From Flavobacteriales bacterium (GTDB lineage: Bacteria > Bacteroidota > Bacteroidia > Flavobacteriales_D > Sanyastnellaceae), in contig JAIXWP010000021.1 in NCBI GenBank assembly GCA_027491215.1, forward strand, positions 1-64,000: 64,000 nt of DNA. Reading direction: 5' to 3'. Below, in pieces: positions 1 to 64,000 of this stretch (position 1 is its first letter; the number at the start of each line of letters is the position of its first letter). The translations under genes and the position numbers were made by a program. The notes beneath the pieces are model-generated. The model saw nothing but the letters and a program-made list of their open reading frames with translations. It had not been told where the DNA came from and made no database searches.

Positions 1-464
1 CGTAATTTTTCGATTTCAGCAAGGGCCATTGAAAACATCACCCCTTCATTCATACTTGCAGTTACATCTTCCATGCTCACTACAAACGTGGCAGTAAGGC
101 CTTGACAAGCGAGCTCTTCTTTTCTGCTCTTTGCCCAAAAACCATCGGTCAGATAATCATGTTCCAATGAAGAATGAAATTGGATGTAATCATAACCGCA
201 ATGGTGATTGGTAAACATGAGTCCTTCGTTAGAAACCATCTCTCCTGTGCATCCGCCGCCGAATAGCACTACGGCATCTTTCAAACTCGATTTATTCAAA
301 GAATAAAGTTCTTCTTTCGACAACTTCAATCCCATACCTGCCATTTCATCGTGCACAGATCCAAGCACTGAAGGAATCCACATTCCTTCGTGGGCCAAAG
401 CTTGCGCACCTAAAACAACTATGATGCACAATGTGCTTAGCCATTTACTCACTTTCATTTTCAT
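1..464 (-). CDS. S46 family dipeptidyl-peptidase (DPP7/DPP11-like), 3' part outside window
   Basis: About 154 N-terminal residues are visible; the gene continues beyond base 1. A signal peptide with a hydrophobic core (residues 8-24, cleavage near ALA-HEG) is followed by the S46 hallmark FGGGCTGEMVSNEGL and TNHHCGY (about 68-91). The second His of TNHHCGY (H88) should be the catalytic His, by analogy with chymotrypsin-fold TAAHC. Known S46 enzymes are periplasmic or outer-membrane exo-dipeptidyl peptidases that release dipeptides for uptake. The catalytic Ser and the S1 specificity residue lie outside the window, so DPP7 and DPP11 cannot be told apart. The start is ATG at 464 or in-frame ATG at 458; both lie inside the 3' end of the J-domain gene (14-20 bp overlap), which suggests coupled translation. 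No promoter of its own is apparent. Confidence 0.9.
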   Translation of the reverse strand, partial: MKMKVSKWLSTLCIIVVLGAQALAHEGMWIPSVLGSVHDEMAGMGLKLSKEELYSLNKSSLKDAVVLFGGGCTGEMVSNEGLMFTNHHCGYDYIQFHSSLEHDYLTDGFWAKSRKEELACQGLTATFVVSMEDVTASMNEGVMFSMALAEIEKL

Positions 465-1032
465 CTGGTTTATATATGTAGAAATAATAATATCCTAGTC
501 CAATAAATAACATCCCCAACGAAGCGGGGATCATAAAGAAATAGAACGGCTTTCGCTGATCTATGGGTAGTTCTTCTTGGTGAAAGTACTTCCAAATTGG
601 AATTACTACCATGGAGGCACATACAATTAGAAAAACGATGTTGTAAAAGTTATCAAAGATGCGAAGCATCTTGAATGATAGAGAATTCTTGAACTCCTCT
701 TCCGCTTGTCGCTCGGCATGTTTCTTCATCCGGATACGCGCAAGCATCTCTTCGCGCTGCGCCCATCGTTGATACTCCTCTTGTCTCCTTCGGAGTTCGT
801 CTACAGAAGGTTGACGAACTACTGGTCTATCAATGTATGCCGCGTGGCGACGACGACGTGCGGGGTCGACCAAATAATCATAGGCTTCAGTGACCTCGAT
901 AAACTTTGCCTCATCACTTTCGGTAGTACCAGCATCGGGATGGTATTTTTTCACCAATCTCCTATAAGCCGATCTAACATCCGCGTCAGTGGCGGATGAT
1001 GTTAGACCGAGTATGGCGAAATAATTTCTCAC
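445..1032 (-). CDS. Membrane-anchored J-domain (DnaJ-like) protein
   Basis: The 195-residue protein has an N-terminal J domain (residues 1-66, starting MRNYFAILGL) with the invariant HPD at 31-33, which in the family stimulates Hsp70 (DnaK) ATPase. A basic/acidic helical linker (about 70-125) follows, then two hydrophobic segments (about 133-150 and 164-187). The Gly/Phe, zinc-finger and C-terminal substrate domains of true DnaJ are missing, so this is a class C J protein that probably recruits DnaK to the inner membrane. The start codon is GTG, supported because J domains begin at this point. It is divergent from threonine aldolase, and the S46 peptidase start is nested in its 3' end. Its client is unknown. 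Confidence 0.85.
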   Translation of the reverse strand: MRNYFAILGLTSSATDADVRSAYRRLVKKYHPDAGTTESDEAKFIEVTEAYDYLVDPARRRRHAAYIDRPVVRQPSVDELRRRQEEYQRWAQREEMLARIRMKKHAERQAEEEFKNSLSFKMLRIFDNFYNIVFLIVCASMVVIPIWKYFHQEELPIDQRKPFYFFMIPASLGMLFIGLGYYYFYIYKPDENESE

Positions 1033-1119
1033 TCAACAAAAAAAAGCAATTTTAACTATAAACATTATACCGTATGTTGAATTTTTATTGTGTAAACTCG
1101 CTCCGAATTTTACAAGAAT

Positions 1120-2139
1120 ATGATTATCGACCTTAGAAGCGACACGTTTACGAAGCCGACATCGGCCATGAAGGAATTCATGTTTAATGCCGAAGTGGGT
1201 GACGACGTCTTTAACGAAGACCCAACGGTAAACGCTCTGCAAGACTACTGCGCCGAGCTTTTCGGAATGGAGGCTGGTCTTTATTGCAGCAGCGGAACCC
1301 AAACAAATCAAATAGCCATTGGTGTTCACACCAAGCCTGGCGACGAAGTGATCTGCTCTAATCTTGCGCACATATATATTTATGAAGGCGGAGGCATCGC
1401 CCTCAATTCTGGTTGTTCGATGGCCTTGTTAGAAGGCGACCACGGTCGCATTACTGCGGATGCCATCAGAAATGCAATCAACCCTGATGATATACACCGC
1501 CCAATATCAAGTCTTGTATGCATTGAAGACACTGTCAATAAAGGCGGCGGCGCATGCTATGATCTTGAGGAAATCAAAAAAATTAGTGCACTCTGCAAAG
1601 AAAAAGGTCTAGCCTTTCACTGCGATGGAGCGAGAATATTCAATGCACTCGTGGCTAAAAACATTTCCCCCAAAGAGTACGGACAATACTTCGACTCGAT
1701 CAGCATATGTCTGAGCAAAGGACTCGGTGCGCCAGTTGGAAGTATTTTGATAGGTAGAAGAGATTTTATCAAAAAAGCGATTCGCAGAAGAAAGTCAATG
1801 GGCGGTGGAATGCGCCAAGCAGGTATCATCGCGGCGGCAGGACTTTTTGCTTTGAAGAACAATGTAGAACGCTTGAAAATTGATCATGAAAAAGCACAAG
1901 TCATAGCAGACAAATTGGTGCAGCTTTCTTGGGTAAAATCAGTGATGCCGGTGGAAACAAACATCGTCATCTTCACCGTTGCCGATGGATTGACTTCTGA
2001 TGAAATGGTGCAAAAGCTTGCAAAGCAAGACATCAAATGCTTCACTTTCGGTCCGGATAAAATAAGAATGGTCACCCATCTTGATTTGACGGATGACCAT
2101 TACAATGAATTATTGAAAAGACTTTCTAGTGTGCAATAA
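1120..2139 (+). CDS. ltaE: Low-specificity L-threonine aldolase
   Basis: This is a fold-type I PLP enzyme (339 residues) that cleaves L-threonine/L-allo-threonine to glycine and acetaldehyde in the cytosol. The family signature DLRSDTFTKPT is at 4-14. His84 should stack on the PLP ring, FHCDGAR (167-173) supplies the Asp that contacts the pyridine nitrogen and an Arg for the substrate carboxylate, and SKGLGAPVGS (199-208) carries the Schiff-base Lys200. The length matches the family. The start is ATG at 1120, just upstream of the conserved N-terminal motif. The last 14 bp overlap the convergent T9SS cargo gene, and no hairpin terminator is seen between them. Activity on other beta-hydroxy amino acids is possible, as is usual for low-specificity members. 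Confidence 0.93.
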   Translation: MIIDLRSDTFTKPTSAMKEFMFNAEVGDDVFNEDPTVNALQDYCAELFGMEAGLYCSSGTQTNQIAIGVHTKPGDEVICSNLAHIYIYEGGGIALNSGCSMALLEGDHGRITADAIRNAINPDDIHRPISSLVCIEDTVNKGGGACYDLEEIKKISALCKEKGLAFHCDGARIFNALVAKNISPKEYGQYFDSISICLSKGLGAPVGSILIGRRDFIKKAIRRRKSMGGGMRQAGIIAAAGLFALKNNVERLKIDHEKAQVIADKLVQLSWVKSVMPVETNIVIFTVADGLTSDEMVQKLAKQDIKCFTFGPDKIRMVTHLDLTDDHYNELLKRLSSVQ

Positions 2140-3991
2140 CTAAAGGCAAAGTCGCAGAGCGATTACCGTTATTGACATTCACGATATACTGACCATCGGC
2201 AAGATTCAAGTCCATTTGAAGAAGGCCGGTGGTTTTTGTATTTTTTACAAAAACTACTTGTCCAAGCATGTCATAGATGGTAATCTGTCCATCCAAAAGA
2301 CTTGACGGTAATACTAGCGTGAAGTTACCAGTGTTTGGTTGCGGGTATATTTGAAGCAATGCCTCTGCCCCATTTTCCTCGACACCAACGCATCCATCTA
2401 CGGTAAACTCAAATGTATCTACATCAGAACAGCCGTCGCTGGTAAATACAGTTGCATAAATTGAATGTGTACCAATCCCCCATTCAGTAGCGTCAAGAAG
2501 GATACTCGCTCCAGTGCTACCATCAAACCATTCGTATTCAAAATTGCTTGCAGGTGTAAATGTGTAAAGTTCGTTTGAGCAAATAGTGATAGGACCGCCC
2601 AACTCCGCTATGAAATTATTTGAAGGCTGTAAATTGTAGTTTACAGTGTACTCACATCCATTTTCATCACCAACAGTGAGCAAATAATTTCCTGCATCGA
2701 GTCCAGGCGCAATACTACTTTCACTGATATAATTATTTGGTCCCACCCAAACGTAATTGTAAGGAGGTGTAGCTCCGCTTGCAACAGCCGTGAGTTGACC
2801 ATTACCGCTTTGATTGCAGAAAGGTTGTTCTGGAGTTACGAATACACTCCAAAAATCGGGTTCGTTGATTTCTACTTCAGTGCTTAATACAACACCGCAC
2901 GTAGTGGTCATATTGAGCGTATAGGTACCTACTGGCACTTCAAAAACAGAGAGCGTATTGCCTGTAAAACCATTACTGCTGGTCCATGAGATATCCCCTA
3001 CAATACCATCGCCGACTACGTAAGCAAAGATGGATCCTGTGCCTATCTCCCCTTTGTTGACAGGGCATGCCACATTATTAGGAATTGCCTCGAGGGTTAC
3101 ATCCCCTTCGTAAGAATTTACAATGAGTTGAGCCGTGCCTGTTGAGCCATTCCATCCATCGACTTGCACGTAATAGATATCTCCTGGAATCAAGCAACCA
3201 CTATACATCAGTGATGAATAGCCATTGGAAGTTCCGCATCCACCAAACATATCATCATTAGCAGTGATGAGTTCAAATGTGCTAAAATCAGCGCAGTCCG
3301 AAGCGTGCCACAAGGCCATTTGTGTATCAAAGCCTTCAAGAGCGCCACAAGTAGTGATCTCATAGTTAACACCTTCCTGTGCAACGAAGTAAGCCCATAC
3401 ACTATTTGAAGAAGTAGATTCACACCAAAAACCATATATAGCGCAGTTTGCATTGGTTGGAGCGATTTCACCATAAGCTGCAATTGCATTGGTATTAGTG
3501 AGTTCAACACCCGCCGTATTTGGAATAACTTCCGCCGCACCGCATGGTTGGTCATAGATTGGAATATTCGTAACACCAGCTTGGAAAGTCCAAGTATTGC
3601 CTTCTCCGCCGCCATAATAAACGTGTGTCAATTGTCCATTTTCAAAAACCTCAATAATCAATCCGCCGTCTCCATAGCTATCCACGAAGATCAAATCATA
3701 GTAAGACTGAAAGTCTAGACAAAATGGACCTTCCGTGAAGGTTGAATTGTTATCATAGCCATTAGGGCTGTTGTCGGCCTCGGTGCCATCACAACCTACA
3801 TTGAGATTTGCTCCTTCTGCAATCACATCATTGCCACACGTAGCACCTGACGGAACGAGCTGCCAGTAATTTTCGTAGGCCCAAGCATCAGTGTGCATTA
3901 CGAATGTGACTTCTACTTGGTCACCCGAGCATTGGCTGTAGGCGAGTTGACTTATTGTAAACAGTACAAAAAGGACTAAAATTCTTTTCAT
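2126..3991 (-). CDS. T9SS type A sorting-domain secreted protein
   Basis: The 621-residue exported protein has a Sec signal peptide (MKRILVLFVLF..., cleavage near AYSQC). The N-terminal 150 residues are rich in Gly, Asn and aromatics, with FVDSYGDGG (about 104-112), a pattern common in secreted Bacteroidetes proteins. A PPC-like beta-sandwich follows (about 150-290, with DTQMALW and ANDDMFGGCG). Next come two SprB-like Ig modules (about 310-455), and finally a C-terminal type A sorting domain (about 543-621: IYPQPNTGNF, YDMLGQVV, LADGQYIV). The C-terminal domain directs transport across the outer membrane by T9SS and surface attachment or release. No catalytic motif is recognised; adhesion or structural roles are likely. 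A -7 promoter element lies 22 bp upstream. Confidence 0.85.
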   Translation of the reverse strand: MKRILVLFVLFTISQLAYSQCSGDQVEVTFVMHTDAWAYENYWQLVPSGATCGNDVIAEGANLNVGCDGTEADNSPNGYDNNSTFTEGPFCLDFQSYYDLIFVDSYGDGGLIIEVFENGQLTHVYYGGGEGNTWTFQAGVTNIPIYDQPCGAAEVIPNTAGVELTNTNAIAAYGEIAPTNANCAIYGFWCESTSSNSVWAYFVAQEGVNYEITTCGALEGFDTQMALWHASDCADFSTFELITANDDMFGGCGTSNGYSSLMYSGCLIPGDIYYVQVDGWNGSTGTAQLIVNSYEGDVTLEAIPNNVACPVNKGEIGTGSIFAYVVGDGIVGDISWTSSNGFTGNTLSVFEVPVGTYTLNMTTTCGVVLSTEVEINEPDFWSVFVTPEQPFCNQSGNGQLTAVASGATPPYNYVWVGPNNYISESSIAPGLDAGNYLLTVGDENGCEYTVNYNLQPSNNFIAELGGPITICSNELYTFTPASNFEYEWFDGSTGASILLDATEWGIGTHSIYATVFTSDGCSDVDTFEFTVDGCVGVEENGAEALLQIYPQPNTGNFTLVLPSSLLDGQITIYDMLGQVVFVKNTKTTGLLQMDLNLADGQYIVNVNNGNRSATLPLVIAH

Positions 3992-4013
3992 TTTGGTTAA
4001 GGTTGTGTAGCCA

Positions 4014-4021
4014 CAAATATA
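4014..4021 (-). promoter_or_regulatory. -7 promoter element for the type A T9SS cargo gene
   Basis: On the minus strand this reads TATATTTG, a full match to the Bacteroidetes -7 consensus TAnnTTTG, followed by TGG and then ATG at 3991. A clear TTG at -33 is not seen. Confidence 0.5.
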
Positions 4022-4061
4022 ATCGACTGATAGGGTGCCGTTGATAAATCTTGCCTTGAAG

Positions 4062-4093
4062 TTTGACTCATCCGTGGATACTCACCACCTTTG
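4062..4093 (+). promoter_or_regulatory. Promoter of the CvfB-like gene, deciding its start codon
   Basis: TTTG (4062-4065), a 20-bp spacer and CACCTTTG (4086-4093) fit the Bacteroidetes -33/-7 promoter pattern with one mismatch. The TTG at 4091 that would open a longer frame lies inside the -7 element, so translation should begin at ATG 4109. Confidence 0.5.
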
Positions 4094-4108
4094 CACAAAA
4101 TTGATAGA

Positions 4109-4945
4109 ATGCGAATAGCAGCGGGTAGAATTCAAGAATTGCCAGTATTTGACACAAACGAGCGTAGTTATATGCTTGGTGATGAGAACTTTTCAGTCTT
4201 ATTACCAAAGCGAGATGTACGCGGAAAGCTTGAGGACGGCGCGTTGGTAACAGTATTTACATTTTATAATGAGATGCGTGAATTAGAGGCTACAACGCAA
4301 CTTCCAGAAATAGAAGTGGGCGGAGTTGGTTCTTTCACCATCGTTACTATCAATGATTTGGGAGCCTTTATCAATATAGGTACCCGTCGTGACATGCTCA
4401 TCCCTCGCCGCGAAATGCGCGAAGGTCTTGAGGAAGGAAGAAAAGTACTCATCACCTTACAAGATGATGCTCGCAATAAAAGACTCTATGCTTCTACTCG
4501 AGTATCAGCACATTTCAAAAATGTGTACATCGACTTAAAGCGCGGTGATGAAGTGGATTTGATCGTTGCTGAGAAAATCGAAATCGGTCGCCGCGTTATC
4601 ATTAATGGAAAATTTGCAGGAGTCATGTTCCGTCAGGAAATGCTCCGCACACTTCGCGATGGAGATAAAATCAAAGGCTATGTGCGTAAAATTGAAGGTT
4701 CGGAAATCACAGTAAGTATGTCTAAAGAAGGCGAAGCCCTTCTAGAAGACGCGACTTCAAGATTGATGGAATTCTTGAACAACAACAACGGTTACATCCG
4801 CTTAACCGACGATAGTGATCCAGAAGAAATCAAACTTCGATTGAGAATGTCTAAGAAGACCTTCAAGAAAGCCGTTGGGATATTGTACAAAGAACAAAAA
4901 GTACTCTTGACAAAATTTGGAGTGAAACTCAATCGTAAAGATTAA
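4109..4945 (+). CDS. CvfB-like S1-domain RNA-binding protein
   Basis: The 278-residue protein matches the CvfB/YitL family: tandem S1-like OB folds followed by a winged-helix C-terminus. In the N-terminal S1 modules I see YMLGDENFSVLLP and later GAFINIGTRRDMLIP. A third S1-like module has a GRRVIINGKFAG stretch and GYVRKIEGSEITVS. The C-terminal 60 residues (ATSRLMEFLNNNNGYI..., FKKAVGILYKEQKV) are the wHTH region. Family members bind RNA, and in staphylococci CvfB influences virulence gene expression; the role here is inferred to be post-transcriptional. ATG 4109 was chosen over the upstream TTG at 4091, which falls in the promoter. The gene is transcribed divergently from the T9SS cargo, with MBOAT 46 bp downstream. 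Confidence 0.82.
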   Translation: MRIAAGRIQELPVFDTNERSYMLGDENFSVLLPKRDVRGKLEDGALVTVFTFYNEMRELEATTQLPEIEVGGVGSFTIVTINDLGAFINIGTRRDMLIPRREMREGLEEGRKVLITLQDDARNKRLYASTRVSAHFKNVYIDLKRGDEVDLIVAEKIEIGRRVIINGKFAGVMFRQEMLRTLRDGDKIKGYVRKIEGSEITVSMSKEGEALLEDATSRLMEFLNNNNGYIRLTDDSDPEEIKLRLRMSKKTFKKAVGILYKEQKVLLTKFGVKLNRKD

Positions 4946-4991
4946 TTCTGTATTCTTACTTCCAAATAACTAAGCCCAAGATTCTCGATAT

Positions 4992-6713
4992 ATGAGCGCT
5001 GAGCAGATTTTCAGTTGGATACATAACTTCCTTGTTTTCGACCCGAAAAATCCTTTCATCTTTACCTCTGGACTATTCTGGATTTTCTTTGCTCTTGTAT
5101 TAGTCGTAGATAGTTTTATCTACAAGAAACGACTCGTTAGACATGCCTTCCTCTTTTTGGTGAGCATGTTTTTTTATTACAAAACGACCGACCTATTCTT
5201 TCTGCTGCTGCTCTTCACAGCAGTGTGGGATTACTCCATCGGCGGCATCATACATAGAGCAAAGTCAGAAGGTGCGCGCAAAGCTTGGCTGACGGCGAGT
5301 ATCATCATGAATCTCTCTATTCTTTGTTACTTCAAATACGCTTACTTTTTTACAGATGCTTATAATTCCATTGTAGGAACCAACATTCAAGCATTTGATA
5401 TCGCAGCACATTGGAGCAATAGTTTTTTCGGAACGCATTTTTCCATCGATAAAATTATTCTTCCTGTAGGTATCTCATTTTTCACATTTCAAAGTATCAG
5501 CTATACCGTTGAGATTTATAGAAGACAACTCGAACCAGTAAAGCACTTCACAGACTTTGCATTCTTCGTAAGTTTCTTCCCACAGCTTGTCGCAGGACCT
5601 ATCGTCAGATCTACAGATTTTATTCCTCAGCTTTATAAAGAATACAAGCTCACTAAGGCAGAGTTTGGACTTGCTGTGTTTTGGATATTGAATGGTTTGG
5701 TAAAAAAGCTTTTTCTATCCGATTACATCGCTGTCAATTTCATAGATCGCATTTTTTCCAAACCAGATTCATACACTGGCTTCGAAAATTTGATGGCCAT
5801 CTATGGCTATAGTTTGCAGGTGTATGCTGATTTCAGTGGGTACACCGACATGGCCATTGGTATTGCTTTGCTTATGGGCTTTTATCTCACGAAGAATTTT
5901 GACTCTCCTTACAAGGCGACCAACGTCGGAGAATTTTGGCGCCGTTGGCATATGTCATTGAGTAATTGGCTGCGCGATTATCTCTACATTCCTCTTGGTG
6001 GTAATCAGAAAGGAAGCGTTGGCTCTTTCATCATCTTAGGAATATTCGTTTCGATGATTGCTTTGCTGGCGCAAAGCATGTTGGTACTTGCAATTGGTAG
6101 TGGATTCATTATTACCCTGAGCTTGCTCGGATATTTTATCAAATCATTTGGGAAATGGCTCACCACCAATCTCAACTTGATGATCACCATGCTCATCGGA
6201 GGATTGTGGCATGGCGCTAGTTGGAACTTCATCATCTGGGGAGGCTTGAATGGACTGGGCTTGGTGTTTTATAAGCTCTGGAAAAAGATTTCTCCGTGGG
6301 AAAATAAATCGAAGTGGTACTTCAGAGCTTGGGCAATCTTCCTCACCTTCTCTTTCATTTCTTTCACTCGCGTTTGGTTCAGAGCTGGGTCAAATAATAG
6401 TTGGAGCGAGATGGAAGAAAAGCATGACATTGCTTCAGAATTCTTATCTGCGACGACCATGCTTGATCGTATTTTCAATCACATGGATCTCTCTATTGCT
6501 CCGCAAGTCATCATGGGTTATTGGAAAATCTTCGCCGTGATTCTCTTCGGAATGGTTATTCACTGGTTGCCTAGTTCTTTCAAAGAGAGCTATCGTGAAA
6601 AATTTGCAAACCTTCCCACAGCCGCGATTGTGGCCATATGTGTGTTGACTGTTGTATTCTGTTATCAGATTATCTCTGCAGATTTACAACCGTTTATCTA
6701 CTTCCAATTCTAA
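4992..6713 (+). CDS. MBOAT family O-acyltransferase (AlgI/DltB-like)
   Basis: This is a 573-residue polytopic inner-membrane protein of the MBOAT family, which moves acyl groups across the membrane onto extracytoplasmic polysaccharide or other acceptors. PQLVAGPIVRSTDF (197-210) and FWRRWHMSLSNWLRDY (315-330) followed by LYIPLGGN are AlgI/DltB hallmarks. The invariant catalytic His is H407 in LIGGLWHGASWN, with H320 as the second conserved His. Between GGN (338) and the active-site helix there is an extra hydrophobic stretch (about 343-392) that could form two membrane segments; whether it is common in Bacteroidetes relatives I cannot check. MBOATs usually sit beside an SGNH/AlgJ-like partner, and none is adjacent here. 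Its acceptor is unknown. Confidence 0.9.
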   Translation: MSAEQIFSWIHNFLVFDPKNPFIFTSGLFWIFFALVLVVDSFIYKKRLVRHAFLFLVSMFFYYKTTDLFFLLLLFTAVWDYSIGGIIHRAKSEGARKAWLTASIIMNLSILCYFKYAYFFTDAYNSIVGTNIQAFDIAAHWSNSFFGTHFSIDKIILPVGISFFTFQSISYTVEIYRRQLEPVKHFTDFAFFVSFFPQLVAGPIVRSTDFIPQLYKEYKLTKAEFGLAVFWILNGLVKKLFLSDYIAVNFIDRIFSKPDSYTGFENLMAIYGYSLQVYADFSGYTDMAIGIALLMGFYLTKNFDSPYKATNVGEFWRRWHMSLSNWLRDYLYIPLGGNQKGSVGSFIILGIFVSMIALLAQSMLVLAIGSGFIITLSLLGYFIKSFGKWLTTNLNLMITMLIGGLWHGASWNFIIWGGLNGLGLVFYKLWKKISPWENKSKWYFRAWAIFLTFSFISFTRVWFRAGSNNSWSEMEEKHDIASEFLSATTMLDRIFNHMDLSIAPQVIMGYWKIFAVILFGMVIHWLPSSFKESYREKFANLPTAAIVAICVLTVVFCYQIISADLQPFIYFQF

Positions 6714-6724
6714 GAAAAAAAAAA

Positions 6725-7210
6725 TTAGTTGCTTCTTTTGAAATCAAACGTCACACGCGTGGTGCTGTTGTTTCTTGGCCCTTCGATATAAGCTTGAAGC
6801 ATTGAATCGTTTTGCAAACGATAGACAATTTTTTGTGGGAAATCGTGCTCCGGATTTGAAAACTCGATGACATCCTTTGACTGCGCACTCATTCGGAATG
6901 GTATAATATCGCCTTTATTTTGATTCGATACTTGTGCAGAATAAACGGGAGTATTTCCTTCAAACTTGATGGATAGGAACTCGATATAACTTGTATCAGC
7001 CCCTTCCATAACGAATCCTTTGCCTCTCAAATCCTTTCCTTGATCTACTGTCCACTCTTCTATTTGTTGAGTGCGCGTATCGGTCGATTCCCAACGACCT
7101 ACCAATCTTCCTAAGTCAAATACTTTAGACTCCTCTACTTTCGAACGCTGTTGGCATTGAGAAAATAAGGTCGTAATTAGTATAGCTGATATATATAGTC
7201 GCTTGGTCAT
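6725..7210 (-). CDS. DUF6265-like exported protein, possible lipoprotein
   Basis: The 161-residue protein has a short hydrophobic N-terminus ending in LFSQC, which could be a loose Bacteroidetes lipobox with Cys19. The body is a compact beta-rich fold with GRWES near the start and FSNPEHDFPQKIVYRL (about 115-130), the motif I associate with DUF6265. It resembles lipocalin-like proteins but no ligand is known. It lies 11 bp from the end of the convergent MBOAT gene and 21 bp downstream of the TauE/SafE gene on the same strand, so it may be the second gene of that transcript. No function is assigned. Confidence 0.7.
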   Translation of the reverse strand: MTKRLYISAILITTLFSQCQQRSKVEESKVFDLGRLVGRWESTDTRTQQIEEWTVDQGKDLRGKGFVMEGADTSYIEFLSIKFEGNTPVYSAQVSNQNKGDIIPFRMSAQSKDVIEFSNPEHDFPQKIVYRLQNDSMLQAYIEGPRNNSTTRVTFDFKRSN

Positions 7211-7231
7211 TCATTGCGAATATAACAAAAA

Positions 7232-8011
7232 TCACAGCCATCCCAAGATTAGCGCTACTGCGAAGATGATCAAGGTCCATTGAATAAAGCGATTAATCCA
7301 ATCCAACTCCTTCTTTTGCATCCACTTGTTACCTAAATAAGCGCCAGTAAATGCGGCTGCCGTTGCAATTAGAATTAGCGACTTATCGAGAGATCCAACG
7401 GCACTAAAAGCAAACGTGCTATATACAATGATGCGCGCGGTGTCCACCATGCAAGCTACTACCACACGTGTGCCCATGAATGCTTCCTTTGTCAACCCTG
7501 CCTTCATTAAGAATGCGCTGCGTAAGGCGCCTTGGTGGCCACTTAATCCTCCAAAAAAACCGGACACGACTCCACCAATAGGCATCCACTTTTTATCCAT
7601 CTTCAAAGCTTTAAATGAAGCATTGGTTTCGAGAATCGCAAAGCCTGCGACAATCAAACCAATCAAGACTTTGATCGAGGTGATTTCAAATGTTTTATTA
7701 AAAAGAATATATGACTTCAATACCTGATCTGAAGGAATCACCTTCAGCATCCAGCTGCCCAACAGGGCGCCCACGATCGACAGAGCTCCGAAATATTTCA
7801 CAATCGACCAATCTGCATATTTCCCTACTAAATAAAGTTTGAAAATATTATTGAGCATGTGAACGATTGCAGTGGCAGTGATGGCGAGTTCTGGAGGGAA
7901 GAACAACATGAATGCTGGCAGCAATAATGTGCCTAGTCCGAAGCCTGAAAAAAAGCTCAAAAACGAACCAGCCAATGCGAAAATGATAACGATGAGTATA
8001 TCTAAATTCAT
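7232..8011 (-). CDS. TauE/SafE (TSUP) family membrane transporter
   Basis: The 259-residue protein has about eight hydrophobic segments. The N-terminal half has the TSUP pattern FFSGFGLGTLLLPAF (about 19-33) and the second half repeats it as GGVVSGFFGGLSGHQGALRS. TSUP proteins export or import small sulfur-containing anions such as sulfite or sulfonates, or other small organic anions; the substrate cannot be read from the sequence. The gene is divergent from meaB (61 bp between starts) and probably co-transcribed with the DUF6265 gene downstream. The length is normal for the family. Confidence 0.85.
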   Translation of the reverse strand: MNLDILIVIIFALAGSFLSFFSGFGLGTLLLPAFMLFFPPELAITATAIVHMLNNIFKLYLVGKYADWSIVKYFGALSIVGALLGSWMLKVIPSDQVLKSYILFNKTFEITSIKVLIGLIVAGFAILETNASFKALKMDKKWMPIGGVVSGFFGGLSGHQGALRSAFLMKAGLTKEAFMGTRVVVACMVDTARIIVYSTFAFSAVGSLDKSLILIATAAAFTGAYLGNKWMQKKELDWINRFIQWTLIIFAVALILGWL

Positions 8012-8072
8012 GACACAAAGAAAATCAAATGATTTGAGCGTCGGATTATTTTTCCGTTATTTGAATTGAAAT

Positions 8073-9113
8073 ATGAGCGACTCCAAGAAAAAGGCTTCCG
8101 ACCGAGCCATAGCAGGATTGAAGAAGAAGGCCACACCGATGGCCGCAAGTGCCTACTTGGAGGGCATTTTAAAAGGTGACGTCAACCTACTTTCACAAGC
8201 CATTACTCTTATCGAAAGCGCTGTTCCAGCGCATCGAAAAATTGCCGAAGAAATAATCAATGGATGTTTGCCTCACACCGGAAACGCTATTCGTATTGGT
8301 ATTACAGGAGTTCCTGGCGTCGGTAAAAGCACATTCATCGAATCGTTTGGCAGCTATTTAATTTCAAATTTTGGGAAAAAATTGGCGGTGTTAGCCATCG
8401 ACCCTTCGAGTCCGATTAGCAAGGGTAGTATACTTGGCGACAAAACAAGAATGGAAGAGTTGTCGATGAATAAGTCAGCCTTTATTCGCCCGAGCCCTTC
8501 AGCTGACACCCTTGGTGGTGTAGCACAAAAAACAAGAGAGAGTTTATTGCTTTGTGAAGCCGCGGGCTTTGATATAATATTAATCGAAACCGTGGGTGTG
8601 GGACAAAGCGAAACTGCCGTGCATCAAATGACAGACTTCTTCTTGCTACTTATGTTAGCGGGGGCGGGAGATCAATTGCAAGGTATCAAACGCGGCATTA
8701 TGGAAATGTGCGATGCACTAGTGATTACTAAGGCTGACGGCGAAAACAAGAATGCAGCAAATAGAGCGAAGGCTGAGTACCTCAGCGCCCTTCATTTTTA
8801 CCCACCAAAAGAATCGGGTTGGATACCCAAAGTAGATGCGTGCAGCGCTTTGACAAAAGAAGGCATGGATCGCGTTTGGGATATTATTTCTCAACATCAT
8901 CAATGGCTTTCTGAAAGAGGACTCCTTCAATCGATTCGGAATTCTCAAGATCTCTCTTGGATGAAAGAAACATTGACGGATAAGGTACTTCAAGATTATT
9001 TTCAATCACCTGAAGTCATTGCGGAAATAAAAAAAATGGAAGCAGAAATTTCTGCAAAGAAAATCACACCATTTCAAGCAGCCGAACGTTTGTTCGGCTT
9101 GAAGAAAAATTAG
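8073..9113 (+). CDS. meaB: Methylmalonyl-CoA mutase-associated GTPase MeaB
   Basis: The 346-residue G3E-family P-loop GTPase protects and reactivates adenosylcobalamin-dependent methylmalonyl-CoA mutase. A helical N-terminal extension (1-70) precedes the P-loop GVPGVGKS (79-86). Then come AIDPSSPISKGSILGDKTRM (108-127), typical of MeaB/ArgK, Walker B-like ETVGVGQSE (172-180), base-recognition ITKAD (about 218-222), and a C-terminal helical dimerisation region. The mutase genes mutA/mutB are not in the window, so the partner is inferred. The final 4 bp overlap the convergent small membrane-protein gene, and the end of the coding region contains a strong hairpin (9073-9103). Confidence 0.93.
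   Translation: MSDSKKKASDRAIAGLKKKATPMAASAYLEGILKGDVNLLSQAITLIESAVPAHRKIAEEIINGCLPHTGNAIRIGITGVPGVGKSTFIESFGSYLISNFGKKLAVLAIDPSSPISKGSILGDKTRMEELSMNKSAFIRPSPSADTLGGVAQKTRESLLLCEAAGFDIILIETVGVGQSETAVHQMTDFFLLLMLAGAGDQLQGIKRGIMEMCDALVITKADGENKNAANRAKAEYLSALHFYPPKESGWIPKVDACSALTKEGMDRVWDIISQHHQWLSERGLLQSIRNSQDLSWMKETLTDKVLQDYFQSPEVIAEIKKMEAEISAKKITPFQAAERLFGLKKN
9073..9103. other. Long hairpin inside the 3' end of meaB
   Basis: TTCAAG (9073-9078) and CCGAAC (9082-9087) pair with GTTCGGCTTGAA (9092-9103) around a four-base loop, giving 12 base pairs with a three-base bulge. It encodes AERLFGL of MeaB. Neither side has a good T tract, so it is not a classic terminator, but it sits at the end of two convergent genes. 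Confidence 0.4.
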
Positions 9114-9451
9114 CGCACATCTCCATCTAAATACAAATCGATCATTCCAATCAAGAATCGAGCGATAAATGCGCAAATGAAGAATGCCGAAGCGACAATG
9201 CGAATAGTCTTTTGACGTCCTTGGAGTACATCAAATTTGCTAATAGTATCTACGAAAATAGAAGCGATGGCCAAGAATTCCAAAAAGGTCAATAGCCCCC
9301 AGTGTTCTTTTACACTCAAATAAAAACTCGCGAAAACCCTTGGCACATCTGCGATAAAGAACTTCGAAGACCAATAAAGAATATTATAAACTGTTAGGAT
9401 AGCCATCACAGTAATCGTGATGGGACTTTTCGAATTCTCTTTCTGATTCAT
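9110..9451 (-). CDS. Hypothetical small membrane protein (three hydrophobic segments)
   Basis: The 113-residue protein has a polar N-terminus (MNQKENSKSP) and three likely membrane segments (about 12-31, 51-68 and 83-104) separated by short charged loops. I recognise no family. It is preceded by a plausible start at 9451 with AAGAAT spacing rather than a clear Shine-Dalgarno. It follows porP/sprF divergently by 21 bp and ends 4 bp inside the convergent meaB gene (shared TTAG). The composition looks like a real inner-membrane protein, but function is unknown. Confidence 0.55.
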   Translation of the reverse strand: MNQKENSKSPITITVMAILTVYNILYWSSKFFIADVPRVFASFYLSVKEHWGLLTFLEFLAIASIFVDTISKFDVLQGRQKTIRIVASAFFICAFIARFLIGMIDLYLDGDVR

Positions 9452-9472
9452 GCTGCGAAGATAAGTCGTATC

Positions 9473-10480
9473 TTAAATATAATCAGGACAGACTTTGCGA
9501 ACAGGGGCAATTTTTGGTGAGGGAGGAATGATGTAAATCACACCAAATTCGAGCCCTCCTCTATTGTTACTTGCAGGTTCCAAATCGCTCAAGTTGATAT
9601 CGTAGCTCACGCCAACGTCCCATTGATGATATCGTATTCCTGCCAACAAGTATCCAGCATCCTTTGTTCGGGCAAACGCTCCTGCATACAGCGCCTCGTA
9701 AGCCCATGAGTTCGGCTGGATAGTATAATGAACGCGCCCGCCTAGATCAAACTCTCGAAACTTCCCTTGATTCATAAACAGTCCCATAGGCTCGATAGTC
9801 CACTGTTCATCAATCTTATATTGATAGCTTCCATGCAATACCCATCGTGGATCGAGGCGAACAAACGCCTCATCAAAGAAACTTTGTTTCGGCGCAGACA
9901 AGTTGAAGAGTGATGTTCCCAAAGTCCAAGACTTTTGATCATCCACTACTCTTCTGTAATGCCCTCCTATGTGTAGATTCATATATGCTCGGCTATCACG
10001 CGAATAAGACTCTCCCGAACTTAGCGACGGATCGTAAAATAGCCCGTTCCATTGATTATCATAATTCAATGCGCTATAATCAATGCTCATCAAAGTCAGT
10101 CCTAACATCAAACCTACAGTCAACTGATCTTGCGGTCTATTGGGTAAGACTAATGCCTTTGATACCGCTCCATTTATCATCGTAGTGGTCAACTGTGAAT
10201 CACCTGCCTTGTCCGTAAAGATGGATAGTCCTGCATTGACATCTTGCTTTGTTAGATGTGGTTTGTCCACCGCAATTCCCCATGTAGAATAAGGCACTGT
10301 AACACTTCTCCATTGGGTTCGTTGATTTCCCACAAATCTCCAATCTCCGTCAAACTGTCCAGTTAGCGCTGGATTCAATGAAAACGGACTTTGATAAAAC
10401 TGGGAGAAATGGATGTCTTGCGCACAAGATAAAATCGTGCAGGAAATGAAAAGGATGATATGTAAAAAACGCATCCTCAT
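9473..10480 (-). CDS. PorP/SprF family T9SS outer-membrane protein
   Basis: The 335-residue protein has a signal peptide (cleavage near SCAQD) followed by the PorP/SprF signature: QDIHFSQFYQSPFSLNPALT (about 20-40) and WRFVGNQRTQWRSV. Alternating beta strands throughout predict an outer-membrane barrel. SprF is needed for surface delivery of the adhesin SprB in Flavobacterium johnsoniae, and PorP belongs to the Porphyromonas T9SS apparatus. Its ATG overlaps the stop codon of the adhesin gene by 4 bp (ATGA), so the two are translationally coupled. This argues for a dedicated SprF-type partner of that adhesin rather than the core PorP. Confidence 0.9.
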   Translation of the reverse strand: MRMRFLHIILFISCTILSCAQDIHFSQFYQSPFSLNPALTGQFDGDWRFVGNQRTQWRSVTVPYSTWGIAVDKPHLTKQDVNAGLSIFTDKAGDSQLTTTMINGAVSKALVLPNRPQDQLTVGLMLGLTLMSIDYSALNYDNQWNGLFYDPSLSSGESYSRDSRAYMNLHIGGHYRRVVDDQKSWTLGTSLFNLSAPKQSFFDEAFVRLDPRWVLHGSYQYKIDEQWTIEPMGLFMNQGKFREFDLGGRVHYTIQPNSWAYEALYAGAFARTKDAGYLLAGIRYHQWDVGVSYDINLSDLEPASNNRGGLEFGVIYIIPPSPKIAPVRKVCPDYI

Positions 10481-13400
10481 CGAATCACTGTAATATTTCC
10501 TTTTTCAAAATAAGTAGCCCCTCCTTCGCATGTAGCTTCGAGGTAGTAAACGAACACTGCGGGATCTACAAGCTTATCTCTGAAGTAGCCATCCCATCCT
10601 ATGTACTGCGAATTCGTTTCAAAAACTTTTTCTCCCCATCGATCATAGATAACAAAATTGATCTTGGTCACATTCAGTGCTCGAACAAAAAGCTTTTCGT
10701 TGCGGCTATCACTGTTGGGGGTAAATGCATTTGGCACATAGATGCTCGGAGGTCCGCAAACAAAATCAAGCACTGTAATTCTCAAGCTATCCGTAGCGGA
10801 GCACTCGCCATCAGAAATAGTCACATAGTAAGTAGTGCTTTCAGTTGGCGTCGCTATTGGGTTTGGAATATTTGAATCACTCACAAACTCCACAGGTCCC
10901 CAAGAGTAAGTGTAACCACTTGGCTCTACATTTAATTGCACGGTTTGTCCAACGACAATTGTAGTAGGACTTCCAGTAGCATTAATACTCATGCTTTGCA
11001 GCTCGCTCACATCAACGGTTACATCGTCTGTTGCAGTGCATCCCTCAGGCGTATTTGACACCACCGTAAAAGTGGTTGTTTCATTCACAACAACTTCAAC
11101 CTGCGAAGTATTCTGTCCTGAAATAATCAAGTCTTCTGGCGACCAATTATATGTAAAGCTGTTGTTGGGATTAACGATAGCTAACTCAACAGTATCTCCG
11201 ACACATGCTGTGAAATCACCTTCGATCTCTGTTTGAAACGAAACGATATTAATTTCCATTTCATCAGAAGCCTCACATCCGTTCACATCAGCAGTAACAT
11301 ATACTGTAGTCGGTTGGAGAATATTAGGGTTGAAAACCAACTCTCCCACACCTTCGAGGACAGGAATAGTAGGGTTAGGACTAAGGCTCCAAGTAATGGT
11401 GGCATTGACATCAGAAACCGATGCATTAATGACTTGGATTCCTCCATCACATAGGACTAGATCATCAGGTAACGTGATAGATATATCCGACACGATGACA
11501 TCTTGAAATACAGTATCTACGCATGCTCCATGCTGAATCAACAAAGTATAACTTGTAGATTCACCAGGACTAAAAATTGGATTCGGATCATTTGCATCGC
11601 TGAGATAAAGAGAAGGTGTCCACTGATAAGTATCTCCAGGAATAACATTATCTGGGCCTATTTCCACAAACTCATCATTGCAAGAAACAACATCTTCTAA
11701 TGTGGTGGTTGATGGTTCAATGATCTCTATCGTCTTACGAATGGTGTCTTGTAAATTACAGGTTTGGGGATTGAGCACTACTAGCTCTATCTCATAAGTT
11801 CCCGGAGAAGAAAAAGTATATGTTGGTTGAAAAAGCGACGATGAAAACAATCCACCAAAGTCCCATTCAAATGATTGTCCGAGTTGACTATTATTAATCA
11901 CCGTAATTGGTTGATTGACGCAAGCTGCAGGTGGCACTTGAAAATCAGCAATGGTAAGAGGTAATTCAAAATTGAATTTGAAAACACCATTATTACAATT
12001 GAAAGAATTGTTGGTCGCGCTCACCACTCCACCCATTGGGAAGATTGGGAAATCATCATTACTGCCGCAGCCCGCACAAACACTTTGATAGATAATACCT
12101 CGTCGATCAAATCTACTTGTTCCGCCATCCACGTGTTCTTGGCTCGTGAGTCCACCAAAGAAAGAGGCGTACACTAAATCACTTGCATCGCTTTCAATAA
12201 CTAACAAATAGAAATCACCTCCATTGGTAGATGACTGATAGGCATCAGATGTAGTGGTCATACCCGTAGTCGTATCGGTATTCGTATTGGTGCTTGTATT
12301 GGTGGTTCCGCCCCAACCGCTGAGATAAATTTTATCACAAACATCTACTGTAAATGCCGCAGGAGAAAGATTGCATTTGTCTTCGCCCGTTCCGAAAACA
12401 GTAGACCAAATCAATTGACTTAGATCTCCATTCATTTTTGTAACAAGCATGCCACTGTTGGGCTCGCTCCATCCTGCGTTGATTACAAAAGTGCTTCCAT
12501 TGGCAAGCGTTTGCCCATAGACCACCACATTATTTTCAGAATCAACTTCTACAAAATACAATTGATCATATTCATTTGCTCCGAGGAATGTTGCGTCCAA
12601 CAATGAACTACCTGCTTCATTCCATTTTGCGATAAATCCATCTGCACTTCCGCCTTGGTAGCTCGACTGATAAGCCCCTGCAGGCATGTTGTATGTAATG
12701 CTGGTGGTACCTCCACAGAGATAAACTTCATTATCATCATTTACAGAAACACTATTTCCAGATTCAAATCCAGGACCACCGAAGAAGCTACTCCAAATGA
12801 TGTCAGAAAGATCAGGTTGAAGTTTTATAACACACGCATCTAGATTTCCTCCAAGAATATTTTGAGCGCCATTCACAATAGGGAAATTAGTGCTGTAGGT
12901 ACTGCTTGCAATTAAGATATTACCGTCATTATCGAGGTCTACTTCTCCGCGAAATTCGTCGGCGTAGTTAAACTTCAAAGCAGCCGCAGTATTCACACCA
13001 TCATTCGCAGATCCTCCGATAAATGTAGAGGCTTCAAGATCGCTTCCGTCTTGAGATAGAATCGTTACCACGATATCACTACCATTGACATAATCAGTCC
13101 CTACTCCTTGCGGAGCAAAAGCGGCACCGCCGCTGAATACAGTATCAAACGCTCCAGTAGTGGTGGGATAGCTTGGGCTACTTGTGGTTCCGTAAACAAC
13201 CACTTCGTCATTTGAATTGCAGATCAAACTGTGTGGCAATTCATCGTTTGGTCCACCAATAAAGGTACTCCAATGCATAAAAGATCCAGACTCATCGTAC
13301 TTCGAAATGGCCATATCAGTTCCGGGAAGTCCACCGCCATCACCGCCCGCCCAAGTAACTTGATAAGCACCCACCGTGGTTGGGTAGCCTTGACCAAAAG

Positions 13401-14220
13401 CGCTGCTACCGCTGAATAGATTCCCCTCGCTATCGTAGGTGGCGGTATAGCCAAAATTATCCGCAAAGCTTCCGCTATATGTACTAAACACAAGCACAGG
13501 ATCAATGATGAGTGTATGTTGCTTGTCGTAACCTTTCGGGAATTTGAATTGCACCACACCATTGCTTAAACGGAACTCGCAAGGCACTAATACCTTCGAT
13601 CCTTCGATGAATTGATAAGCGATGGGAGCTTGCTCGTAATAAGTAAAAACAGAACTACTAATCTTTAACCTTCCATCTTCTATAATTGGTCCTTCTACCC
13701 CCTCATACTTCCATTGAATAATCGAAGGGTCCGCTCCTGGAAATACGATCCAATCATATTTCAATGAAAAATCTTCTACATAATAGTGCAGGTTAATACC
13801 ATTATACAAAGCCTGATAATTGACATCGCTGTATGCGCGACATCGCCCAGCCCATTGCTCTTTATTATTTCCAAGAAAAAAATTATAATACGCTTTCTGA
13901 ATCCCCGCGGCCGTATGCCTAACAGACTCATTGGTATTTAAAAATTGTTGCTGAAACACATGACCTGAAAAACGCTTTTCACCGGGTACAGGAACTTTAC
14001 CTCCGTTGTGAATCGCAGCGATCGGACTTAGATCGTAAAAGTGAAATGTGAATTTATTTTTTTCAAGAAAAATCTTACCATGCTCCACGTCTGTAGCGTA
14101 GCGCACACTCTGGGGCCATTGACCTTTATTTTCTACAATATCAAAATAGCTATCTACCTGCGTGAAAGCAGACGATGTAAATACCATTAAGAATATCAGA
14201 GCGCTAAAGGTTTTACGCAT
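10477..14220 (-). CDS. SBBP/PKD-repeat surface adhesin with T9SS type B (CHU_C) sorting domain
   Basis: The 1247-residue protein starts at ATG 14220, which gives a clean signal peptide (MRKTFSALIFLMVF..., cleavage near AFTQ). A longer frame to 14262 would overlap the upstream gene. The N-terminus (about 20-250) has the DUF7948-like region VENKGQWPQSVRYATD. A long SBBP-type beta-propeller array follows (about 255-760; repeated WSTFIGG, WSSFFGGPG, ASFFGG). Then a PKD domain (FEWDFGG...FSSPGTYEIEL), several Ig/PKD-like modules with repeats of TPTESTTYYVT type, and the C-terminal gliding-motility-associated domain (YVPNAFTPNSDSRNE, YDRWGEKVFE, W-D-G). Type B cargo commonly travel with PorP/SprF-like partners, as here. 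A surface adhesin role is inferred from the architecture. Confidence 0.88.
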   Translation of the reverse strand: MRKTFSALIFLMVFTSSAFTQVDSYFDIVENKGQWPQSVRYATDVEHGKIFLEKNKFTFHFYDLSPIAAIHNGGKVPVPGEKRFSGHVFQQQFLNTNESVRHTAAGIQKAYYNFFLGNNKEQWAGRCRAYSDVNYQALYNGINLHYYVEDFSLKYDWIVFPGADPSIIQWKYEGVEGPIIEDGRLKISSSVFTYYEQAPIAYQFIEGSKVLVPCEFRLSNGVVQFKFPKGYDKQHTLIIDPVLVFSTYSGSFADNFGYTATYDSEGNLFSGSSAFGQGYPTTVGAYQVTWAGGDGGGLPGTDMAISKYDESGSFMHWSTFIGGPNDELPHSLICNSNDEVVVYGTTSSPSYPTTTGAFDTVFSGGAAFAPQGVGTDYVNGSDIVVTILSQDGSDLEASTFIGGSANDGVNTAAALKFNYADEFRGEVDLDNDGNILIASSTYSTNFPIVNGAQNILGGNLDACVIKLQPDLSDIIWSSFFGGPGFESGNSVSVNDDNEVYLCGGTTSITYNMPAGAYQSSYQGGSADGFIAKWNEAGSSLLDATFLGANEYDQLYFVEVDSENNVVVYGQTLANGSTFVINAGWSEPNSGMLVTKMNGDLSQLIWSTVFGTGEDKCNLSPAAFTVDVCDKIYLSGWGGTTNTSTNTNTDTTTGMTTTSDAYQSSTNGGDFYLLVIESDASDLVYASFFGGLTSQEHVDGGTSRFDRRGIIYQSVCAGCGSNDDFPIFPMGGVVSATNNSFNCNNGVFKFNFELPLTIADFQVPPAACVNQPITVINNSQLGQSFEWDFGGLFSSSLFQPTYTFSSPGTYEIELVVLNPQTCNLQDTIRKTIEIIEPSTTTLEDVVSCNDEFVEIGPDNVIPGDTYQWTPSLYLSDANDPNPIFSPGESTSYTLLIQHGACVDTVFQDVIVSDISITLPDDLVLCDGGIQVINASVSDVNATITWSLSPNPTIPVLEGVGELVFNPNILQPTTVYVTADVNGCEASDEMEINIVSFQTEIEGDFTACVGDTVELAIVNPNNSFTYNWSPEDLIISGQNTSQVEVVVNETTTFTVVSNTPEGCTATDDVTVDVSELQSMSINATGSPTTIVVGQTVQLNVEPSGYTYSWGPVEFVSDSNIPNPIATPTESTTYYVTISDGECSATDSLRITVLDFVCGPPSIYVPNAFTPNSDSRNEKLFVRALNVTKINFVIYDRWGEKVFETNSQYIGWDGYFRDKLVDPAVFVYYLEATCEGGATYFEKGNITVIR

Positions 14221-14236
14221 TTGGAATGTGGTTATT

Positions 14237-15475
14237 CTATAGACGACTTGCGTTGCCCTCAAGTTGTACGTTTGAATCTACCTTTTTTCTAAAAATGTAA
14301 TAAGCCAATCCAATCAATACAAGATTTGCAAAGCCCATGAGGCCGCCTTCATCAAATATAAGCATCCATTGCCTTCCTACAATATCTGGGGAATTGACCA
14401 CTAGCGGAACAAAAAGAATTACCAAGAGTGCGATTTGCCAGCGCGCCTTTGACAGATTAGAGTTTTGTAGTTGAATAAATACGTAAATTAAAATGGGCCA
14501 TGTCCACATGAAATGCTCCGTATCGGTATGAATCAAATTTGGCATCAATGCGATGAGCATAAAAAACTCGATGAAAAACGTTTGACGCTTTTCTGGATTG
14601 GTCTTATTCTTTTGGAAAATAATATAAAACAGCCCGAAGACTACAATCAAAATACCCAGTACAAGCGGCTTTCCAGACTCAAATCCGATTGGATGAAGTA
14701 TCCACATATTGTAAATGCCATAAATGGTATTAGGACTACTAGCAATATCAAAACCGGGATGGAGATAAACGTCGGTCCATTGTTGAAGTAGCATCCAACC
14801 TGTAGATGGTCCATAAAGAAGTACAGGAATAAAAAGTCCAACAACGACAGTTGCTAGCGAGATAAGGACATACTTAAAACGAGATTTAAGAATTCCCCAA
14901 ATGAGTATGAGCGCATATGCTGGCTGAAACAATAAAATAACACCCGTAATTATTCCTGCCTTGCTATCCTTCTGCTGAAATAGTTTTATGAAGACTGCAA
15001 AAAACATCATATGAAAAAACACATTCAGGTTTCCTAAATGCAATTCCCGTTCTATATGATCGACTAGAAACAAATTCACTAAGACCAAAAGCCATCCTCT
15101 ATTCTTTGCTTCTAGTCCAATATTTTTCTCTAACCAATAAACGATGTATAGGGAAAAGACAATGACAGAAGATAGAATTAAGAAATAATAGAGAGCACTT
15201 GAGACGCCTAGCGGCAATAGTGTGAATGGTGCGAATAAAATGATCGTGATAGGACTGTACCGATAGAAGCCTGCACCACCATCGAGCGATATCCCATAAA
15301 TTTCTTTAGAGCTAAAAAGTCGTGAGGCAGCTTCGTAATACACCTCAAAATTGGACACCCCGCTTCTATGATGGAGTTTTTGAAGAATAAAATAACCCAT
15401 GCAAAAAATACCTGCAAGTATGATATACTTGAGGGCTGCGCGCGAATCATTTATCCATTTAGCAAAAAGTCTCAT
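14237..15475 (-). CDS. GT87-like (DUF2029) polytopic glycosyltransferase
   Basis: The 412-residue protein has about ten membrane segments. The first extracytoplasmic loop carries FEVYYEAASRLFSSKEIYG and FYRYSPITI, the pattern of GT87/DUF2029 enzymes, which use polyprenyl-phosphate-linked sugars (mannose in actinobacterial members) on the periplasmic side. The Asp usually found early in that loop appears replaced by Glu (NFEVYYEA). The gene ends 16 bp before the adhesin start, suggesting one transcript GT87-adhesin-PorP. A role in glycosylating the adhesin or a surface glycan is only inferred from position. No promoter match better than TATTTTAG was found upstream. Confidence 0.72.
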   Translation of the reverse strand: MRLFAKWINDSRAALKYIILAGIFCMGYFILQKLHHRSGVSNFEVYYEAASRLFSSKEIYGISLDGGAGFYRYSPITIILFAPFTLLPLGVSSALYYFLILSSVIVFSLYIVYWLEKNIGLEAKNRGWLLVLVNLFLVDHIERELHLGNLNVFFHMMFFAVFIKLFQQKDSKAGIITGVILLFQPAYALILIWGILKSRFKYVLISLATVVVGLFIPVLLYGPSTGWMLLQQWTDVYLHPGFDIASSPNTIYGIYNMWILHPIGFESGKPLVLGILIVVFGLFYIIFQKNKTNPEKRQTFFIEFFMLIALMPNLIHTDTEHFMWTWPILIYVFIQLQNSNLSKARWQIALLVILFVPLVVNSPDIVGRQWMLIFDEGGLMGFANLVLIGLAYYIFRKKVDSNVQLEGNASRL

Positions 15476-15531
15476 CCGCTGCTAAAATAACAGAGGATGA
15501 GACTAGTATCTCTAATGATTTTAAACAGGAA

Positions 15532-16182
15532 CTATTTTTCCTTCAACAAATCAGCGAATTTCTTCTTGAACTTGTCCATTTTCGGAGAAATCACGATTTG
15601 GCAATAAGGCTGCGTGCCATTCAAATTGTAATAGTCTTGATGGTAATCTTCCGCTGCGTAGAAAACATCAAACGGAGAAACTTCGGTCACGATTGGGCTT
15701 CCCCAATCTCCGCTGGCATCAGCTGCTGCCTTGGCTAGCTCTGCAGTAGTGCGTTGTGCTTCTGAATGATAAAAAATTGCTGAGCGATATTGCGTACCCA
15801 CATCCGCACCTTGGCGATTCAATGTTGTTGGATCATGCGTTGCGAAAAACACCTCCACCAATTTTGCAAAGCTCACTTGGTTTGGATCGAAAGTCACTTG
15901 AATAACTTCCGCATGTCCTGTTGTTCCTTGGCAAACTTCCTTGTAAGAAGGATTTTTGATATTACCGCCACTGTAGCCACTCGCTACTTTTTTTACCCCT
16001 TTGATATCTTGGAAAATAGCTTCCACACACCAAAAGCATCCGGCCCCAAAGGTGGCCACCTCTAAACTGTCCATAGATGTTATTTTTTCGTCAGATGATG
16101 TTTTGCTAGGTTGTGCTGTGCTCATCTGTCCACAGCTTGAAAATGTAATGGCTAGCGCCGTAAGCAACAAGAGATGTTTCAT
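15532..16182 (-). CDS. msrA: Peptide-methionine (S)-S-oxide reductase MsrA, lipoprotein form
   Basis: The 216-residue protein contains a complete MsrA domain: GCFWC (48-52) with nucleophile Cys49, then GYSGG (about 69-73), GHAEVIQV and the C-terminal DYHQDYY. It reduces methionine-S-sulfoxide in proteins. The N-terminus MKHLLLLTALAITFSSCGQ is a lipoprotein signal with lipobox Cys17, so the enzyme should be membrane-anchored outside the cytoplasm. Resolving cysteines at the C-terminus are limited (one in PYCQIV), so recycling probably uses a thioredoxin-like partner that is not adjacent. A short unknown membrane-protein gene lies upstream. Confidence 0.93.
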   Translation of the reverse strand: MKHLLLLTALAITFSSCGQMSTAQPSKTSSDEKITSMDSLEVATFGAGCFWCVEAIFQDIKGVKKVASGYSGGNIKNPSYKEVCQGTTGHAEVIQVTFDPNQVSFAKLVEVFFATHDPTTLNRQGADVGTQYRSAIFYHSEAQRTTAELAKAAADASGDWGSPIVTEVSPFDVFYAAEDYHQDYYNLNGTQPYCQIVISPKMDKFKKKFADLLKEK

Positions 16183-16212
16183 TCTCTATAATTTAGAAGT
16201 TAAACTATTATT

Positions 16213-16443
16213 TCAACCTCTTGTTCGCTCTGCACTTGTAGGTTCTTTTCTAAACATTTGCTGAATCAAGTAAATGACCACAGCACTGATAAGTAAAACA
16301 ATCAATGACTGAACACTTTTCCAAAAATATTTTTGGACGTAGCTCCAATCAATCACATCCCAAATCCCAAGCAGGGCGAGAAGTGTAATGGCAAGTACCA
16401 TAATTGATAGTACTGCAGAGAAAACATTTCTTGAAGTTCCCAT
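16213..16443 (-). CDS. Small hypothetical membrane protein (two TM)
   Basis: The 76-residue protein has two hydrophobic helices (about 8-27 and 46-62) separated by the aromatic-rich loop WDVIDWSYVQKYFWKS and a basic C-terminal tail. No family is recognised. It sits in the gap between the DUF5723 gene and msrA on the same strand; codon use and the clean boundary make it likely to be real. Possible roles such as envelope assembly are not supported by any motif. Confidence 0.5.
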   Translation of the reverse strand: MGTSRNVFSAVLSIMVLAITLLALLGIWDVIDWSYVQKYFWKSVQSLIVLLISAVVIYLIQQMFRKEPTSAERTRG

Positions 16444-16481
16444 AATGTTTATTTATGGGATGAATATACGACGCAAGTAAT

Positions 16482-16503
16482 CATCCCTGCCTTACTAGGG
16501 ATG
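16482..16503 (-). terminator. Weak hairpin after the DUF5723 gene
   Basis: CATCCCT (16482-16488) pairs with AGGGATG (16497-16503) across an 8-base loop, 28 bases downstream of the DUF5723 stop on the minus strand. The following bases (ATTACTT) are not a good U tract, so this may be a weak or factor-dependent end. Confidence 0.3.
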
Positions 16504-16530
16504 TCAAAAATTCTGTTAATACAAAGGATC

Positions 16531-17988
16531 TTAGAATCTAAAACGCATAAATCCGCCTGCCGCAGAAACGGTCGGTTGGTTTTGAGTGAAGAAAGTGATG
16601 ATGTCGCGTGAAGCAACTCCGAATTCGTAGCCACCATCGCGGATGGTAAAAGTAACTCCCGCAGGAATCTTCGCATCATAGTTTCCGCCCATCAAATAGC
16701 CCATTGAGAAGTGTACCCAACGCACCGGTGTGAATTGCGCTCCAATCGAAATCGCTGCCTTTTCTAATGAACCAACTTCTTCATTTAAGGAATTGACTAC
16801 ATCGAATCCTCCCTGAAACTTCGTTCCCAACTTGACCCCCGCCCCAAAACGCATGACAGCTGGAAGGGCAGTCTCAATCGATTGTGCACCCGCCCATTTC
16901 ACTAATCCTTGACCACCATTTAGTTGTTGGATTTGATCATAAAAATCAACGCTATTCAAACCAGCATTTGCGAAATTTAGAATATTGACATCGTTTAATG
17001 AGTATACATTTCCGTCCCATCTCATTTTACCAATATCGGTTACTGCTGCGCTTGCATAAAGTACATTTTTATATACTACTGTAGCGCCAAAGTCAAGACC
17101 AAAACCTTGACCAACAGGTGTTAAATTCCCCGCATCGCTCGAAAGTGCTGATGGATTATTTTGCACCAAATCCCCATAGTCAACATCAAAAATCGGCGAC
17201 AATGAGCTGAACGCTTCAGCTTTTCCATCCGCTGCATCTAATTGCATATAGCCTTGTCCCATCAAATATTTAAACCCAACACCACCATAAATAGCCAAGT
17301 TATCAGTGCTGAATAATTTCTTTCCATAGGCAAAATTGAATTCACGAATCCAGCTAAAACGAAGGCTGGTTCCCTGCACCAGGTTAACTAATGATGTTGG
17401 ATTATTTGTATTCAATCCTTCAATAATTAAAGCCAAACTATCTGGTGAAATATTTTGATACGCGTTGATAGTATCTCCTGTGCTTAGCACATATTGATTG
17501 AAGTAATCACTGGTGTATCCTAACCAAAGTAGATCTGAAACATCATCTCCTAGCTTTGAATAATAATCCACCTTATCCTTCATGCTAAATGCGAATGACC
17601 CTAACTTTTCTGTTTGAAAAGAATAGCCCGTTCCCATTACATCGATATCTGCTGAATTTCTTTCTTGTGAAAACTGAAGAGCATATTCTCGCTTTTCCGC
17701 TTGCGTTAGATTATTGAAGTTTCCTCCAAAAAGGTTCTTTCTCACTTCGTCTTTTGTCAGCATTCCTGAGAAAACAGAAACTCCAAATTCAGCAACACCA
17801 AGAGCCATGCGCTTTCCTTCATACTGCGATGCGATGTCAAGATTTGCGGGGTTGATTCCTATGGCTTGATAATCCGTAGCAAATGGCGTTGCAACACCAT
17901 GTCCTGTTAATGTAAATGCTGATTGTTCTGTTTGTGAAAATGACACAGTGATTTGCACACACAAAAGCAGGGATAATAAATAGCGCAT
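16531..17988 (-). CDS. DUF5723 family outer-membrane protein
   Basis: The 485-residue protein has a signal peptide (cleavage near SFSQT). The mature N-terminus has GHGVATPFATDYQAIGINPANLD (about 29-51), with the INPANL motif shared by Bacteroidetes barrel proteins of the DUF5723 and PorV-like groups. The rest alternates amphipathic strands with aromatic-girdle residues and ends in ...GFMRFRF, a terminal aromatic typical of BAM substrates. The function is not established; proteins of this type are often found near T9SS or envelope genes. A perfect -7 element is upstream. It is followed by the polysaccharide pyruvyl transferase-like gene on the same strand, upstream in transcription. Confidence 0.75.
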   Translation of the reverse strand: MRYLLSLLLCVQITVSFSQTEQSAFTLTGHGVATPFATDYQAIGINPANLDIASQYEGKRMALGVAEFGVSVFSGMLTKDEVRKNLFGGNFNNLTQAEKREYALQFSQERNSADIDVMGTGYSFQTEKLGSFAFSMKDKVDYYSKLGDDVSDLLWLGYTSDYFNQYVLSTGDTINAYQNISPDSLALIIEGLNTNNPTSLVNLVQGTSLRFSWIREFNFAYGKKLFSTDNLAIYGGVGFKYLMGQGYMQLDAADGKAEAFSSLSPIFDVDYGDLVQNNPSALSSDAGNLTPVGQGFGLDFGATVVYKNVLYASAAVTDIGKMRWDGNVYSLNDVNILNFANAGLNSVDFYDQIQQLNGGQGLVKWAGAQSIETALPAVMRFGAGVKLGTKFQGGFDVVNSLNEEVGSLEKAAISIGAQFTPVRWVHFSMGYLMGGNYDAKIPAGVTFTIRDGGYEFGVASRDIITFFTQNQPTVSAAGGFMRFRF

Positions 17989-18005
17989 TTTAGTAAGGGT
18001 TTAGA

Positions 18006-18013
18006 CAAAGGTA
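18006..18013 (-). promoter_or_regulatory. -7 promoter element of the DUF5723 gene
   Basis: The minus strand reads TACCTTTG, a full match to TAnnTTTG, 17 bp before the ATG at 17988. No TTG at the expected -33 distance is visible. Confidence 0.45.
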
Positions 18014-18028
18014 AAGAATTGAACAAGC

Positions 18029-19180
18029 CTATGGCAGTTGAAGAAGAAACTTCTTCATTTCTTCAAAATGAATATCAATATTTGATCGCACCACCTTAGT
18101 TCTTGGATGCCCGGCCTCGAGTTCATACTTCATCATGAACAATACATCTTTCGATAAATGTTCGTAAGCCTCAAGTCCTGGAATCAATCCCAGTTTATCA
18201 GAGATCTTCTTGACCGCTCCGAGCATCTTATAAAATGTACTAGCAGTAGGTCTGTTGAAACGAGGTAAGCTATAATAACCATCAATCACGAGTCCACCCA
18301 TGACAGTATAAAACCCCTTGCCACGGCTATCTTCATTAATTAATATGCTTGGCACGCCCATACTGCTAGCATGAATATGTGCATGCACGCGGTACCCAAT
18401 ATGAATATCACATGACTGATAGGTTTCCACCATCATCTTCTCTGTTGCAGAAATATCCTCAAAAGAAATATTGTTTTGCTTCAACCAATTGACCATTTCC
18501 TCTTGCTTTGGTTGATTCAGATCGATTGTATGATGAAAATAAACAACAAATTTTGAAGAAGAGTATTCGTGCTTAATCGCCAACATCAAGCTGCGCATTT
18601 GGTCGCGCATACTGTCACTTTGAATAAATGAAACTCCTAACGAAAAAGCAATATTCTGAAAAGACTTTGAAGCCTTAATGGATTGCTTTATCTGATCAAC
18701 CTCATATAATGCGGGGCAGCCGCTCATGACAAATGACTTGAAGCCTTTATGCAGCAAGGCGTTCAATGTATGATAATCTCGAACGCTGCTTTTATAACCC
18801 GAAGTCTCAATTCGCTTCAATAATTTTATCGACGATGCTGATAGTGGATATTGTGCCGTGTTGTGCCAATGTCCCGACTCTTCCTTGTAGCCTATGCCCA
18901 TTGTGAGTATAGGCACTTTTATTTGATCTAAGTCATCTACCAATGGATAGACACCAGGATACATGTTTCCTTGCAAAGCCGGCCCTCCTGTGAGGATTAA
19001 GGCCTTTGACTCATTTATCAATTGTAAATCCTCGGTAGACAGCGGCTTCCATGGATCCAAAGCCACAACCTCACGATCAGGTCTAATCGCCTTAAAAAGT
19101 CTTAAGGCCTTGTATTTTATCAAATGATCGCCAGCGTTCTTCTTGCCGCCTGTCAAGACAACATATCTATCATGAGTCAT
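18029..19180 (-). CDS. Polysaccharide pyruvyl transferase family protein
   Basis: The 383-residue protein matches the PF04230 fold. The N-terminus has VLTGGKKNAGDHLIKYKAL, with a conserved G-NxGD-like motif; LILTGGPALQG (about 81-91) follows. A C-terminal GT-B-like half contains the strongly conserved IGYRVHAHIHASSMGVP (about 256-272). Family members transfer pyruvyl groups to cell-wall sugars or exopolysaccharide. No other polysaccharide genes are adjacent, so the acceptor is unknown. It starts 9 bp after the stop of a CarboxypepD_reg protein gene encoded on the same strand, so the two are probably co-transcribed. Confidence 0.8.
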   Translation of the reverse strand: MTHDRYVVLTGGKKNAGDHLIKYKALRLFKAIRPDREVVALDPWKPLSTEDLQLINESKALILTGGPALQGNMYPGVYPLVDDLDQIKVPILTMGIGYKEESGHWHNTAQYPLSASSIKLLKRIETSGYKSSVRDYHTLNALLHKGFKSFVMSGCPALYEVDQIKQSIKASKSFQNIAFSLGVSFIQSDSMRDQMRSLMLAIKHEYSSSKFVVYFHHTIDLNQPKQEEMVNWLKQNNISFEDISATEKMMVETYQSCDIHIGYRVHAHIHASSMGVPSILINEDSRGKGFYTVMGGLVIDGYYSLPRFNRPTASTFYKMLGAVKKISDKLGLIPGLEAYEHLSKDVLFMMKYELEAGHPRTKVVRSNIDIHFEEMKKFLLQLP

Positions 19181-19189
19181 ATTCTAGTG

Positions 19190-20530
19190 CTAAGGTGCAC
19201 CAAAGATACTTTCTTTATATAGAAAACGATTCTGTGAGCTCTCAAATGGTCGGTAGACATAATAAATTTCGCCATTCAAAATCTTCACCTTCTCAACATA
19301 TCTGAAATAAAGCGACTTCTCATTTACCAATAGTCCATTTTCAAGATTCACTTCCAACACGCTTGGATTATCATCTACTGATACAATGGTATAGCACTTA
19401 TCCATGCCTTTGTCATATACTACTTTTCTCTCCCACTTCACAGGAGGCTTAGTACGATGATAGGCGATTGGAGTCATCGACAGAATATTTCCATCCCGAT
19501 CTAACTTCATGATCTGATTGTAGTGATGATTAAAAATGAGCCAATTGTCCTTTGCTTTTACCAATGGTGCGTAGAGCGGTCTGAAGTAGGGTGATAAATG
19601 AAACTGTCTCAAATAAGCAGCGTGAATTTCCTTGTCTATGCCTGTTTTTAACTCCATATTCATCGCATACACTCTTTCACGTGGGCATAAATACTTGAAC
19701 TCACTTCGCATTAATTCATATCCTATCGGATCTTTTATCTCAGATATCAACTCTGATTGCTTGGTTTCCTTATCATAAATTCGATATTGAAACATCGGGA
19801 AAGTAGGATCATAAGAACTCAGCAATACCTTGCTGCCAGTAGTATCTAGCACTGGTCGAATATTGTCGTCAAATTCTATACTACTGTATTCTGTAAGAAA
19901 GAGTCCATTTGAGTTTTGAACGTGATAGTAATTATTTCGTCCAATTATGAATACTTCATTCAAAAAATCTTCATAAAAACCTTCTACACTTTCGGGAACA
20001 GGCACCGCAGAGATTTCCTTGCCTGTAGAATCAATGTGAATTACATAAGCATCGGAGAATAAAGTCTTGAGGCTTTCCCATTGCGTCTTCCAACGTTCTT
20101 CGACATCATAAACCAAAAGATACATGCCATTATCGACAAAAGAAAAATCAGCAACATTCCAACGCTCGCTAGCAAAGACGGTGTCGGGAACTGCAGGCTT
20201 GATGACCACTAATGGAAGTTGATTGGGCAAAGACCTCATTCTAATTTGAATGGGCTTGGTGAGCTTATTGGCTGAAATCAATGTATCTAATCGCTCATAT
20301 CCGACTAGAGAAAACTGAAAACGTACCGCCTCTTTTCCATAATCTGAAAAGGTTAATTGCCACAAGCCCTCAGCGTTGCTGATATCGATATCTTTATTTC
20401 TATTGGAAGATACTACCACCATATCCAGTGGTTGTTGTGTTGCCACGTCCAATATCCGACCTCGGACATAAACTTGCCCAGCACTTGATAATTGAAGTGC
20501 TACAGCCAATAAGAGTAGTGCGTACTTCAT
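19190..20530 (-). CDS. Exported CarboxypepD_reg-like protein with propeller-like body
   Basis: The 446-residue protein starts at ATG 20530, the first codon of a clear signal peptide (MKYALLLLAVALQLSSAGQ). A carboxypeptidase-regulatory-like beta-sandwich follows (about 20-110: VYVRGRILDVATQQPLDMV, then SNAEGLWQLTF). The remaining 330 residues form short beta repeats (for example MLKLDRDGN-like MKLDRDGNILS), compatible with a six-bladed propeller. This combination is common in Bacteroidetes periplasmic or surface proteins without known enzymatic activity. A good -33/-7 promoter precedes it and its stop lies 9 bp before the pyruvyl transferase-like gene. Confidence 0.72.
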   Translation of the reverse strand: MKYALLLLAVALQLSSAGQVYVRGRILDVATQQPLDMVVVSSNRNKDIDISNAEGLWQLTFSDYGKEAVRFQFSLVGYERLDTLISANKLTKPIQIRMRSLPNQLPLVVIKPAVPDTVFASERWNVADFSFVDNGMYLLVYDVEERWKTQWESLKTLFSDAYVIHIDSTGKEISAVPVPESVEGFYEDFLNEVFIIGRNNYYHVQNSNGLFLTEYSSIEFDDNIRPVLDTTGSKVLLSSYDPTFPMFQYRIYDKETKQSELISEIKDPIGYELMRSEFKYLCPRERVYAMNMELKTGIDKEIHAAYLRQFHLSPYFRPLYAPLVKAKDNWLIFNHHYNQIMKLDRDGNILSMTPIAYHRTKPPVKWERKVVYDKGMDKCYTIVSVDDNPSVLEVNLENGLLVNEKSLYFRYVEKVKILNGEIYYVYRPFESSQNRFLYKESIFGAP

Positions 20531-20551
20531 AGCATTTTTCTTTAAGATGCT

Positions 20552-20580
20552 GAAAGATAAGAATCTCCACAAACCACAAA
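20552..20580 (-). promoter_or_regulatory. Promoter of the CarboxypepD_reg gene
   Basis: Minus strand TTTG (20580-20577), a 17-bp spacer, then TATCTTTC (20559-20552), one mismatch to TAnnTTTG. The ATG at 20530 lies 21 bp further on. This supports choosing 20530 over a longer upstream frame. Confidence 0.5.
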
Positions 20581-20612
20581 TCAAAAAAAATCTAAATAAT
20601 CACAAGTCAAAG

Positions 20613-20643
20613 CAAAAAAAAATCCCACTCAATTGAGTGGGAT
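20613..20643 (-). terminator. Intrinsic terminator after the DUF1573 gene
   Basis: A perfect 22-base palindrome (20622-20643) with ATCCCACTC arms is followed on the minus strand by nine T (20621-20613). It ends the S41 protease/DUF1573 transcript. Confidence 0.88.
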
Positions 20644-20664
20644 CCCTCTTTCTTTATAGAAAGA

Positions 20665-21201
20665 TTATTTCTTTGGTTCAGCAGCACCATCCACTTCTAC
20701 AAATGCCTTAATTGTAAGGATTGTTTGAAGAGGTTCGGTGTTAGCAGTCAATGTAACTGTCTTTTGCTGTTGATTGCTTTTTCCAGCACTGTTGAATTTC
20801 ACTAAGATCTCACCCGTTCCACCTGGAGCGATTGGCTCTTTAGGATATGAAGGAACTGTACAACCGCATGAACCTTTCGCATTTTCAATTACCAATGGCT
20901 CGTTACCGGTGTTTGTGAATTTGAATTTGTGTTCAACTTCATCTCCTTGCTTCAACTTTCCGAAATCATGCTCTATTGCAGCAAATTGAATTGTTGTTTT
21001 TGCAAGTGCTTGAGAAGACAATCCTTCTGTAGATGCTACAGGACTCTTGCCTTTAGCTTGCTCTGCTGCTGCTGCTTCAGTTGCCTCGGTAGCAGAACGT
21101 GAAGTGATGTCTGTGTTGCTAGAACTGTACATCTTGAATGCAATTAATCCAAGAACACCAGCGATTACCACTAGTAATCCTATTTTAACTCCGTTGCTCA
21201 T
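20665..21201 (-). CDS. Membrane-anchored DUF1573 protein
   Basis: The 178-residue protein has one N-terminal membrane segment (about 5-25, KIGLLVVIAGVLGLIAF), an Ala/Glu/Ser-rich linker, and a DUF1573 beta-sandwich (about 72-172). The domain is marked by EHDFGKLKQGDEVEHKFKF, FTNTGNEPL and the conserved GSCGCT. The domain is ASPM/SPD-2/Hydin (Ig)-like and its molecular role is not settled. The start overlaps the stop of the S41 protease by 4 bp, so translation is probably coupled and the two products may work together in the periplasm. A strong terminator follows. Confidence 0.87.
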   Translation of the reverse strand: MSNGVKIGLLVVIAGVLGLIAFKMYSSSNTDITSRSATEATEAAAAEQAKGKSPVASTEGLSSQALAKTTIQFAAIEHDFGKLKQGDEVEHKFKFTNTGNEPLVIENAKGSCGCTVPSYPKEPIAPGGTGEILVKFNSAGKSNQQQKTVTLTANTEPLQTILTIKAFVEVDGAAEPKK

Positions 21202-22853
21202 TTTGTCTTATTTTTTTTGGTTTTGTTTTTTTTATCTTTTTTCGAATCTTCACTTTGGTAGTGCAGATTCATTTTGTCAAAGGTGCCGTCTTTTAATGAC
21301 TCCACCGCTTTTTTTAACGCTGGGTTAAGATCATTTATCACTTTGTAAAATGCTGCACCGTTATACAAATCTCTAGCAATTAAAGCTTTAGTCCTAATTT
21401 TAATCGCTCTTTCTGAGATTTTATATTGCTCCTCGTTAAAGGGAATCTCTTCTTTTTCAGCCATAGCAATCATATCCTTGATTTCTTGCTCTGAAAAATT
21501 GAATTCGGTTACAAATTTATCAACTGTTGGGTATTTTGCCAAGAGTTGATCACGATTCTTATCGGTATAGACCAAGGCCCACTCGTTATTTATACCTTTT
21601 CTGATCAATTCAGAGAAATAATCAGAACTCTCTGTGGTATCGAGAGGAACGAAGATATCAGGAAGAATACCCCCACCACCGTACACTACGCGTTTATTAA
21701 TATTGGTATAGTACTTCAATGAGTCGGGCATTTGAATGCTATCCATTGTGAAATACTCTCCTTTCAAATAGCGCATTTCCTTATCTCTGAAATAGCTTTC
21801 CAATCCATCATCGTATGGCTTCTGAATACAGCGACCGCTAGGAGTATAATAGCGTTGAACAGTTAGTCTGATACTGCTGCCATCTCCAAAATTGAGCTGT
21901 CGTTGCACGAGTCCTTTACCGAATGAGCGACGACCTACAATGATTCCGCGATCCCAATCCTGGATAGCTCCCGATACGATCTCGCTCGCGCTTGCAGTAG
22001 ATTCATCAATCAAAATTGCAATCTTCCCTTCTTCAAAAAGGCCCGTCACCGCAGGGTTTGCTTTATCATCCTTTCTCTCAAATGCTTTTCCTTCGGTGTA
22101 AACAAGCAGTTTATCCCCCGACAAGAACTCATCAGCCATTTCAACAGCTGTGTTCAAATAGCCTCCGCCATTACCTTGCAAATCGAGTACTAGACTTTTC
22201 ATTCCCTGTGCCTTCAAATCAACCATGGCTTTACGAAGCTCTTCCATAGTCGTCTTAGCGAAACGTGCTACTTTGATGTATCCGATGCCTGGCTCTAAAA
22301 TAAATGCAGCATCTACAGAGTAGATAGGAATATTATCTCTTGTGATATCATAAGCGATTAGCTCGTTCACGCCCTTGCGCTGAATCTCGACATTTACCTT
22401 AGTACCGCGTGGCCCTTTCAATCGAGATGCTACACCGGTATTCTTAATACCAATACCAGCAACCACTTCACTGTTGATCTTAATGATCTTGTCTCCAGCC
22501 CTAATACCCAACTTTTCAGAAGGTCCACCGCTGATAGGTTCTACAATGTAAATAGTATCTTTTAAAATATTAAATGAAACCCCAATTCCAGAAAAGGTGC
22601 CTTGAAGTGGTTCATTGGATTCGTCCATTTCTTCTGCTGTGAAATAAGAAGAGTGTGGATCTAGTTGCTCGAGCAATGCAACAATAGCCTTTTCTGTCAA
22701 AGCCGCTGCGTCTACAGAATCAACGTAGAGATGCTCTACATAGTTAAGCAATAGCGCAAACTTATCTGTGGTCGACTCGGGTTTCTTTACTTGTGCCGTT
22801 GCACTCGTGGCCAATCCTGCAAGAATCAGGATAGAGAAGATAATTTTCTGCAT
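21198..22853 (-). CDS. S41 family C-terminal processing peptidase
   Basis: The 551-residue exported Ser/Lys protease has a signal peptide (cleavage near ATAQ). A helical N-terminal segment with DPHSSYFTAEE (65-75) precedes a PDZ domain (about 86-165: GIGVSFN, IVEPISGGPSEKLGI, AGDKIIKIN). The catalytic core contains VLDLQGNGGG (222-231), STASASEI (285-292, nucleophile S288) and SFGKG (310-314, general base K313), with the 25-residue Ser-Lys spacing of tail-specific proteases. The C-terminus is a Lys-rich tail. These enzymes degrade or trim envelope proteins in the periplasm. The gene overlaps the DUF1573 gene and has its own -7 element. Confidence 0.93.
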   Translation of the reverse strand: MQKIIFSILILAGLATSATAQVKKPESTTDKFALLLNYVEHLYVDSVDAAALTEKAIVALLEQLDPHSSYFTAEEMDESNEPLQGTFSGIGVSFNILKDTIYIVEPISGGPSEKLGIRAGDKIIKINSEVVAGIGIKNTGVASRLKGPRGTKVNVEIQRKGVNELIAYDITRDNIPIYSVDAAFILEPGIGYIKVARFAKTTMEELRKAMVDLKAQGMKSLVLDLQGNGGGYLNTAVEMADEFLSGDKLLVYTEGKAFERKDDKANPAVTGLFEEGKIAILIDESTASASEIVSGAIQDWDRGIIVGRRSFGKGLVQRQLNFGDGSSIRLTVQRYYTPSGRCIQKPYDDGLESYFRDKEMRYLKGEYFTMDSIQMPDSLKYYTNINKRVVYGGGGILPDIFVPLDTTESSDYFSELIRKGINNEWALVYTDKNRDQLLAKYPTVDKFVTEFNFSEQEIKDMIAMAEKEEIPFNEEQYKISERAIKIRTKALIARDLYNGAAFYKVINDLNPALKKAVESLKDGTFDKMNLHYQSEDSKKDKKNKTKKNKTK

Positions 22854-22881
22854 AAAAAATTTACTGGGTTTATGAGGATTT

Positions 22882-22889
22882 CAAATGTA
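22882..22889 (-). promoter_or_regulatory. -7 promoter element of the S41 protease
   Basis: Minus strand TACATTTG, a full consensus match 28 bp before ATG 22853. A TTG lies 24 bp upstream, slightly far for -33. Confidence 0.5.
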
Positions 22890-22913
22890 GCAATCCTTTC
22901 ACACATCAGGCCA

Positions 22914-22946
22914 CAAAAAAAAGTTAAGGCGCCATTCGGCGCCTTA
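22914..22946 (-). terminator. Intrinsic terminator after typA
   Basis: AAGGCGCC (22927-22934) and GGCGCCTT (22939-22946) form a GC-rich stem with an ATTC loop. The minus strand continues AAC then a run of nine or more T. It separates typA from the S41 gene. Confidence 0.88.
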
Positions 22947-22949
22947 CTT

Positions 22950-24764
22950 TTAGTCTTGTTGAGCAAACTCCTTAGAGAAGCGCTTTCTGTCGTTTTCGTT
23001 TCGATAAACTTTTCTCAAACGAATACTCTTTGGCGTTACTTCTACATATTCATCTGCTTGAATATATTCTAATGCTTCTTCCAAGCTAAACTTAATTGGA
23101 GGAGCCATTCTAGCTTTGTCATCTGAACCACTTGCACGCATGTTCGTCAACTGCTTGGTCTTTGTAACGTTTACCACCAAGTCATTATCTCTTGAGTGTT
23201 CTCCGATTACCTGACCTTCGTAAACTTCCTCCATTGCTTCAACGAAGAAACGTCCACGGTCTTGCAAGTTGCTAATAGAATATGCTACCGCTGTTCCATT
23301 TTCCATGCTGATAAGTGATCCATTATTACGACCTGGAATCTCACCTCTCATTGGCTGATACTCTTTAAAACGGTGTGACATAATCGCCTCACCTTGAGTT
23401 GCAGTCAACATGTAATTTCTCAAACCAATGATACCTCTTGATGGAATTTCGAATTCCAAAATTGTACGGTCTCCTTTTGGTTCCATATTTTTCATTTCAC
23501 CTCTTCTACGTGTCACAGCTTCAATTGCTGTACCTGCCATATCAGATGGTAAATCGATTGTCAATTCTTCAATCGGCTCATGCTTCTGACCATCGATTAC
23601 TTTCACAAGTACACGTGGCTGTCCGATTTGTAATTCATAACCTTCACGACGCATGGTCTCGATCAATACGCTCAAGTGAAGTACACCGCGACCGAATACC
23701 ATGAAACGGTCTGCTTTGTCAGTCTCTTGAAGACGCAATGCCAAGTTCTTTTCCAACTCACGCTCTAGACGTTCTTTGATGTGACGGCTTGTTACAAACT
23801 TACCTTCTTTACCAAAGAATGGAGAATCGTTGATGGTGAAAAGCATACTCATTGTAGGCTCGTCAACTGAAATCGCTGGTAATGCTTCTGGATTTTCGTT
23901 GTCAGAGAATGTATCTCCAATTTCAAACTCCTCGATACCATTGATTGCACAGATATCACCAGAAACTACTGATTCTACCTTGCGCTTTCCAAGACCTTCG
24001 AAAACATACAATTCTTTAATTCTTCCTTTCTGAATTGAACCATCTCTCTTTACCAATGAAACTGGCATGTTTGGCTTCAACTCACCTCTGTGAAGTTTTC
24101 CAATAGCCATTCTACCTGTGTATGGAGAATAGTCAAGTGATGTCACCAACATTTGAGGAATACCTTCTCTAGAGATTGGTGCTGGAATGTGTTCCAATAC
24201 CATATCCAATAGTGGCTCGATTGAATCTGTCTTCACTCTCCAATCATGGCTCATCCAACCTTGCTTCGCTGCACCGTATGCAGTTGGGAAATCCAACTGA
24301 TCTTCTGTAGCGCCTAGGTTGAACATCAAATCAAATACTGCCTCGTGAACTTCTTCAGGAGTACAATTTTCTTTATCTACTTTATTGATTACAACAATTG
24401 GCTTTAATCCCAATTGAATTGCTTTTTGCAATACGAAACGAGTCTGTGGCATTGGACCTTCGAAAGCATCTACTAGAAGTAGAGCACCTTCTGCCATGTT
24501 CAATACTCTCTCCACCTCTCCTCCGAAGTCACTGTGACCTGGTGTGTCGATGATGTTGATCTTATGACCCTTGTAAGAAATTGATACGTTCTTGGCAAGA
24601 ATTGTAATCCCGCGCTCACGCTCCAAATCATTATTATCGAGAATCAAATCCCCTGTGTCCTCATGCTCCTTGAACAATTTGGCTGTGTGAAGCATTTTGT
24701 CTACCAATGTAGTCTTACCGTGGTCAACGTGCGCGATAATCGCAATATTCCTAATTTTTTCCAT
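22950..24764 (-). CDS. typA: Translational GTPase TypA/BipA
   Basis: The 604-residue ribosome-associated GTPase has G1 AHVDHGKTT (10-18), the switch region [13 protein letters not shown]3 [12 protein letters not shown]4 NKVDK, and the elongation-factor-like domains II, III and V, with [19 protein letters not shown] and a TypA-specific C-terminal domain. BipA assists 50S assembly and growth at low temperature or stress. Length and motifs are complete. It is transcribed alone, with a consensus promoter at 24809-24840 and a terminator 4 bp past the stop. Confidence 0.96.
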
Positions 24765-24808
24765 GAACTATATAATCCCTTATTGGGGTAATTTTTTGAA
24801 AACGAGTG

Positions 24809-24840
24809 CAAAAGTAGTCTATTCCTTCTGTTTAACCCAA
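24809..24840 (-). promoter_or_regulatory. Promoter of typA
   Basis: Minus strand TTG (24840-24838), 21-bp spacer, TACTTTTG (24816-24809). Both elements match the Bacteroidetes consensus; the ATG at 24764 lies 44 bp downstream. Confidence 0.6.
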
Positions 24841-24882
24841 TAAAATTTGGGGTTTTCAATGCCAATAAGGGTTTGATAAGAA

Positions 24883-27800
24883 TTATTTAATAACAGAAAC
24901 CAATCCTTGGTAAACTTTTGTCTCGGCGCTCTGCTCTACCTCAATCACTAATCGATAAGAATAGGTATCGCTCTCAGTGTAGAAATCACTGCCCTTCGCA
25001 TCTCCCAACCAAGCTCTTGATGGATCCTCTGTTTCAAATATTACCTCACCCCATCTATTGAATACCGTGAACTTGTATTGCTTTATAAACTCCTTGCCTT
25101 CCATCTCTGGTTTGAACACATCATTCAAACCATCTCCGTTGGGAGTAAATGAATTTGGAATGTAAACCTGGAAGTCATTGGTAATGGTCACATAAATGGT
25201 CTTGTTGTCTTCACATCCAAACAAATTAGTTGTGGTCAATGTCACTGGCCATCTGCCTGGACCTGCAAACTCATGTGTAGGATTTTCGTCCACTGACTGA
25301 GTGTTATCTCCAAATGACCAAGAGTAAGTTTCGCCATCTTCACTTTCATTGGTGAAATCTATTGTTGGATAGAATATCGTTGCCTCGAGCGTACTTGGTC
25401 TGAAATCAGCAACTGGCAAGCTATACGTTTCAATCATATTGTGCTGCACCAATGTGTCCTTACAACCCTCCGAAGAAGTTGCAATCAATTGCACATCGAA
25501 TACACCTTGATCATTAAAAATATGATTCGGTGAAGAATTGACAGATTGATCTCCATCACCAAAATTCCATACAAAGCTTGTAGCATTAGTACTTTGATTG
25601 ACAAAAGCAACATTCAAATCAAGACATCCATTCGCTTTATCAGAACTAAATGCTGCAACAACCGGAGGATGAACAGTGAACGTTGCATCGCTCATATCTG
25701 AACAACCATATTGATTGGTAGATGACAACTGAATATAGAAGTTACCTGGACTTCCAAACTGGAAAGATGGTGTAGCATCAGTAGAAGCAACATCAGAGTT
25801 TACGGTCCATGTATATGTCTGTTGACCTGCTGTAACACCTGTTGGCTCTATCATTATTGGATAGTCACAGCTTGATACAATTGGCAATGTAAACGTTGTT
25901 GGCGTTACAGGATTAATGGTAACAAAAGTTGAATAAGTATCGCTACAGCCAAATGTATTCTCAACAGAAAGTACTACTTCTTGATTGATTGGCTGACTGA
26001 GGTTGTTAGAAAATGTGTGGCAGGTCTGTGCTTCATTATTGGTGAACCCATCACCAAAATCCCAATTCGTGGTATTAGCACCAACACTTGAATTGATTGG
26101 ACAGATATCAAACGGCGCACATCCTTCATGGTTAGCTAACTCAAACATTGCAACAGGATTTGAATGCACGGCAATTTCTGCTTCTGCATGTGCCTCGCAG
26201 TTATTTGCTGCTACAGCTGACAACTCTACTGAATATGTTCCACCGGTTGCATAATCCTTGTTCAATGTAAGCAAGCTTGATGTTTCTCCATCACCGAAAT
26301 TCCATTCGAAATTAGATGCGCCTGTTACTGTTGCGTCAAATAAAATTTCTTCAAATTGACAAGTTTCATCGGCACTTATTGTAAACGAAATGGTTGGTGA
26401 TTGATGAACCAACACAACGGTTGATGTTGTATCAAAGCCACAACCATCTGTTGCATATTGATAAACTGTATAAGAACCTTCAGCATTGTATGAATGCTCA
26501 GCGGTTGGGCCCATGGCCACAACATTTGGAACAAATGAATACTGAATCATTGTTCCTCCTGTTCCTGTGTTTTGTACTTCTACATCTACAGGTGTGCAGC
26601 CTTCATTTACACTAGAAGACATTGAAGCATGAACCAAGTTTGGATTTACTGTCAACTCTTCGACAGTCACATCACTACCACAGTTATTGTAAACGGTCAA
26701 CTCAATTTCAAAAGTCGTTGCTGTGTTTCCTGTGATATACGTTCTCGTTTCTGGCTCTGGCATATTTGAAGTAAAACCATCTCCAAAATCCCATTCGCAA
26801 GCTGTGGCTGTTCCTGTTGAGTTGTTTTCAAATGAAACTGTCACCGGCGAGCAAGTAGTACTAACGATAATTGGTGTAAACACAGCATTCGGACGTGGCT
26901 GTACGGTAAGATTGACATGGTCTGTCGCACTTCCGCATGCATTTGAAACTGTTACATCAGCAGTATAATTTGTCACATCAACATTCTCAATATATGTCTG
27001 TGAAATTGGAGAAGCTTGATTTGAAGTATTTCCATTTCCATAGTTCCATGCATAATTCAAATTATCTCCACCTGCTATTGCATTAAAGTTTACTTGAAGA
27101 GGTGCACATCCCTGTGTCACGTCACTTGATAATGAAATTGAAGGAGATTCTAAAATTTGAATCTGTTGGAATGCCGTATCTCTGCAGCTATTTCCAGTGA
27201 TTGCAATCAATCTAATATTATATGTTCCTGGAGCATTGTAATTTAATACCGTGTTGGTTCCTGCTTGATTAGCGCCTACACCTGAATTCCAAGAATATGA
27301 AGTTGCCCCAGAAGATGTATTTGAAGGAACGATGTTTACGTTCGAACAGCCTGTTGAAGAAGGTAATGTGAAAGCCGCATTTGGCAAGCCGTTGACAATC
27401 ATTGAGCGGTATGCGGTATCAGCACATGCACTTGAATTATCGACGTAGCGATAAAGCAAATTATAACTACCTACTCCAACTGTTGGATCAAAATAGTACT
27501 CGTCATCACCATCTTCATCATCATCCTCATAAACAACTCCAGCGCCTTGCCACTCACCACCTGCAGGGGTAGCGCCTTCCAGCTCCATTTCTTCGTCATT
27601 AAAACAGATGGCAGAATTAGGTCCTGCATTCACGTTTGGTTCTGCTTTTACTTGTATGCTTTTTTGATCACTCACTTGACATGAGCCTGTACCAATTGTG
27701 ATCGTGATGGTATGTGTGCCAACACCTGCAACAATTGGATTAAAAATTCCATTTGCAGTATCTACTACTCCATTACCTGACCATGTTCCTGTAGTTGAAG

Positions 27801-30009
27801 CATCAGAAGTTAAATCAACCAAACCTTCATTTCTACAAACACTCATGCTAGCTCCTGCATCAACACTAGGTGATGACGTTACTGTAATGATTCGAGTATC
27901 AGTGCCTATGCAACCTGATGCGTTTGTAAATGTGTATGTGAGAGCGTAGGTACCAATACCACATGGAGAAAACTGTCCACCAGCTGATACACAAGATCCG
28001 CTCCACGCGCCGCCTACAGGTGTTTGTCCTGTCAATTGAAATGGAGCACTTACATCACAAACTGTCAAGTCATTTCCAGCTTCAACTACCGGAAGTGCAT
28101 TTACTGTTACTGTAACAAAATCATTCGCAGTACAACCTCTCGCATCAACAATACTTAAAGTATATGATGTCGTTGATGTTGGAGTCGCTGTTGGATTTAA
28201 GCTCGATGGATTTGATAATGAACCACTGTTATTCCAAGAAGTAGTGTAAGGTGCAAGTCCTCCATTTAGTGTTCCATTCAACACAGTGCTTGCCCCAGAG
28301 CAAATAGCGGTATTTGATCCAGCATCTACTGTAGGATTACCAAATACATTCACGACAATCTGATCTGTGCTTGTACACACTCCAAGATTTACTGTATACG
28401 TCAATGTATAAGAGCCAACCACTGATGGTGAAAACACTCCAGCGGATGTTACATATACACTACCAGACCAAGTTCCACCTGTTGTGATTGGATTCAACTG
28501 AAAAGCAGTTGTACCTGCACATGCTGTGCGATCAACACCTGCATCAATTCCATTAGGTGCAATAACATTTACAATTTTTGTATCTGTTGCACTGCAACCA
28601 TTTGCAGAAATGAATGTGTATGTCAAAGTGTAATTGCCAATTCCAGGAGAAGTAAACAATCCGGTCAAACTCACTCCTGTTCCGCTCCAAGAGCCTCCCA
28701 CAGGAGTTTGTCCTGACATTTGAACTGGCGCAGATTGATCACAGATTGTCTGATCAGCTCCAGCATTTACAACTGGAGGTGTATTTACTGTAACAGTAGT
28801 GAAGTCGGAAGCCGTGCAGCCTCTTGCGTCTTGCACTGTCAAAGTATAGGAAGTAGTTGTTGTCGGGGTTGCAGTTGGATTAAGAATAGCACCGTTTGAT
28901 AATGAAGCACTATTGGTCCATGAATAGGTATTTGGTGCAAGTCCACCAATTGATGATGCAGCGAGAACGGTGCTACCGCCTAAGCAAATAGAAGCATTTG
29001 CTCCTGCATCTACAGTAGGATTTGCGAATACATTCACCATGATTTGATCTGTGCTTGTGCACAGACCATTATTTACAGAATAGGTTAAAGAATATGATCC
29101 AACAACGCTTGGAGTGAAAACCCCAGTTGATGTAACATAAGTACTTCCTGACCAAGTACCACCTGGTGTCACAGGATTCAATTGAAAAGCTGTTGTTCCC
29201 ACGCATGCCGAACGATCAAGTCCTGCGTTAATGACATCTGGAGAAACTACGTTTACAACGCGGGTATCATTAAAGCTGCATCCAATAGGAGTAACAAATG
29301 TGTATGTCAAAGTATAGCCACCTGTGCCGGGGCTTGTGAATAATCCTGTCGGACTAACACCTGTTCCTGACCACGCTCCGCCTGCTGGAGAAAAACCAGT
29401 CAATTGAACGGGAGCACTGTTGCTGCAAATATTTAAAGTCGGTCCAGCCTCTACAGATGTCGCAGCTTGAATAGCTACAGTTACCTGGTCTTGAGAGTTA
29501 CAAGATTCTGAATCCACAACCGTCACGCTATATGTAGCACCAGAACCAGTTGGACAAGCAATTGGATTTGCAGACATTGGATTGCTTACAGAACCTCCGC
29601 TCCAAGAATACAGCGTGATAGGACCATTCGGACTTGACGCCACAGCATTTAATTGATGGCAAGCTCCTGGGCAAATGGTAGCGTCCAAACCAGCATTAAC
29701 TGTTGGCCTAGGTCGTACAATTATGATTTTATCATCCGTTGCCACACAACCACTTCCATCTGTTGTGGTAAGGGTAAGTGTGTAGGTACCTACTGTGTTT
29801 GGAGTAAATGTATTGCCGTTGAGCATGGTTCCAGGAGCACCCGTCCATGTCCCACCACCCGGTAAATTGAGTGCAGGCGTATTTACACACGGATCTAGAT
29901 CTGGACCTGCGTTCGCTGTGCATTGAGCGTTGGTCTCTATTGCTAAGAATCCTAGAAGGATGATAAATAGAGACTTAAAATGATAATCAAGAGTTTTAAA
30001 ATGCTTCAT
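24883..30009 (-). CDS. Giant modular PKD/Ig-repeat T9SS type B (gliding motility-associated C-terminal domain) protein
   Basis: The 1708-residue secreted protein has a signal peptide (cleavage near NAQC). Residues 30-790 are short cysteine-containing beta modules of about 70-80 residues with recurrent NAGLD, GGTWSG, GSYTLTY and DQIVVNV motifs; the stretch 187-711 shows a three-module super-repeat. An acidic insertion (E828-E837) follows. About 890-1600 is a string of PKD domains (WNFGDG, FDFGDG-like motifs, TYSVELS). The C-terminal sorting domain (about 1615-1708) has YIPNSFTPNGDGLND and FNRWGEVIFE. No enzyme domain is recognised. It is likely a long surface filament or adhesin, comparable to SprB-like cargo, but no PorP/SprF gene is adjacent. 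Confidence 0.87.
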   Translation of the reverse strand: MKHFKTLDYHFKSLFIILLGFLAIETNAQCTANAGPDLDPCVNTPALNLPGGGTWTGAPGTMLNGNTFTPNTVGTYTLTLTTTDGSGCVATDDKIIIVRPRPTVNAGLDATICPGACHQLNAVASSPNGPITLYSWSGGSVSNPMSANPIACPTGSGATYSVTVVDSESCNSQDQVTVAIQAATSVEAGPTLNICSNSAPVQLTGFSPAGGAWSGTGVSPTGLFTSPGTGGYTLTYTFVTPIGCSFNDTRVVNVVSPDVINAGLDRSACVGTTAFQLNPVTPGGTWSGSTYVTSTGVFTPSVVGSYSLTYSVNNGLCTSTDQIMVNVFANPTVDAGANASICLGGSTVLAASSIGGLAPNTYSWTNSASLSNGAILNPTATPTTTTSYTLTVQDARGCTASDFTTVTVNTPPVVNAGADQTICDQSAPVQMSGQTPVGGSWSGTGVSLTGLFTSPGIGNYTLTYTFISANGCSATDTKIVNVIAPNGIDAGVDRTACAGTTAFQLNPITTGGTWSGSVYVTSAGVFSPSVVGSYTLTYTVNLGVCTSTDQIVVNVFGNPTVDAGSNTAICSGASTVLNGTLNGGLAPYTTSWNNSGSLSNPSSLNPTATPTSTTSYTLSIVDARGCTANDFVTVTVNALPVVEAGNDLTVCDVSAPFQLTGQTPVGGAWSGSCVSAGGQFSPCGIGTYALTYTFTNASGCIGTDTRIITVTSSPSVDAGASMSVCRNEGLVDLTSDASTTGTWSGNGVVDTANGIFNPIVAGVGTHTITITIGTGSCQVSDQKSIQVKAEPNVNAGPNSAICFNDEEMELEGATPAGGEWQGAGVVYEDDDEDGDDEYYFDPTVGVGSYNLLYRYVDNSSACADTAYRSMIVNGLPNAAFTLPSSTGCSNVNIVPSNTSSGATSYSWNSGVGANQAGTNTVLNYNAPGTYNIRLIAITGNSCRDTAFQQIQILESPSISLSSDVTQGCAPLQVNFNAIAGGDNLNYAWNYGNGNTSNQASPISQTYIENVDVTNYTADVTVSNACGSATDHVNLTVQPRPNAVFTPIIVSTTCSPVTVSFENNSTGTATACEWDFGDGFTSNMPEPETRTYITGNTATTFEIELTVYNNCGSDVTVEELTVNPNLVHASMSSSVNEGCTPVDVEVQNTGTGGTMIQYSFVPNVVAMGPTAEHSYNAEGSYTVYQYATDGCGFDTTSTVVLVHQSPTISFTISADETCQFEEILFDATVTGASNFEWNFGDGETSSLLTLNKDYATGGTYSVELSAVAANNCEAHAEAEIAVHSNPVAMFELANHEGCAPFDICPINSSVGANTTNWDFGDGFTNNEAQTCHTFSNNLSQPINQEVVLSVENTFGCSDTYSTFVTINPVTPTTFTLPIVSSCDYPIMIEPTGVTAGQQTYTWTVNSDVASTDATPSFQFGSPGNFYIQLSSTNQYGCSDMSDATFTVHPPVVAAFSSDKANGCLDLNVAFVNQSTNATSFVWNFGDGDQSVNSSPNHIFNDQGVFDVQLIATSSEGCKDTLVQHNMIETYSLPVADFRPSTLEATIFYPTIDFTNESEDGETYSWSFGDNTQSVDENPTHEFAGPGRWPVTLTTTNLFGCEDNKTIYVTITNDFQVYIPNSFTPNGDGLNDVFKPEMEGKEFIKQYKFTVFNRWGEVIFETEDPSRAWLGDAKGSDFYTESDTYSYRLVIEVEQSAETKVYQGLVSVIK
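27877..29451 (-). repeat. Coding super-repeat A-B-C-A-B-C-A within the giant T9SS protein
   Basis: Residues 187-711 contain two full copies and a partial third of a unit of about 228 residues (about 684 bp). Module A begins near 189, 417 and 644 (SAPVQLTG, SAPVQMSG, SAPFQLTG). Module B begins near 257 and 486 (TTAFQLNP in both). Module C begins near 329 and 558 (NPTVDAG in both). The DNA copies are visibly similar but diverged, with many synonymous changes, so the duplication is old or maintained by selection. Confidence 0.8.
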
Positions 30010-30295
30010 TTTTTTGTGTAGGGATGGGCTTTCTACGCAAGAAATCTCTGAGGGTTACCTCCCACTTCGATTTGCTTTAAGTACAAAGACGCAACTAACT
30101 AATTATGATGCAAATACAACTCTTGGATTCGACAGTAAATTGAAAGTCAATATGAGCTGACTCAGAATTCCGTAGTTTCTACTACGAAATAGCTCTAGAT
30201 GGCGATGAATATTCATTAGGATGGTGTTAGACTACAAAACTAGATGATTTTTCGGTTTATCAACAAGTTTTTAACAATTATCCCATCCCAAAATA
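30010..30295. other. Intergenic region upstream of the giant T9SS gene
   Basis: This gap of 286 bases is AT-rich. Apart from the candidate minus-strand promoter at 30084-30114 I see no gene, hairpin terminator or RNA in it. Confidence 0.5.
30084..30114 (-). promoter_or_regulatory. Candidate promoter of the giant T9SS gene
   Basis: Minus strand TTTG (30114-30111), 19-bp spacer, CGTCTTTG (30091-30084), resembling -33/-7 with mismatches in the first two bases of the -7 box. It would give a 5' leader of about 70 bases. Confidence 0.3.
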
Positions 30296-30751
30296 CTAGG
30301 CTGCAATTACCATCGAGCTACTAACTTGTTGAAAAGCCATTTGAAAAGCAATCTTCCACTCCACATCATAGGGAGGCAATGCATCAAACACTTGAGAATA
30401 ATCCTTTTTGCCCATCATGTGATTTCTGAAAAACATTTGATGTTCTTCGTGCAGACTGCAAAAAGCCAAGAGTAAGTTAAGATGATCACTGTCCAGACTG
30501 TCAAATAACTCCCACCGTGATAGAGGACCATTCAGCACATGCACTCGGCCATCCTTAAGAAAGCCGATTCGACATTCACCATATTTTCTAAAATGATAAA
30601 CTTCACCTTTGACATATCTGCCTGTTGCCATTCGAATGGTAGATCCCATTTCGAACACTTCTAAAAATCGCTGTTGCAACAGTAGATCCATGAAAGCTTG
30701 CGAAGCTTTCCATTGAAATGATATCGGAGTGTTTGTATTTGCATTTTTCAT
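30296..30751 (-). CDS. Hypothetical cytoplasmic protein, last gene of the OmpA/SGNH operon
   Basis: The protein has 151 residues from ATG 30751; a GTG at 30781 could add ten residues. No signal peptide or membrane helix is present. The middle (about 30-75) looks like a short beta barrel, with GSTIRMATGRYVKGEVYHF, CRIGFLKDG and RVHVLNG. The C-terminal half is helical (LLLAFCSLHEEHQMFF, VEWKIAFQMAFQQV). I do not recognise the family. It follows the SGNH hydrolase gene by 55 bp on the same strand, so co-transcription with the PorE-like gene is plausible. Function unknown. Confidence 0.6.
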   Translation of the reverse strand: MKNANTNTPISFQWKASQAFMDLLLQQRFLEVFEMGSTIRMATGRYVKGEVYHFRKYGECRIGFLKDGRVHVLNGPLSRWELFDSLDSDHLNLLLAFCSLHEEHQMFFRNHMMGKKDYSQVFDALPPYDVEWKIAFQMAFQQVSSSMVIAA

Positions 30752-30806
30752 GGTGATTGATTTAGTTTCACAAATCACCACGATCAGATTGTAACCAATT
30801 TACAAT

Positions 30807-32255
30807 CTATTTAATTTTTGCATTTTTCCATAATTCATGCTCTCGATCAATTGCCTTGTAAAGCAACTCGGCCATTTTACGAGCACCCTTGGGAGTGAAG
30901 TGTGTATAATCAGGCCCGGCATACTGTGGATTGCTACTAACCCAACTCACCATTGAGTTTCTCCCCCCCATTACTGAATACATATCCCAGAAAGCACATC
31001 CCTCCGCGAATGCCGCATCGCGCATTCCATCACGCACGGACTCCAAGTATGGCCATGTCATATAAACTCCGTCCACACTCGTACTCATATCAGAAGGACC
31101 AATCACTAATATCGAAGACTCTGGATGCAGCTGTTTTAGATATTGAATTTGACTCTGAAAATAATTTCCAAAATCCTTTCCTCCCTTAGCACTAGATAAG
31201 CCGGGAACACTGTTTCCTCCAAATTGCAGAATAATCAGCTTGGCATTCAAATCTCGAATTTGACTGCCCAATTCACTGCCTTGAATTTTTCTAAAAATAG
31301 TTCCACTACTTCCTCGTAATGCAATATTGTCGACATGAATCCCATTGTCATTTTCTAGTAATACCGCTTGAACATCGGGACTATCAGGACCCGCAAACTC
31401 TAATCTTAATCGCTTTGGCGTGCTTCCCAATCGATAGGTATATTTGGTAGCCTCTGCGGTAGGAGGAATTATTTCGCTTGAAATAAGACTGTCATCTGCA
31501 AGTATATTCAAGCGAACACCATAATGATGATGCCCCATATATACGGCAACCTTAGAATATTGTCGACACGATGATGAAGCCATAGAACTTGGCCTAAACT
31601 CTAACCATGCTTTTGTAGTGTCCTGAGGATTGATGGATGCTGCATCTTTTGGCGAAGTGAATCTTCCATATGAACCCAAAATACCATATTTGCTGTGCAC
31701 ATTTTTTCCATCACCAAAACCATAAACGGTATGTCTTGTCCAGTTTGAACTTTGTGATTGAGAAATAGCAGCGCTCGCTGTAATAGGCACTGGGCAAACC
31801 AATCCAGGACCAACACCTCCATATATGCCCTGCCACTTTTCTCGTAGATAATTGGTCATGCGATCGCTTTCAATTTGACTATCTCCATAATGTAAAACGT
31901 GCACATTCCCGCCTTTACTTTGAAGCTGTTCAAGTGACTCAAAAAAGGTAAATAGTGCCGCACTATTTCCATCAGCAAATTGTAAGGAGGTTATGCTCTG
32001 AGTTCGGTCTACATTGAGCGTATCATTTGCCAAACTATCCGAAGCCAAGCTATCGAGCGAAGCGAGATATGCCTCTACATTTTCAATGGCTGGTTGATTA
32101 TTCGTAGTGTCAGTAAGTGAACTCCAATGAAAGAATTTGAATGAAGTTTCACCAATCTTAATTCCCTCTTTTGGAATTACAACTGATAACAACGCACAGC
32201 AGCCAAAGACTGCTATGAGAAATAAAAAAATCTTGAAGGGGGTTATGGTTTTCAC
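30807..32255 (-). CDS. Exported SGNH/GDSL-type hydrolase
   Basis: The 482-residue protein has one N-terminal membrane/signal segment (about 7-26) and then a linker rich in Ser/Leu/Asp. SGNH block I is LHYGDSQIESDRM (about 121-133), with the nucleophile Ser in GDSQ. An Asn-containing block LQFGGNSVPG (about 345-355) and a final DYTHFTPKGA (Asp-x-x-His, about 457-466) complete the catalytic set. A 150-residue beta-rich insertion sits between blocks. Such enzymes are esterases or acetyltransferases acting on acetylated glycans or peptidoglycan. It lies 7 bp after the PorE-like OmpA gene, implying a periplasmic cell-wall role, but the substrate is not known. Confidence 0.82.
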   Translation of the reverse strand: MKTITPFKIFLFLIAVFGCCALLSVVIPKEGIKIGETSFKFFHWSSLTDTTNNQPAIENVEAYLASLDSLASDSLANDTLNVDRTQSITSLQFADGNSAALFTFFESLEQLQSKGGNVHVLHYGDSQIESDRMTNYLREKWQGIYGGVGPGLVCPVPITASAAISQSQSSNWTRHTVYGFGDGKNVHSKYGILGSYGRFTSPKDAASINPQDTTKAWLEFRPSSMASSSCRQYSKVAVYMGHHHYGVRLNILADDSLISSEIIPPTAEATKYTYRLGSTPKRLRLEFAGPDSPDVQAVLLENDNGIHVDNIALRGSSGTIFRKIQGSELGSQIRDLNAKLIILQFGGNSVPGLSSAKGGKDFGNYFQSQIQYLKQLHPESSILVIGPSDMSTSVDGVYMTWPYLESVRDGMRDAAFAEGCAFWDMYSVMGGRNSMVSWVSSNPQYAGPDYTHFTPKGARKMAELLYKAIDREHELWKNAKIK

Positions 32256-32262
32256 AAACTAT

Positions 32263-34215
32263 CTATTCAACGACCTTAAACTCTGTTCTTCTATTTTTTG
32301 CTCTTCCTTCTTCGGTATCATTCGTAGTGATTGGCACCGTTTCTCCATATCCTTTCGCACTTAATCTCTCACTTGCAATTCCTTGCTGAACAAGGTATTC
32401 AACAACTGACTTCGCTCTATTTTCTGATAACTTTTGGTTATCGGCATCAGCTCCGACATTATCGGTGTGACCACCGATTTCAATCTTCTGTGTAGGGTTT
32501 GCCTGCAGCAAAGAAACTAGTTTATTCAACTCAACTTTCGATGCTGGAAGTAATGCAAAACTATTACTGCCAAAGAATACATTGTTCAACACAATATTTG
32601 CACCCACCTTCAATTTCTGAAGTTGAATATTTAGCTCGTAAGGTTGTGTGCTATTGTAATTTTTTAAAGAGAAGTTTTCACTGTGAAATAAGTAACCTTC
32701 TTTACTTACGCTTAGCGCGTAATCTCTACCAGATGGAATACATAGAAGAAAATCGCCATAAGCATTTCCGCTATAAGTCTCTGCGATCAACTTGCCATTT
32801 TCAAGATCAATCAATTCCAGCTTAGCACCTAATTTTTTGAAACTTAGCTTATCGCTTACCACTCCTTTCACATAAGTTACCAAAGTTGGCTGAGCCCTTT
32901 CATGCAATTCAAAAGAATACAGATCGAGTCCACCAAAACCACCGGCTCTTTCAGAGGCAAACAAAGCCAACTTACCAGATGCCGCAACTTGGAGGGAGTT
33001 CTCATCCGCAGAGGTATTGATGGGGTAACCTAAATTTACAGGAGTGTCCCACTCCCCATTCGGAAGAATGGTACTCATGAAGATATCCAAACCTCCCATG
33101 CCTGGGTGACCATTGCTACTGAAATAGAGCGTGCGTCCGTCTGGGTGAATCATCACACTTTCTTCTTCAAAGATGGTATTTACGCGTCCAGGAATCTTTT
33201 GTGCAGGAGCCCATTTTCCATTATCCATAATGTACGAATAATATATATCCTGGTCCTTAATCCCTTGTGCAGAGCGCTTCCCACGAATAAAATAAAGTGT
33301 ACGACCGTCAGCACTATAACTTGGTTGGCTTTCCCAACTTCCAGAATTAATTCCTTGTCCTAAATTTTTTGCGTCAGACCATGCCTTTCCTTCTTTAATT
33401 GAAAAAAACAAGTCACAACTTCCAATTCCCTGTCTTGTCGCACCCCAAGAGCCATCAGCAGTTTCACAGGCAGTGAAGATCAAGGTTTGCCCATCGGCAC
33501 TAAGACTTGGAGCTCCTTCGTTTTGCACAGTATTAATCTCTACAACAGGCTGGGCATCACTCCATGACGTTCCAGTCATTCTAGAAGATATATAGAAATC
33601 CTCTTGCATTCCTCTAAATGCTCGATCATCTTTTACTAAGCGTGTGAAGAGCAATGTCTGTTCATCCGCAGTGATACATGGATAATATTCATCCATTTCT
33701 GTATTGATTGTGGCACCTAAGTTTTTTGGTTCGAATGGAACAGGACTGCCCATCGCATTTTTCGCATAAATACAACTGGAAAGAATCACTTGCGCTCTTT
33801 TTTCCAATTGCATGGTGGCTTTAGGAAATCTCATGTATTTACTTACGGACTGCTCAGCATCTGAATATTTTGCAAGAGCAAATTGACTTTCAGCGAGCAT
33901 TAGCCAACCATCCGTATAAAACGTCTCATCAATAGATAGTGCCTTCTGCAATGGCTCAATGGTCTTCTCGCTTTGGCCAAGATCGTCATACACCTGAGCC
34001 ATCATATAATAAGCTTCGATAAAATTCGGTTCTGTTTTAACTACTTCATCCAATTTAGACAACGCACCTGACTTGTCACGCAGATCGTACAGTGCAAGGG
34101 CTTCCTCGTATTGTTTGATAGCCTTTTTACTAGTTACACTGTAGTTCGGCTTAGGCTGAGCGATCGATAAAAAGGCTATGCCTGAGAATAATACGGTGAG
34201 GAAAAGATGCTTCAT
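32263..34215 (-). CDS. PorE-like OmpA family protein (TPR, PD40 propeller, CRD, OmpA_C)
   Basis: The 650-residue protein has a signal peptide (cleavage near SIAQP), TPR repeats (about 30-140: AIKQYEEALALYDL, EAYYMMAQVYDDLGQ), and a WD40-like PD40 propeller (about 165-430; repeated LFTR, LSADGQTLIFTA, YSADGRTLYFIRG, HPDGRTLYFSSNG). A carboxypeptidase-regulatory-like segment (about 445-530) and a C-terminal OmpA domain (about 540-650) with IGGHTDNVGADADNQKLSENRA bind peptidoglycan. This is the domain order of PorE, a periplasmic T9SS component in Porphyromonas. Unlike PorE there is no lipobox at the cleavage site. It could instead belong to a PorP/SprF-type accessory set. It is the first gene of an operon with the SGNH hydrolase. 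Confidence 0.85.
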   Translation of the reverse strand: MKHLFLTVLFSGIAFLSIAQPKPNYSVTSKKAIKQYEEALALYDLRDKSGALSKLDEVVKTEPNFIEAYYMMAQVYDDLGQSEKTIEPLQKALSIDETFYTDGWLMLAESQFALAKYSDAEQSVSKYMRFPKATMQLEKRAQVILSSCIYAKNAMGSPVPFEPKNLGATINTEMDEYYPCITADEQTLLFTRLVKDDRAFRGMQEDFYISSRMTGTSWSDAQPVVEINTVQNEGAPSLSADGQTLIFTACETADGSWGATRQGIGSCDLFFSIKEGKAWSDAKNLGQGINSGSWESQPSYSADGRTLYFIRGKRSAQGIKDQDIYYSYIMDNGKWAPAQKIPGRVNTIFEEESVMIHPDGRTLYFSSNGHPGMGGLDIFMSTILPNGEWDTPVNLGYPINTSADENSLQVAASGKLALFASERAGGFGGLDLYSFELHERAQPTLVTYVKGVVSDKLSFKKLGAKLELIDLENGKLIAETYSGNAYGDFLLCIPSGRDYALSVSKEGYLFHSENFSLKNYNSTQPYELNIQLQKLKVGANIVLNNVFFGSNSFALLPASKVELNKLVSLLQANPTQKIEIGGHTDNVGADADNQKLSENRAKSVVEYLVQQGIASERLSAKGYGETVPITTNDTEEGRAKNRRTEFKVVE

Positions 34216-34255
34216 TATGTTATATTAAATCGTCGCGAGAACGCAACATTCGAGC

Positions 34256-34263
34256 CGAAAGTA
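34256..34263 (-). promoter_or_regulatory. -7 promoter element of the PorE-like operon
   Basis: Minus strand TACTTTCG, one mismatch to TAnnTTTG, 40 bp before ATG 34215. The same TACTTTCG variant occurs before ribD (45528-45535) and the DUF1579 gene (50330-50337). Confidence 0.4.
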
Positions 34264-34342
34264 CTATCTCTAGAGAATCTGCGTTACGCGCCATGAAATA
34301 ATTTTCAACCAACTTGTTGATAATACTTAACAATAAGAAAAG

Positions 34343-34371
34343 TTGAATAGCTCGATTAGGGGCTATTTTTG
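34343..34371 (+). promoter_or_regulatory. Promoter of the SF2 helicase gene
   Basis: TTG (34343-34345), 18-bp spacer and TATTTTTG (34364-34371) match the Bacteroidetes promoter. The TTG that could start a longer reading frame is the -33 element itself, so the start is placed at ATG 34394. Confidence 0.62.
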
Positions 34372-34393
34372 CACGTTTTTATTCAATTCACGA

Positions 34394-35917
34394 ATGACGC
34401 TCGAACCATTAGAGCTGCTGGAAATTAAGGAAGGCAAGAAGCTCTACGATTATCAAAACGATGCGCTCGAAAAGATTTTCGAACGAATCCGTAAGTTCCC
34501 TGAGAAGTACAATCTGTGCTTCCAGCTTCCTACGGGCGGTGGTAAGACGGTCATATTTTCTGAAATAGCAAAGCGATACATCAAGGAAACGGGCAAGAAA
34601 GTGCTCATCCTGACGCATAGAGTCGAGCTTCTCGCTCAGACAAGCAGAATGCTCGATGAATTTTCTGTTAGAAACAAAATCATCATCTCAAAAGTCAAAG
34701 ACCTTCCAGATCAAGAAGAGTATGATTGCTTCGTGGCAATGGTTGAAACGCTCAACAATCGTCTCCGAGATGAAAAAATAGAATTGGAAAAAGTCGGCCT
34801 CATCATCGTCGATGAAGCTCACTACAACTCATTTAGAAAACTTTTTAAGTGGTTTGAAAATAACATCATCTTAGGTGTTACTGCCACTCCTCTTTCTAGC
34901 AATATCAGACTTCCTCTCAATGAAAACTATCATGAACTCATTGTTGGTGAAAGCATTTCAAGTCTGATATCGAAAGGTTTTCTTTCAAAAGCAACCACTT
35001 ACAGTTACGATGTTAGTCTTCACTCTTTGAAAGTGGGGATCAATGGCGACTACACTGTAAGTAGCTCGGAAAAGCTATATGGTAATTTCTTTATGCAAGA
35101 GAAATTGCTTTATGCCTACGAACAAAAAGCGATGGGCACCAAAACCCTCATCTTCAACAATGGTATTAATACTTCTAAACAAGTACAAGCCATGTTTGCG
35201 GAAGCTGGTTATGAGTGCAAACACCTCGATAATACGCACAGTGAATCAGAACGACGAGAAATTCTTGAGTGGTTTAAGGTAAAACCAAATGCCATCTTGA
35301 GTTCTGTATCGATTCTAACAACTGGCTTTGACGAACCTTCGGTTCAGACGATTATTTTAAATCGAGCTACTAAATCTCTCACGTTGTACCATCAAATGAT
35401 CGGCCGTGGGTCACGTGTTATTCCTGGAAAAACCACATTCAATGTGATCGATCTTGGAAATAACTCACGTCGATTTGGATTATGGGAGCAATACATTGAC
35501 TGGCAAGACATCTTTGCGCATCCGCACGCATACATTGAAAGCATCACAAGTGATGAGGCCATTGAGCGTGAACTGAAATATGAGATGCCCGATGAGGTGC
35601 GTCAACGCTTCATGAAGTCTGCTGTAATCGATTTTGATATCCGTGAAGAATATCTCAAGATAACTCGTGCAGGCGGGAAAGCAAAGGATGTGCTATCAAA
35701 GTCTGTCATGCAGCATGCTATCATTATTCAAGAAAATGCGGAGGATCTATTCGAAGCCCTTGAATTAGCTAAGATTTTGGAGCCAGATATCAAAAGTAGA
35801 CTCAAACATTATAGCTATTGCATCAGCAAAAGCACTGACAACTACTTGGAATGGCTCCGAGACGAGTACACCCGAAAGCTTCAATTATCTTTAAGACAAC
35901 ACTTTAGCACTATTTAG
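34394..35917 (+). CDS. DEAD/DEAH-box SF2 helicase, RadD-like
   Basis: The 507-residue protein has the full set of SF2 motifs: Q-like YDYQNDAL (18-25), motif I PTGGGKT (46-52, Lys51), motif II DEAH (140-143), motif III TATP (about 159-162), motif V TTGFDEPS and motif VI QMIGRGSR. The C-terminal 120 residues are charged and helical, with no recognised domain. The architecture resembles E. coli RadD/YejH-type helicases, which act in DNA repair, but the identity is not proven. The gene stands alone between two divergent units, with no nuclease or methylase beside it. I see no reason to call it a defence gene. Confidence 0.82.
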   Translation: MTLEPLELLEIKEGKKLYDYQNDALEKIFERIRKFPEKYNLCFQLPTGGGKTVIFSEIAKRYIKETGKKVLILTHRVELLAQTSRMLDEFSVRNKIIISKVKDLPDQEEYDCFVAMVETLNNRLRDEKIELEKVGLIIVDEAHYNSFRKLFKWFENNIILGVTATPLSSNIRLPLNENYHELIVGESISSLISKGFLSKATTYSYDVSLHSLKVGINGDYTVSSSEKLYGNFFMQEKLLYAYEQKAMGTKTLIFNNGINTSKQVQAMFAEAGYECKHLDNTHSESERREILEWFKVKPNAILSSVSILTTGFDEPSVQTIILNRATKSLTLYHQMIGRGSRVIPGKTTFNVIDLGNNSRRFGLWEQYIDWQDIFAHPHAYIESITSDEAIERELKYEMPDEVRQRFMKSAVIDFDIREEYLKITRAGGKAKDVLSKSVMQHAIIIQENAEDLFEALELAKILEPDIKSRLKHYSYCISKSTDNYLEWLRDEYTRKLQLSLRQHFSTI

Positions 35918-36038
35918 TGCAAAAAAAATTGGACCGTTTGTCGAAAAAATCTTCGATGTTTTCTTTGTATGTTTTACATTCGCCCACTTGTTTTCCTGCA
36001 AGAAAATAATGAATGTTTAACTTTAAAAAGAGTTTATC

Positions 36039-36437
36039 ATGAAACTTAAGACAGATAATATTTTTCAGGTAATAGAAATCAAATCAACTCCTGAAAAGGT
36101 CTATGATGCATTGATGAACGAGAAGTCGTTGGCGGAGTTTACTGGAATGACAGCGAAGATTGAAAATAAAGTGGGTGGTCATTTCGAAGTTACAGATGGG
36201 GAGAGCTTTGGATTCAACGTTCACCTTATCGAAAACAAAACCATCGTTCAATCATGGAGCCACCGCTCCTTCCCGAAAGGATTCTTCTCTACAGTGCATA
36301 TTGACCTCGTCCAAGAAGATGATGTTACAGTATTAAACTTCAATCACCTAGGTGTTCCCGAAGAACACAGTGGATGGCTTACGGAAGGTTGGAAAAGAAT
36401 TTATTGGGAACCTCTCAAAACGAAACTAGAAAAGTAA
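36039..36437 (+). CDS. SRPBCC (AHSA1/Hsp90-activator-like) domain protein
   Basis: The 132-residue single-domain helix-grip protein opens with a strand IFQVIEIKSTPEKVYDALMN and continues with FTGMTAKIENKVGG, FEVTDG, IVQSWSH and the C-terminal helix GWLTEGWKRIYWEPLK. The fold binds hydrophobic ligands in many relatives; the AHSA1 label is by family only and no Hsp90 role is implied. Length is typical. A bidirectional terminator follows within 5 bp, separating it from the convergent TamB-like gene. Confidence 0.85.
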   Translation: MKLKTDNIFQVIEIKSTPEKVYDALMNEKSLAEFTGMTAKIENKVGGHFEVTDGESFGFNVHLIENKTIVQSWSHRSFPKGFFSTVHIDLVQEDDVTVLNFNHLGVPEEHSGWLTEGWKRIYWEPLKTKLEK

Positions 36438-36442
36438 GAAAT

Positions 36443-36470
36443 AAAAAAGCCGAGCTTCGCTCGGCTTTTT
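36443..36470. terminator. Bidirectional intrinsic terminator between SRPBCC and TamB-like genes
   Basis: GCCGAGC-TTC-GCTCGGC (36449-36465) is flanked by six A on the left and five T on the right, so it can terminate both convergent transcripts. The TamB-like stop codon is 3 bp away. Confidence 0.88.
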
Positions 36471-36472
36471 CT

Positions 36473-39400
36473 TTATTGAGTTTCCCCACATTTTATTTGA
36501 TTCTCTCTCTTCCTAAATAGATTCTGGAATCCACAATAGAATTCATCGATCGTATCAAACTCCTCTTGATACAACACCCCTACTCCTTGTGTATAGGGAG
36601 ATTGCTGGGTGGTAATCATTCTAAAGTCATTACTCTCATTATATACTACCAAGCGAATCTTTCCTTCTGGAGTTAACTTGTATTCAAGTCGAATATCTCC
36701 GATTAAGTTAGATGGATTCTGATTGCTCGTAGTGCCTCGCGATACTCCTACGTTTGAACTCACAGCCAAACGCTCATTGAATAACTGCGTGCTCAATGCG
36801 AGTGCGATCTCTTCATTACTGATATCATCGCCCGGACGATAATTGAATCCAAGGTTGAAATCATCACTAATCTGACTCAACCAATTCGAGATTTGTGATG
36901 ACAACAACTCTGTGCTGTTCTCTGCAAATGCACGTCCCACTGAACTTTCGCGATTGATATTCGGAGGGCTCACAAATCGACGCAATACCAAGAGAGCAAA
37001 CGCTTGTCGGTTTCTCTCTTGCTCTGTGCTAATTGCACTTTGCACTCTGCTCTTAGTAACCTCATCGACTGTAGGCAATTCGATATCGAAGGTGACTCCA
37101 GGATTGAACATCTTACCGGTCAAATTCATCACCAGATCCACTGGTACACGTTGCCCTGTTTCACTAATCGCATCTGGAATAACATCCGTGAGAGATGCAG
37201 AGACTTTATAAACTGCTTTCAAATTCAAATCAGCCGCAAATGGATCTCCGTACCAAGAGATTGTGCCGCCAGGCCTTACAGAGAAGCCTTTGCTCAACAT
37301 ATTCTTCAGCGTAAAGAGATACTCCCCTTTCAATAATTCAACAGTGCCATACATGTTAAAGGTCGAAAGATTATTGATCTCCATGTTGATATGGCCTTGG
37401 CCACTTCCACTCATGACATCACCGACCGCAGCGTCGAATATGATTTGGAAATATGCATCTGGGGTAATGTCCAAATCCATCTTGAGTTTGATTCCGCTCA
37501 AGTCAAATGGCTCATCTACTTGTAATGTATCCTTTTGAATGAAGCGTATAAAACTACCAAACTGTACGTCTTCAGAACTTGACATCGGCATGGATAAACT
37601 GGTACCCGGAGCAGTTTTTAGATTAATGTCAAATTCTAGTTGATCATCATAACCATAGATGCTAACATACCCTGTAGTATATGCCTTCCCGTAGTAGGTC
37701 GGATTCATTTCCTGTGTAGTATTCATCGCCATCATCGGATTCTCCATATCGATGATAATATCGAAGTTCCAATCCGCAAAGGCATTGTGCAAGATCTGAC
37801 CTGTCAAGAAACCTGGATTGTTATCCTCATCTCTAATTCGAATGTGGTCAAAAGTGAACATGTCTGGATAGATACCCACTTGTTGTTCTATTCTAAATCT
37901 CGAATTGAGATAATCCACATAAATGGATGCATCCTTTAGAAAGGCTAATCCTTGCAATTGAGGTGACTCAGGCTTTCCAGTGATGGCTATAGTACCGTTT
38001 GTAAATCCTTGTATATCTAGAACTCCTTCACCAAGAAACTCGTTGATGAAAGCGAGGTCAAAATCTTTCACTGTTGCGACTAGATCAATCGGGCTTTCCT
38101 TGTCATCAAGTCTGTAAAAACCGGCGAAACTCAATGGAATTAATTTGTTCTTTTCAATCTCTCCATCAATTCTTAAACTGCGTAAGGTATTGTCCCATAA
38201 GCTCTCTACACAAACATCACCAACGAGGTAATCATTCAATTTGAAATCGATGAGAGCAATGTCATTTGTGAAAATAAGATCATGATAAACATCTCTCAAA
38301 GATGCTGTACCGCTAACAGTTCCATAAAACTTAGGTTCTTCACCAATAAATGGATTCAAATTAGCAATATCAAAAGCATTGATATTGATGTTCAATTTTT
38401 CATTGGGTGAATTTGAAATGCTTCCATCCAACTCCAACTTCTGTCCTAAGCTTTGCATAGCGAATTGAGATATTTTTATCTCAGTACTATCCATCGAAAC
38501 GAAAGCATTCTCTCTCAAATTCCATAATTGATCATTCACTCGAAGATTGCTTTTTCCTACAAGGAAATCGATATTTTGATAGCCTCGAACGGTCAGCTTT
38601 CCATTGATATCTCCGGCGTGAACGGTATTAGAATTTCCCCATGCAACAGCAGTGTAGACTGTGTCGGCATCACTTCTTGTGTCGACCGCAAAATCATCCA
38701 TCACCAAATCACTACCGATAGAAAGTTTATCAGAAATTAATGATATATACAATGAAGAGTCTGGACGTCGCGCGTCCATCACAATTCCTTTCACGACATT
38801 GTCTTGATAAGCAATTTCATCACTAACAAGTGTGATTTCGAAGAAGGACTGCGGCTCATTCACAATCATGTCAATGCTTGTGTTTGGAGCAATTTTCAAC
38901 TCGGGAATAAAGACTTCAGATACTTGACTAAAATTGAGAATATCCAGACTCAATTTGAAATTTTGCTCTCTGTGATTTCGAATTGGAGGTTGATAGCTTG
39001 GGATCACTTCTGATAAAATCTCCTCGAAGCTTGCGCCTAGTTCGGCAAGGTCAAACTTGCCTTCAATAGTTGCACGCGCGATATCGGAGTTCAATGAAAT
39101 TTTCAGATCACCTTTTCTTTCGGCCTTTAGACTCAATCGATTCAAATAGTAATCCTTCGACTTTGCGCAGTACGTCAAGTTTGAAATATCTATTACTCCT
39201 TCAAAATTGGCGAAATCCAAACCTTCACTTCTCACCACTACTTCACCACTGACAGAAGAGTAATCGTATTTTTCAAGAATGTGAACTCGCTTTAGATCGA
39301 GGTGGTGAATATCCGCTTCGAAATCGAGGATTGGTTTCTTATCTCGAAAATCTATTTGCCCAACGAAGTCCATTTCAACACTCGGGTCGTATATGGAAAA

Positions 39401-40888
39401 TTCTCCATCAAAGAAGCGTTCTCTGAACTGTCCATCTGTGACAATATTCGTAAAGCGATATCCATTAGCGGTTACTGATGAAATCTCACCCTCGAAAAGT
39501 AAATCCAGCCTATCTACCGTCAATCCACTTCCCTCAATTGCAACATCTGCTGATACTGGACCAAGATTTTTGTCTTGATAAAAACGTCCCATATCAAATT
39601 CAACAGTCTTCAGATTTCCCTTGTAGAAATAGTCATTCGCTAGCGTATCTTCTCTGAATGAAATATCGCTAGAAAGCTGACCAATGGCGGTAGTTAAATC
39701 TCCGTATGCAACGAAGTCATTAATGAAGCCGGTGAAGTTTCCTGAGAACTCCATTTGTCCAAGCGTAGAGAAGTTGTCAGGTGTTGCTAGAAATATATTT
39801 TCGGTAAATGGAGGTAAGGGAATACGCTCTAGCTCGCGTTTATTTGTCGTCAATTTTTTAATATCCAGCGTTATGAAAGTTTGATCCAAGTACGGCAAAC
39901 CGTCCATATCGAAATCACCTTTGAAATAAGAATTATCATCAAACTGAATCTCCACTTTCTTTCCTTTCAGTTCAGCCACTGTTCCCTTGATTTTTCCTGA
40001 TAGGATGATCTTCTTATTCATCCCTTCAAGATCGCTCACGAAATAGGATAAATCTCCCATTTGTATTTCAGCCCCCTTGAACTCATGATTCATTTCAACA
40101 TTGGTCTCGAAGAAATCAATATCATTTTCTGATTCAAAATTGAAACTCAAATCACCCTTCAGTTGCGAATCATTGGTTTCAATGAAGGAATCGTTCAGTT
40201 TGATTAGACCTCCTGCAATCTCCAGTTGAGATTGGAACTCTTTAATCATAAAACCAGAAACATCTCGTGCAGCGATTTGCTTGATATTCGCGTTGATCGA
40301 ATCACCGACTGATGAAAAATCAGACATGTTAAGATTAACACCATCGAGATAAAGATGATTCCAGTCTATTCCGAAAACCCCGCGCGGCGGCCTGTGTCCA
40401 TTGAGATAGGTAAATCTTGCATTATTGATTTGGATATCATCTAGAAAAATATCCGTAGACTTGGTGGTGGTGTCTCCGCTAGAAAGCCCGTCTAAGTAAT
40501 CAATTATGAATGCATAGTTGAGCGTGCTGTCCTCTTTGTGACGTTGAATGCAGAAATAAGGATTTTCAAGCGACGCGCTTGAAACTTTAAGAAATCCTGC
40601 TTTCGAATCAAATGAATAACTGCGCAGATGCAGTTCTGGAATGAAGGCGAGCGTGTCTTGATGTAAATCCTCGATGTACAAATCTTTGATAACAAGTCGA
40701 GCCCAAAGATCTACTTCAACCCTTCCAACCTCGACTTTGGTTCCCAACTGACCGCTTAGATAAGAGGCCAAACGTTGTGATAGCCACGTTTGAACTCCTG
40801 CATTTTGAAGTGCAAAATACCCCGCTATTGCTAGCAGTAACAGCACAATGATCACATTGCGTATTATTTTGAGTATTCGTTTAAACAT
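36473..40888 (-). CDS. TamB-like translocation/assembly module protein (AsmA/DUF490)
   Basis: The 1471-residue protein has one N-terminal membrane anchor (about 9-28), then the AsmA-like start VEVGRVEVDLWARLVIKDLY. A very long repetitive beta-helix-like body follows, with recurring short strands (for example LKGDLSFNF, FKGDFDMDGL, LDGSIS). The C-terminal DUF490 region has VELLKGEYLFTLKNM and a hydrophobic end. TamB proteins span the periplasm and are linked to outer-membrane assembly and phospholipid transport. No tamA-type Omp85 gene is in the window. The promoter is uncertain (TATCTTCG near 40910). Confidence 0.9.
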   Translation of the reverse strand: MFKRILKIIRNVIIVLLLLAIAGYFALQNAGVQTWLSQRLASYLSGQLGTKVEVGRVEVDLWARLVIKDLYIEDLHQDTLAFIPELHLRSYSFDSKAGFLKVSSASLENPYFCIQRHKEDSTLNYAFIIDYLDGLSSGDTTTKSTDIFLDDIQINNARFTYLNGHRPPRGVFGIDWNHLYLDGVNLNMSDFSSVGDSINANIKQIAARDVSGFMIKEFQSQLEIAGGLIKLNDSFIETNDSQLKGDLSFNFESENDIDFFETNVEMNHEFKGAEIQMGDLSYFVSDLEGMNKKIILSGKIKGTVAELKGKKVEIQFDDNSYFKGDFDMDGLPYLDQTFITLDIKKLTTNKRELERIPLPPFTENIFLATPDNFSTLGQMEFSGNFTGFINDFVAYGDLTTAIGQLSSDISFREDTLANDYFYKGNLKTVEFDMGRFYQDKNLGPVSADVAIEGSGLTVDRLDLLFEGEISSVTANGYRFTNIVTDGQFRERFFDGEFSIYDPSVEMDFVGQIDFRDKKPILDFEADIHHLDLKRVHILEKYDYSSVSGEVVVRSEGLDFANFEGVIDISNLTYCAKSKDYYLNRLSLKAERKGDLKISLNSDIARATIEGKFDLAELGASFEEILSEVIPSYQPPIRNHREQNFKLSLDILNFSQVSEVFIPELKIAPNTSIDMIVNEPQSFFEITLVSDEIAYQDNVVKGIVMDARRPDSSLYISLISDKLSIGSDLVMDDFAVDTRSDADTVYTAVAWGNSNTVHAGDINGKLTVRGYQNIDFLVGKSNLRVNDQLWNLRENAFVSMDSTEIKISQFAMQSLGQKLELDGSISNSPNEKLNININAFDIANLNPFIGEEPKFYGTVSGTASLRDVYHDLIFTNDIALIDFKLNDYLVGDVCVESLWDNTLRSLRIDGEIEKNKLIPLSFAGFYRLDDKESPIDLVATVKDFDLAFINEFLGEGVLDIQGFTNGTIAITGKPESPQLQGLAFLKDASIYVDYLNSRFRIEQQVGIYPDMFTFDHIRIRDEDNNPGFLTGQILHNAFADWNFDIIIDMENPMMAMNTTQEMNPTYYGKAYTTGYVSIYGYDDQLEFDINLKTAPGTSLSMPMSSSEDVQFGSFIRFIQKDTLQVDEPFDLSGIKLKMDLDITPDAYFQIIFDAAVGDVMSGSGQGHINMEINNLSTFNMYGTVELLKGEYLFTLKNMLSKGFSVRPGGTISWYGDPFAADLNLKAVYKVSASLTDVIPDAISETGQRVPVDLVMNLTGKMFNPGVTFDIELPTVDEVTKSRVQSAISTEQERNRQAFALLVLRRFVSPPNINRESSVGRAFAENSTELLSSQISNWLSQISDDFNLGFNYRPGDDISNEEIALALSTQLFNERLAVSSNVGVSRGTTSNQNPSNLIGDIRLEYKLTPEGKIRLVVYNESNDFRMITTQQSPYTQGVGVLYQEEFDTIDEFYCGFQNLFRKRENQIKCGETQ

Positions 40889-40978
40889 GAATTGACCTAG
40901 CCTCCGAAGATAACAACGTATGACTTACCAAAATGATGCCTCGAAGACAGATGTCAACACCCAGACGTGCAGATTCTA

Positions 40979-41647
40979 TTAATTATTCGCGATTCTGAAA
41001 TCCTCCAAAACCTTGTCTAATCGAGCACACAAATCATCGAATGCTGTGTAACCCCTAGCAATCATGAAAAGTTTACGCTCATCGGTTTGAACCAAGACAC
41101 AAGGAAAGCCCGTAATTCCCAGCTGTTTTACCATTGCAAACTCCGCGTGAGCCATATCTCTAGCATCTTCGTTTGAAATAGCAGCAACAAAATTGTCGGC
41201 ATCAATACCGAACTGCACGGCCAACTCGCGATAGACCTCATCATTTTCCAAATCCTTTCCTTCTATCATGATCTTGTCTTGCAACGCACTTGCAAACTCA
41301 AATGATCGCTCAGGTGAGATTTGTTTATAGACGGTTAATGCAATACCTGGCTTCTCTGACGAGAGCATCAATTCACTTGACTCTGGATGGAGAATATGGT
41401 TTAGATAACCTTCGCCGAATTTGCAACCAGTCATCTCCTCTACTCTGTGATAAGCTTCGGCTATGTATGCGGCCATTTTTCCTATGTGGTGTCTATTTTC
41501 TAAAGGCACCATATTTCCGCTTAGGACTTCAAATTCTAATAGCAGTCCGTGCTTTTCTTTAAGCTTCAAAATATTTGATTTAAATCCAAAACACCAACCG
41601 CAATGGGCGTCGTAGACGTAAATAACACGTGGAAAAGGAGTTGTCAT
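40979..41647 (-). CDS. DsbA-family thioredoxin-fold protein with CGWC (COG3531-like)
   Basis: The protein has 222 residues from ATG 41647. The thioredoxin-like strand VIYVYDAHCGWCFGF carries the CxxC pair Cys16/Cys19. A helical insertion of about 100 residues and a cis-Pro motif ITGFPCVLV (about 185-193) complete a DsbA-like fold. There is no signal peptide, so it is probably cytoplasmic, similar to FrnE/COG3531 oxidoreductases. A longer frame to 41686 is rejected because a consensus -7 element lies inside it. It is divergent from the outer-membrane protein gene and its redox partner is unknown. Confidence 0.82.
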   Translation of the reverse strand: MTTPFPRVIYVYDAHCGWCFGFKSNILKLKEKHGLLLEFEVLSGNMVPLENRHHIGKMAAYIAEAYHRVEEMTGCKFGEGYLNHILHPESSELMLSSEKPGIALTVYKQISPERSFEFASALQDKIMIEGKDLENDEVYRELAVQFGIDADNFVAAISNEDARDMAHAEFAMVKQLGITGFPCVLVQTDERKLFMIARGYTAFDDLCARLDKVLEDFRIANN

Positions 41648-41667
41648 ATTAATATCTTCAGGAAATG

Positions 41668-41675
41668 CAAAAGTA
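41668..41675 (-). promoter_or_regulatory. -7 element deciding the DsbA-family start
   Basis: Minus strand TACTTTTG, a full TAnnTTTG match 20 bp before ATG 41647. It is downstream of the alternative ATG at 41686. Confidence 0.5.
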
Positions 41676-41733
41676 ACGATCTGCATCTATCTAGGTAGCG
41701 GTGCATTCTTATATATTTACCAAAAAATAAAAA

Positions 41734-42510
41734 ATGAAGCTTTTCATTACATCCCTACTCGCTTGCTCCATTGCTGCAAGCTCACTAGCTCAAAACGACT
41801 CATTACCGCCACCGCCTCCACCTCCATCGAACGTACCTCCGTTGGATATGCCGATGCCATGGGATCATGAGCCTTCATCGGAATTCATCAATCAACAGAA
41901 AAAATACGAGACACTCAACATCGGACTAGGTATGATTATCCCGATGTCTGATAATGATAGCTTGGTCATGTCGTCAGGCGCCTTTTCGAGTAGCTTTAGC
42001 ATCACGTCTAGAGAAAAATACAGAATTACCGACCATCTTGGAATTGGCTATTCTCTAGGATACAACGTAGATAACTATCACTTAGAACAAGACTCTGCTC
42101 AACTCCTTTGGATGGGGCAAGATTTGGATAAGCAACGATTGACCATTCATAAAATCATGGGAGATGTATTTTTCAGAGTCATTTTCACAAAGCCAAATGA
42201 TAAGCCCGGTATATTCCTAGACTTAGGCGCACAGGCTAGCTGGAACATTGGCAGAAGAATGAATATTGAAGATGGCGTAGATAGTAAAACAGTTGGTGCA
42301 TCACGTATCGAGGCTAGCTATAGAAAACTAGCTTATGTCGCTCCTTTTGAAGCTCAAGCGCTCGCTAGAATTGGACTCAATTATTGCAGTATCGTTGCAA
42401 AATATAGAGTTACTGATTTGTTTGTTGCACATGAAAGCACTTACGGGAATAAGCAATTACCTAACCTCTCTCCAATTATTGTAGGTTTGGAGTTCAATAT
42501 TGGGGATTAA
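41734..42510 (+). CDS. Exported beta-barrel-like outer-membrane protein with Pro-rich N-terminus
   Basis: The 258-residue protein has a signal peptide (cleavage near SLAQN), then a linker with seven consecutive prolines and PPLDMPMPW. From about residue 55 the sequence alternates short amphipathic strands (LNIGLGMIIP, LGIGYSLGY, FLDLGAQASW, SPIIVGLEFNIGD), ending in a strand as expected for an eight- to ten-strand barrel. No conserved family could be named. The arginase gene starts 26 bp downstream and may share its transcript. The prolines probably form a rigid spacer. Confidence 0.6.
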   Translation: MKLFITSLLACSIAASSLAQNDSLPPPPPPPSNVPPLDMPMPWDHEPSSEFINQQKKYETLNIGLGMIIPMSDNDSLVMSSGAFSSSFSITSREKYRITDHLGIGYSLGYNVDNYHLEQDSAQLLWMGQDLDKQRLTIHKIMGDVFFRVIFTKPNDKPGIFLDLGAQASWNIGRRMNIEDGVDSKTVGASRIEASYRKLAYVAPFEAQALARIGLNYCSIVAKYRVTDLFVAHESTYGNKQLPNLSPIIVGLEFNIGD

Positions 42511-42535
42511 TGACTCTTCCCCTGAATTAAGATTT

Positions 42536-43498
42536 ATGACAACAAAAAAGACAAAAAATATTCGACTGATTGAAGTGCCAAGCGAAGTTGGCGCTGGTAC
42601 TCGAGGTGCAAGCCTTGGAGTAGAGGCTATCAAAATTGCAGCCCTCGATTTCAGATCTCAGTTCTTTAAAAAATATCGAAGCATTGTTATCCCTAATGAT
42701 AACCAAGCGCTTTACGGAAACCCCGGAAGCCGCTATGCAAAGCATATCAGAAGTGTTCTTAAAATGTATGAGCGTATTGGTGCTGCAGTAAGAGACACCC
42801 TTCGCGATAGCCGTTTCCCTCTTATTCTTTCTGGTGACCACAGCAATGCAGGTGGTACGATAGCTGGAATCAAAATGGCCTACCCCGAGTCGCGTCTCGG
42901 CGTAATTTGGATCGATGCTCACGCTGATCTGCACTCACCCTATACGTCACCTAGTGGAAACATTCACGGGATGCCTTTGGCTACTGCACTCAATGAAGAT
43001 AATATCGAAGAAAAGTCGAATGACCTCGATTACGAAACGATTGAGCTTTGGGAAATGCTTAAGACCATTGGTGATATCGCACCGAAAATCGATTATCGAG
43101 ATTTGATTTATGTTACCCTTCGCGATTTCGAAGAACAAGAAGCGGCCTTGATAAAGCAAAACAAAGTGAAGGTTGTTACAACGAACGAACTTCGTAAAAC
43201 GGGTGTAACTAAACTATCCAGAGAACTCTTAAAATATCTTTCTGGATGTGATAAAATCTATATCAGTTTTGACGTTGACTCCATGGATCCTACCATTTCA
43301 AGAGGAACAGGAACGCCTGTTAAAGGAGGAATAAACGAAAGAGAAGCGGCAGATTTGATTCTTGAGTTGATTCAAAACGAAAGAATTTGTTGTCTTGAAT
43401 TCACTGAAGTAAATCCTACGCTTGACAGTGAAAATGTAATGGCCGAAACGGTCTTTGAAATTCTACAAAAAGTAGCACGACAAGTGGAAATGAACTAA
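42536..43498 (+). CDS. Arginase/agmatinase/formiminoglutamase family ureohydrolase (arginase-like)
   Basis: The 320-residue cytosolic manganese enzyme has LSGDHSNAGGT (98-108, metal-ligand His102), IDAHADLH (126-133, Asp127, His129, Asp131) and FDVDSMDP for the remaining metal ligands; the C-terminal Glu site is LEFTEVNP. Arginase converts arginine to ornithine and urea. The spacing and the HSPYTSPSGNIHGMPLA loop favour arginase over agmatinase or formiminoglutamase, but the substrate should be treated as likely rather than proven. The start at ATG 42536 avoids overlap with the preceding gene. A bidirectional terminator follows the stop. Confidence 0.87.
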   Translation: MTTKKTKNIRLIEVPSEVGAGTRGASLGVEAIKIAALDFRSQFFKKYRSIVIPNDNQALYGNPGSRYAKHIRSVLKMYERIGAAVRDTLRDSRFPLILSGDHSNAGGTIAGIKMAYPESRLGVIWIDAHADLHSPYTSPSGNIHGMPLATALNEDNIEEKSNDLDYETIELWEMLKTIGDIAPKIDYRDLIYVTLRDFEEQEAALIKQNKVKVVTTNELRKTGVTKLSRELLKYLSGCDKIYISFDVDSMDPTISRGTGTPVKGGINEREAADLILELIQNERICCLEFTEVNPTLDSENVMAETVFEILQKVARQVEMN

Positions 43499-43500
43499 TA

Positions 43501-43540
43501 AAAAAAAATCCCCTAGCTATTACCTAGGGGATTTTCTTTT
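43501..43540. terminator. Bidirectional terminator between arginase-like and PspC genes
   Basis: AAAATCCCCTAG (43505-43516) pairs with CTAGGGGATTTT (43524-43535) around a seven-base loop. An A tract on the left and a T-rich run on the right allow use from either strand. Confidence 0.88.
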
Positions 43541-45058
43541 TCAATCCAATCCTTCTTCCCCTACCCGCGCTACTGCGCTTATATACTCGTTGTACCAGCT
43601 AATGAAACCAATGTTTTCATTGAACTTCACCATGGTTCCTTCTGGTAATTCTAACTCGATATCTACATGCTGTCCTCTGAATGGCTCGTCCTTCAACGTT
43701 TGGAAGAGCGGTGCCAACTGAATTCTATTTCCCACTATAGTATAGTTGTATTCTATTCGTGAAGCACGCTCACCCGCTTCAATCAAATTTTGGCCCTGAG
43801 AGGATTTTGTGACGACCAACTTTGGTGTTTCTGATGCGCGAGAGGTCTCGATGTAAAAGGAAATCGGCTCTCCATATACTACGCGATCATTTTCAATTTT
43901 AATCATATCAAAGAAATCATCGTGTCCATTGATTTCTCTTCCCGTGAAAACTGTATCAGGCATTACATCGATGTACAGTGTATCAGTTGCATTTAGCTCC
44001 ACTGCATTGGTCGTGACTACCTCACCATCCTTACGGAATTCTGTGATCATTTTACCTCCGCCCAGCGCAGTCATGATACCACCGATGAAGAACAATGCAA
44101 GCAATGACCAACCAATTCCTCTGACGGTGCGGCCTTTGTCTACAATTAATCGCACACCAGCATAAAGAATAGCGAGGATGGGAGAAAGAACAACTAGCAG
44201 CAAACCGATCACAATCATCCATAGGGTGCCGTCATTTTTAAAAATTAATTGCTTCACAATCTCCCAGTTGGTCGTGTTGCCAAATATTTCATAGTTGGCG
44301 AAGAATGATCCCGTCACCACCGCGATCAACATTCCAATGGAGAATAGAATGAAGGCAAGTCCTAGCGCCTTGCGAAGAAACCGACCGAAGTCAGTGCCCG
44401 CTCCGCGAAATTGCTCTGCCTTCTCTCGTGATTTATTTCCGAAACGCTGGATGTTTTCTTTTGCATTCTTTGCTTCTTGATTGACAAACTTGCTGATGTT
44501 ATCAATATTTACTGGCTCTCCACGCATGCGCAATTTTTCTGCCGTGGTGTACGCTGGAGGTATTACAGCCCATAAAATGATGTACGCTGGAATACCACTA
44601 CCTCCTGCAAATACCAATATGATAAATAGTATGCGCAGCACCATCGGATCCCAACCAAGATAGTAGCTCAATCCAGAACATACACCGCCGATATATGCAT
44701 CGTCTTTATCACGATATATTCTGCGTGTGTCATGTTTCAAACGCTCACTTCCGGCCGCAGCTTGAGGTCCATTTTGAGTATTGCCCATTGGCTCGCCTGT
44801 TCCATAATCTTCTGGCTGACCCATTACTTCAATAACGCTCTCTACATCCGAGATAACAATGACGTTTTTCTTGTCATTTAAATACTGTGAAAACAATTCG
44901 GCGATCCTTCCTTCTATGTCCGCCATGATTTCATCGGCACTAGCATCTGAATTGAAATTGGCCTTGATGGAATCCAAATAGTTTTTCAATAGTTCGTAAG
45001 CATCTTCTTCAATATTGAAAACTGCCCCTCCGATATTTATGGTGATTGTCTTGTTCAT
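43541..45058 (-). CDS. PspC-domain membrane protein
   Basis: The 505-residue protein has an N-terminal cytoplasmic segment (1-90) that resembles a small regulatory domain (ITINIGGAVFNIEEDAYELL, DIEGRIAELF), then a PspC domain (about 111-168: RRIYRDKDDAYIGGVCSGL, LGWDPMVLRILF). Several further membrane helices (about 228-330) follow, and a C-terminal beta-rich domain of about 150 residues. PspC proteins take part in envelope-stress responses. The gene begins 1 bp after the PadR stop, so PadR probably regulates it. A shared terminator closes the transcript. Confidence 0.9.
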   Translation of the reverse strand: MNKTITINIGGAVFNIEEDAYELLKNYLDSIKANFNSDASADEIMADIEGRIAELFSQYLNDKKNVIVISDVESVIEVMGQPEDYGTGEPMGNTQNGPQAAAGSERLKHDTRRIYRDKDDAYIGGVCSGLSYYLGWDPMVLRILFIILVFAGGSGIPAYIILWAVIPPAYTTAEKLRMRGEPVNIDNISKFVNQEAKNAKENIQRFGNKSREKAEQFRGAGTDFGRFLRKALGLAFILFSIGMLIAVVTGSFFANYEIFGNTTNWEIVKQLIFKNDGTLWMIVIGLLLVVLSPILAILYAGVRLIVDKGRTVRGIGWSLLALFFIGGIMTALGGGKMITEFRKDGEVVTTNAVELNATDTLYIDVMPDTVFTGREINGHDDFFDMIKIENDRVVYGEPISFYIETSRASETPKLVVTKSSQGQNLIEAGERASRIEYNYTIVGNRIQLAPLFQTLKDEPFRGQHVDIELELPEGTMVKFNENIGFISWYNEYISAVARVGEEGLD

Positions 45059-45059
45059 C

Positions 45060-45389
45060 TTAGTTGTTTTTAGTGGTTTGATTTACTGCGTGGGCTAATT
45101 CGTCCCAAGTTTTTTTAAGTTCCCCGAGAAAGTCCTTTCCGATGTCGGTGATGTGATAATACTTCCTTGGTGGTCCTTGATTGCTTTCCTCCCATCTGTA
45201 GGATAGCAGCCCATCATTTTTCAATCGAGTCAGCAAAGGATAAAGGGTTCCTTCCACTACGATCAACTTGGCCTTCTTTAATTCTGCCATGATGTCGGAA
45301 GGATACGCCTCACCTCTTTGCAAAATCGACAGAATACAGAACTCAAGGACTCCCTTGCGCATCTGTGCTTTTGCATTTTCTATATCCAT
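45060..45389 (-). CDS. PadR family transcriptional regulator
   Basis: The 109-residue winged-helix repressor starts MRKGVLEFCILSILQRGEAYPSDIM (residues 10-34), with wing motif GTLYPLLTRLKNDGLL and YYHITDIGKDFL, all typical of PadR. The C-terminal helix supports dimerisation. It lies 1 bp upstream of the PspC gene in the same operon, a common Bacteroidetes pair, and likely autoregulates it. The divergent ribD gene starts 151 bp away; the space between holds repeated GTACT-type sites that could be operators. The effector is unknown. Confidence 0.92.
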   Translation of the reverse strand: MDIENAKAQMRKGVLEFCILSILQRGEAYPSDIMAELKKAKLIVVEGTLYPLLTRLKNDGLLSYRWEESNQGPPRKYYHITDIGKDFLGELKKTWDELAHAVNQTTKNN

Positions 45390-45445
45390 GATTTTAAGTG
45401 TTTTCTATTATTATAGAACAAGGCATGACCTTGTTAATGACATGG

Positions 45446-45453
45446 CAAAGATA
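45446..45453 (-). promoter_or_regulatory. -7 promoter element of padR-pspC
   Basis: Minus strand TATCTTTG, full match to TAnnTTTG, 56 bp before the ATG at 45389. Confidence 0.5.
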
Positions 45454-45488
45454 TATACATTGTTTGGTACTATACATTACAAAGTACT
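45454..45488. promoter_or_regulatory. Candidate PadR operator region
   Basis: TATACATT occurs twice (45454-45461 and 45471-45478, 17 bp apart). GTACT (45467-45471) and AGTAC (45483-45487) form an inverted repeat with an 11-base spacer. AGTACT recurs at 45526-45531 in the ribD promoter. The assignment to PadR is inferred from position only. Confidence 0.25.
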
Positions 45489-45527
45489 GAAATATTTTGT
45501 TAAAATCTTAAAACGCCCTATTTATAG

Positions 45528-45535
45528 TACTTTCG
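45528..45535 (+). promoter_or_regulatory. -7-like element immediately before ribD
   Basis: TACTTTCG, one mismatch to TAnnTTTG, ends 4 bases before ATG 45540. If used, the transcript would start at or within a base or two of the start codon. Confidence 0.35.
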
Positions 45536-45539
45536 CGTA

Positions 45540-46592
45540 ATGAAAAAAGGACATGAATTCTTCATGAGGCGCTGTTTTGAACTAGCATTAGCTGGTTCTG
45601 CATCCGCAAGTCCTAATCCTTTGGTGGGTTCTGTGATCGTCCTAGATGGGAAAATCATAGGCGAAGGCTTCCATTATAAAGCAGGCCTCCCCCACGCGGA
45701 AGTAAACGCCATTGCCTCGGTGGACGATAAGTTGCTTCTGAAGAAAGCAACTATTTATGTCAACCTTGAACCCTGTGCCCATCATGGAAAGACTCCTCCA
45801 TGTGCTAATCTCATTGTGTCCATGGGGATTCCACGTGTTGTGATTTGCAATAAAGACCCTTTTGAGCAAGTCAGCGGAAAGGGTATAGAGATTTTAAAAG
45901 AAGCGGGAATTGAGGTTATAACCGGAATTCTAGAGGAAGAAGGAAGATTTTTAAATAGAAGATTTTTTACCTCCATAGAAAAGCAACGACCATATGTACT
46001 GCTCAAATGGGCTAAGAGTAAGGACTCGTTTATGGATATCTCTCGAAAAGATGGCGAGAAAGGATCATTTATGATCACTGGCATGGATGCGCGAAGACTC
46101 GTGCATCAATGGCGCACGGAGGAAGATGCAATCCTTGTTGGATACAATACTGTCATCAACGATAATCCAGAGTTAAACACTCGTCTCGTGAATGGAAGGC
46201 ATCCTATTAAAGTGGTGGTTGACCCTCAAGGACGAATTCAACCTACCTATAAAATCTTCCTTGACAACGCTCCTCTGATTATCATTTCTGATATAAAATA
46301 TCAGACCGAACTAAATGATATACCTCAACGTGTTTTTGTGGACCTCTCCATCGACTCGATATCAGCAATTCTAAACGTTCTCCATAAAAGAAACATCAGA
46401 TCAGTAATGGTAGAAGGAGGCGGATTTACACTGCAACAATTTATTTCAAGTAATGTGTGGGATGAGATTCGTTTGTTTACTGGCCAACATCATCTGGTCA
46501 ATGGCATGCCTTCACCTGACCTCGAGCTAATTCCTACAAAATCTATTCAAGTGGGCGTAGACCAATTGGATTATTACTACGCAGCAACATGA
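45540..46592 (+). CDS. ribD: Riboflavin biosynthesis deaminase/reductase RibD
   Basis: The 350-residue bifunctional enzyme catalyses the second and third steps of riboflavin synthesis. The deaminase half has PHAEVNA (51-57, zinc-ligand His52, catalytic Glu54) and EPCAHHGKTPPC (77-88, zinc Cys79 and Cys88). The reductase half (about 150-350) contains RPYVLLKWAKSKDSFMD and VEGGGFTLQQF. No riboswitch is present, since a -7-like TACTTTCG ends only 4 bases before the ATG. The EamA-like transporter gene overlaps its stop by 4 bp. No other rib genes are near. Confidence 0.95.
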   Translation: MKKGHEFFMRRCFELALAGSASASPNPLVGSVIVLDGKIIGEGFHYKAGLPHAEVNAIASVDDKLLLKKATIYVNLEPCAHHGKTPPCANLIVSMGIPRVVICNKDPFEQVSGKGIEILKEAGIEVITGILEEEGRFLNRRFFTSIEKQRPYVLLKWAKSKDSFMDISRKDGEKGSFMITGMDARRLVHQWRTEEDAILVGYNTVINDNPELNTRLVNGRHPIKVVVDPQGRIQPTYKIFLDNAPLIIISDIKYQTELNDIPQRVFVDLSIDSISAILNVLHKRNIRSVMVEGGGFTLQQFISSNVWDEIRLFTGQHHLVNGMPSPDLELIPTKSIQVGVDQLDYYYAAT

Positions 46593-47461
46593 TATTTCTA
46601 TTCTTCAGTATTCTAACGAATGCTGCTATCTATATTATCTTCAAATGGTTTGACATCAAAGGCATTCGCGTATTCGAAGCAATTGTATTCAACTACCTCA
46701 CCGCATTCACACTTGGCCTTACGATGGTGGATGACTTATCCACCACTGTTGCGACAGCACTTCAGTGGCCCACTTGGTCGTGGGCGGGTATTGGAATGGG
46801 AACATTCTTCATCTCGATTTTCTATACTATGGCAATCACTGCGCAGCGCGTGGGTGTTTCAGTGGCAACGATTGCCTCCAAAATGTCGCTTGCATTAGTC
46901 GTGGTGCTCTTTGCAATCACTGATCCTAATGAGCACATCGGTTGGCTCAAATGGACTGCCATCGGTTTCGCACTTGCTGGGGTTGTTTTTGTTTCTATTC
47001 AAAAAGATGTAAAAGCATTTGAGTGGAAAATGATTGGCTTCCCTCTCATCATTTTATTAGGCGGTACCCTTGTAGATTTCTCCATCGCTCACTTCTCTAC
47101 CTATCCGACCAATGAAAGCGAAATGGATTTGTATTCATGCCTTCCATTTCTGACGTCAGCGGTGATTGGGTTTACGATTATTGGAATAAAATTCATAAAA
47201 GGCAATTATCAATTGCGCCTGAGAGAAGTACTTGCAGGTATCCTTTTAGGATGCGTTAATTACGGATCGATATTCTTCTTAGTTCGAGTCTATAATGCTG
47301 GAATATGGCCAAAATCAACGGTTCTCCCGCTTAACAACCTTAGTGTGGTCATTGTATGCGCCATCTTTGCCATTATTTTTTTCAAAGAAAAACTATCAAA
47401 GCTCAACATCATCGGCATTGTTTTCAGCATTTTGTCGCTCATTCTTTTACTGAATTGTTAG
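46589..47461 (+). CDS. EamA/DMT-superfamily transporter
   Basis: The 290-residue protein has ten predicted membrane helices in two halves. Each half ends in an EamA-type pattern (WTAIGFALAGVVFVSIQ near residue 126-142; LSKLNIIGIVFSILSLILLL at the C-terminus). DMT members export metabolites, amino acids or sugars; no substrate can be read here. It overlaps ribD by 4 bp (ATGA), which suggests co-translation; a role in riboflavin or nucleotide export is possible but only positional. Confidence 0.8.
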   Translation: MIFLFFSILTNAAIYIIFKWFDIKGIRVFEAIVFNYLTAFTLGLTMVDDLSTTVATALQWPTWSWAGIGMGTFFISIFYTMAITAQRVGVSVATIASKMSLALVVVLFAITDPNEHIGWLKWTAIGFALAGVVFVSIQKDVKAFEWKMIGFPLIILLGGTLVDFSIAHFSTYPTNESEMDLYSCLPFLTSAVIGFTIIGIKFIKGNYQLRLREVLAGILLGCVNYGSIFFLVRVYNAGIWPKSTVLPLNNLSVVIVCAIFAIIFFKEKLSKLNIIGIVFSILSLILLLNC

Positions 47462-47505
47462 TAATACCGCTTGTGTAATCGGCACTGTAGAAGTATTGGA
47501 TTAAT

Positions 47506-47513
47506 TATATTTG
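47506..47513 (+). promoter_or_regulatory. -7 element of the M1 peptidase gene
   Basis: TATATTTG, full consensus, ends 5 bases before the ATG at 47519, implying an almost absent 5' leader. The TTG at 47471 that would open a longer frame lies upstream of it. Confidence 0.45.
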
Positions 47514-47518
47514 CTTCT

Positions 47519-49819
47519 ATGAAATCTATTTGTATTGCCGCGGCGGCTCTTGTATTGAGCGTAAACGCACTTTCGCAGAATCCACTTTGGGAAGATAAAT
47601 TCAAACAACTAGGCCCAGAACTCGCTACTCCAAATGACCAACGAACCGCAAGTGGCGCGCCTGGAAAAGACTACTGGCAACAACAAGCTGATTACAACAT
47701 CAAACTACGTCTCGACGATGAAACGCAGCGCCTCTATGGTGAAGAGGTGATCACGTATCACAACAACTCTCCAGATGTTCTCTACTACCTCTGGTTGCAA
47801 TTAGATCAAAACAACATGTCGAAAGACAGTGATGCATACCTCACTGAGCAAAGCAAAATCGACGATCGCATGGGACTGAATGATCTCATTGATCTAAACC
47901 CATGGTTCGATGGTGGTTTCAAATTAGAGCAAGTAAAAGACGCATCAGGCAAGGATCTTAAATACACTGTCAATAAAACAATGATGCGCATCGATCTTGA
48001 AACTCCGCTCAAGGCAGGTGCAGTTTATACTTTCAAAATTAAGTGGTGGTATAATATCAATGATCGTATCAGAGTAGGCGGAAGATCTGGCTATGAATAT
48101 TTCGATACCGATAAAAACTACCTCTATACCATCGCTCAATTCTATCCTCGCATGGTGGTCTACACCGACTATGCTGGATGGCAGCACAAGCAATTCTTGG
48201 GAGGAGGCGAATTCACTTTGAACTTCGGAAATTATAATGTGTCTATCACTGTTCCTTCTGATCATATCGTAGCATCAACTGGTGTTCTACAAAACCCGAA
48301 GGATGTTTTGACTGCTGAGCAAAACAAGCGATTTGAGCAAGCAAAGAATGCAACATCTCCTGTTATCATTGCTACACAAGACGAGGCTATTGAGCGAGAA
48401 AAAACAAAAAGCAAAACAGAAAAAACGTGGGTTTTCAAAGCAGACAATGTGCGTGACTTCGCCTTCGCGACTTCCCGTAAATTCATCTGGGACGCACAGT
48501 CTGTATCGATCAATGGAAAGAAACCTTTAGCAATGTCTTTCTATCCTAAAGAGGGAAATCCACTATGGGAACAATACAGCACTCGTGCAGTTGCACACAC
48601 GCTCAATGTCTACTCTAAGCACACCATCGACTACCCATACCCTGTGGCAATTTCTGTTCACAGCAAATGGATTGGTATGGAATATCCAATGATCTGCTTT
48701 AATGGCGGTCGTCCTGAGGCGGATGGAACATATAGCGAGAACACCAAAATCGGAATGATCTCTGTGATTATTCACGAAGTTGGACACAACTTCTTCCCGA
48801 TGATCATCAATAGCGATGAGCGTCAATGGACATGGATGGATGAAGGGTTGAATACTTTCATGCAATACATGGCAGAGAAAGAATTTGATCGCGACTATCC
48901 TACTCGCCGCGGTCCTGCGCGAAATATTGTTGACTATATGAAAGGTGACAAATCGAAGATGTCGCCTATTATGACGAACTCCGAAAGCATCTATCAATTC
49001 GGGAACAATGCTTATGGCAAGCCTGCTACCGCTTTGAATATCCTTAGAGAAACAATAATGGGTCGTGAATTATTCGACTATGCATTTAAAGAATATGCTA
49101 GAAGATGGGCATTCAAACACCCTACTCCAGACGACTTCTTCCGCACTATGGAAGATGCAAGCGCTGTGGATCTCGACTGGTTTTGGAGAGGTTGGTTCTA
49201 TGGAACACAACACTGTGACATGAGTCTTTCTAAGGTACAGCTTTTCAAAATCAATACACGCAATCCTAAGATTGAAAAGGAATTTGAAAAGCAGCGCGAT
49301 GAAGAACAACCGACGGATATTTCATTGATGCGAGATAAAGAGGCAGGAATGATCACTGTGGTAGATACAGATCCAAAAGCATCAGATTTCTATACGACCT
49401 ACGATCCATATAAAGTAACATCTCTCGATGTGAAAGAATATGAAGAGTACATCAAGCGCTTGACAGAAGAAGAGAAAGCAGAATTGAATGCCGATAAATT
49501 CTACTATGAAGTAACAGTAGATAACGTGGGTGGTTTGATCATGCCAGTGATTATCGAATTCGAATTCATCGATGGAACCAAGCGTCAAATGCACATTCCA
49601 GCGGAAATCTGGAAGCGTTCTGAACCGAGCATTACAAAAGTATTTTCTCTAGAAAAAGAAGCGAAAAGCATCACATTAGACCCACTACTCGAAACAGCAG
49701 ATGTAGAGTTGAACAACAACTTCTGGCCTGCGCGTATTGTGCCATCCAAGTTTGAATTGTTCAAGCAAGGACAACCAAGAAGCGAGGAAAACCCTATGCA
49801 GCGAGCAAAGCGCGAGTAA
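47519..49819 (+). CDS. M1 family metallopeptidase (exported aminopeptidase-like)
   Basis: The 766-residue protein has a signal peptide starting at ATG 47519 (cleavage near ALSQN). A beta-rich N-terminal domain (about 45-300) precedes the gluzincin active site HEVGH (419-423) with third zinc ligand Glu442, and the spacing HExxH-18-E is intact. The usual GxMEN exopeptidase motif is represented by GMEYPMICFNG, that is G-M-E-Y. This pattern is common in Bacteroidetes M1 homologues of unclear specificity. The C-terminal region is a long beta/helical extension. It is a likely periplasmic peptidase in peptide use. Confidence 0.9.
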   Translation: MKSICIAAAALVLSVNALSQNPLWEDKFKQLGPELATPNDQRTASGAPGKDYWQQQADYNIKLRLDDETQRLYGEEVITYHNNSPDVLYYLWLQLDQNNMSKDSDAYLTEQSKIDDRMGLNDLIDLNPWFDGGFKLEQVKDASGKDLKYTVNKTMMRIDLETPLKAGAVYTFKIKWWYNINDRIRVGGRSGYEYFDTDKNYLYTIAQFYPRMVVYTDYAGWQHKQFLGGGEFTLNFGNYNVSITVPSDHIVASTGVLQNPKDVLTAEQNKRFEQAKNATSPVIIATQDEAIEREKTKSKTEKTWVFKADNVRDFAFATSRKFIWDAQSVSINGKKPLAMSFYPKEGNPLWEQYSTRAVAHTLNVYSKHTIDYPYPVAISVHSKWIGMEYPMICFNGGRPEADGTYSENTKIGMISVIIHEVGHNFFPMIINSDERQWTWMDEGLNTFMQYMAEKEFDRDYPTRRGPARNIVDYMKGDKSKMSPIMTNSESIYQFGNNAYGKPATALNILRETIMGRELFDYAFKEYARRWAFKHPTPDDFFRTMEDASAVDLDWFWRGWFYGTQHCDMSLSKVQLFKINTRNPKIEKEFEKQRDEEQPTDISLMRDKEAGMITVVDTDPKASDFYTTYDPYKVTSLDVKEYEEYIKRLTEEEKAELNADKFYYEVTVDNVGGLIMPVIIEFEFIDGTKRQMHIPAEIWKRSEPSITKVFSLEKEAKSITLDPLLETADVELNNNFWPARIVPSKFELFKQGQPRSEENPMQRAKRE

Positions 49820-49821
49820 TA

Positions 49822-50310
49822 CTAAACGCGCTTCAAATCATATTGAAGCGCTAATTGCTCCTCTCCTTCGGGGGTAATGTTATATGCTCGAATGATTATT
49901 TCAGTATTGGAAATGATTTCCAATGTTGTTCTCCACCCCCATGTTTGCTCATTGTTTTCACCTGCTACATAATGGCCTGTAGCATTAAAGACATTGTCTT
50001 GGACATTGCCGCTAGCGTACATCATAAATGTGCCCGTGTGAAAAGTGTCGACCCAATTGAGTTCGTACGTACTCAGCTTTAAGTAAAGTCCAAAAAGCAT
50101 TTTGCCTTCAATGGGAGTATCCTGAAATGCTGAAGTGTATTGCCATTCTAAGAATCTGCCTCCAAGAATGGATGTGAAGGTTCCTGAAATTGAAGCTGTG
50201 TCGATAGGATGGTCAGGCTCGAACCAAACGCGGTTTGTACCCTTCCATTTACCTTCTAATTGCATCATGCCTTTATGAAAGCCATGCGCTATCGATTCCT
50301 CAAATTTCAT
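49822..50310 (-). CDS. DUF1579-like protein
   Basis: The 162-residue cytoplasmic protein has the DUF1579 features LEGKWKGTNRVWF (about 18-30), GGRFLEWQYT and later EIIIRAYNITPEGEEQLALQYDLKR. A beta-barrel lipocalin-like fold is expected. Function unknown. It is convergent with the M1 peptidase gene, with 2 bp between the stops and no hairpin. A TACTTTCG -7 element lies 20 bp upstream. Confidence 0.8.
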   Translation of the reverse strand: MKFEESIAHGFHKGMMQLEGKWKGTNRVWFEPDHPIDTASISGTFTSILGGRFLEWQYTSAFQDTPIEGKMLFGLYLKLSTYELNWVDTFHTGTFMMYASGNVQDNVFNATGHYVAGENNEQTWGWRTTLEIISNTEIIIRAYNITPEGEEQLALQYDLKRV

Positions 50311-50329
50311 AGTAGTTTGATATAAGAAT

Positions 50330-50363
50330 CGAAAGTAGGAAAAATAAAATAGTCTTAAATCAA
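50330..50363 (-). promoter_or_regulatory. Promoter of the DUF1579 gene
   Basis: Minus strand TTG (50363-50361), 23-bp spacer, TACTTTCG (50337-50330), near consensus. Confidence 0.4.
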
Positions 50364-51083
50364 TTTGATGCGATCCATCAATTGATCTTTGAATGTTCTG
50401 CTGATCGGCACATCCTTCGTTGGCATCTTTACATTGAAATTTGCCATATCAATATCTTCAATCATGTCCATATTGATTACGAAGTTTCTATTCACTTGAA
50501 TGAACTTATCGCGAGGAAGTTTCTCCAAAAGATCTTTCAATGAAATTTTGCAGTTAATCATTCGCTGACCAACACTTAGTGCAGAGTATTTTCCATCCAC
50601 TTCTACAAACTCAATATCCTTGATATAGAGTTTTTTCAATCTGTTACCTACTCTAGTGTAAAGGCATTCTTCTACAGGAGCAATATCGGTGGTGAATCCA
50701 ACCAGGTCACGCGAGTGTTCGACTGCTAAAGAAACCGAACGCTCGAAATTGACACGATCAATTGGCTTTGCGATGAACGCTAGAGGCGTCGCTAGTTTTG
50801 CTTTGTTAAAGAACTCTTCATTATTGTATGCCGTCAAGAACAAGACAGGAGCGCGACGAATCTCGTGCATCTTCTTAGCCAGCTCGATTCCATTGGTGGT
50901 ACCATTTATACTGATATCACAAATAACAACCTGAGGATGTTTAATGGTAAAAAGCACGAGAGCATCGACAGCGTTGTCTGCAAAGCCCACTAATTCATGC
51001 CCCATTTCTTTGAGAATAATCTCAAGGTTTGCGCGAACGACCATGTCGTCCTCCACAACAAGGATTTTTGCTACAGTATTCAT
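50355..51083 (-). CDS. LytTR-family response regulator
   Basis: The protein has 242 residues from ATG 51083; a longer frame to 51206 lacks support. Receiver domain (1-120): acidic pocket Glu11-Asp12-Asp13, phospho-acceptor Asp56 in VVICDISING, Thr84 and Lys106. The C-terminal LytTR DNA-binding domain (about 140-242) contains FVEVDGKYSALSVG and FIQVNRNFVINMDMIEDI. Such regulators are phosphorylated by histidine kinases of the LytS or HPK7 type; none is adjacent, so it is an orphan in this window. Target genes unknown. Confidence 0.9.
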   Translation of the reverse strand: MNTVAKILVVEDDMVVRANLEIILKEMGHELVGFADNAVDALVLFTIKHPQVVICDISINGTTNGIELAKKMHEIRRAPVLFLTAYNNEEFFNKAKLATPLAFIAKPIDRVNFERSVSLAVEHSRDLVGFTTDIAPVEECLYTRVGNRLKKLYIKDIEFVEVDGKYSALSVGQRMINCKISLKDLLEKLPRDKFIQVNRNFVINMDMIEDIDMANFNVKMPTKDVPISRTFKDQLMDRIKLI

Positions 51084-51147
51084 CTCGTATAATAATAAGT
51101 GTTTTAGTGTGTTTGATAAAAATCCAATTATTGGGTTCTTAACTGCA

Positions 51148-51179
51148 CAAAGAAAACATATTATATATTTAAGAAGCAA
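51148..51179 (-). promoter_or_regulatory. Candidate promoter of the LytTR regulator
   Basis: Minus strand TTG (51179-51177), 21-bp spacer and TTTCTTTG (51155-51148), near the -7 consensus. The leader would include the CCAAT/ATTGG palindrome. Confidence 0.35.
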
Positions 51180-51558
51180 TACCACTTGTACCCACGCAAT
51201 CGTCATTCATGACCTAAAACGAGCAAAAAGCCACAAAACACCCTATTCCGATTGATTTTGGCACGGGGTAAAGCAAGTCCACTACCGACATTTTTCAAGG
51301 CACAATCAGCCAAAATCTAGTCATGAAAAACAAAACATCATAACTTACTGAATAACAACTTTTTATATTTAATACCAGAAAAACGAAAGTCGACCAAAAT
51401 TTTAAAACAAACGACTGCCTTAAGAATAACACCGACTAATAAAAACTACTTATCTCGCTCAAAAGCGGTATTATTTGCATTTGTAAAACTTCATACCGCG
51501 AAAACAGTCTTTTTTTCAACTCAAAAATGGAATGCTGTCTTCATTTTCCCAAATTCAC

Positions 51559-51566
51559 TATCTTTG
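51559..51566 (+). promoter_or_regulatory. -7 promoter element of clpS
   Basis: TATCTTTG followed by C, full consensus, 20 bp before ATG 51587. It lies inside the longer frame that begins at 51527, so that start is rejected. Confidence 0.55.
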
Positions 51567-51586
51567 CACCGCTTAACAATCTAGAT

Positions 51587-51859
51587 ATGAGTAGTGTTGA
51601 AACAGAAGAATTAGTACTTGAAGATGTAGCAGCGGTTGATACCAGCAAGCTTGTTCTTCACAATGATGAAGTAAATACATTTGACTTTGTCATTGATGCA
51701 CTAATGCAAGTTTGCGGTCATGAAAGAATTCAGGCTGAGCAATGCACTCTACTGGTACACTATAAAGGCAAATGTGATGTAAAGAATGGTGAGTTTTCTA
51801 AACTTGAGCCCATGTGCATCGCGCTCCTCGACAGAGGCCTTTCAGCTGAGATTCAGTAA
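51587..51859 (+). CDS. clpS: ATP-dependent Clp protease adaptor ClpS
   Basis: The protein has 90 residues from ATG 51587. After a variable N-terminal tail it has KLVLHNDEVNTFDFVIDALM (21-40), in which the N-D-E-V-N pattern forms the N-degron pocket. The later residues QAEQCTLLVHYKGKCDV and the MCIALLDRGLSAEI end are typical. ClpS delivers N-end-rule substrates to the ClpA/ClpC unfoldase; the Clp genes are not in this window. The M48 protease follows 21 bp downstream and may be co-transcribed. Confidence 0.9.
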   Translation: MSSVETEELVLEDVAAVDTSKLVLHNDEVNTFDFVIDALMQVCGHERIQAEQCTLLVHYKGKCDVKNGEFSKLEPMCIALLDRGLSAEIQ

Positions 51860-51880
51860 TCCCTACACCCCCATCGAAAT

Positions 51881-52681
51881 ATGAAAAAAACTCTTGCAGC
51901 AATGGCTGTTCTATTAAGCCTTGCTTATGTCGTATCGTGCACTAAAGTGCCAATTACGGGAAGAAAACAAATGAACCTCGTTCCTGAAAGTGAAATGATC
52001 GGAATGAGCTTGACTGCATACTCTGATTTTCTAAGTAAAAGTTATGTAGTTCCAAATTCTGATGCACGCACTCAAATGGTGCAACGTATCGGGAATAAAA
52101 TTAAAACATCTGTAGAAAAATTTCTTACAGACAATAACCAATCGAATCGCGTGGAAGGATTCCAATGGGAATTCAATCTCGTTGATGATCCAACTGTAAA
52201 CGCATGGTGCATGCCTGGAGGTAAAGTAGTTGTTTACACAGGAATCCTTGGAGTAACACAAGACGAACAAAGCCTCGCGGTTGTAATGGGACACGAAATC
52301 GCGCACGCTGTTGCACGTCACGGAAATGAACGTATGAGTCAAGGTATATTGATCCAAGGAGCAGGTGCGACACTTGGTGCTTTGATGTCTGATAAACCAG
52401 ATCTTGCAAAAAACATTTTCCTTCAATCATATGGCATCGGAAGTCAACTGGGAATGTTGGCTTATAGCAGAAATCACGAAAGTGAAGCCGATAAACTCGG
52501 ACTCGTTTTTATGGCTATGGCCGGTTATGATCCGAACGCAAGCATTGGATTCTGGCAACGCATGTCTTCTACTGGAGGACAAGCGCCACCTGAGATTCTT
52601 AGCACTCACCCAAGTGATGAAACGCGCATAAACACACTCAAAGAGTTTATGCCTGAAGCAATGAAATATTACAAACCGTAA
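51881..52681 (+). CDS. M48 family lipoprotein metallopeptidase
   Basis: The 266-residue protein has a lipoprotein signal ending in AYVVSC (Cys20), then TGRKQMNLVPE, a pattern of Bacteroidetes M48 proteins. The zinc site is HEIAH (138-142) and the third ligand is Glu202 in ESEAD (200-204). PTVNAWCMPGGKVVVYTG (105-122) is the conserved edge strand. LoiP/YcaL/BepA-type relatives degrade misfolded outer-membrane proteins, so periplasmic quality control is likely. It follows clpS on the same strand. No PDZ or TPR domain is attached. Confidence 0.9.
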   Translation: MKKTLAAMAVLLSLAYVVSCTKVPITGRKQMNLVPESEMIGMSLTAYSDFLSKSYVVPNSDARTQMVQRIGNKIKTSVEKFLTDNNQSNRVEGFQWEFNLVDDPTVNAWCMPGGKVVVYTGILGVTQDEQSLAVVMGHEIAHAVARHGNERMSQGILIQGAGATLGALMSDKPDLAKNIFLQSYGIGSQLGMLAYSRNHESEADKLGLVFMAMAGYDPNASIGFWQRMSSTGGQAPPEILSTHPSDETRINTLKEFMPEAMKYYKP

Positions 52682-52808
52682 TTTTTTCATTCACACAAAA
52701 CGGTTCATCACGCTGTTGAAAAATCGAAGTTTTGAGTTTTCACAAACACCCTTTATCCCTTAGGATGAAGGTAATTTTGAAACACTAATTAGATTAAGCT
52801 TTTAACGT

Positions 52809-53135
52809 ATGATGCAAGACCGATTGAAAATGATTGAGAATATGCTCGAAACAAATCCGAAGGATAGTTTCTTGCACTACGCAGCTGCGTTAGAAAATCA
52901 CAAGAATGGTGATATCAATCAAGCCATTAAAATTCTAAAATCAATCGTAAAAAACGATCCGAATTATTTGGCAAGCTATTACCAACTCGGTAAATTCCTC
53001 GAAGAAAAAGGAAAGATGGAAGAAGCCATCGAAGTCTATCTCGCAGGAAAAGATGTTGCCAAAAAACAAAGTGATATGAAAACGCTCGGTGAATTATCAG
53101 AAGCTCTCATGTTGCTCGACGTTTACGAAGATTGA
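52809..53135 (+). CDS. Small TPR protein
   Basis: The 108-residue protein is made of about two and a half tetratricopeptide repeats: DSFLHYAAALENHKNGDINQ (residues 19-38) and LASYYQLGKFLEEKGKMEEA (53-72). No signal peptide is present, so it is cytoplasmic. Its stop overlaps the ATG of the GT4 glycosyltransferase by 1 bp (TGATG), which suggests coupled translation. TPR folds mediate protein-protein contact; a partner role for the glycosyltransferase is only inferred. Confidence 0.75.
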   Translation: MMQDRLKMIENMLETNPKDSFLHYAAALENHKNGDINQAIKILKSIVKNDPNYLASYYQLGKFLEEKGKMEEAIEVYLAGKDVAKKQSDMKTLGELSEALMLLDVYED

Positions 53136-54253
53136 TGAAGAACATCGCATTCTATTGTAGTTCGATAAGTTGGGGCGGTCTCGAGATGAACACTGTGCGC
53201 TATGCAAAGTGGATGACCGAACTAAATTATCGAACTATTTTATTTTGCGTCAAAGACTCTCCCATTCATAAAGAAGCCCTAGCTCTTCAACTGCCCATTG
53301 TTCTTGTTGAACACAACAAAAAATATGGAGACTTCAAAAATATCTTTCGTGTAAAAGCGCTTTTCCAAACCAATAATATCGATATCATTTGGTTTCGCGA
53401 CACCCGCGATATGTCGCTTCTTGGTTGGGTCAAAAGACTTTCTTCTAAAAAATATTTCTTGATCTATCAGCAAGCAATGCAGCTTGGCGTCTCTAAAAAA
53501 GATCCCATTCACACGTTGCGTTTTCGCGCTATTGACTTATGGATTTCTACACTTGATTTTTTAAAGAATCAAGTACTTGAAAAAACCAATGTGCGCGCGA
53601 GTCAAATCGCTACAATCCCGCTTGGCGTTGATACGAGTCGATTCAACTCACCTGCCCTATCGAAAGAACAAGCGCGTACTCAACTCAACATCCCACAAGA
53701 TGCATGGGTCGTTGGAATACTGGGACGGATCGATCCACTGAAAGGTCAACACACATTGATCAATGCGCTTCAAATTTCAAAGGACAATATCTCTGCTATC
53801 GTCATGGGTGAATCCACCAAAAACGAAGGCAATGAATATGAGATTAGTCTCAAGAAAAAAGTACGCTCACTAGGATTGGAAAAACGTGTTTTTTTCAAAC
53901 CCTACAGCAAGGACGTTCAAACATTCTATCGCGCCATCGATGCATTTGTTCTTGCAAGCGCGGGCGAAACATTCGGCACCGTTACCATTGAGGCGATGAG
54001 TTTTGGCCTTCCTGTCATCGGTACAAATAGCAGCGGTACTCCTGAAATTCTTGATCATGGAAATGCTGGTCTTCTCTTCGAACCAGATAATGCCATCGAA
54101 TTAGCAGATGCTCTTTATATGCTTTATCACGATATTTCTGCAGCAAAAGAAATAGGCGAAAAAGGAAAAGCTCGCTTCCTGAAATTGTATTCCAAAGAAG
54201 CGAGCCTTCAAGCTATTGATGCAGAAATCAACCGCAGAATTGCAAGACGCTAG
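53135..54253 (+). CDS. GT4 family glycosyltransferase
   Basis: The 372-residue GT-B enzyme starts at ATG 53135; the TTG 3 bp upstream is not needed. The N-terminal half has SSISWGGLEMNTVRYA, and the C-terminal nucleotide-sugar domain has VVGILGRIDPLKGQHTLI and the retaining-GT E-x7-E motif in ETFGTVTIEAMSFGLPVIG. Family members transfer sugars from UDP/GDP donors to lipid or glycan acceptors on the cytoplasmic membrane face. Donor and acceptor are unknown. It is convergent with the sugar dehydrogenase-like gene, sharing the CTAG that ends both genes. Confidence 0.88.
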   Translation: MKNIAFYCSSISWGGLEMNTVRYAKWMTELNYRTILFCVKDSPIHKEALALQLPIVLVEHNKKYGDFKNIFRVKALFQTNNIDIIWFRDTRDMSLLGWVKRLSSKKYFLIYQQAMQLGVSKKDPIHTLRFRAIDLWISTLDFLKNQVLEKTNVRASQIATIPLGVDTSRFNSPALSKEQARTQLNIPQDAWVVGILGRIDPLKGQHTLINALQISKDNISAIVMGESTKNEGNEYEISLKKKVRSLGLEKRVFFKPYSKDVQTFYRAIDAFVLASAGETFGTVTIEAMSFGLPVIGTNSSGTPEILDHGNAGLLFEPDNAIELADALYMLYHDISAAKEIGEKGKARFLKLYSKEASLQAIDAEINRRIARR

Positions 54254-55779
54254 TCATTGCAAAGTGTGCCGAAGATTCCCATAAATTCAATTAAGTCATT
54301 AACGGTAATAATGCCGTTGCCATCCATATCTCCTGGACATCCTGCTTGTGTTCCAAATTGACATGAGCCATCGTCTATAGATGCATCTGCATTGTAGTTG
54401 ATTGCTGAAGGATAAGTGCATCCTGGAATTCCACCTAGAATTACCCAAGGAATTTGATTGGACGCACGCGTACATTCACCATTCGATGCATTCACTGAAA
54501 ACAATCCTGCAGTAGCTGGTGCATAAGCTTGTGATGTTGCTCCAGGAATTTGCGTAGTTCCATTGAACCACCAATATGATGTTGCAGGTGTTGACTCAAG
54601 TGAACCTGCTTCATTCAACGAAATAGTTGGTTGAAATTCTCCACATGCATCTTTGATTTTTGCAATCACTCCACCCTGTCTTACAATGTAAAGCTCACCC
54701 GCTGCGTCTTCTTGTATCGCCGTTACAGCGCTTCCTGCAGAACCATAATTTGTGGTGGTATATCCTGAGCTTGCATTACCAGTAATACCATACAATACTC
54801 CTGCGCAATAATCAGTGAAGAAATAGATGCCATTCATTGCAGGGTATTTTGATCCACGATAAACTACTCCTCCAGTGATCGAACAAAAACTAGTCGGTGC
54901 GCTGTGTGAATATTGCTGCACAGGAAACACCATGGTACTCGCCGCAGCGCAAGCCGCTGTGTTGTAAGTAGCATTTCCCTCATAACATCTCCATCCATAA
55001 TTTTCTCCGCCTGTAGATGATGCAGGTCTGAAATTCACTTCTTCCCATGCGTTTTGTCCTACATCTGCAATCCAGATATCTCCTGTTTGTCTATCAAAAG
55101 AAAACTTCCAAGGATTGCGAAGACCATACGACCAAATTTCATCTTGCGTACCAGATACTCCTACGAAAGGATTATCAGATGGAACTGCGTATGGAAATGC
55201 ACTATCCACATCAAGTCGCAACATTTTTCCTAAAAGATCATTCAAGTTTTGCGCGCGATTACCCGGGTCACCCGCGCTGCCTCCATCGCCCATTCCGATG
55301 TACAAATAGCCATCTGGACCAAATGCAATGTGGCCGCCGTTGTGATTACCGAATGGTTGATTGATGGTGATAATCGTTTGAGCAGAACTAGGAGTTGCTA
55401 CATTGGGATTTGCGCTCACTTGGTAGCGTGCCACCACAGTGTTGCCTGAAGTATTGGTGTAGTTGATATAGAAATATCCATTGCTCGCATAGTTAGGATG
55501 AAAAGCCAATCCCAATAACCCACGCTCGCTGCCGCTGCTGAGTAATGAGCCAACATTCAAGAAAGTACCGATATAGGCTCCAGTGGTATCTACTATCTCA
55601 ATCTTACCTGTATTTTTTTCCAAAATAAACAAACGATTATCGTTGCAATGGTAGAGCCCCACTGGACCGTTCAGTCCAGAGTAAAATGTCTCTAGCTCAA
55701 CAGTAACAGGTGTTACATTCTGAGCAGTGCTCCATACTCCGCAAAGTAGGGTAGCGAATAAGAATAGTAATTTCTTCAT
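54250..55779 (-). CDS. Secreted glucose/sorbosone dehydrogenase-like protein with C-terminal EF-hand module
   Basis: The 509-residue protein has a signal peptide (cleavage near STAQN). The GSDH-type propeller (about 27-375) has GLLGLAFHPNYASNGYFYI, NHNGGHIAFGPDGYLYIGMG and WSYGLRNPWKFSFD, features shared with soluble PQQ sugar dehydrogenases and hedgehog-interacting protein. A short Ig-like segment follows. The end is unusual: GCTYPSAINYN with DDGSC (about 453-473), then a dockerin-like calcium loop DMDGNGIITVNDLIEF (about 484-499) closed by Cys residues. No classic type A or B T9SS domain is seen. Whether PQQ is bound is unproven. Confidence 0.82.
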   Translation of the reverse strand: MKKLLFLFATLLCGVWSTAQNVTPVTVELETFYSGLNGPVGLYHCNDNRLFILEKNTGKIEIVDTTGAYIGTFLNVGSLLSSGSERGLLGLAFHPNYASNGYFYINYTNTSGNTVVARYQVSANPNVATPSSAQTIITINQPFGNHNGGHIAFGPDGYLYIGMGDGGSAGDPGNRAQNLNDLLGKMLRLDVDSAFPYAVPSDNPFVGVSGTQDEIWSYGLRNPWKFSFDRQTGDIWIADVGQNAWEEVNFRPASSTGGENYGWRCYEGNATYNTAACAAASTMVFPVQQYSHSAPTSFCSITGGVVYRGSKYPAMNGIYFFTDYCAGVLYGITGNASSGYTTTNYGSAGSAVTAIQEDAAGELYIVRQGGVIAKIKDACGEFQPTISLNEAGSLESTPATSYWWFNGTTQIPGATSQAYAPATAGLFSVNASNGECTRASNQIPWVILGGIPGCTYPSAINYNADASIDDGSCQFGTQAGCPGDMDGNGIITVNDLIEFMGIFGTLCND

Positions 55780-55795
55780 GAATTTTGGTTTGAAT

Positions 55796-55803
55796 CAAAT
55801 GTA
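55796..55803 (-). promoter_or_regulatory. -7 promoter element of the GSDH-like gene
   Basis: Minus strand TACATTTG, full match, 16 bp before ATG 55779. Confidence 0.5.
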
Positions 55804-55832
55804 GTGAAAATCAATTTTACTCTTTTTTCAAT

Positions 55833-55840
55833 TAAGTTTG
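55833..55840 (+). promoter_or_regulatory. -7 element just before the PagL-like gene
   Basis: TAAGTTTG, full match, ends 4 bases before the GTG start at 55845, so a transcript from here would have almost no leader. Confidence 0.35.
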
Positions 55841-55844
55841 AACC

Positions 55845-56948
55845 GTGCAACGCTGGCTTCTCCTTTTAACCGTCCTATTCCATGTGCAAGTATTTGCGCA
55901 GTCGGATACCTGTAATCTTGGAAAGGGAAAATTTGCGTTGATAACAAACGGTGGCTATATCATCCCCCATCGTGAAGAGATGCGCCATTTGATTCAGGGA
56001 CACTCCTTCGGGGCGGCCATTCAGTTTAACCAAAAAACACAAGGTACCAAGGCTTGGCACAAGGCTTATAATTATCCTGAGCTCGGATTAGAACTTGCTT
56101 TTAATACTACAGGAAATAGAGAACAGCTGGGCGATCAAATCGCCTTGTCTTATATGATTCATTTGCCTCTTCATCCATTTCGTGAGCAAGAGAAAAAACA
56201 CGCATTCAAACATTACCTCAGTCTAGGACTAGGTGCGGGGTATGCTACCAAGAAATGGGAGTTAAGGGACAATACACAATCATTAGTGCTAGGCAGTCAT
56301 TTGAATACATCTGTGATGCTGCAATATGGAATTGCTATCCTACAGACTAAGCACATAGAACTCCGCACAGGGATTCGTTTGCATCACTTGTCCAATGGCG
56401 CATTTCAATTACCCAATCTAGGAACGAATAATTTTCTTTACTTCATTTCACTTCATCAAAGAAGAAATGATGAAGTGAAACTGGTACGAGAATTCACACC
56501 ATTTTCTCCTAAGTGGAATACATGGATTGGACTAACTGGCGGGGCAAAAGAAATATCGCCACCGGGACAGAAAAAATATCCTTCCCTCACACTTCATCTT
56601 TTGCAAGAGCGTCATCAGACTTTTAAAAGCTCTTTTGGACTTGGTTTAGACATGATGTTCAATTCAGCGGTAAAGGCGCTCAGAGAGCGCAATGTAGGTG
56701 CTGATGTAGCTTGGAAAGACAGCGCTCGCTTGGGGGCGGTCGTATCGTATGGCATTCACTTCAATGATTTTCAATTGCGCATTCAACAAGGCGTTTATGT
56801 GCTCAATACTTGGTCGGGGGATGGAAGTTTGTATCACCGTTTTTCATTGCGCTATTTGATCAAAGATCATCTCACTGTGCAAGTAGGACTTAAAACACAT
56901 TTTGCTAAAGCAGATCATGCTGAAATTGGTATTGGATGGAATCTATGA
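55845..56948 (+). CDS. PagL-like lipid A 3-O-deacylase (acyloxyacyl hydrolase family)
   Basis: The 367-residue outer-membrane protein begins with GTG and a signal peptide (MQRWLLLLTVLFHVQVFAQ; cleavage near FAQS). The N-terminal half contains the PagL-type active-site strand LRTGIRLHHLSNGAF, where the His and Ser of HLSNG match the catalytic pair of PagL. Beta strands alternate over the whole length. The C-terminal 170 residues form a second beta-rich part, making the protein about twice the length of Pseudomonas PagL. PagL removes the 3-O acyl chain of lipid A in the outer leaflet. The stop overlaps the start of the GIN-domain lipoprotein. Confidence 0.82.
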   Translation: MQRWLLLLTVLFHVQVFAQSDTCNLGKGKFALITNGGYIIPHREEMRHLIQGHSFGAAIQFNQKTQGTKAWHKAYNYPELGLELAFNTTGNREQLGDQIALSYMIHLPLHPFREQEKKHAFKHYLSLGLGAGYATKKWELRDNTQSLVLGSHLNTSVMLQYGIAILQTKHIELRTGIRLHHLSNGAFQLPNLGTNNFLYFISLHQRRNDEVKLVREFTPFSPKWNTWIGLTGGAKEISPPGQKKYPSLTLHLLQERHQTFKSSFGLGLDMMFNSAVKALRERNVGADVAWKDSARLGAVVSYGIHFNDFQLRIQQGVYVLNTWSGDGSLYHRFSLRYLIKDHLTVQVGLKTHFAKADHAEIGIGWNL

Positions 56949-57685
56949 AGCAACTGACCAAATATCTCCTATTGCTTTGCTTGATAGTATTCACATCATG
57001 CGATAAAGAAACAGCGCCCGATTGTTTTAAGAAGGCAGGTGAAGAAGTGACTGTTCGACGTGAATTGTCAGCATTCAATGAAATTGAAATTACCGATTAC
57101 CTATTTATCGAACTCATTCAATCAGCAGACCGCCATATTGAAGTCGTGGGGCCTAAAAATATTTTACCAAAAATCATCACTGAAGTCAGCGATGAAAAAC
57201 TATTTATTGAAAATACGAATACATGCAATTTCGTTCGTTCATTCAAAAATAGAGTAACGATAAAAATTTATGCTCCCTCATTTACTTTTATCACCAATAG
57301 AGGGACTGGCGATATCAAATCGATTGGTACATTGAGTGGGTCATATTTAAAGATAGAAAACAAACACGCATCGGGAAAAATAGAACTCAACTTTGAAGGC
57401 GATAGTCTTGCAGCCTATACACAGACAGGCGTTTCAGAGATGATTATAAAGGGAGAAGTCACGAAGGTAGAATTATTCAATCAAGGCTTGGGCTTGATGG
57501 ATGCTCGCGACTTACGAAGTCATGTAGCTTATGTCAACAACAGCACCATCAACGATATCTATGTCAATACGGATGGTTACTTGTTTGGAAGAATTGATTT
57601 TTCAGGAAACATCTATGTGCGCTCTAATCCTACGCAAATAGACCAAGCGATCACAGGCTCAGGAAAAATTATAGCGATCCCTTAG
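56945..57685 (+). CDS. GIN-domain (DUF2807) lipoprotein
   Basis: The 246-residue protein starts at ATG 56945, overlapping the PagL-like stop by 4 bp (ATGA). The signal peptide ends in VFTSC (Cys19), a lipobox. The mature part is a right-handed parallel beta-helix-like GIN domain (about 40-246): RELSAFNEIEITDYLFIEL, then repeated strand-turn motifs ending in ITGSGKIIAIP. GIN domains occur in putative adhesin heads and in many Bacteroidetes lipoproteins without known activity. Coupling to a lipid A deacylase suggests an envelope role. Its 3' end overlaps the convergent thioesterase gene by 17 bp. Confidence 0.8.
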   Translation: MKQLTKYLLLLCLIVFTSCDKETAPDCFKKAGEEVTVRRELSAFNEIEITDYLFIELIQSADRHIEVVGPKNILPKIITEVSDEKLFIENTNTCNFVRSFKNRVTIKIYAPSFTFITNRGTGDIKSIGTLSGSYLKIENKHASGKIELNFEGDSLAAYTQTGVSEMIIKGEVTKVELFNQGLGLMDARDLRSHVAYVNNSTINDIYVNTDGYLFGRIDFSGNIYVRSNPTQIDQAITGSGKIIAIP

Positions 57686-58085
57686 GATAAAATGGAGCTA
57701 ATTTCTCCAAGACATGCGCTGGACACTTCATTGGGCGGCCCGTATGCTTATCCACAAAAACCAAATCTGTTGTAGCTCGATTGATAATGGTATCTCCTGA
57801 ATAGGTTTCATATGAGAACTTTAGCCTCACACCAGGAAGTTCAGTGATCATTGTTTTGATCATTATTTCATCATCATAATATGCAGGCTTGATGAATCGA
57901 ATACTGTACTCACTCACAGGAAGTAAAACACCTTCATCTTCTAGTTCTCTGTACGTAATGCCCAGTTGGCGTAAGGCTTCCACGCGTGCTACTTCGAAGT
58001 ATGTTGCGTAATTTCCATAATATGCATAGCCCATTCGATCGGTTTCTGCATATCTAATTCGAATAAAAGTTTCCGTTTGATACAT
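57669..58085 (-). CDS. Hotdog-fold acyl-CoA thioesterase (YbgC/4HBT-like)
   Basis: The 138-residue protein starts at ATG 58085; an upstream extension lacks conservation. The hotdog motif RIRYAETDRMGYAYYGNYATYFEVARVE includes the Asp of ETDRMGY that is catalytic in YbgC-type 4HBT enzymes; the rest (LKFSYETYSGD, LVFVDKHTGRPM) is typical. The substrate chain length is unknown. It is convergent with the GIN lipoprotein gene, and about 380 bp separate it from dnaA. Confidence 0.86.
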   Translation of the reverse strand: MYQTETFIRIRYAETDRMGYAYYGNYATYFEVARVEALRQLGITYRELEDEGVLLPVSEYSIRFIKPAYYDDEIMIKTMITELPGVRLKFSYETYSGDTIINRATTDLVFVDKHTGRPMKCPAHVLEKLAPFYPKGSL

Positions 58086-58465
58086 ACCGCAATTTATAAT
58101 CTTTGTTAGTTGTGTAAACGTACCTCGCCATTCACAATTAATTTTTGTATGTTTATAACCACGCAGGTACAAACTACGCGATGAGGGGATGGAAACGCCC
58201 TTTTTGGGGTAAGGAAGTGAAATAGAATAGATTATTTTCTGATACCTAAACTAGATAGTCAACACCTGTCAGAAATATTGAAGAATCAAGGGGTTGGTGA
58301 AAAAATGTTGTAAAGTCAAACTTTCTATAAAGTCAATAGCAAACAGTTTTTTTTTTTCACTTTTTTCATCATTCTTTTGCGAAGGATTAGAACAGATAAA
58401 CTACTTTAGCGGACTAAGCCTTACAATTTCTACAATAACCGAATTAACCATACTTATATTTTAGC
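58086..58465. other. Intergenic region upstream of dnaA
   Basis: This AT-rich region has no gene. It holds a tandem direct repeat TAAAGTCAA (58311-58319 and 58328-58336, 17 bp apart), an 11-base T tract (58347-58357) and a weak -7-like TACTTTAG near 58401. A cluster of DnaA boxes is not seen, so I do not call an origin. Confidence 0.4.
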
Positions 58466-59896
58466 ATGAAGAAGGACCACAATCAGGTTTGGCAAAGCTG
58501 CCTCGATGTAATCAAAGACAATGTAAGTCCTCAAGGATTTAAGACCTGGTTCGAGCCTATTAAACCTGTTAAGCTAGAAGATAGCGTTTTGACTATTCAA
58601 GTTCCATCTCAGTTTTTCTATGAGTGGTTAGAAGAACACTACGTTACGCTGCTTAAAAAGATTATTCGCAAAGAACTTGGAACTGATGGCAGATTGGAAT
58701 ATTCCATCATCATGGAAAACAATCTGAACAACAGCAACCCGTACACGATTAAAGTTCCTACCAGCAATCGTAAAGCTGTTAAGAATGCACCAGTGAATAT
58801 GCCGTTGGATCTTGGAGAATCTCCAATCAAAAATCCATTCATCATTCCTGGATTACGCAAATTGAATGTGGATTCTAACTTGAATCCAAACTACTCATTC
58901 GAAAACTTCATTGAAGGTGATTGCAATAGACTTGCACGCAGTGCTGGCTTCGCGGTAGCGAACAAGCCCGGCGGTACCGCTTTCAATCCTCTCCTTATCT
59001 ATGGTGGTGTAGGTCTTGGTAAAACTCACCTTGCACACGCTATCGGTATCGAGATCAAGAATAAGTATCCTGAGAAAACTGTTCTTTACGTTAGCTCTGA
59101 AAAGTTCACTCACCAATTCATCGATGCGGTTAGAAACAACACAGTAAACGATTTCTCTCACTTCTATCAAATGATGGACGTGTTGATCATCGACGACGTT
59201 CAGTTCTTCTCTGGTAAAGAGAAAACACAAGATGTATTCTTCCACATCTTCAATCATCTGCACCAAACTGGAAAGCAAATCATCCTTACAAGTGATAAGC
59301 CTCCAGTGGAAATGCAAGGAATGGAACAACGCCTTCTTTCTCGCTTCAAGTGGGGATTGAGCGCAGACCTTCAAGTACCTTCTCTTGAGACGCGTATCGC
59401 GATCTTGAAAAAGAAAATGTACGCTGACGGTATCGACCTTCCAGATGAAGTTGTAGAATACCTAGCATACTCTATCACTACCAACGTTCGTGAACTAGAA
59501 GGTGCTCTTATTTCATTGATTGCACAATCATCATTGAACAAGAAGTCTATCAACTTGGATCTTGCCAAGCAAATGATCGACAAGTTTGTGAAGAATACTG
59601 CACGTGAAGTAAGCATCGACTATATCCAAAAAGTAGTGTGTGATTACTTCGATCTTCCTATCGAATTGTTGAAGAGCAAGACGCGTAAGCGTGAGATTGT
59701 TCAAGCTCGTCAGATTGCAATGTATTTTGCTAAGAAGATGACGAAGAGCAGCCTTGCAAGCATCGGTGCACACTGCGGTGGAAAAGACCACGCAACTGTA
59801 CTTCACGCTTGCCGCACTGTAAACAACCTTCAAGAGACAGACAAGCACTTTAGAAAATATCTAGAAGATCTAGAAAAGAAATTAAGCATTGCTTAA
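58466..59896 (+). CDS. dnaA: Chromosomal replication initiator DnaA
   Basis: The 476-residue initiator has domain I (1-80; FKTWFEPIKPVKLED), a short linker, the AAA+ domain with Walker A GGVGLGKT (180-187) and Walker B LIIDDVQFFSGK (240-251), and the C-terminal DNA-binding domain with the DnaA signature IGAHCGGKDHATVLHACRTV. It binds DnaA boxes and opens the replication origin. The gene is single and complete. It is followed by a palindrome at the stop (TTAAGCATTGCTTAA) and a strong terminator. The identity is certain; whether the origin is nearby is not shown. Confidence 0.98.
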   Translation: MKKDHNQVWQSCLDVIKDNVSPQGFKTWFEPIKPVKLEDSVLTIQVPSQFFYEWLEEHYVTLLKKIIRKELGTDGRLEYSIIMENNLNNSNPYTIKVPTSNRKAVKNAPVNMPLDLGESPIKNPFIIPGLRKLNVDSNLNPNYSFENFIEGDCNRLARSAGFAVANKPGGTAFNPLLIYGGVGLGKTHLAHAIGIEIKNKYPEKTVLYVSSEKFTHQFIDAVRNNTVNDFSHFYQMMDVLIIDDVQFFSGKEKTQDVFFHIFNHLHQTGKQIILTSDKPPVEMQGMEQRLLSRFKWGLSADLQVPSLETRIAILKKKMYADGIDLPDEVVEYLAYSITTNVRELEGALISLIAQSSLNKKSINLDLAKQMIDKFVKNTAREVSIDYIQKVVCDYFDLPIELLKSKTRKREIVQARQIAMYFAKKMTKSSLASIGAHCGGKDHATVLHACRTVNNLQETDKHFRKYLEDLEKKLSIA

Positions 59897-59912
59897 TTAA
59901 TCATGTAAAAAG

Positions 59913-59943
59913 AAAAAACCTCGGCATGCCGAGGTTTTTTTTT
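59913..59943. terminator. Bidirectional terminator between dnaA and the SRPBCC gene
   Basis: AACCTCGGC-AT-GCCGAGGTT (59917-59936) is flanked by A-rich and T-rich runs on both sides, so it serves both convergent genes. Confidence 0.9.
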
Positions 59944-59961
59944 ATCCATCATCAATCAGGT

Positions 59962-60492
59962 TTACTTCTCACAAATCTCTTTGATAGAAGCCAACCCACT
60001 TTCGTAATCTTTTCCAATCATATCTGCTCCTCCCATTACTAGCATCAATCCTCTAAACATAAAAGCGACATCGTCTCCTTTCATATCCCATGTCACCTTA
60101 GTGCCCGTTCCTTCTGGTGCAATATTAAAAGTAGCATAGCTAATGCCATCCCAACCATCAAACTTCAAAGCACTGGTTACTTTTTGATTTGGAACAATCT
60201 CAGAAATACTTTGCTCTCCATTTCCTTGTGACTCACTCTTCCAAGACATTTTATGACCTACTGTGCCTGGATTGCCAGCAATCACCGGCTTCATGCTTGG
60301 ATCATTCTTTTGCCAAGGCGACCATTTCATCCATTGATTGTAATCACTCACTAAAGCAAACACTTCTTCTGAAGTAGCATTGATTGTGACCGAACGTTCT
60401 GTGTTCATTGACTTAGGACCTACAATGCACAAGATCACATAAACAGAGATAAGTAGCACTAGTCCAACTCCTAGAATTTTGAGCAGTTTCAT
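59962..60492 (-). CDS. Membrane-anchored SRPBCC (polyketide cyclase-like) protein
   Basis: The 176-residue protein has one N-terminal membrane segment (about 5-25, with Gly/Leu/Val), then a SRPBCC helix-grip domain: SEEVFALVSDYNQWMKWSPWQ (about 41-61), FDGWDGISYATFNIAP and the C-terminal helix. It is a putative small-ligand binding domain on the outer face of the inner membrane. No operon partner is present and function is unknown. Confidence 0.78.
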   Translation of the reverse strand: MKLLKILGVGLVLLISVYVILCIVGPKSMNTERSVTINATSEEVFALVSDYNQWMKWSPWQKNDPSMKPVIAGNPGTVGHKMSWKSESQGNGEQSISEIVPNQKVTSALKFDGWDGISYATFNIAPEGTGTKVTWDMKGDDVAFMFRGLMLVMGGADMIGKDYESGLASIKEICEK

Positions 60493-60614
60493 GATGATTT
60501 TGGTTTTGATTATTATTAGTGTAAACGAATATATTCAAATATGCTGAACCTCAGTCGTGAATATCTTGCAAAAAAGAAAGTGTAAATAATACACTTACGT
60601 TTTTGCATAGTTAT

Positions 60615-60622
60615 TATATTTG
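60615..60622 (+). promoter_or_regulatory. -7 promoter element of the GH31 gene
   Basis: TATATTTG, full match, ends 23 bp before ATG 60646. Confidence 0.5.
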
Positions 60623-60645
60623 GCTTAATTACATGAATCCTGCAT

Positions 60646-63039
60646 ATGCAAGTCTCCGCAAGAAACGAAAAGTATTCAGCAAAATATTATCCCGATGCTG
60701 TGACATCCTGGGATCAAAAAGGAAATTTATTTTACTTCCACTGTAGCGACACGCAACTTGAAGTTCGCGTTGTGAATGATAAAGTAATTCGATTTAGATA
60801 TGCTCCTGAAAGTCGCTTCGCACGCGACTTTTCTTATGCTGTACAAGCAGATCTTCAGGACAGTTTAATTTCACTCAGCGCGTTTGATGATGGTGAAAAT
60901 GTAGCCATCATTACTACACAAGTAAAGTGCTTTATCAATAAATCAAATCTCACTATTCGCATTACGGATCATCAAGGAATGGTGATTTGTGAAGACGAAG
61001 CAGGCTTCCATTGGCAGCACTACCTCTGGAAAGGCGGTAAGATTGTTTATTGCTCTAAAAAAATTCAAGAAGGCGAAGTGTTCTACGGTCTTGGTGACAA
61101 GCCTTGTGAACTACAAATTCGTGGAAAGCGATTTGAGAACTACGGCACGGATGCTTACGCATACGGGGCTGACACGGATCCTCTTTACAAAAACATTCCA
61201 TTCTACTACGGCTTACATCACGGAAAATCATACGGTATTTTCTTCGATAATACTTTCCGTACACTTTTCGATTTCGGCAGCGAACGTCCTGATGTATCTA
61301 GCTTCTGGGCACGTGGTGGAGAAATGTGTTATTACTTCATTTACGGGCCCAAGATGCTCGAAGTGGCTGAAGAGTTCTCTAATCTAACAGGAAAGCCTGA
61401 ATTGCCTCCTATGTGGGCGTTAGGCTATCACCAATGCAGATGGAGCTACTTCCCAGATAGCAAGGTAAAAGATGTAGCCATGGAATTCCGCAAGCGCGGT
61501 ATCCCATGCGATGTCATGTATCTCGACATCGACTACATGGAAGGCTTCCGATGTTTTACCTTCTCAAAAGAATATTTCCCAGACCCAAAAGGTCTCACCA
61601 AACAATTGCAGGACGAAGGATTCAAAACGGTCGTGATCATTGACCCTGGAATCAAAGTAGATCCAGAATATAGCATTTACACCGATGGATTAAAGAACGA
61701 TGTGTTCTGCAGAAGACAAGACGGTGCTTTGATGGAAGGTGATGTATGGCCCGGCAAATGCGTGTTTCCAGACTTCACCAACCCTCGCGTGCGCGACTGG
61801 TGGAGTGATCTATTCGGTGTACTCATGGAAAACGGTGTAGCAGGAGTTTGGAATGACATGAACGAACCTGCTGTTTTTGAAATAGGAACATTCCCAGAAG
61901 ATGTACGCCACGACTATGATGGAGAATCAGTGAGCCATCGTAAAGCACACAATGTGTATGGACACTTGATGGCGAAAGCCACTTATCAAGGTTTGAAAAA
62001 ACACATGATGCCAAAACGTCCTTTCGTGATTACACGAAGCGCTTATGCAGGTATCCAAAAATGGAGCAGCGTATGGACAGGAGATAATACTGCTACTTGG
62101 GAGCATCTTTGGATTGCATCTCAACAATGCCAACGCTTGAGCATCTCTGGTGTTTCATTCGCTGGAAGCGATGTGGGTGGATTTATCGGCGAGCCAGATG
62201 GAGAGCTATACACTCGTTGGGTACAAATGGCGGCGTTTCATCCATTCATGCGCACACACAGTGCAAGCAATGAAACGGGATTCGATCAAGAACCATGGAG
62301 CTTTGGCCCCTTCTATGAAGCCATATGCAAGCGCTTCATTCAAATGCGCTACCGCCTCCTTCCCTATCTCTACACTACGTTCTGGCAAAACTATCGCAAT
62401 GGAACTCCGATGTTGAGACCACTTGTATTCGTTGATCAGGACAATTCAGATACATACGGACGCAACGAAGAATTTATGATCGGTGATCATTTATTGATCG
62501 CTCCCGTTTCTTCACCAGGAGAAAAAACAAAACGAGTTTATCTGCCTTCAGGTGGTTGGTATTATCACTGGAATGACAGCTATCACAAAGGCCGCCAAGA
62601 AGTAACCGTTGCCGCGCCTATTCAACATATTCCATTCTTTATTCGTGAAGGAGCTATTATCCCGACATGGCCTCAGATGCAATTTGTAGGTGAAAAGAAA
62701 GTAAAAGAAATCACATTGCATGTATTCTATAAAGATGGAAAAGAAGAAAGCTTCCTCTATCTCGATGATGGCGAAAACATGGGCTATAAAAACAGCCACT
62801 ATCGCATCATTCGATTTGAAGTAAAAGGAAGTAAAAACGATTTCCAAATCAGACAAAATACGCTTGGTCACTATATCGACTCCGCAGAGAAATTCAAAGT
62901 AATTGTTACCGGTATTCCATTCGAATCAAACGAATTCGTTGTGGATGGAAAGTCGCACCAAATCAGCGAAAGAAACCGTGCGATTGGAAAATTGAAATTT
63001 ACAATTGATAAGAAATTCCACGAAATCATCATACGATAA
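60646..63039 (+). CDS. GH31 family alpha-glucosidase
   Basis: The 797-residue enzyme has an N-terminal galactose-mutarotase-like beta domain (about 1-220) with FYGLGDKPCELQIRG. The catalytic (beta/alpha)8 barrel has nucleophile Asp404 in VWNDMNEPAVF and likely acid/base Asp480 in VWTGDNTATW. FAGSDVGGFIG and FHPFMRTHS follow, then C-terminal beta domains. No signal peptide is present, so it acts in the cytoplasm on alpha-linked gluco-oligosaccharides. Its stop overlaps the start of glgE by 1 bp (TAATG), placing it in an alpha-glucan operon. Exact linkage specificity is not known. Confidence 0.92.
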   Translation: MQVSARNEKYSAKYYPDAVTSWDQKGNLFYFHCSDTQLEVRVVNDKVIRFRYAPESRFARDFSYAVQADLQDSLISLSAFDDGENVAIITTQVKCFINKSNLTIRITDHQGMVICEDEAGFHWQHYLWKGGKIVYCSKKIQEGEVFYGLGDKPCELQIRGKRFENYGTDAYAYGADTDPLYKNIPFYYGLHHGKSYGIFFDNTFRTLFDFGSERPDVSSFWARGGEMCYYFIYGPKMLEVAEEFSNLTGKPELPPMWALGYHQCRWSYFPDSKVKDVAMEFRKRGIPCDVMYLDIDYMEGFRCFTFSKEYFPDPKGLTKQLQDEGFKTVVIIDPGIKVDPEYSIYTDGLKNDVFCRRQDGALMEGDVWPGKCVFPDFTNPRVRDWWSDLFGVLMENGVAGVWNDMNEPAVFEIGTFPEDVRHDYDGESVSHRKAHNVYGHLMAKATYQGLKKHMMPKRPFVITRSAYAGIQKWSSVWTGDNTATWEHLWIASQQCQRLSISGVSFAGSDVGGFIGEPDGELYTRWVQMAAFHPFMRTHSASNETGFDQEPWSFGPFYEAICKRFIQMRYRLLPYLYTTFWQNYRNGTPMLRPLVFVDQDNSDTYGRNEEFMIGDHLLIAPVSSPGEKTKRVYLPSGGWYYHWNDSYHKGRQEVTVAAPIQHIPFFIREGAIIPTWPQMQFVGEKKVKEITLHVFYKDGKEESFLYLDDGENMGYKNSHYRIIRFEVKGSKNDFQIRQNTLGHYIDSAEKFKVIVTGIPFESNEFVVDGKSHQISERNRAIGKLKFTIDKKFHEIIIR

Positions 63040-64000
63040 TGAAAAAGAAATCAAGTGTGGTTATTAGTAAACCATTCGATAAAATAGGACAAAGTCGTGT
63101 CATCATCGAGAATGTTTCACCTCAAGTTGAAGGTGGACTTTATCCTGCAAAGCGGGTGATAGATGAATGGGTAGGAATTGAAGCAGATGTGTTTACTGAC
63201 GGTCACGATGAAGTGAGCGCAGTGCTTGTGTACCGCGCTGCTGGCGCGAGAAACTGGTCGGAGGTTTCAATGAAACACATCGGCAACGATCGCTTTCAAG
63301 CATTCTTTCAACTAGAAAGGCAAGGATATTATGAATTCACTATTCGTGGATTCATCAATCACGTAAGCACTTGGCAGCACGCGTTCAGAAAGCGAATACA
63401 TGATAATGATCAACGTGAACTATTGGTGCAACTGCAAATAGGGTTGGATTATATCCAACGCATTGCCACCAAATATGCGAAAGCAAAAACACATGCAAAG
63501 AAGTGGATCACTGCATTACAAGGTGATGACGCTGTACAACAAGCGGCCAGCACGGAATTGGAGCAATTCATTCAACAATTTCCGCTCGAAGAATTTGCTA
63601 CTTCATTCGAAAAAACGCTTCAAGTAGTGGCGCATCGCAAGCGCGCAGGATTTAGTGCATGGTACTCATTCTTCCCAAGAAGCGCTGCGCAACCGGGTTC
63701 TGATCACGGCACATTCAAAGATTGCGAATTGCTTTTGCCTCGCGTCAAAGAAATGGGATTTGATATCGTGTACTTCCCTCCCATTCACCCCATCGGTGAA
63801 GCTTTCAGAAAAGGAAAAAACAACAGCCTCAATGCTGGTCCCGACGAACCCGGTTGTCCATACGCGACAGGTTCTAAAGACGGAGGACACAAAGACATTC
63901 TATCAGAACTTGGAACACTTGCTGATTTCAAACGCTTCATTAAAAAAGCGGCTGAACTCGATTTAGAAGTAGCAATGGACTTCGCTATCCAATGCAGTCC
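63039..64000 (+). CDS. glgE: GlgE-type maltosyltransferase, cut by the window end
   Basis: Only the first 320 residues lie in the window. The N-terminal Ig-like domain (about 30-110, DEWVGIEADVFTDGHDEV), the helical insertion (about 125-200) and the beginning of the GH13 barrel are visible: GFSAWYSFFPRS, VYFPPIHPIGEAFRKGKNN, GGHKDI, ELGTLADF and AMDFAIQCSP. This order is specific to GlgE, which extends alpha-1,4-glucan from maltose 1-phosphate. The catalytic Asp and Glu lie outside the window. It is translationally coupled to the GH31 gene, so the two probably form an alpha-glucan synthesis and turnover locus that continues beyond the window. Confidence 0.92.
   Translation, partial: MKKKSSVVISKPFDKIGQSRVIIENVSPQVEGGLYPAKRVIDEWVGIEADVFTDGHDEVSAVLVYRAAGARNWSEVSMKHIGNDRFQAFFQLERQGYYEFTIRGFINHVSTWQHAFRKRIHDNDQRELLVQLQIGLDYIQRIATKYAKAKTHAKKWITALQGDDAVQQAASTELEQFIQQFPLEEFATSFEKTLQVVAHRKRAGFSAWYSFFPRSAAQPGSDHGTFKDCELLLPRVKEMGFDIVYFPPIHPIGEAFRKGKNNSLNAGPDEPGCPYATGSKDGGHKDILSELGTLADFKRFIKKAAELDLEVAMDFAIQCS

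Follow-up and report, generated by a model that had tools for sequence, protein, structure and literature searches.

The window, that is, the whole 64,000-nt stretch of Flavobacteriales DNA that was analyzed, carries on its minus strand three tightly packed genes, which encode a polytopic membrane protein of the GT87 family, a cargo protein of the type IX secretion system (T9SS) with a type B sorting signal, and a PorP/SprF family protein (Table 1). The initial annotation had described this same-strand trio, and all three open reading frames were recovered at their positions; the 16 bp that separate the GT87 stop codon (14237) from the likely ATG of the cargo gene (14220) and the 4 bp overlap (ATGA) of the cargo stop codon with the PorP ATG were both verified. 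An alternative cargo start, a TTG at 14262 inside the GT87 gene, follows from ORF mechanics only; the ATG at 14220 opens an N-terminus that, judged by eye, resembles a signal peptide. In addition, a fourth gene lies on the same strand beyond the trio.

Table 1. Features of the locus, in window coordinates
Feature	Position	Strand	Basis
Short hydrophobic protein (113 aa) without a family match above cut-off	9110..9451	-	Position 21 bp after PorP
Outer-membrane protein of the PorP/SprF family; likely the cognate shuttle or anchor for the cargo	9473..10480	-	PF11751, TIGR03519, gene order
T9SS type B cargo, 1247 aa: DUF7948, beta-propeller, Ig_7, weak PKD-like modules, CHU_C/TIGR04131 signal	10477..14220	-	Profiles, predicted fold
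Polytopic membrane protein of the GT87 family (GT-C fold), 412 aa; predicted to lack catalytic activity	14237..15475	-	PF09594, residue comparison, AF2 fold
Terminator-like stem-loop with T tail, in the MsrA-GT87 interval	15468..15504	-	RNA fold
MsrA, neighbour upstream of GT87	15532..16182	-	PF01625, 223.2 bits

The stem-loop between MsrA and GT87 is well supported (RNA fold z-score −4.82; none of 200 shuffled sequences was as good), and the GT87 ATG sits in its 3′ arm. A scan for sigma-70 promoters and terminators gave counts near background (22 vs. 18.9 and 8 vs. 5.9, respectively) and missed this structure, probably because the scan limited loops to 8 nt. The Bacteroidota −7 motif, TAnnTTTG, is enriched upstream of genes preceded by a gap of 100 bp or more (38 of 209, compared with 21 of 690 coding windows). 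In the zone from 150 bp before to 60 bp after the ORF start, it was found for 6 of 31 full-length cargo genes, a small sample for inferring operons: close to the cargo start in G039, G040, G001, and G002, and inside GT87 in G019 and in the window, where it lies 98 bp before the TTG at 14262.

Of 41 PorP loci, 21 have the 113-aa gene next after PorP; the remaining 20 include loci truncated at a contig end. Single matches to it were present in 100 of the 114 genomes of the family, including genera that lack the cargo. Its family-wide presence and its occurrence at 21 of the 41 loci rule it out as a dedicated partner.

The type B cargo and its PorP/SprF partner

Four profiles matched the cargo above their cut-offs, namely, DUF7948 (213 bits), CHU_C (49.6), TIGR04131 (41.0), and Ig_7 (37.2). 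The TIGR04131 match covers residues 1161–1246 of 1247, that is, a C-terminal type B signal. Thus, the type B sorting domain that had been assigned to this protein stands. The PKD modules assigned along with it are represented by sub-threshold matches only (PKD_4, 23.7 bits; PKD_6, 22.9; PKD, 16.1), and the SBBP model gave no match in the cargo at E ≤ 1, although residues 243–755 are predicted to fold as a beta-propeller, for which the closest structure is CylK (Z 35.5, 2.5 Å over 390 residues). The description as SprB-like fits the partner gene and the sorting signal at the C-terminus but does not extend to a giant repeat protein, given the length of the cargo and the lack of any match to the SprB repeat model at E ≤ 1. 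Because the profile searches reported no adhesin family model for the cargo, its designation as an adhesin is one that we infer. In the AF2 model of the N-terminus, the mean pLDDT is 77, and residues 716–744 and other stretches fall below 50, so that the conserved Cys motif is poorly modelled. A sequence search of solved structures returned a single match (E 0.95), and a literature search that included the term DUF7948 returned no paper containing that word.

The downstream gene is a clear member of the PorP/SprF family (PorP_SprF, PF11751, 120.2 bits; TIGR03519, 156.6 bits), and in 40 of the 41 readable genomes, that of the window included, the gene directly after the cargo gene encodes a PorP. 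The genome of the window has 14 matches to PorP and 45 to the type B signal in all. The SprF partner anticipated in the initial annotation is borne out by the type B signal, by the PorP/SprF gene immediately 3′ of the cargo gene, and by this recurrent pairing. Pairing of type B cargo with SprF is described in the available portions of two earlier reports (PMC12618676, PMC9143113). Taken together, the two genes are an ordinary T9SS type B cargo with a PorP/SprF shuttle, and PorP is presumably the cognate partner of the cargo. The cargo would reach the periplasm via its signal peptide and be exported through the SprA translocon by means of the type B C-terminal signal, after which the PorP/SprF protein would collect it and hold it at the surface.

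Residues, distribution, and history of the GT87 gene

The upstream protein matches the GT87 profile (PF09594, 46.8 bits), and its AF2 model (pLDDT 92) matches the GT-C mannosyltransferase PimE with Z 26.6 over 355 residues. In a leave-one-out comparison, however, it deviates at 9 of the 35 columns that do not vary among the other 34 sequences of the family, whereas every other GT87 deviates at no more than one of its 26–27 invariant columns. Five residues (D42, G65, K72, K184, and H240) that are present in 54 of 54 other sequences, a set that includes 20 chosen sequences of another family in which all five are fixed (20 of 20), are all altered here. In the alignment to the PimE structure (9dm5), two of these changes, D42 to N and K184 to Q, fall on the catalytic Asp (PimE D58) and the phosphate-binding Lys (PimE K195). 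According to the part of the PimE report available, D58N and K195A each alone abolish activity (PMC12041525). Many invariant motifs are retained nevertheless, as are the family residues Y46, Y73, N149, and H321, at the positions of PimE Y62, Y92, Q163, and H322; K72 is replaced by R, preserving the charge, and new acids, E44 and D65, have appeared. The picture that emerges from model and residues is one of a GT-C fold without the catalytic acid. The species of the window appears to be alone among those compared in having lost the residues on which the reaction depends. In the relatives, GT87 is probably an active PimE-type polyprenyl-phosphate-sugar transferase, and we infer that the protein encoded in the window, judging from its residues, is without activity; because these residues are lost, it probably does not glycosylate the cargo.

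GT87 lies directly 5′ of the cargo gene in 8 of 37 readable genomes of Crocinitomicaceae. The order is therefore probably old, given that these genomes represent four genera, which are scattered over the cargo tree (a tree in which long branches meet, G022 vs. the rest, and which is rooted at the midpoint only). GT87 would be an old neighbour in a MsrA-GT87-cargo-PorP array inherited from the ancestor of the family or a form near it. Conservation of the order in relatives, initially proposed as a check, holds at the level of the four genera, but among the readable genomes the order is confined to these 8 and is absent from both congeners. The genus sample consists of three genomes, that of the window, G039 (99% complete), and G040 (69% complete, but with an unbroken locus). 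In G039 and G040, MsrA directly precedes the cargo gene; GT87 had no match in either genome, nor a tblastn match in the MsrA-cargo gap. A clade of G039 and G040 was rejected (p-AU 0.02, an optimistic value because the group was named after the tree had been seen), which suggests two separate losses of GT87.

The GT87 branch leading to the window is long (1.11, compared with 0.43 for the sister G030). In relative-rate tests with G019 as the outgroup, the GT87 counts were 47:27 (p 0.027), whereas those for the cargo and PorP were 111:98 and 21:24; against G025, GT87 gave 56:38 (p 0.08). The rate excess is modest. A test with G025 as the outgroup yielded 74:30 for GT87, yet also 166:99 for the cargo, and was set aside: in the cargo tree, G025 and G030 cluster together, which leaves G025 without the standing of a clean outgroup for the cargo, so that only the G019 result was used.

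Alternative readings and comparison with known systems

The initial proposal that GT87 glycosylates the adhesin or its anchor glycan drew on the operon-like packing, and it could also appeal to the order common to four genera and to the co-occurrence of the two genes across the family (both genes in 35 genomes, GT87 only in 4, cargo only in 9, neither in 66), which in raw counts exceeds chance. This co-occurrence makes some link between GT87 and the cargo possible in relatives; without four cargo-less genera, it is weak (35/2/9/4, p 0.033, uncorrected for relatedness). GT87 also has different T9SS-type neighbours in other genera: a gene for a type A cargo in g3 and a PorE-like gene in g10. However, both active-site residues, the Asp and the Lys, are replaced in the window, neither congener has GT87, and G011 (96% complete) has GT87 without a cargo orthologue. 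The Bacteroidota O-glycosylation motif, D[ST][AILMTV], is about equally dense in cargo proteins whether GT87 is adjacent, elsewhere, or absent (5.5, 4.9, and 4.4 per 1000 aa in 5, 22, and 4 full-length sequences, respectively). Moreover, the type B protein PG1035 is reported, in the available portion of the source, to be unmodified by A-LPS (PMC9143113). An active enzyme modifying this cargo is accordingly very improbable. Since this cargo-PorP unit occurs without GT87 in both congeners, the cargo does not seem to need GT87, and a functional tie between the two is apparently lacking.

The reading that we consider fairly probable is that of a standard T9SS cargo-PorP unit beside an old-neighbour GT87 that most likely is not a working glycosyltransferase but has kept its fold and frame; in this species, GT87 would have lost its catalytic base and phosphate-binding lysine and is possibly a retained pseudoenzyme. 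Plain neutral decay, in which the genus lost the function, the gene being deleted in two members and its active site lost in the window, and the frame is still open only because the inactivation is recent, agrees with the missing GT87 of both congeners, the apparently separate losses, and the long branch. Neutral change altering 9 of 35 invariant codons, though, left an open frame in just 13–29 of 3000 simulations (conditioned on the invariant columns, with the gene of today as the starting point and indels left aside), and the many motifs kept and the well-formed predicted fold also argue against decay, although AF2 can fold decaying sequences, too. We consider decay unlikely. A specific role as a GT-C pseudoenzyme that binds lipid or glycan and helps to make, anchor, or regulate the co-encoded type B protein, by analogy with PIGU, would be rather unlikely. 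A rebuilt active site, with the base moved to E44 or D65 and another donor, acting on an envelope glycan, is improbable: these acids lie near the lost D42 and could in principle replace the base, the arginine at position 72 keeps the charge, and the frame is kept, but the phosphate-binding lysine is lost as well, a change that alone inactivates PimE (K195A; PMC12041525), and both the Asp and the Lys are present in all 54 other sequences.

The cargo-PorP pair belongs to a known class, to which it adds one example. For the GT87 gene, the lesson is one of caution: a profile match and tight gene order pointed to adhesin glycosylation, whereas the residues indicate a probably dead enzyme. Should the cell still produce and use this protein, it would represent a natural GT-C pseudoenzyme of bacteria, tied to type IX secretion; among the papers listed by literature searches on inactive GT-C proteins, and on GT87 with type IX secretion in Bacteroidota, none reported such a case. 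The related genomes supply matched GT87 versions, apparently active, inactive, and deleted, for direct tests.

Compared with the Flavobacterium johnsoniae pairs SprB-SprF and Fjoh_3952-3951, the locus shares the C-terminal TIGR04131 signal and the PorP/SprF gene directly downstream, and, with SprB-SprF, the lack of an adjoining PorE-like gene. It differs in that the cargo, with DUF7948 and a propeller, is not a giant repeat adhesin (the gliding adhesin SprB is a giant repetitive protein of 669 kDa, according to the available part of PMC9143113), and in having GT87 and MsrA upstream and a small, family-wide membrane gene downstream. With CylK, a Friedel-Crafts alkylating enzyme, the propeller shares the fold (Z 34–36, 19–20% identity), and the shared fold alone is claimed. 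The GT87 protein has the GT-C fold of PimE and Pfam GT87 and differs from PimE at the positions of D58 (catalytic base) and K195 (phosphate-binding lysine). PIGU, a GPI transamidase subunit (8imx_U; structural match Z 21.5), likewise has a GT-C fold without the catalytic acid, its acidic motif being replaced, as the accessible portion of PMC12653191 describes; PIGU, however, is part of a known complex with its substrate channels closed, whereas the GT87 protein is known from its sequence and a model.

Gene order at the locus and in related genomes

The three packed minus-strand genes, with the 16-bp gap and the 4-bp overlap, are present as the initial annotation described them. Above-cut-off models (Pfam and NCBIfam) identify GT87, DUF7948, CHU_C/TIGR04131, Ig_7 and PorP/SprF. 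The SBBP propeller and PKD modules ascribed to the T9SS type B protein (the cargo) stood in part. The propeller holds in substance, because the predicted fold of residues 1-780 (mean pLDDT 77) contains a beta-propeller at residues 243-755, with CylK as its nearest structure (Z 35.5), but the Pfam and NCBIfam search reported no SBBP model for the cargo, and the PKD models score under their cut-offs. The cargo stretch EHVDGGTSRFDRRGIIYQSVCAGCGSNDDFPIFP is almost invariant across 21 orthologues and has relatives at two further places in the same genome (54-55% identity). Its conserved residues (His, Asp and two Cys) are more suggestive of a metal or structural site than of a variable adhesin face.

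Features of the locus, of the same window and of GT87 loci in other genera
Feature	Position	Strand	Length	Remark
Terminator-like stem-loop	15468-15504			T tail; between MsrA and GT87; z -4.82
GT87	14237-15475	minus	412 aa	
T9SS cargo protein	10477-14220	minus	1247 aa	
Conserved cargo stretch EHVDGGTSRFDRRGIIYQSVCAGCGSNDDFPIFP	12037-12138			
PorP/SprF protein	9473-10480	minus	335 aa	
Fourth gene	9110-9451		113 aa	begins 21 bp past PorP
Second type B cargo	24883-30009		1708 aa	PKD repeats
TPR-PD40-OmpA (PorE-like) protein	32263-34215			upstream of second cargo, same strand
T9SS-type genes adjoining GT87, other genera (type A cargo in g3; PorE-like homologue in g10)	L066 3458-5011; L049 6345-8288; L052 8256-10196			fetched loci

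Because MsrA and GT87 are separated by a strong T-tailed stem-loop whose 3' arm contains the GT87 start codon, separate transcription of MsrA is suggested. By eye, hairpin-T-run sequences also occur in the gaps following MsrA in the two congeners, G039 and G040. The product of the fourth gene is hydrophobic, with three membrane segments by eye and no Pfam match above cut-off. This gene is family-wide, with one match each in 100 of the 114 genomes of the family (taken to be Crocinitomicaceae) and only five weak matches outside the family in a 399-genome sample of the order.

To follow the gene order, we used each of the three proteins as a query against the 114 family genomes and read the contexts in fetched regions. 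Cargo orthologues, recognized by stretches of at least 38% identity, were found in at least 44 genomes; in G026, which has the PorP orthologue, no cargo was read among the matches listed. Of the proposed three-gene order, the cargo-PorP part is conserved in 40 of the 41 genomes with a readable downstream side, the window's own included (G018, G020 and G037, with contig ends, are left out), and in the sole exception, G082, the cargo gene is split over contigs. GT87, however, precedes the cargo in only 8 of 37 readable genomes (the window's own, G030, G025, G019, G017, G023, G018 and G020, from genera g1, g11, g8 and g6); MsrA directly precedes it in two, G039 and G040, and other genes in 27. 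Single-sequence and profile searches recovered GT87 in the identical 39 family genomes. Downstream of it, among 38 readable contexts, are the cargo (8), another gene (29) or a contig end (1; G082, where the cargo gene is located elsewhere), and the other GT87 loci often adjoin housekeeping genes, e.g., TerB/DnaJ or DNA ligase. MsrA directly precedes GT87 in eight genomes as well, with G082 in place of G030. Neither the window's cargo nor PorP was an immediate neighbour of GT87 in any of 20 chosen loci from a different family of the order; in three of these loci, PorP- or cargo-like genes occurred at a distance of two to four genes.

The GT87 tree groups the window's genome with G030 and G025 (99/93), as expected of vertical descent, and midpoint rooting of the cargo tree, which carries a long-branch warning, places the g6 genomes deepest and these three in the other part. 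The simplest reading is that MsrA-GT87-cargo-PorP is an ancient arrangement, since disrupted in other lineages. In G039 and G040 the window's order is retained for MsrA, the cargo, PorP and the 113-aa gene, but GT87 is lacking, and tblastn gave no hit in the gaps of 79 and 117 bp, respectively. Because a tree uniting the two was rejected (p-AU 0.02, for a group chosen after the tree was seen), GT87 was perhaps lost twice within this genus.

State of the GT87 protein

The alignment comprised GT87 sequences of at least 350 aa from 35 of the 39 genomes (fragments in G007, G027, G032 and G033 were excluded). The window protein deviates at 9 of the 35 columns that are invariant in the 34 other family sequences (D42N, G65D, S68A, K72R, K184Q, H186A, F187Y, H240P and N241G); the same test on the other rows gave at most one deviation among the 26-27 columns of each, and none in 29 of the 35 rows. 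Columns 42, 65, 72, 184 and 240 are fixed also in 20 of 20 sequences of another family, among which columns 68, 186, 187 and 241 vary. The predicted model (pLDDT 92, pTM 0.91) best matches the characterised enzyme PimE (Z 26.6, 4.1 Å over 355 residues). In a hand-counted profile alignment to PimE (PDB 9dm5), D58 aligns with N42 and K195 with Q184 of the window protein, and the window protein retains the family residues where PimE has Y62, Y92, Q163 and H322. In the PimE study, activity was lost both in cells and in vitro with each of D58A, D58N and K195A (PMC12041525).

Judged by its sequence, the window's GT87 is most likely catalytically dead. Plain neutral decay is disfavoured because few simulations keep the frame open: after enough neutral change to alter 9 of the 35 invariant codons, 13, 23 and 29 of 3000 did so (kappa 1, 2 and 4, respectively). 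There is also room for a rebuilt active site, for which the acids E44 and D65 are available. Another structural match to the model is PIGU (Z 21.5), a GT-C protein carrying SSW in place of the acidic motif (PMC12653191).

GT87 and the type IX secretion system

With GT87 most likely dead, the idea that it glycosylates the adhesin finds no support in this genome. Among the matches listed, 35 family genomes have both GT87 and cargo, 4 GT87 only, 9 cargo only and 66 neither, a co-occurrence due mostly to 64 genomes of four genera that have no cargo listed and two GT87s. Leaving these genera out gives 35/2/9/4 (p 0.033, by a statistic that ignores relatedness). In genus g3, GT87 follows, at no more than about 4 bp, a gene for which the one member tested bears a T9SS signal of type A; in g10, the gene after GT87 encodes a homologue of the TPR-PD40-OmpA protein found in the window, a protein that we label PorE-like. 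Given the co-occurrence and these neighbours, the active GT87s of other genera may play a role in the T9SS surface.

In the genome of the window, PorP/SprF gave 14 matches, that at 9473 being the sole one on its contig, and the type B signal gave 45 (39 above cut-off); therefore, the pair is one of many. With 45 matches versus 14, many cargos lacking a shuttle gene of their own must rely on shared shuttles or on alternative routes. No PorE-like gene adjoins the cargo-PorP pair, a lack that the F. johnsoniae authors associate with mobile cargos such as SprB. Altogether, the pair is ordinary. In F. johnsoniae, type B cargos require cognate PorP/SprF shuttles, commonly encoded immediately downstream (PMC12618676), and SprB is bound by SprF (PMC9143113).
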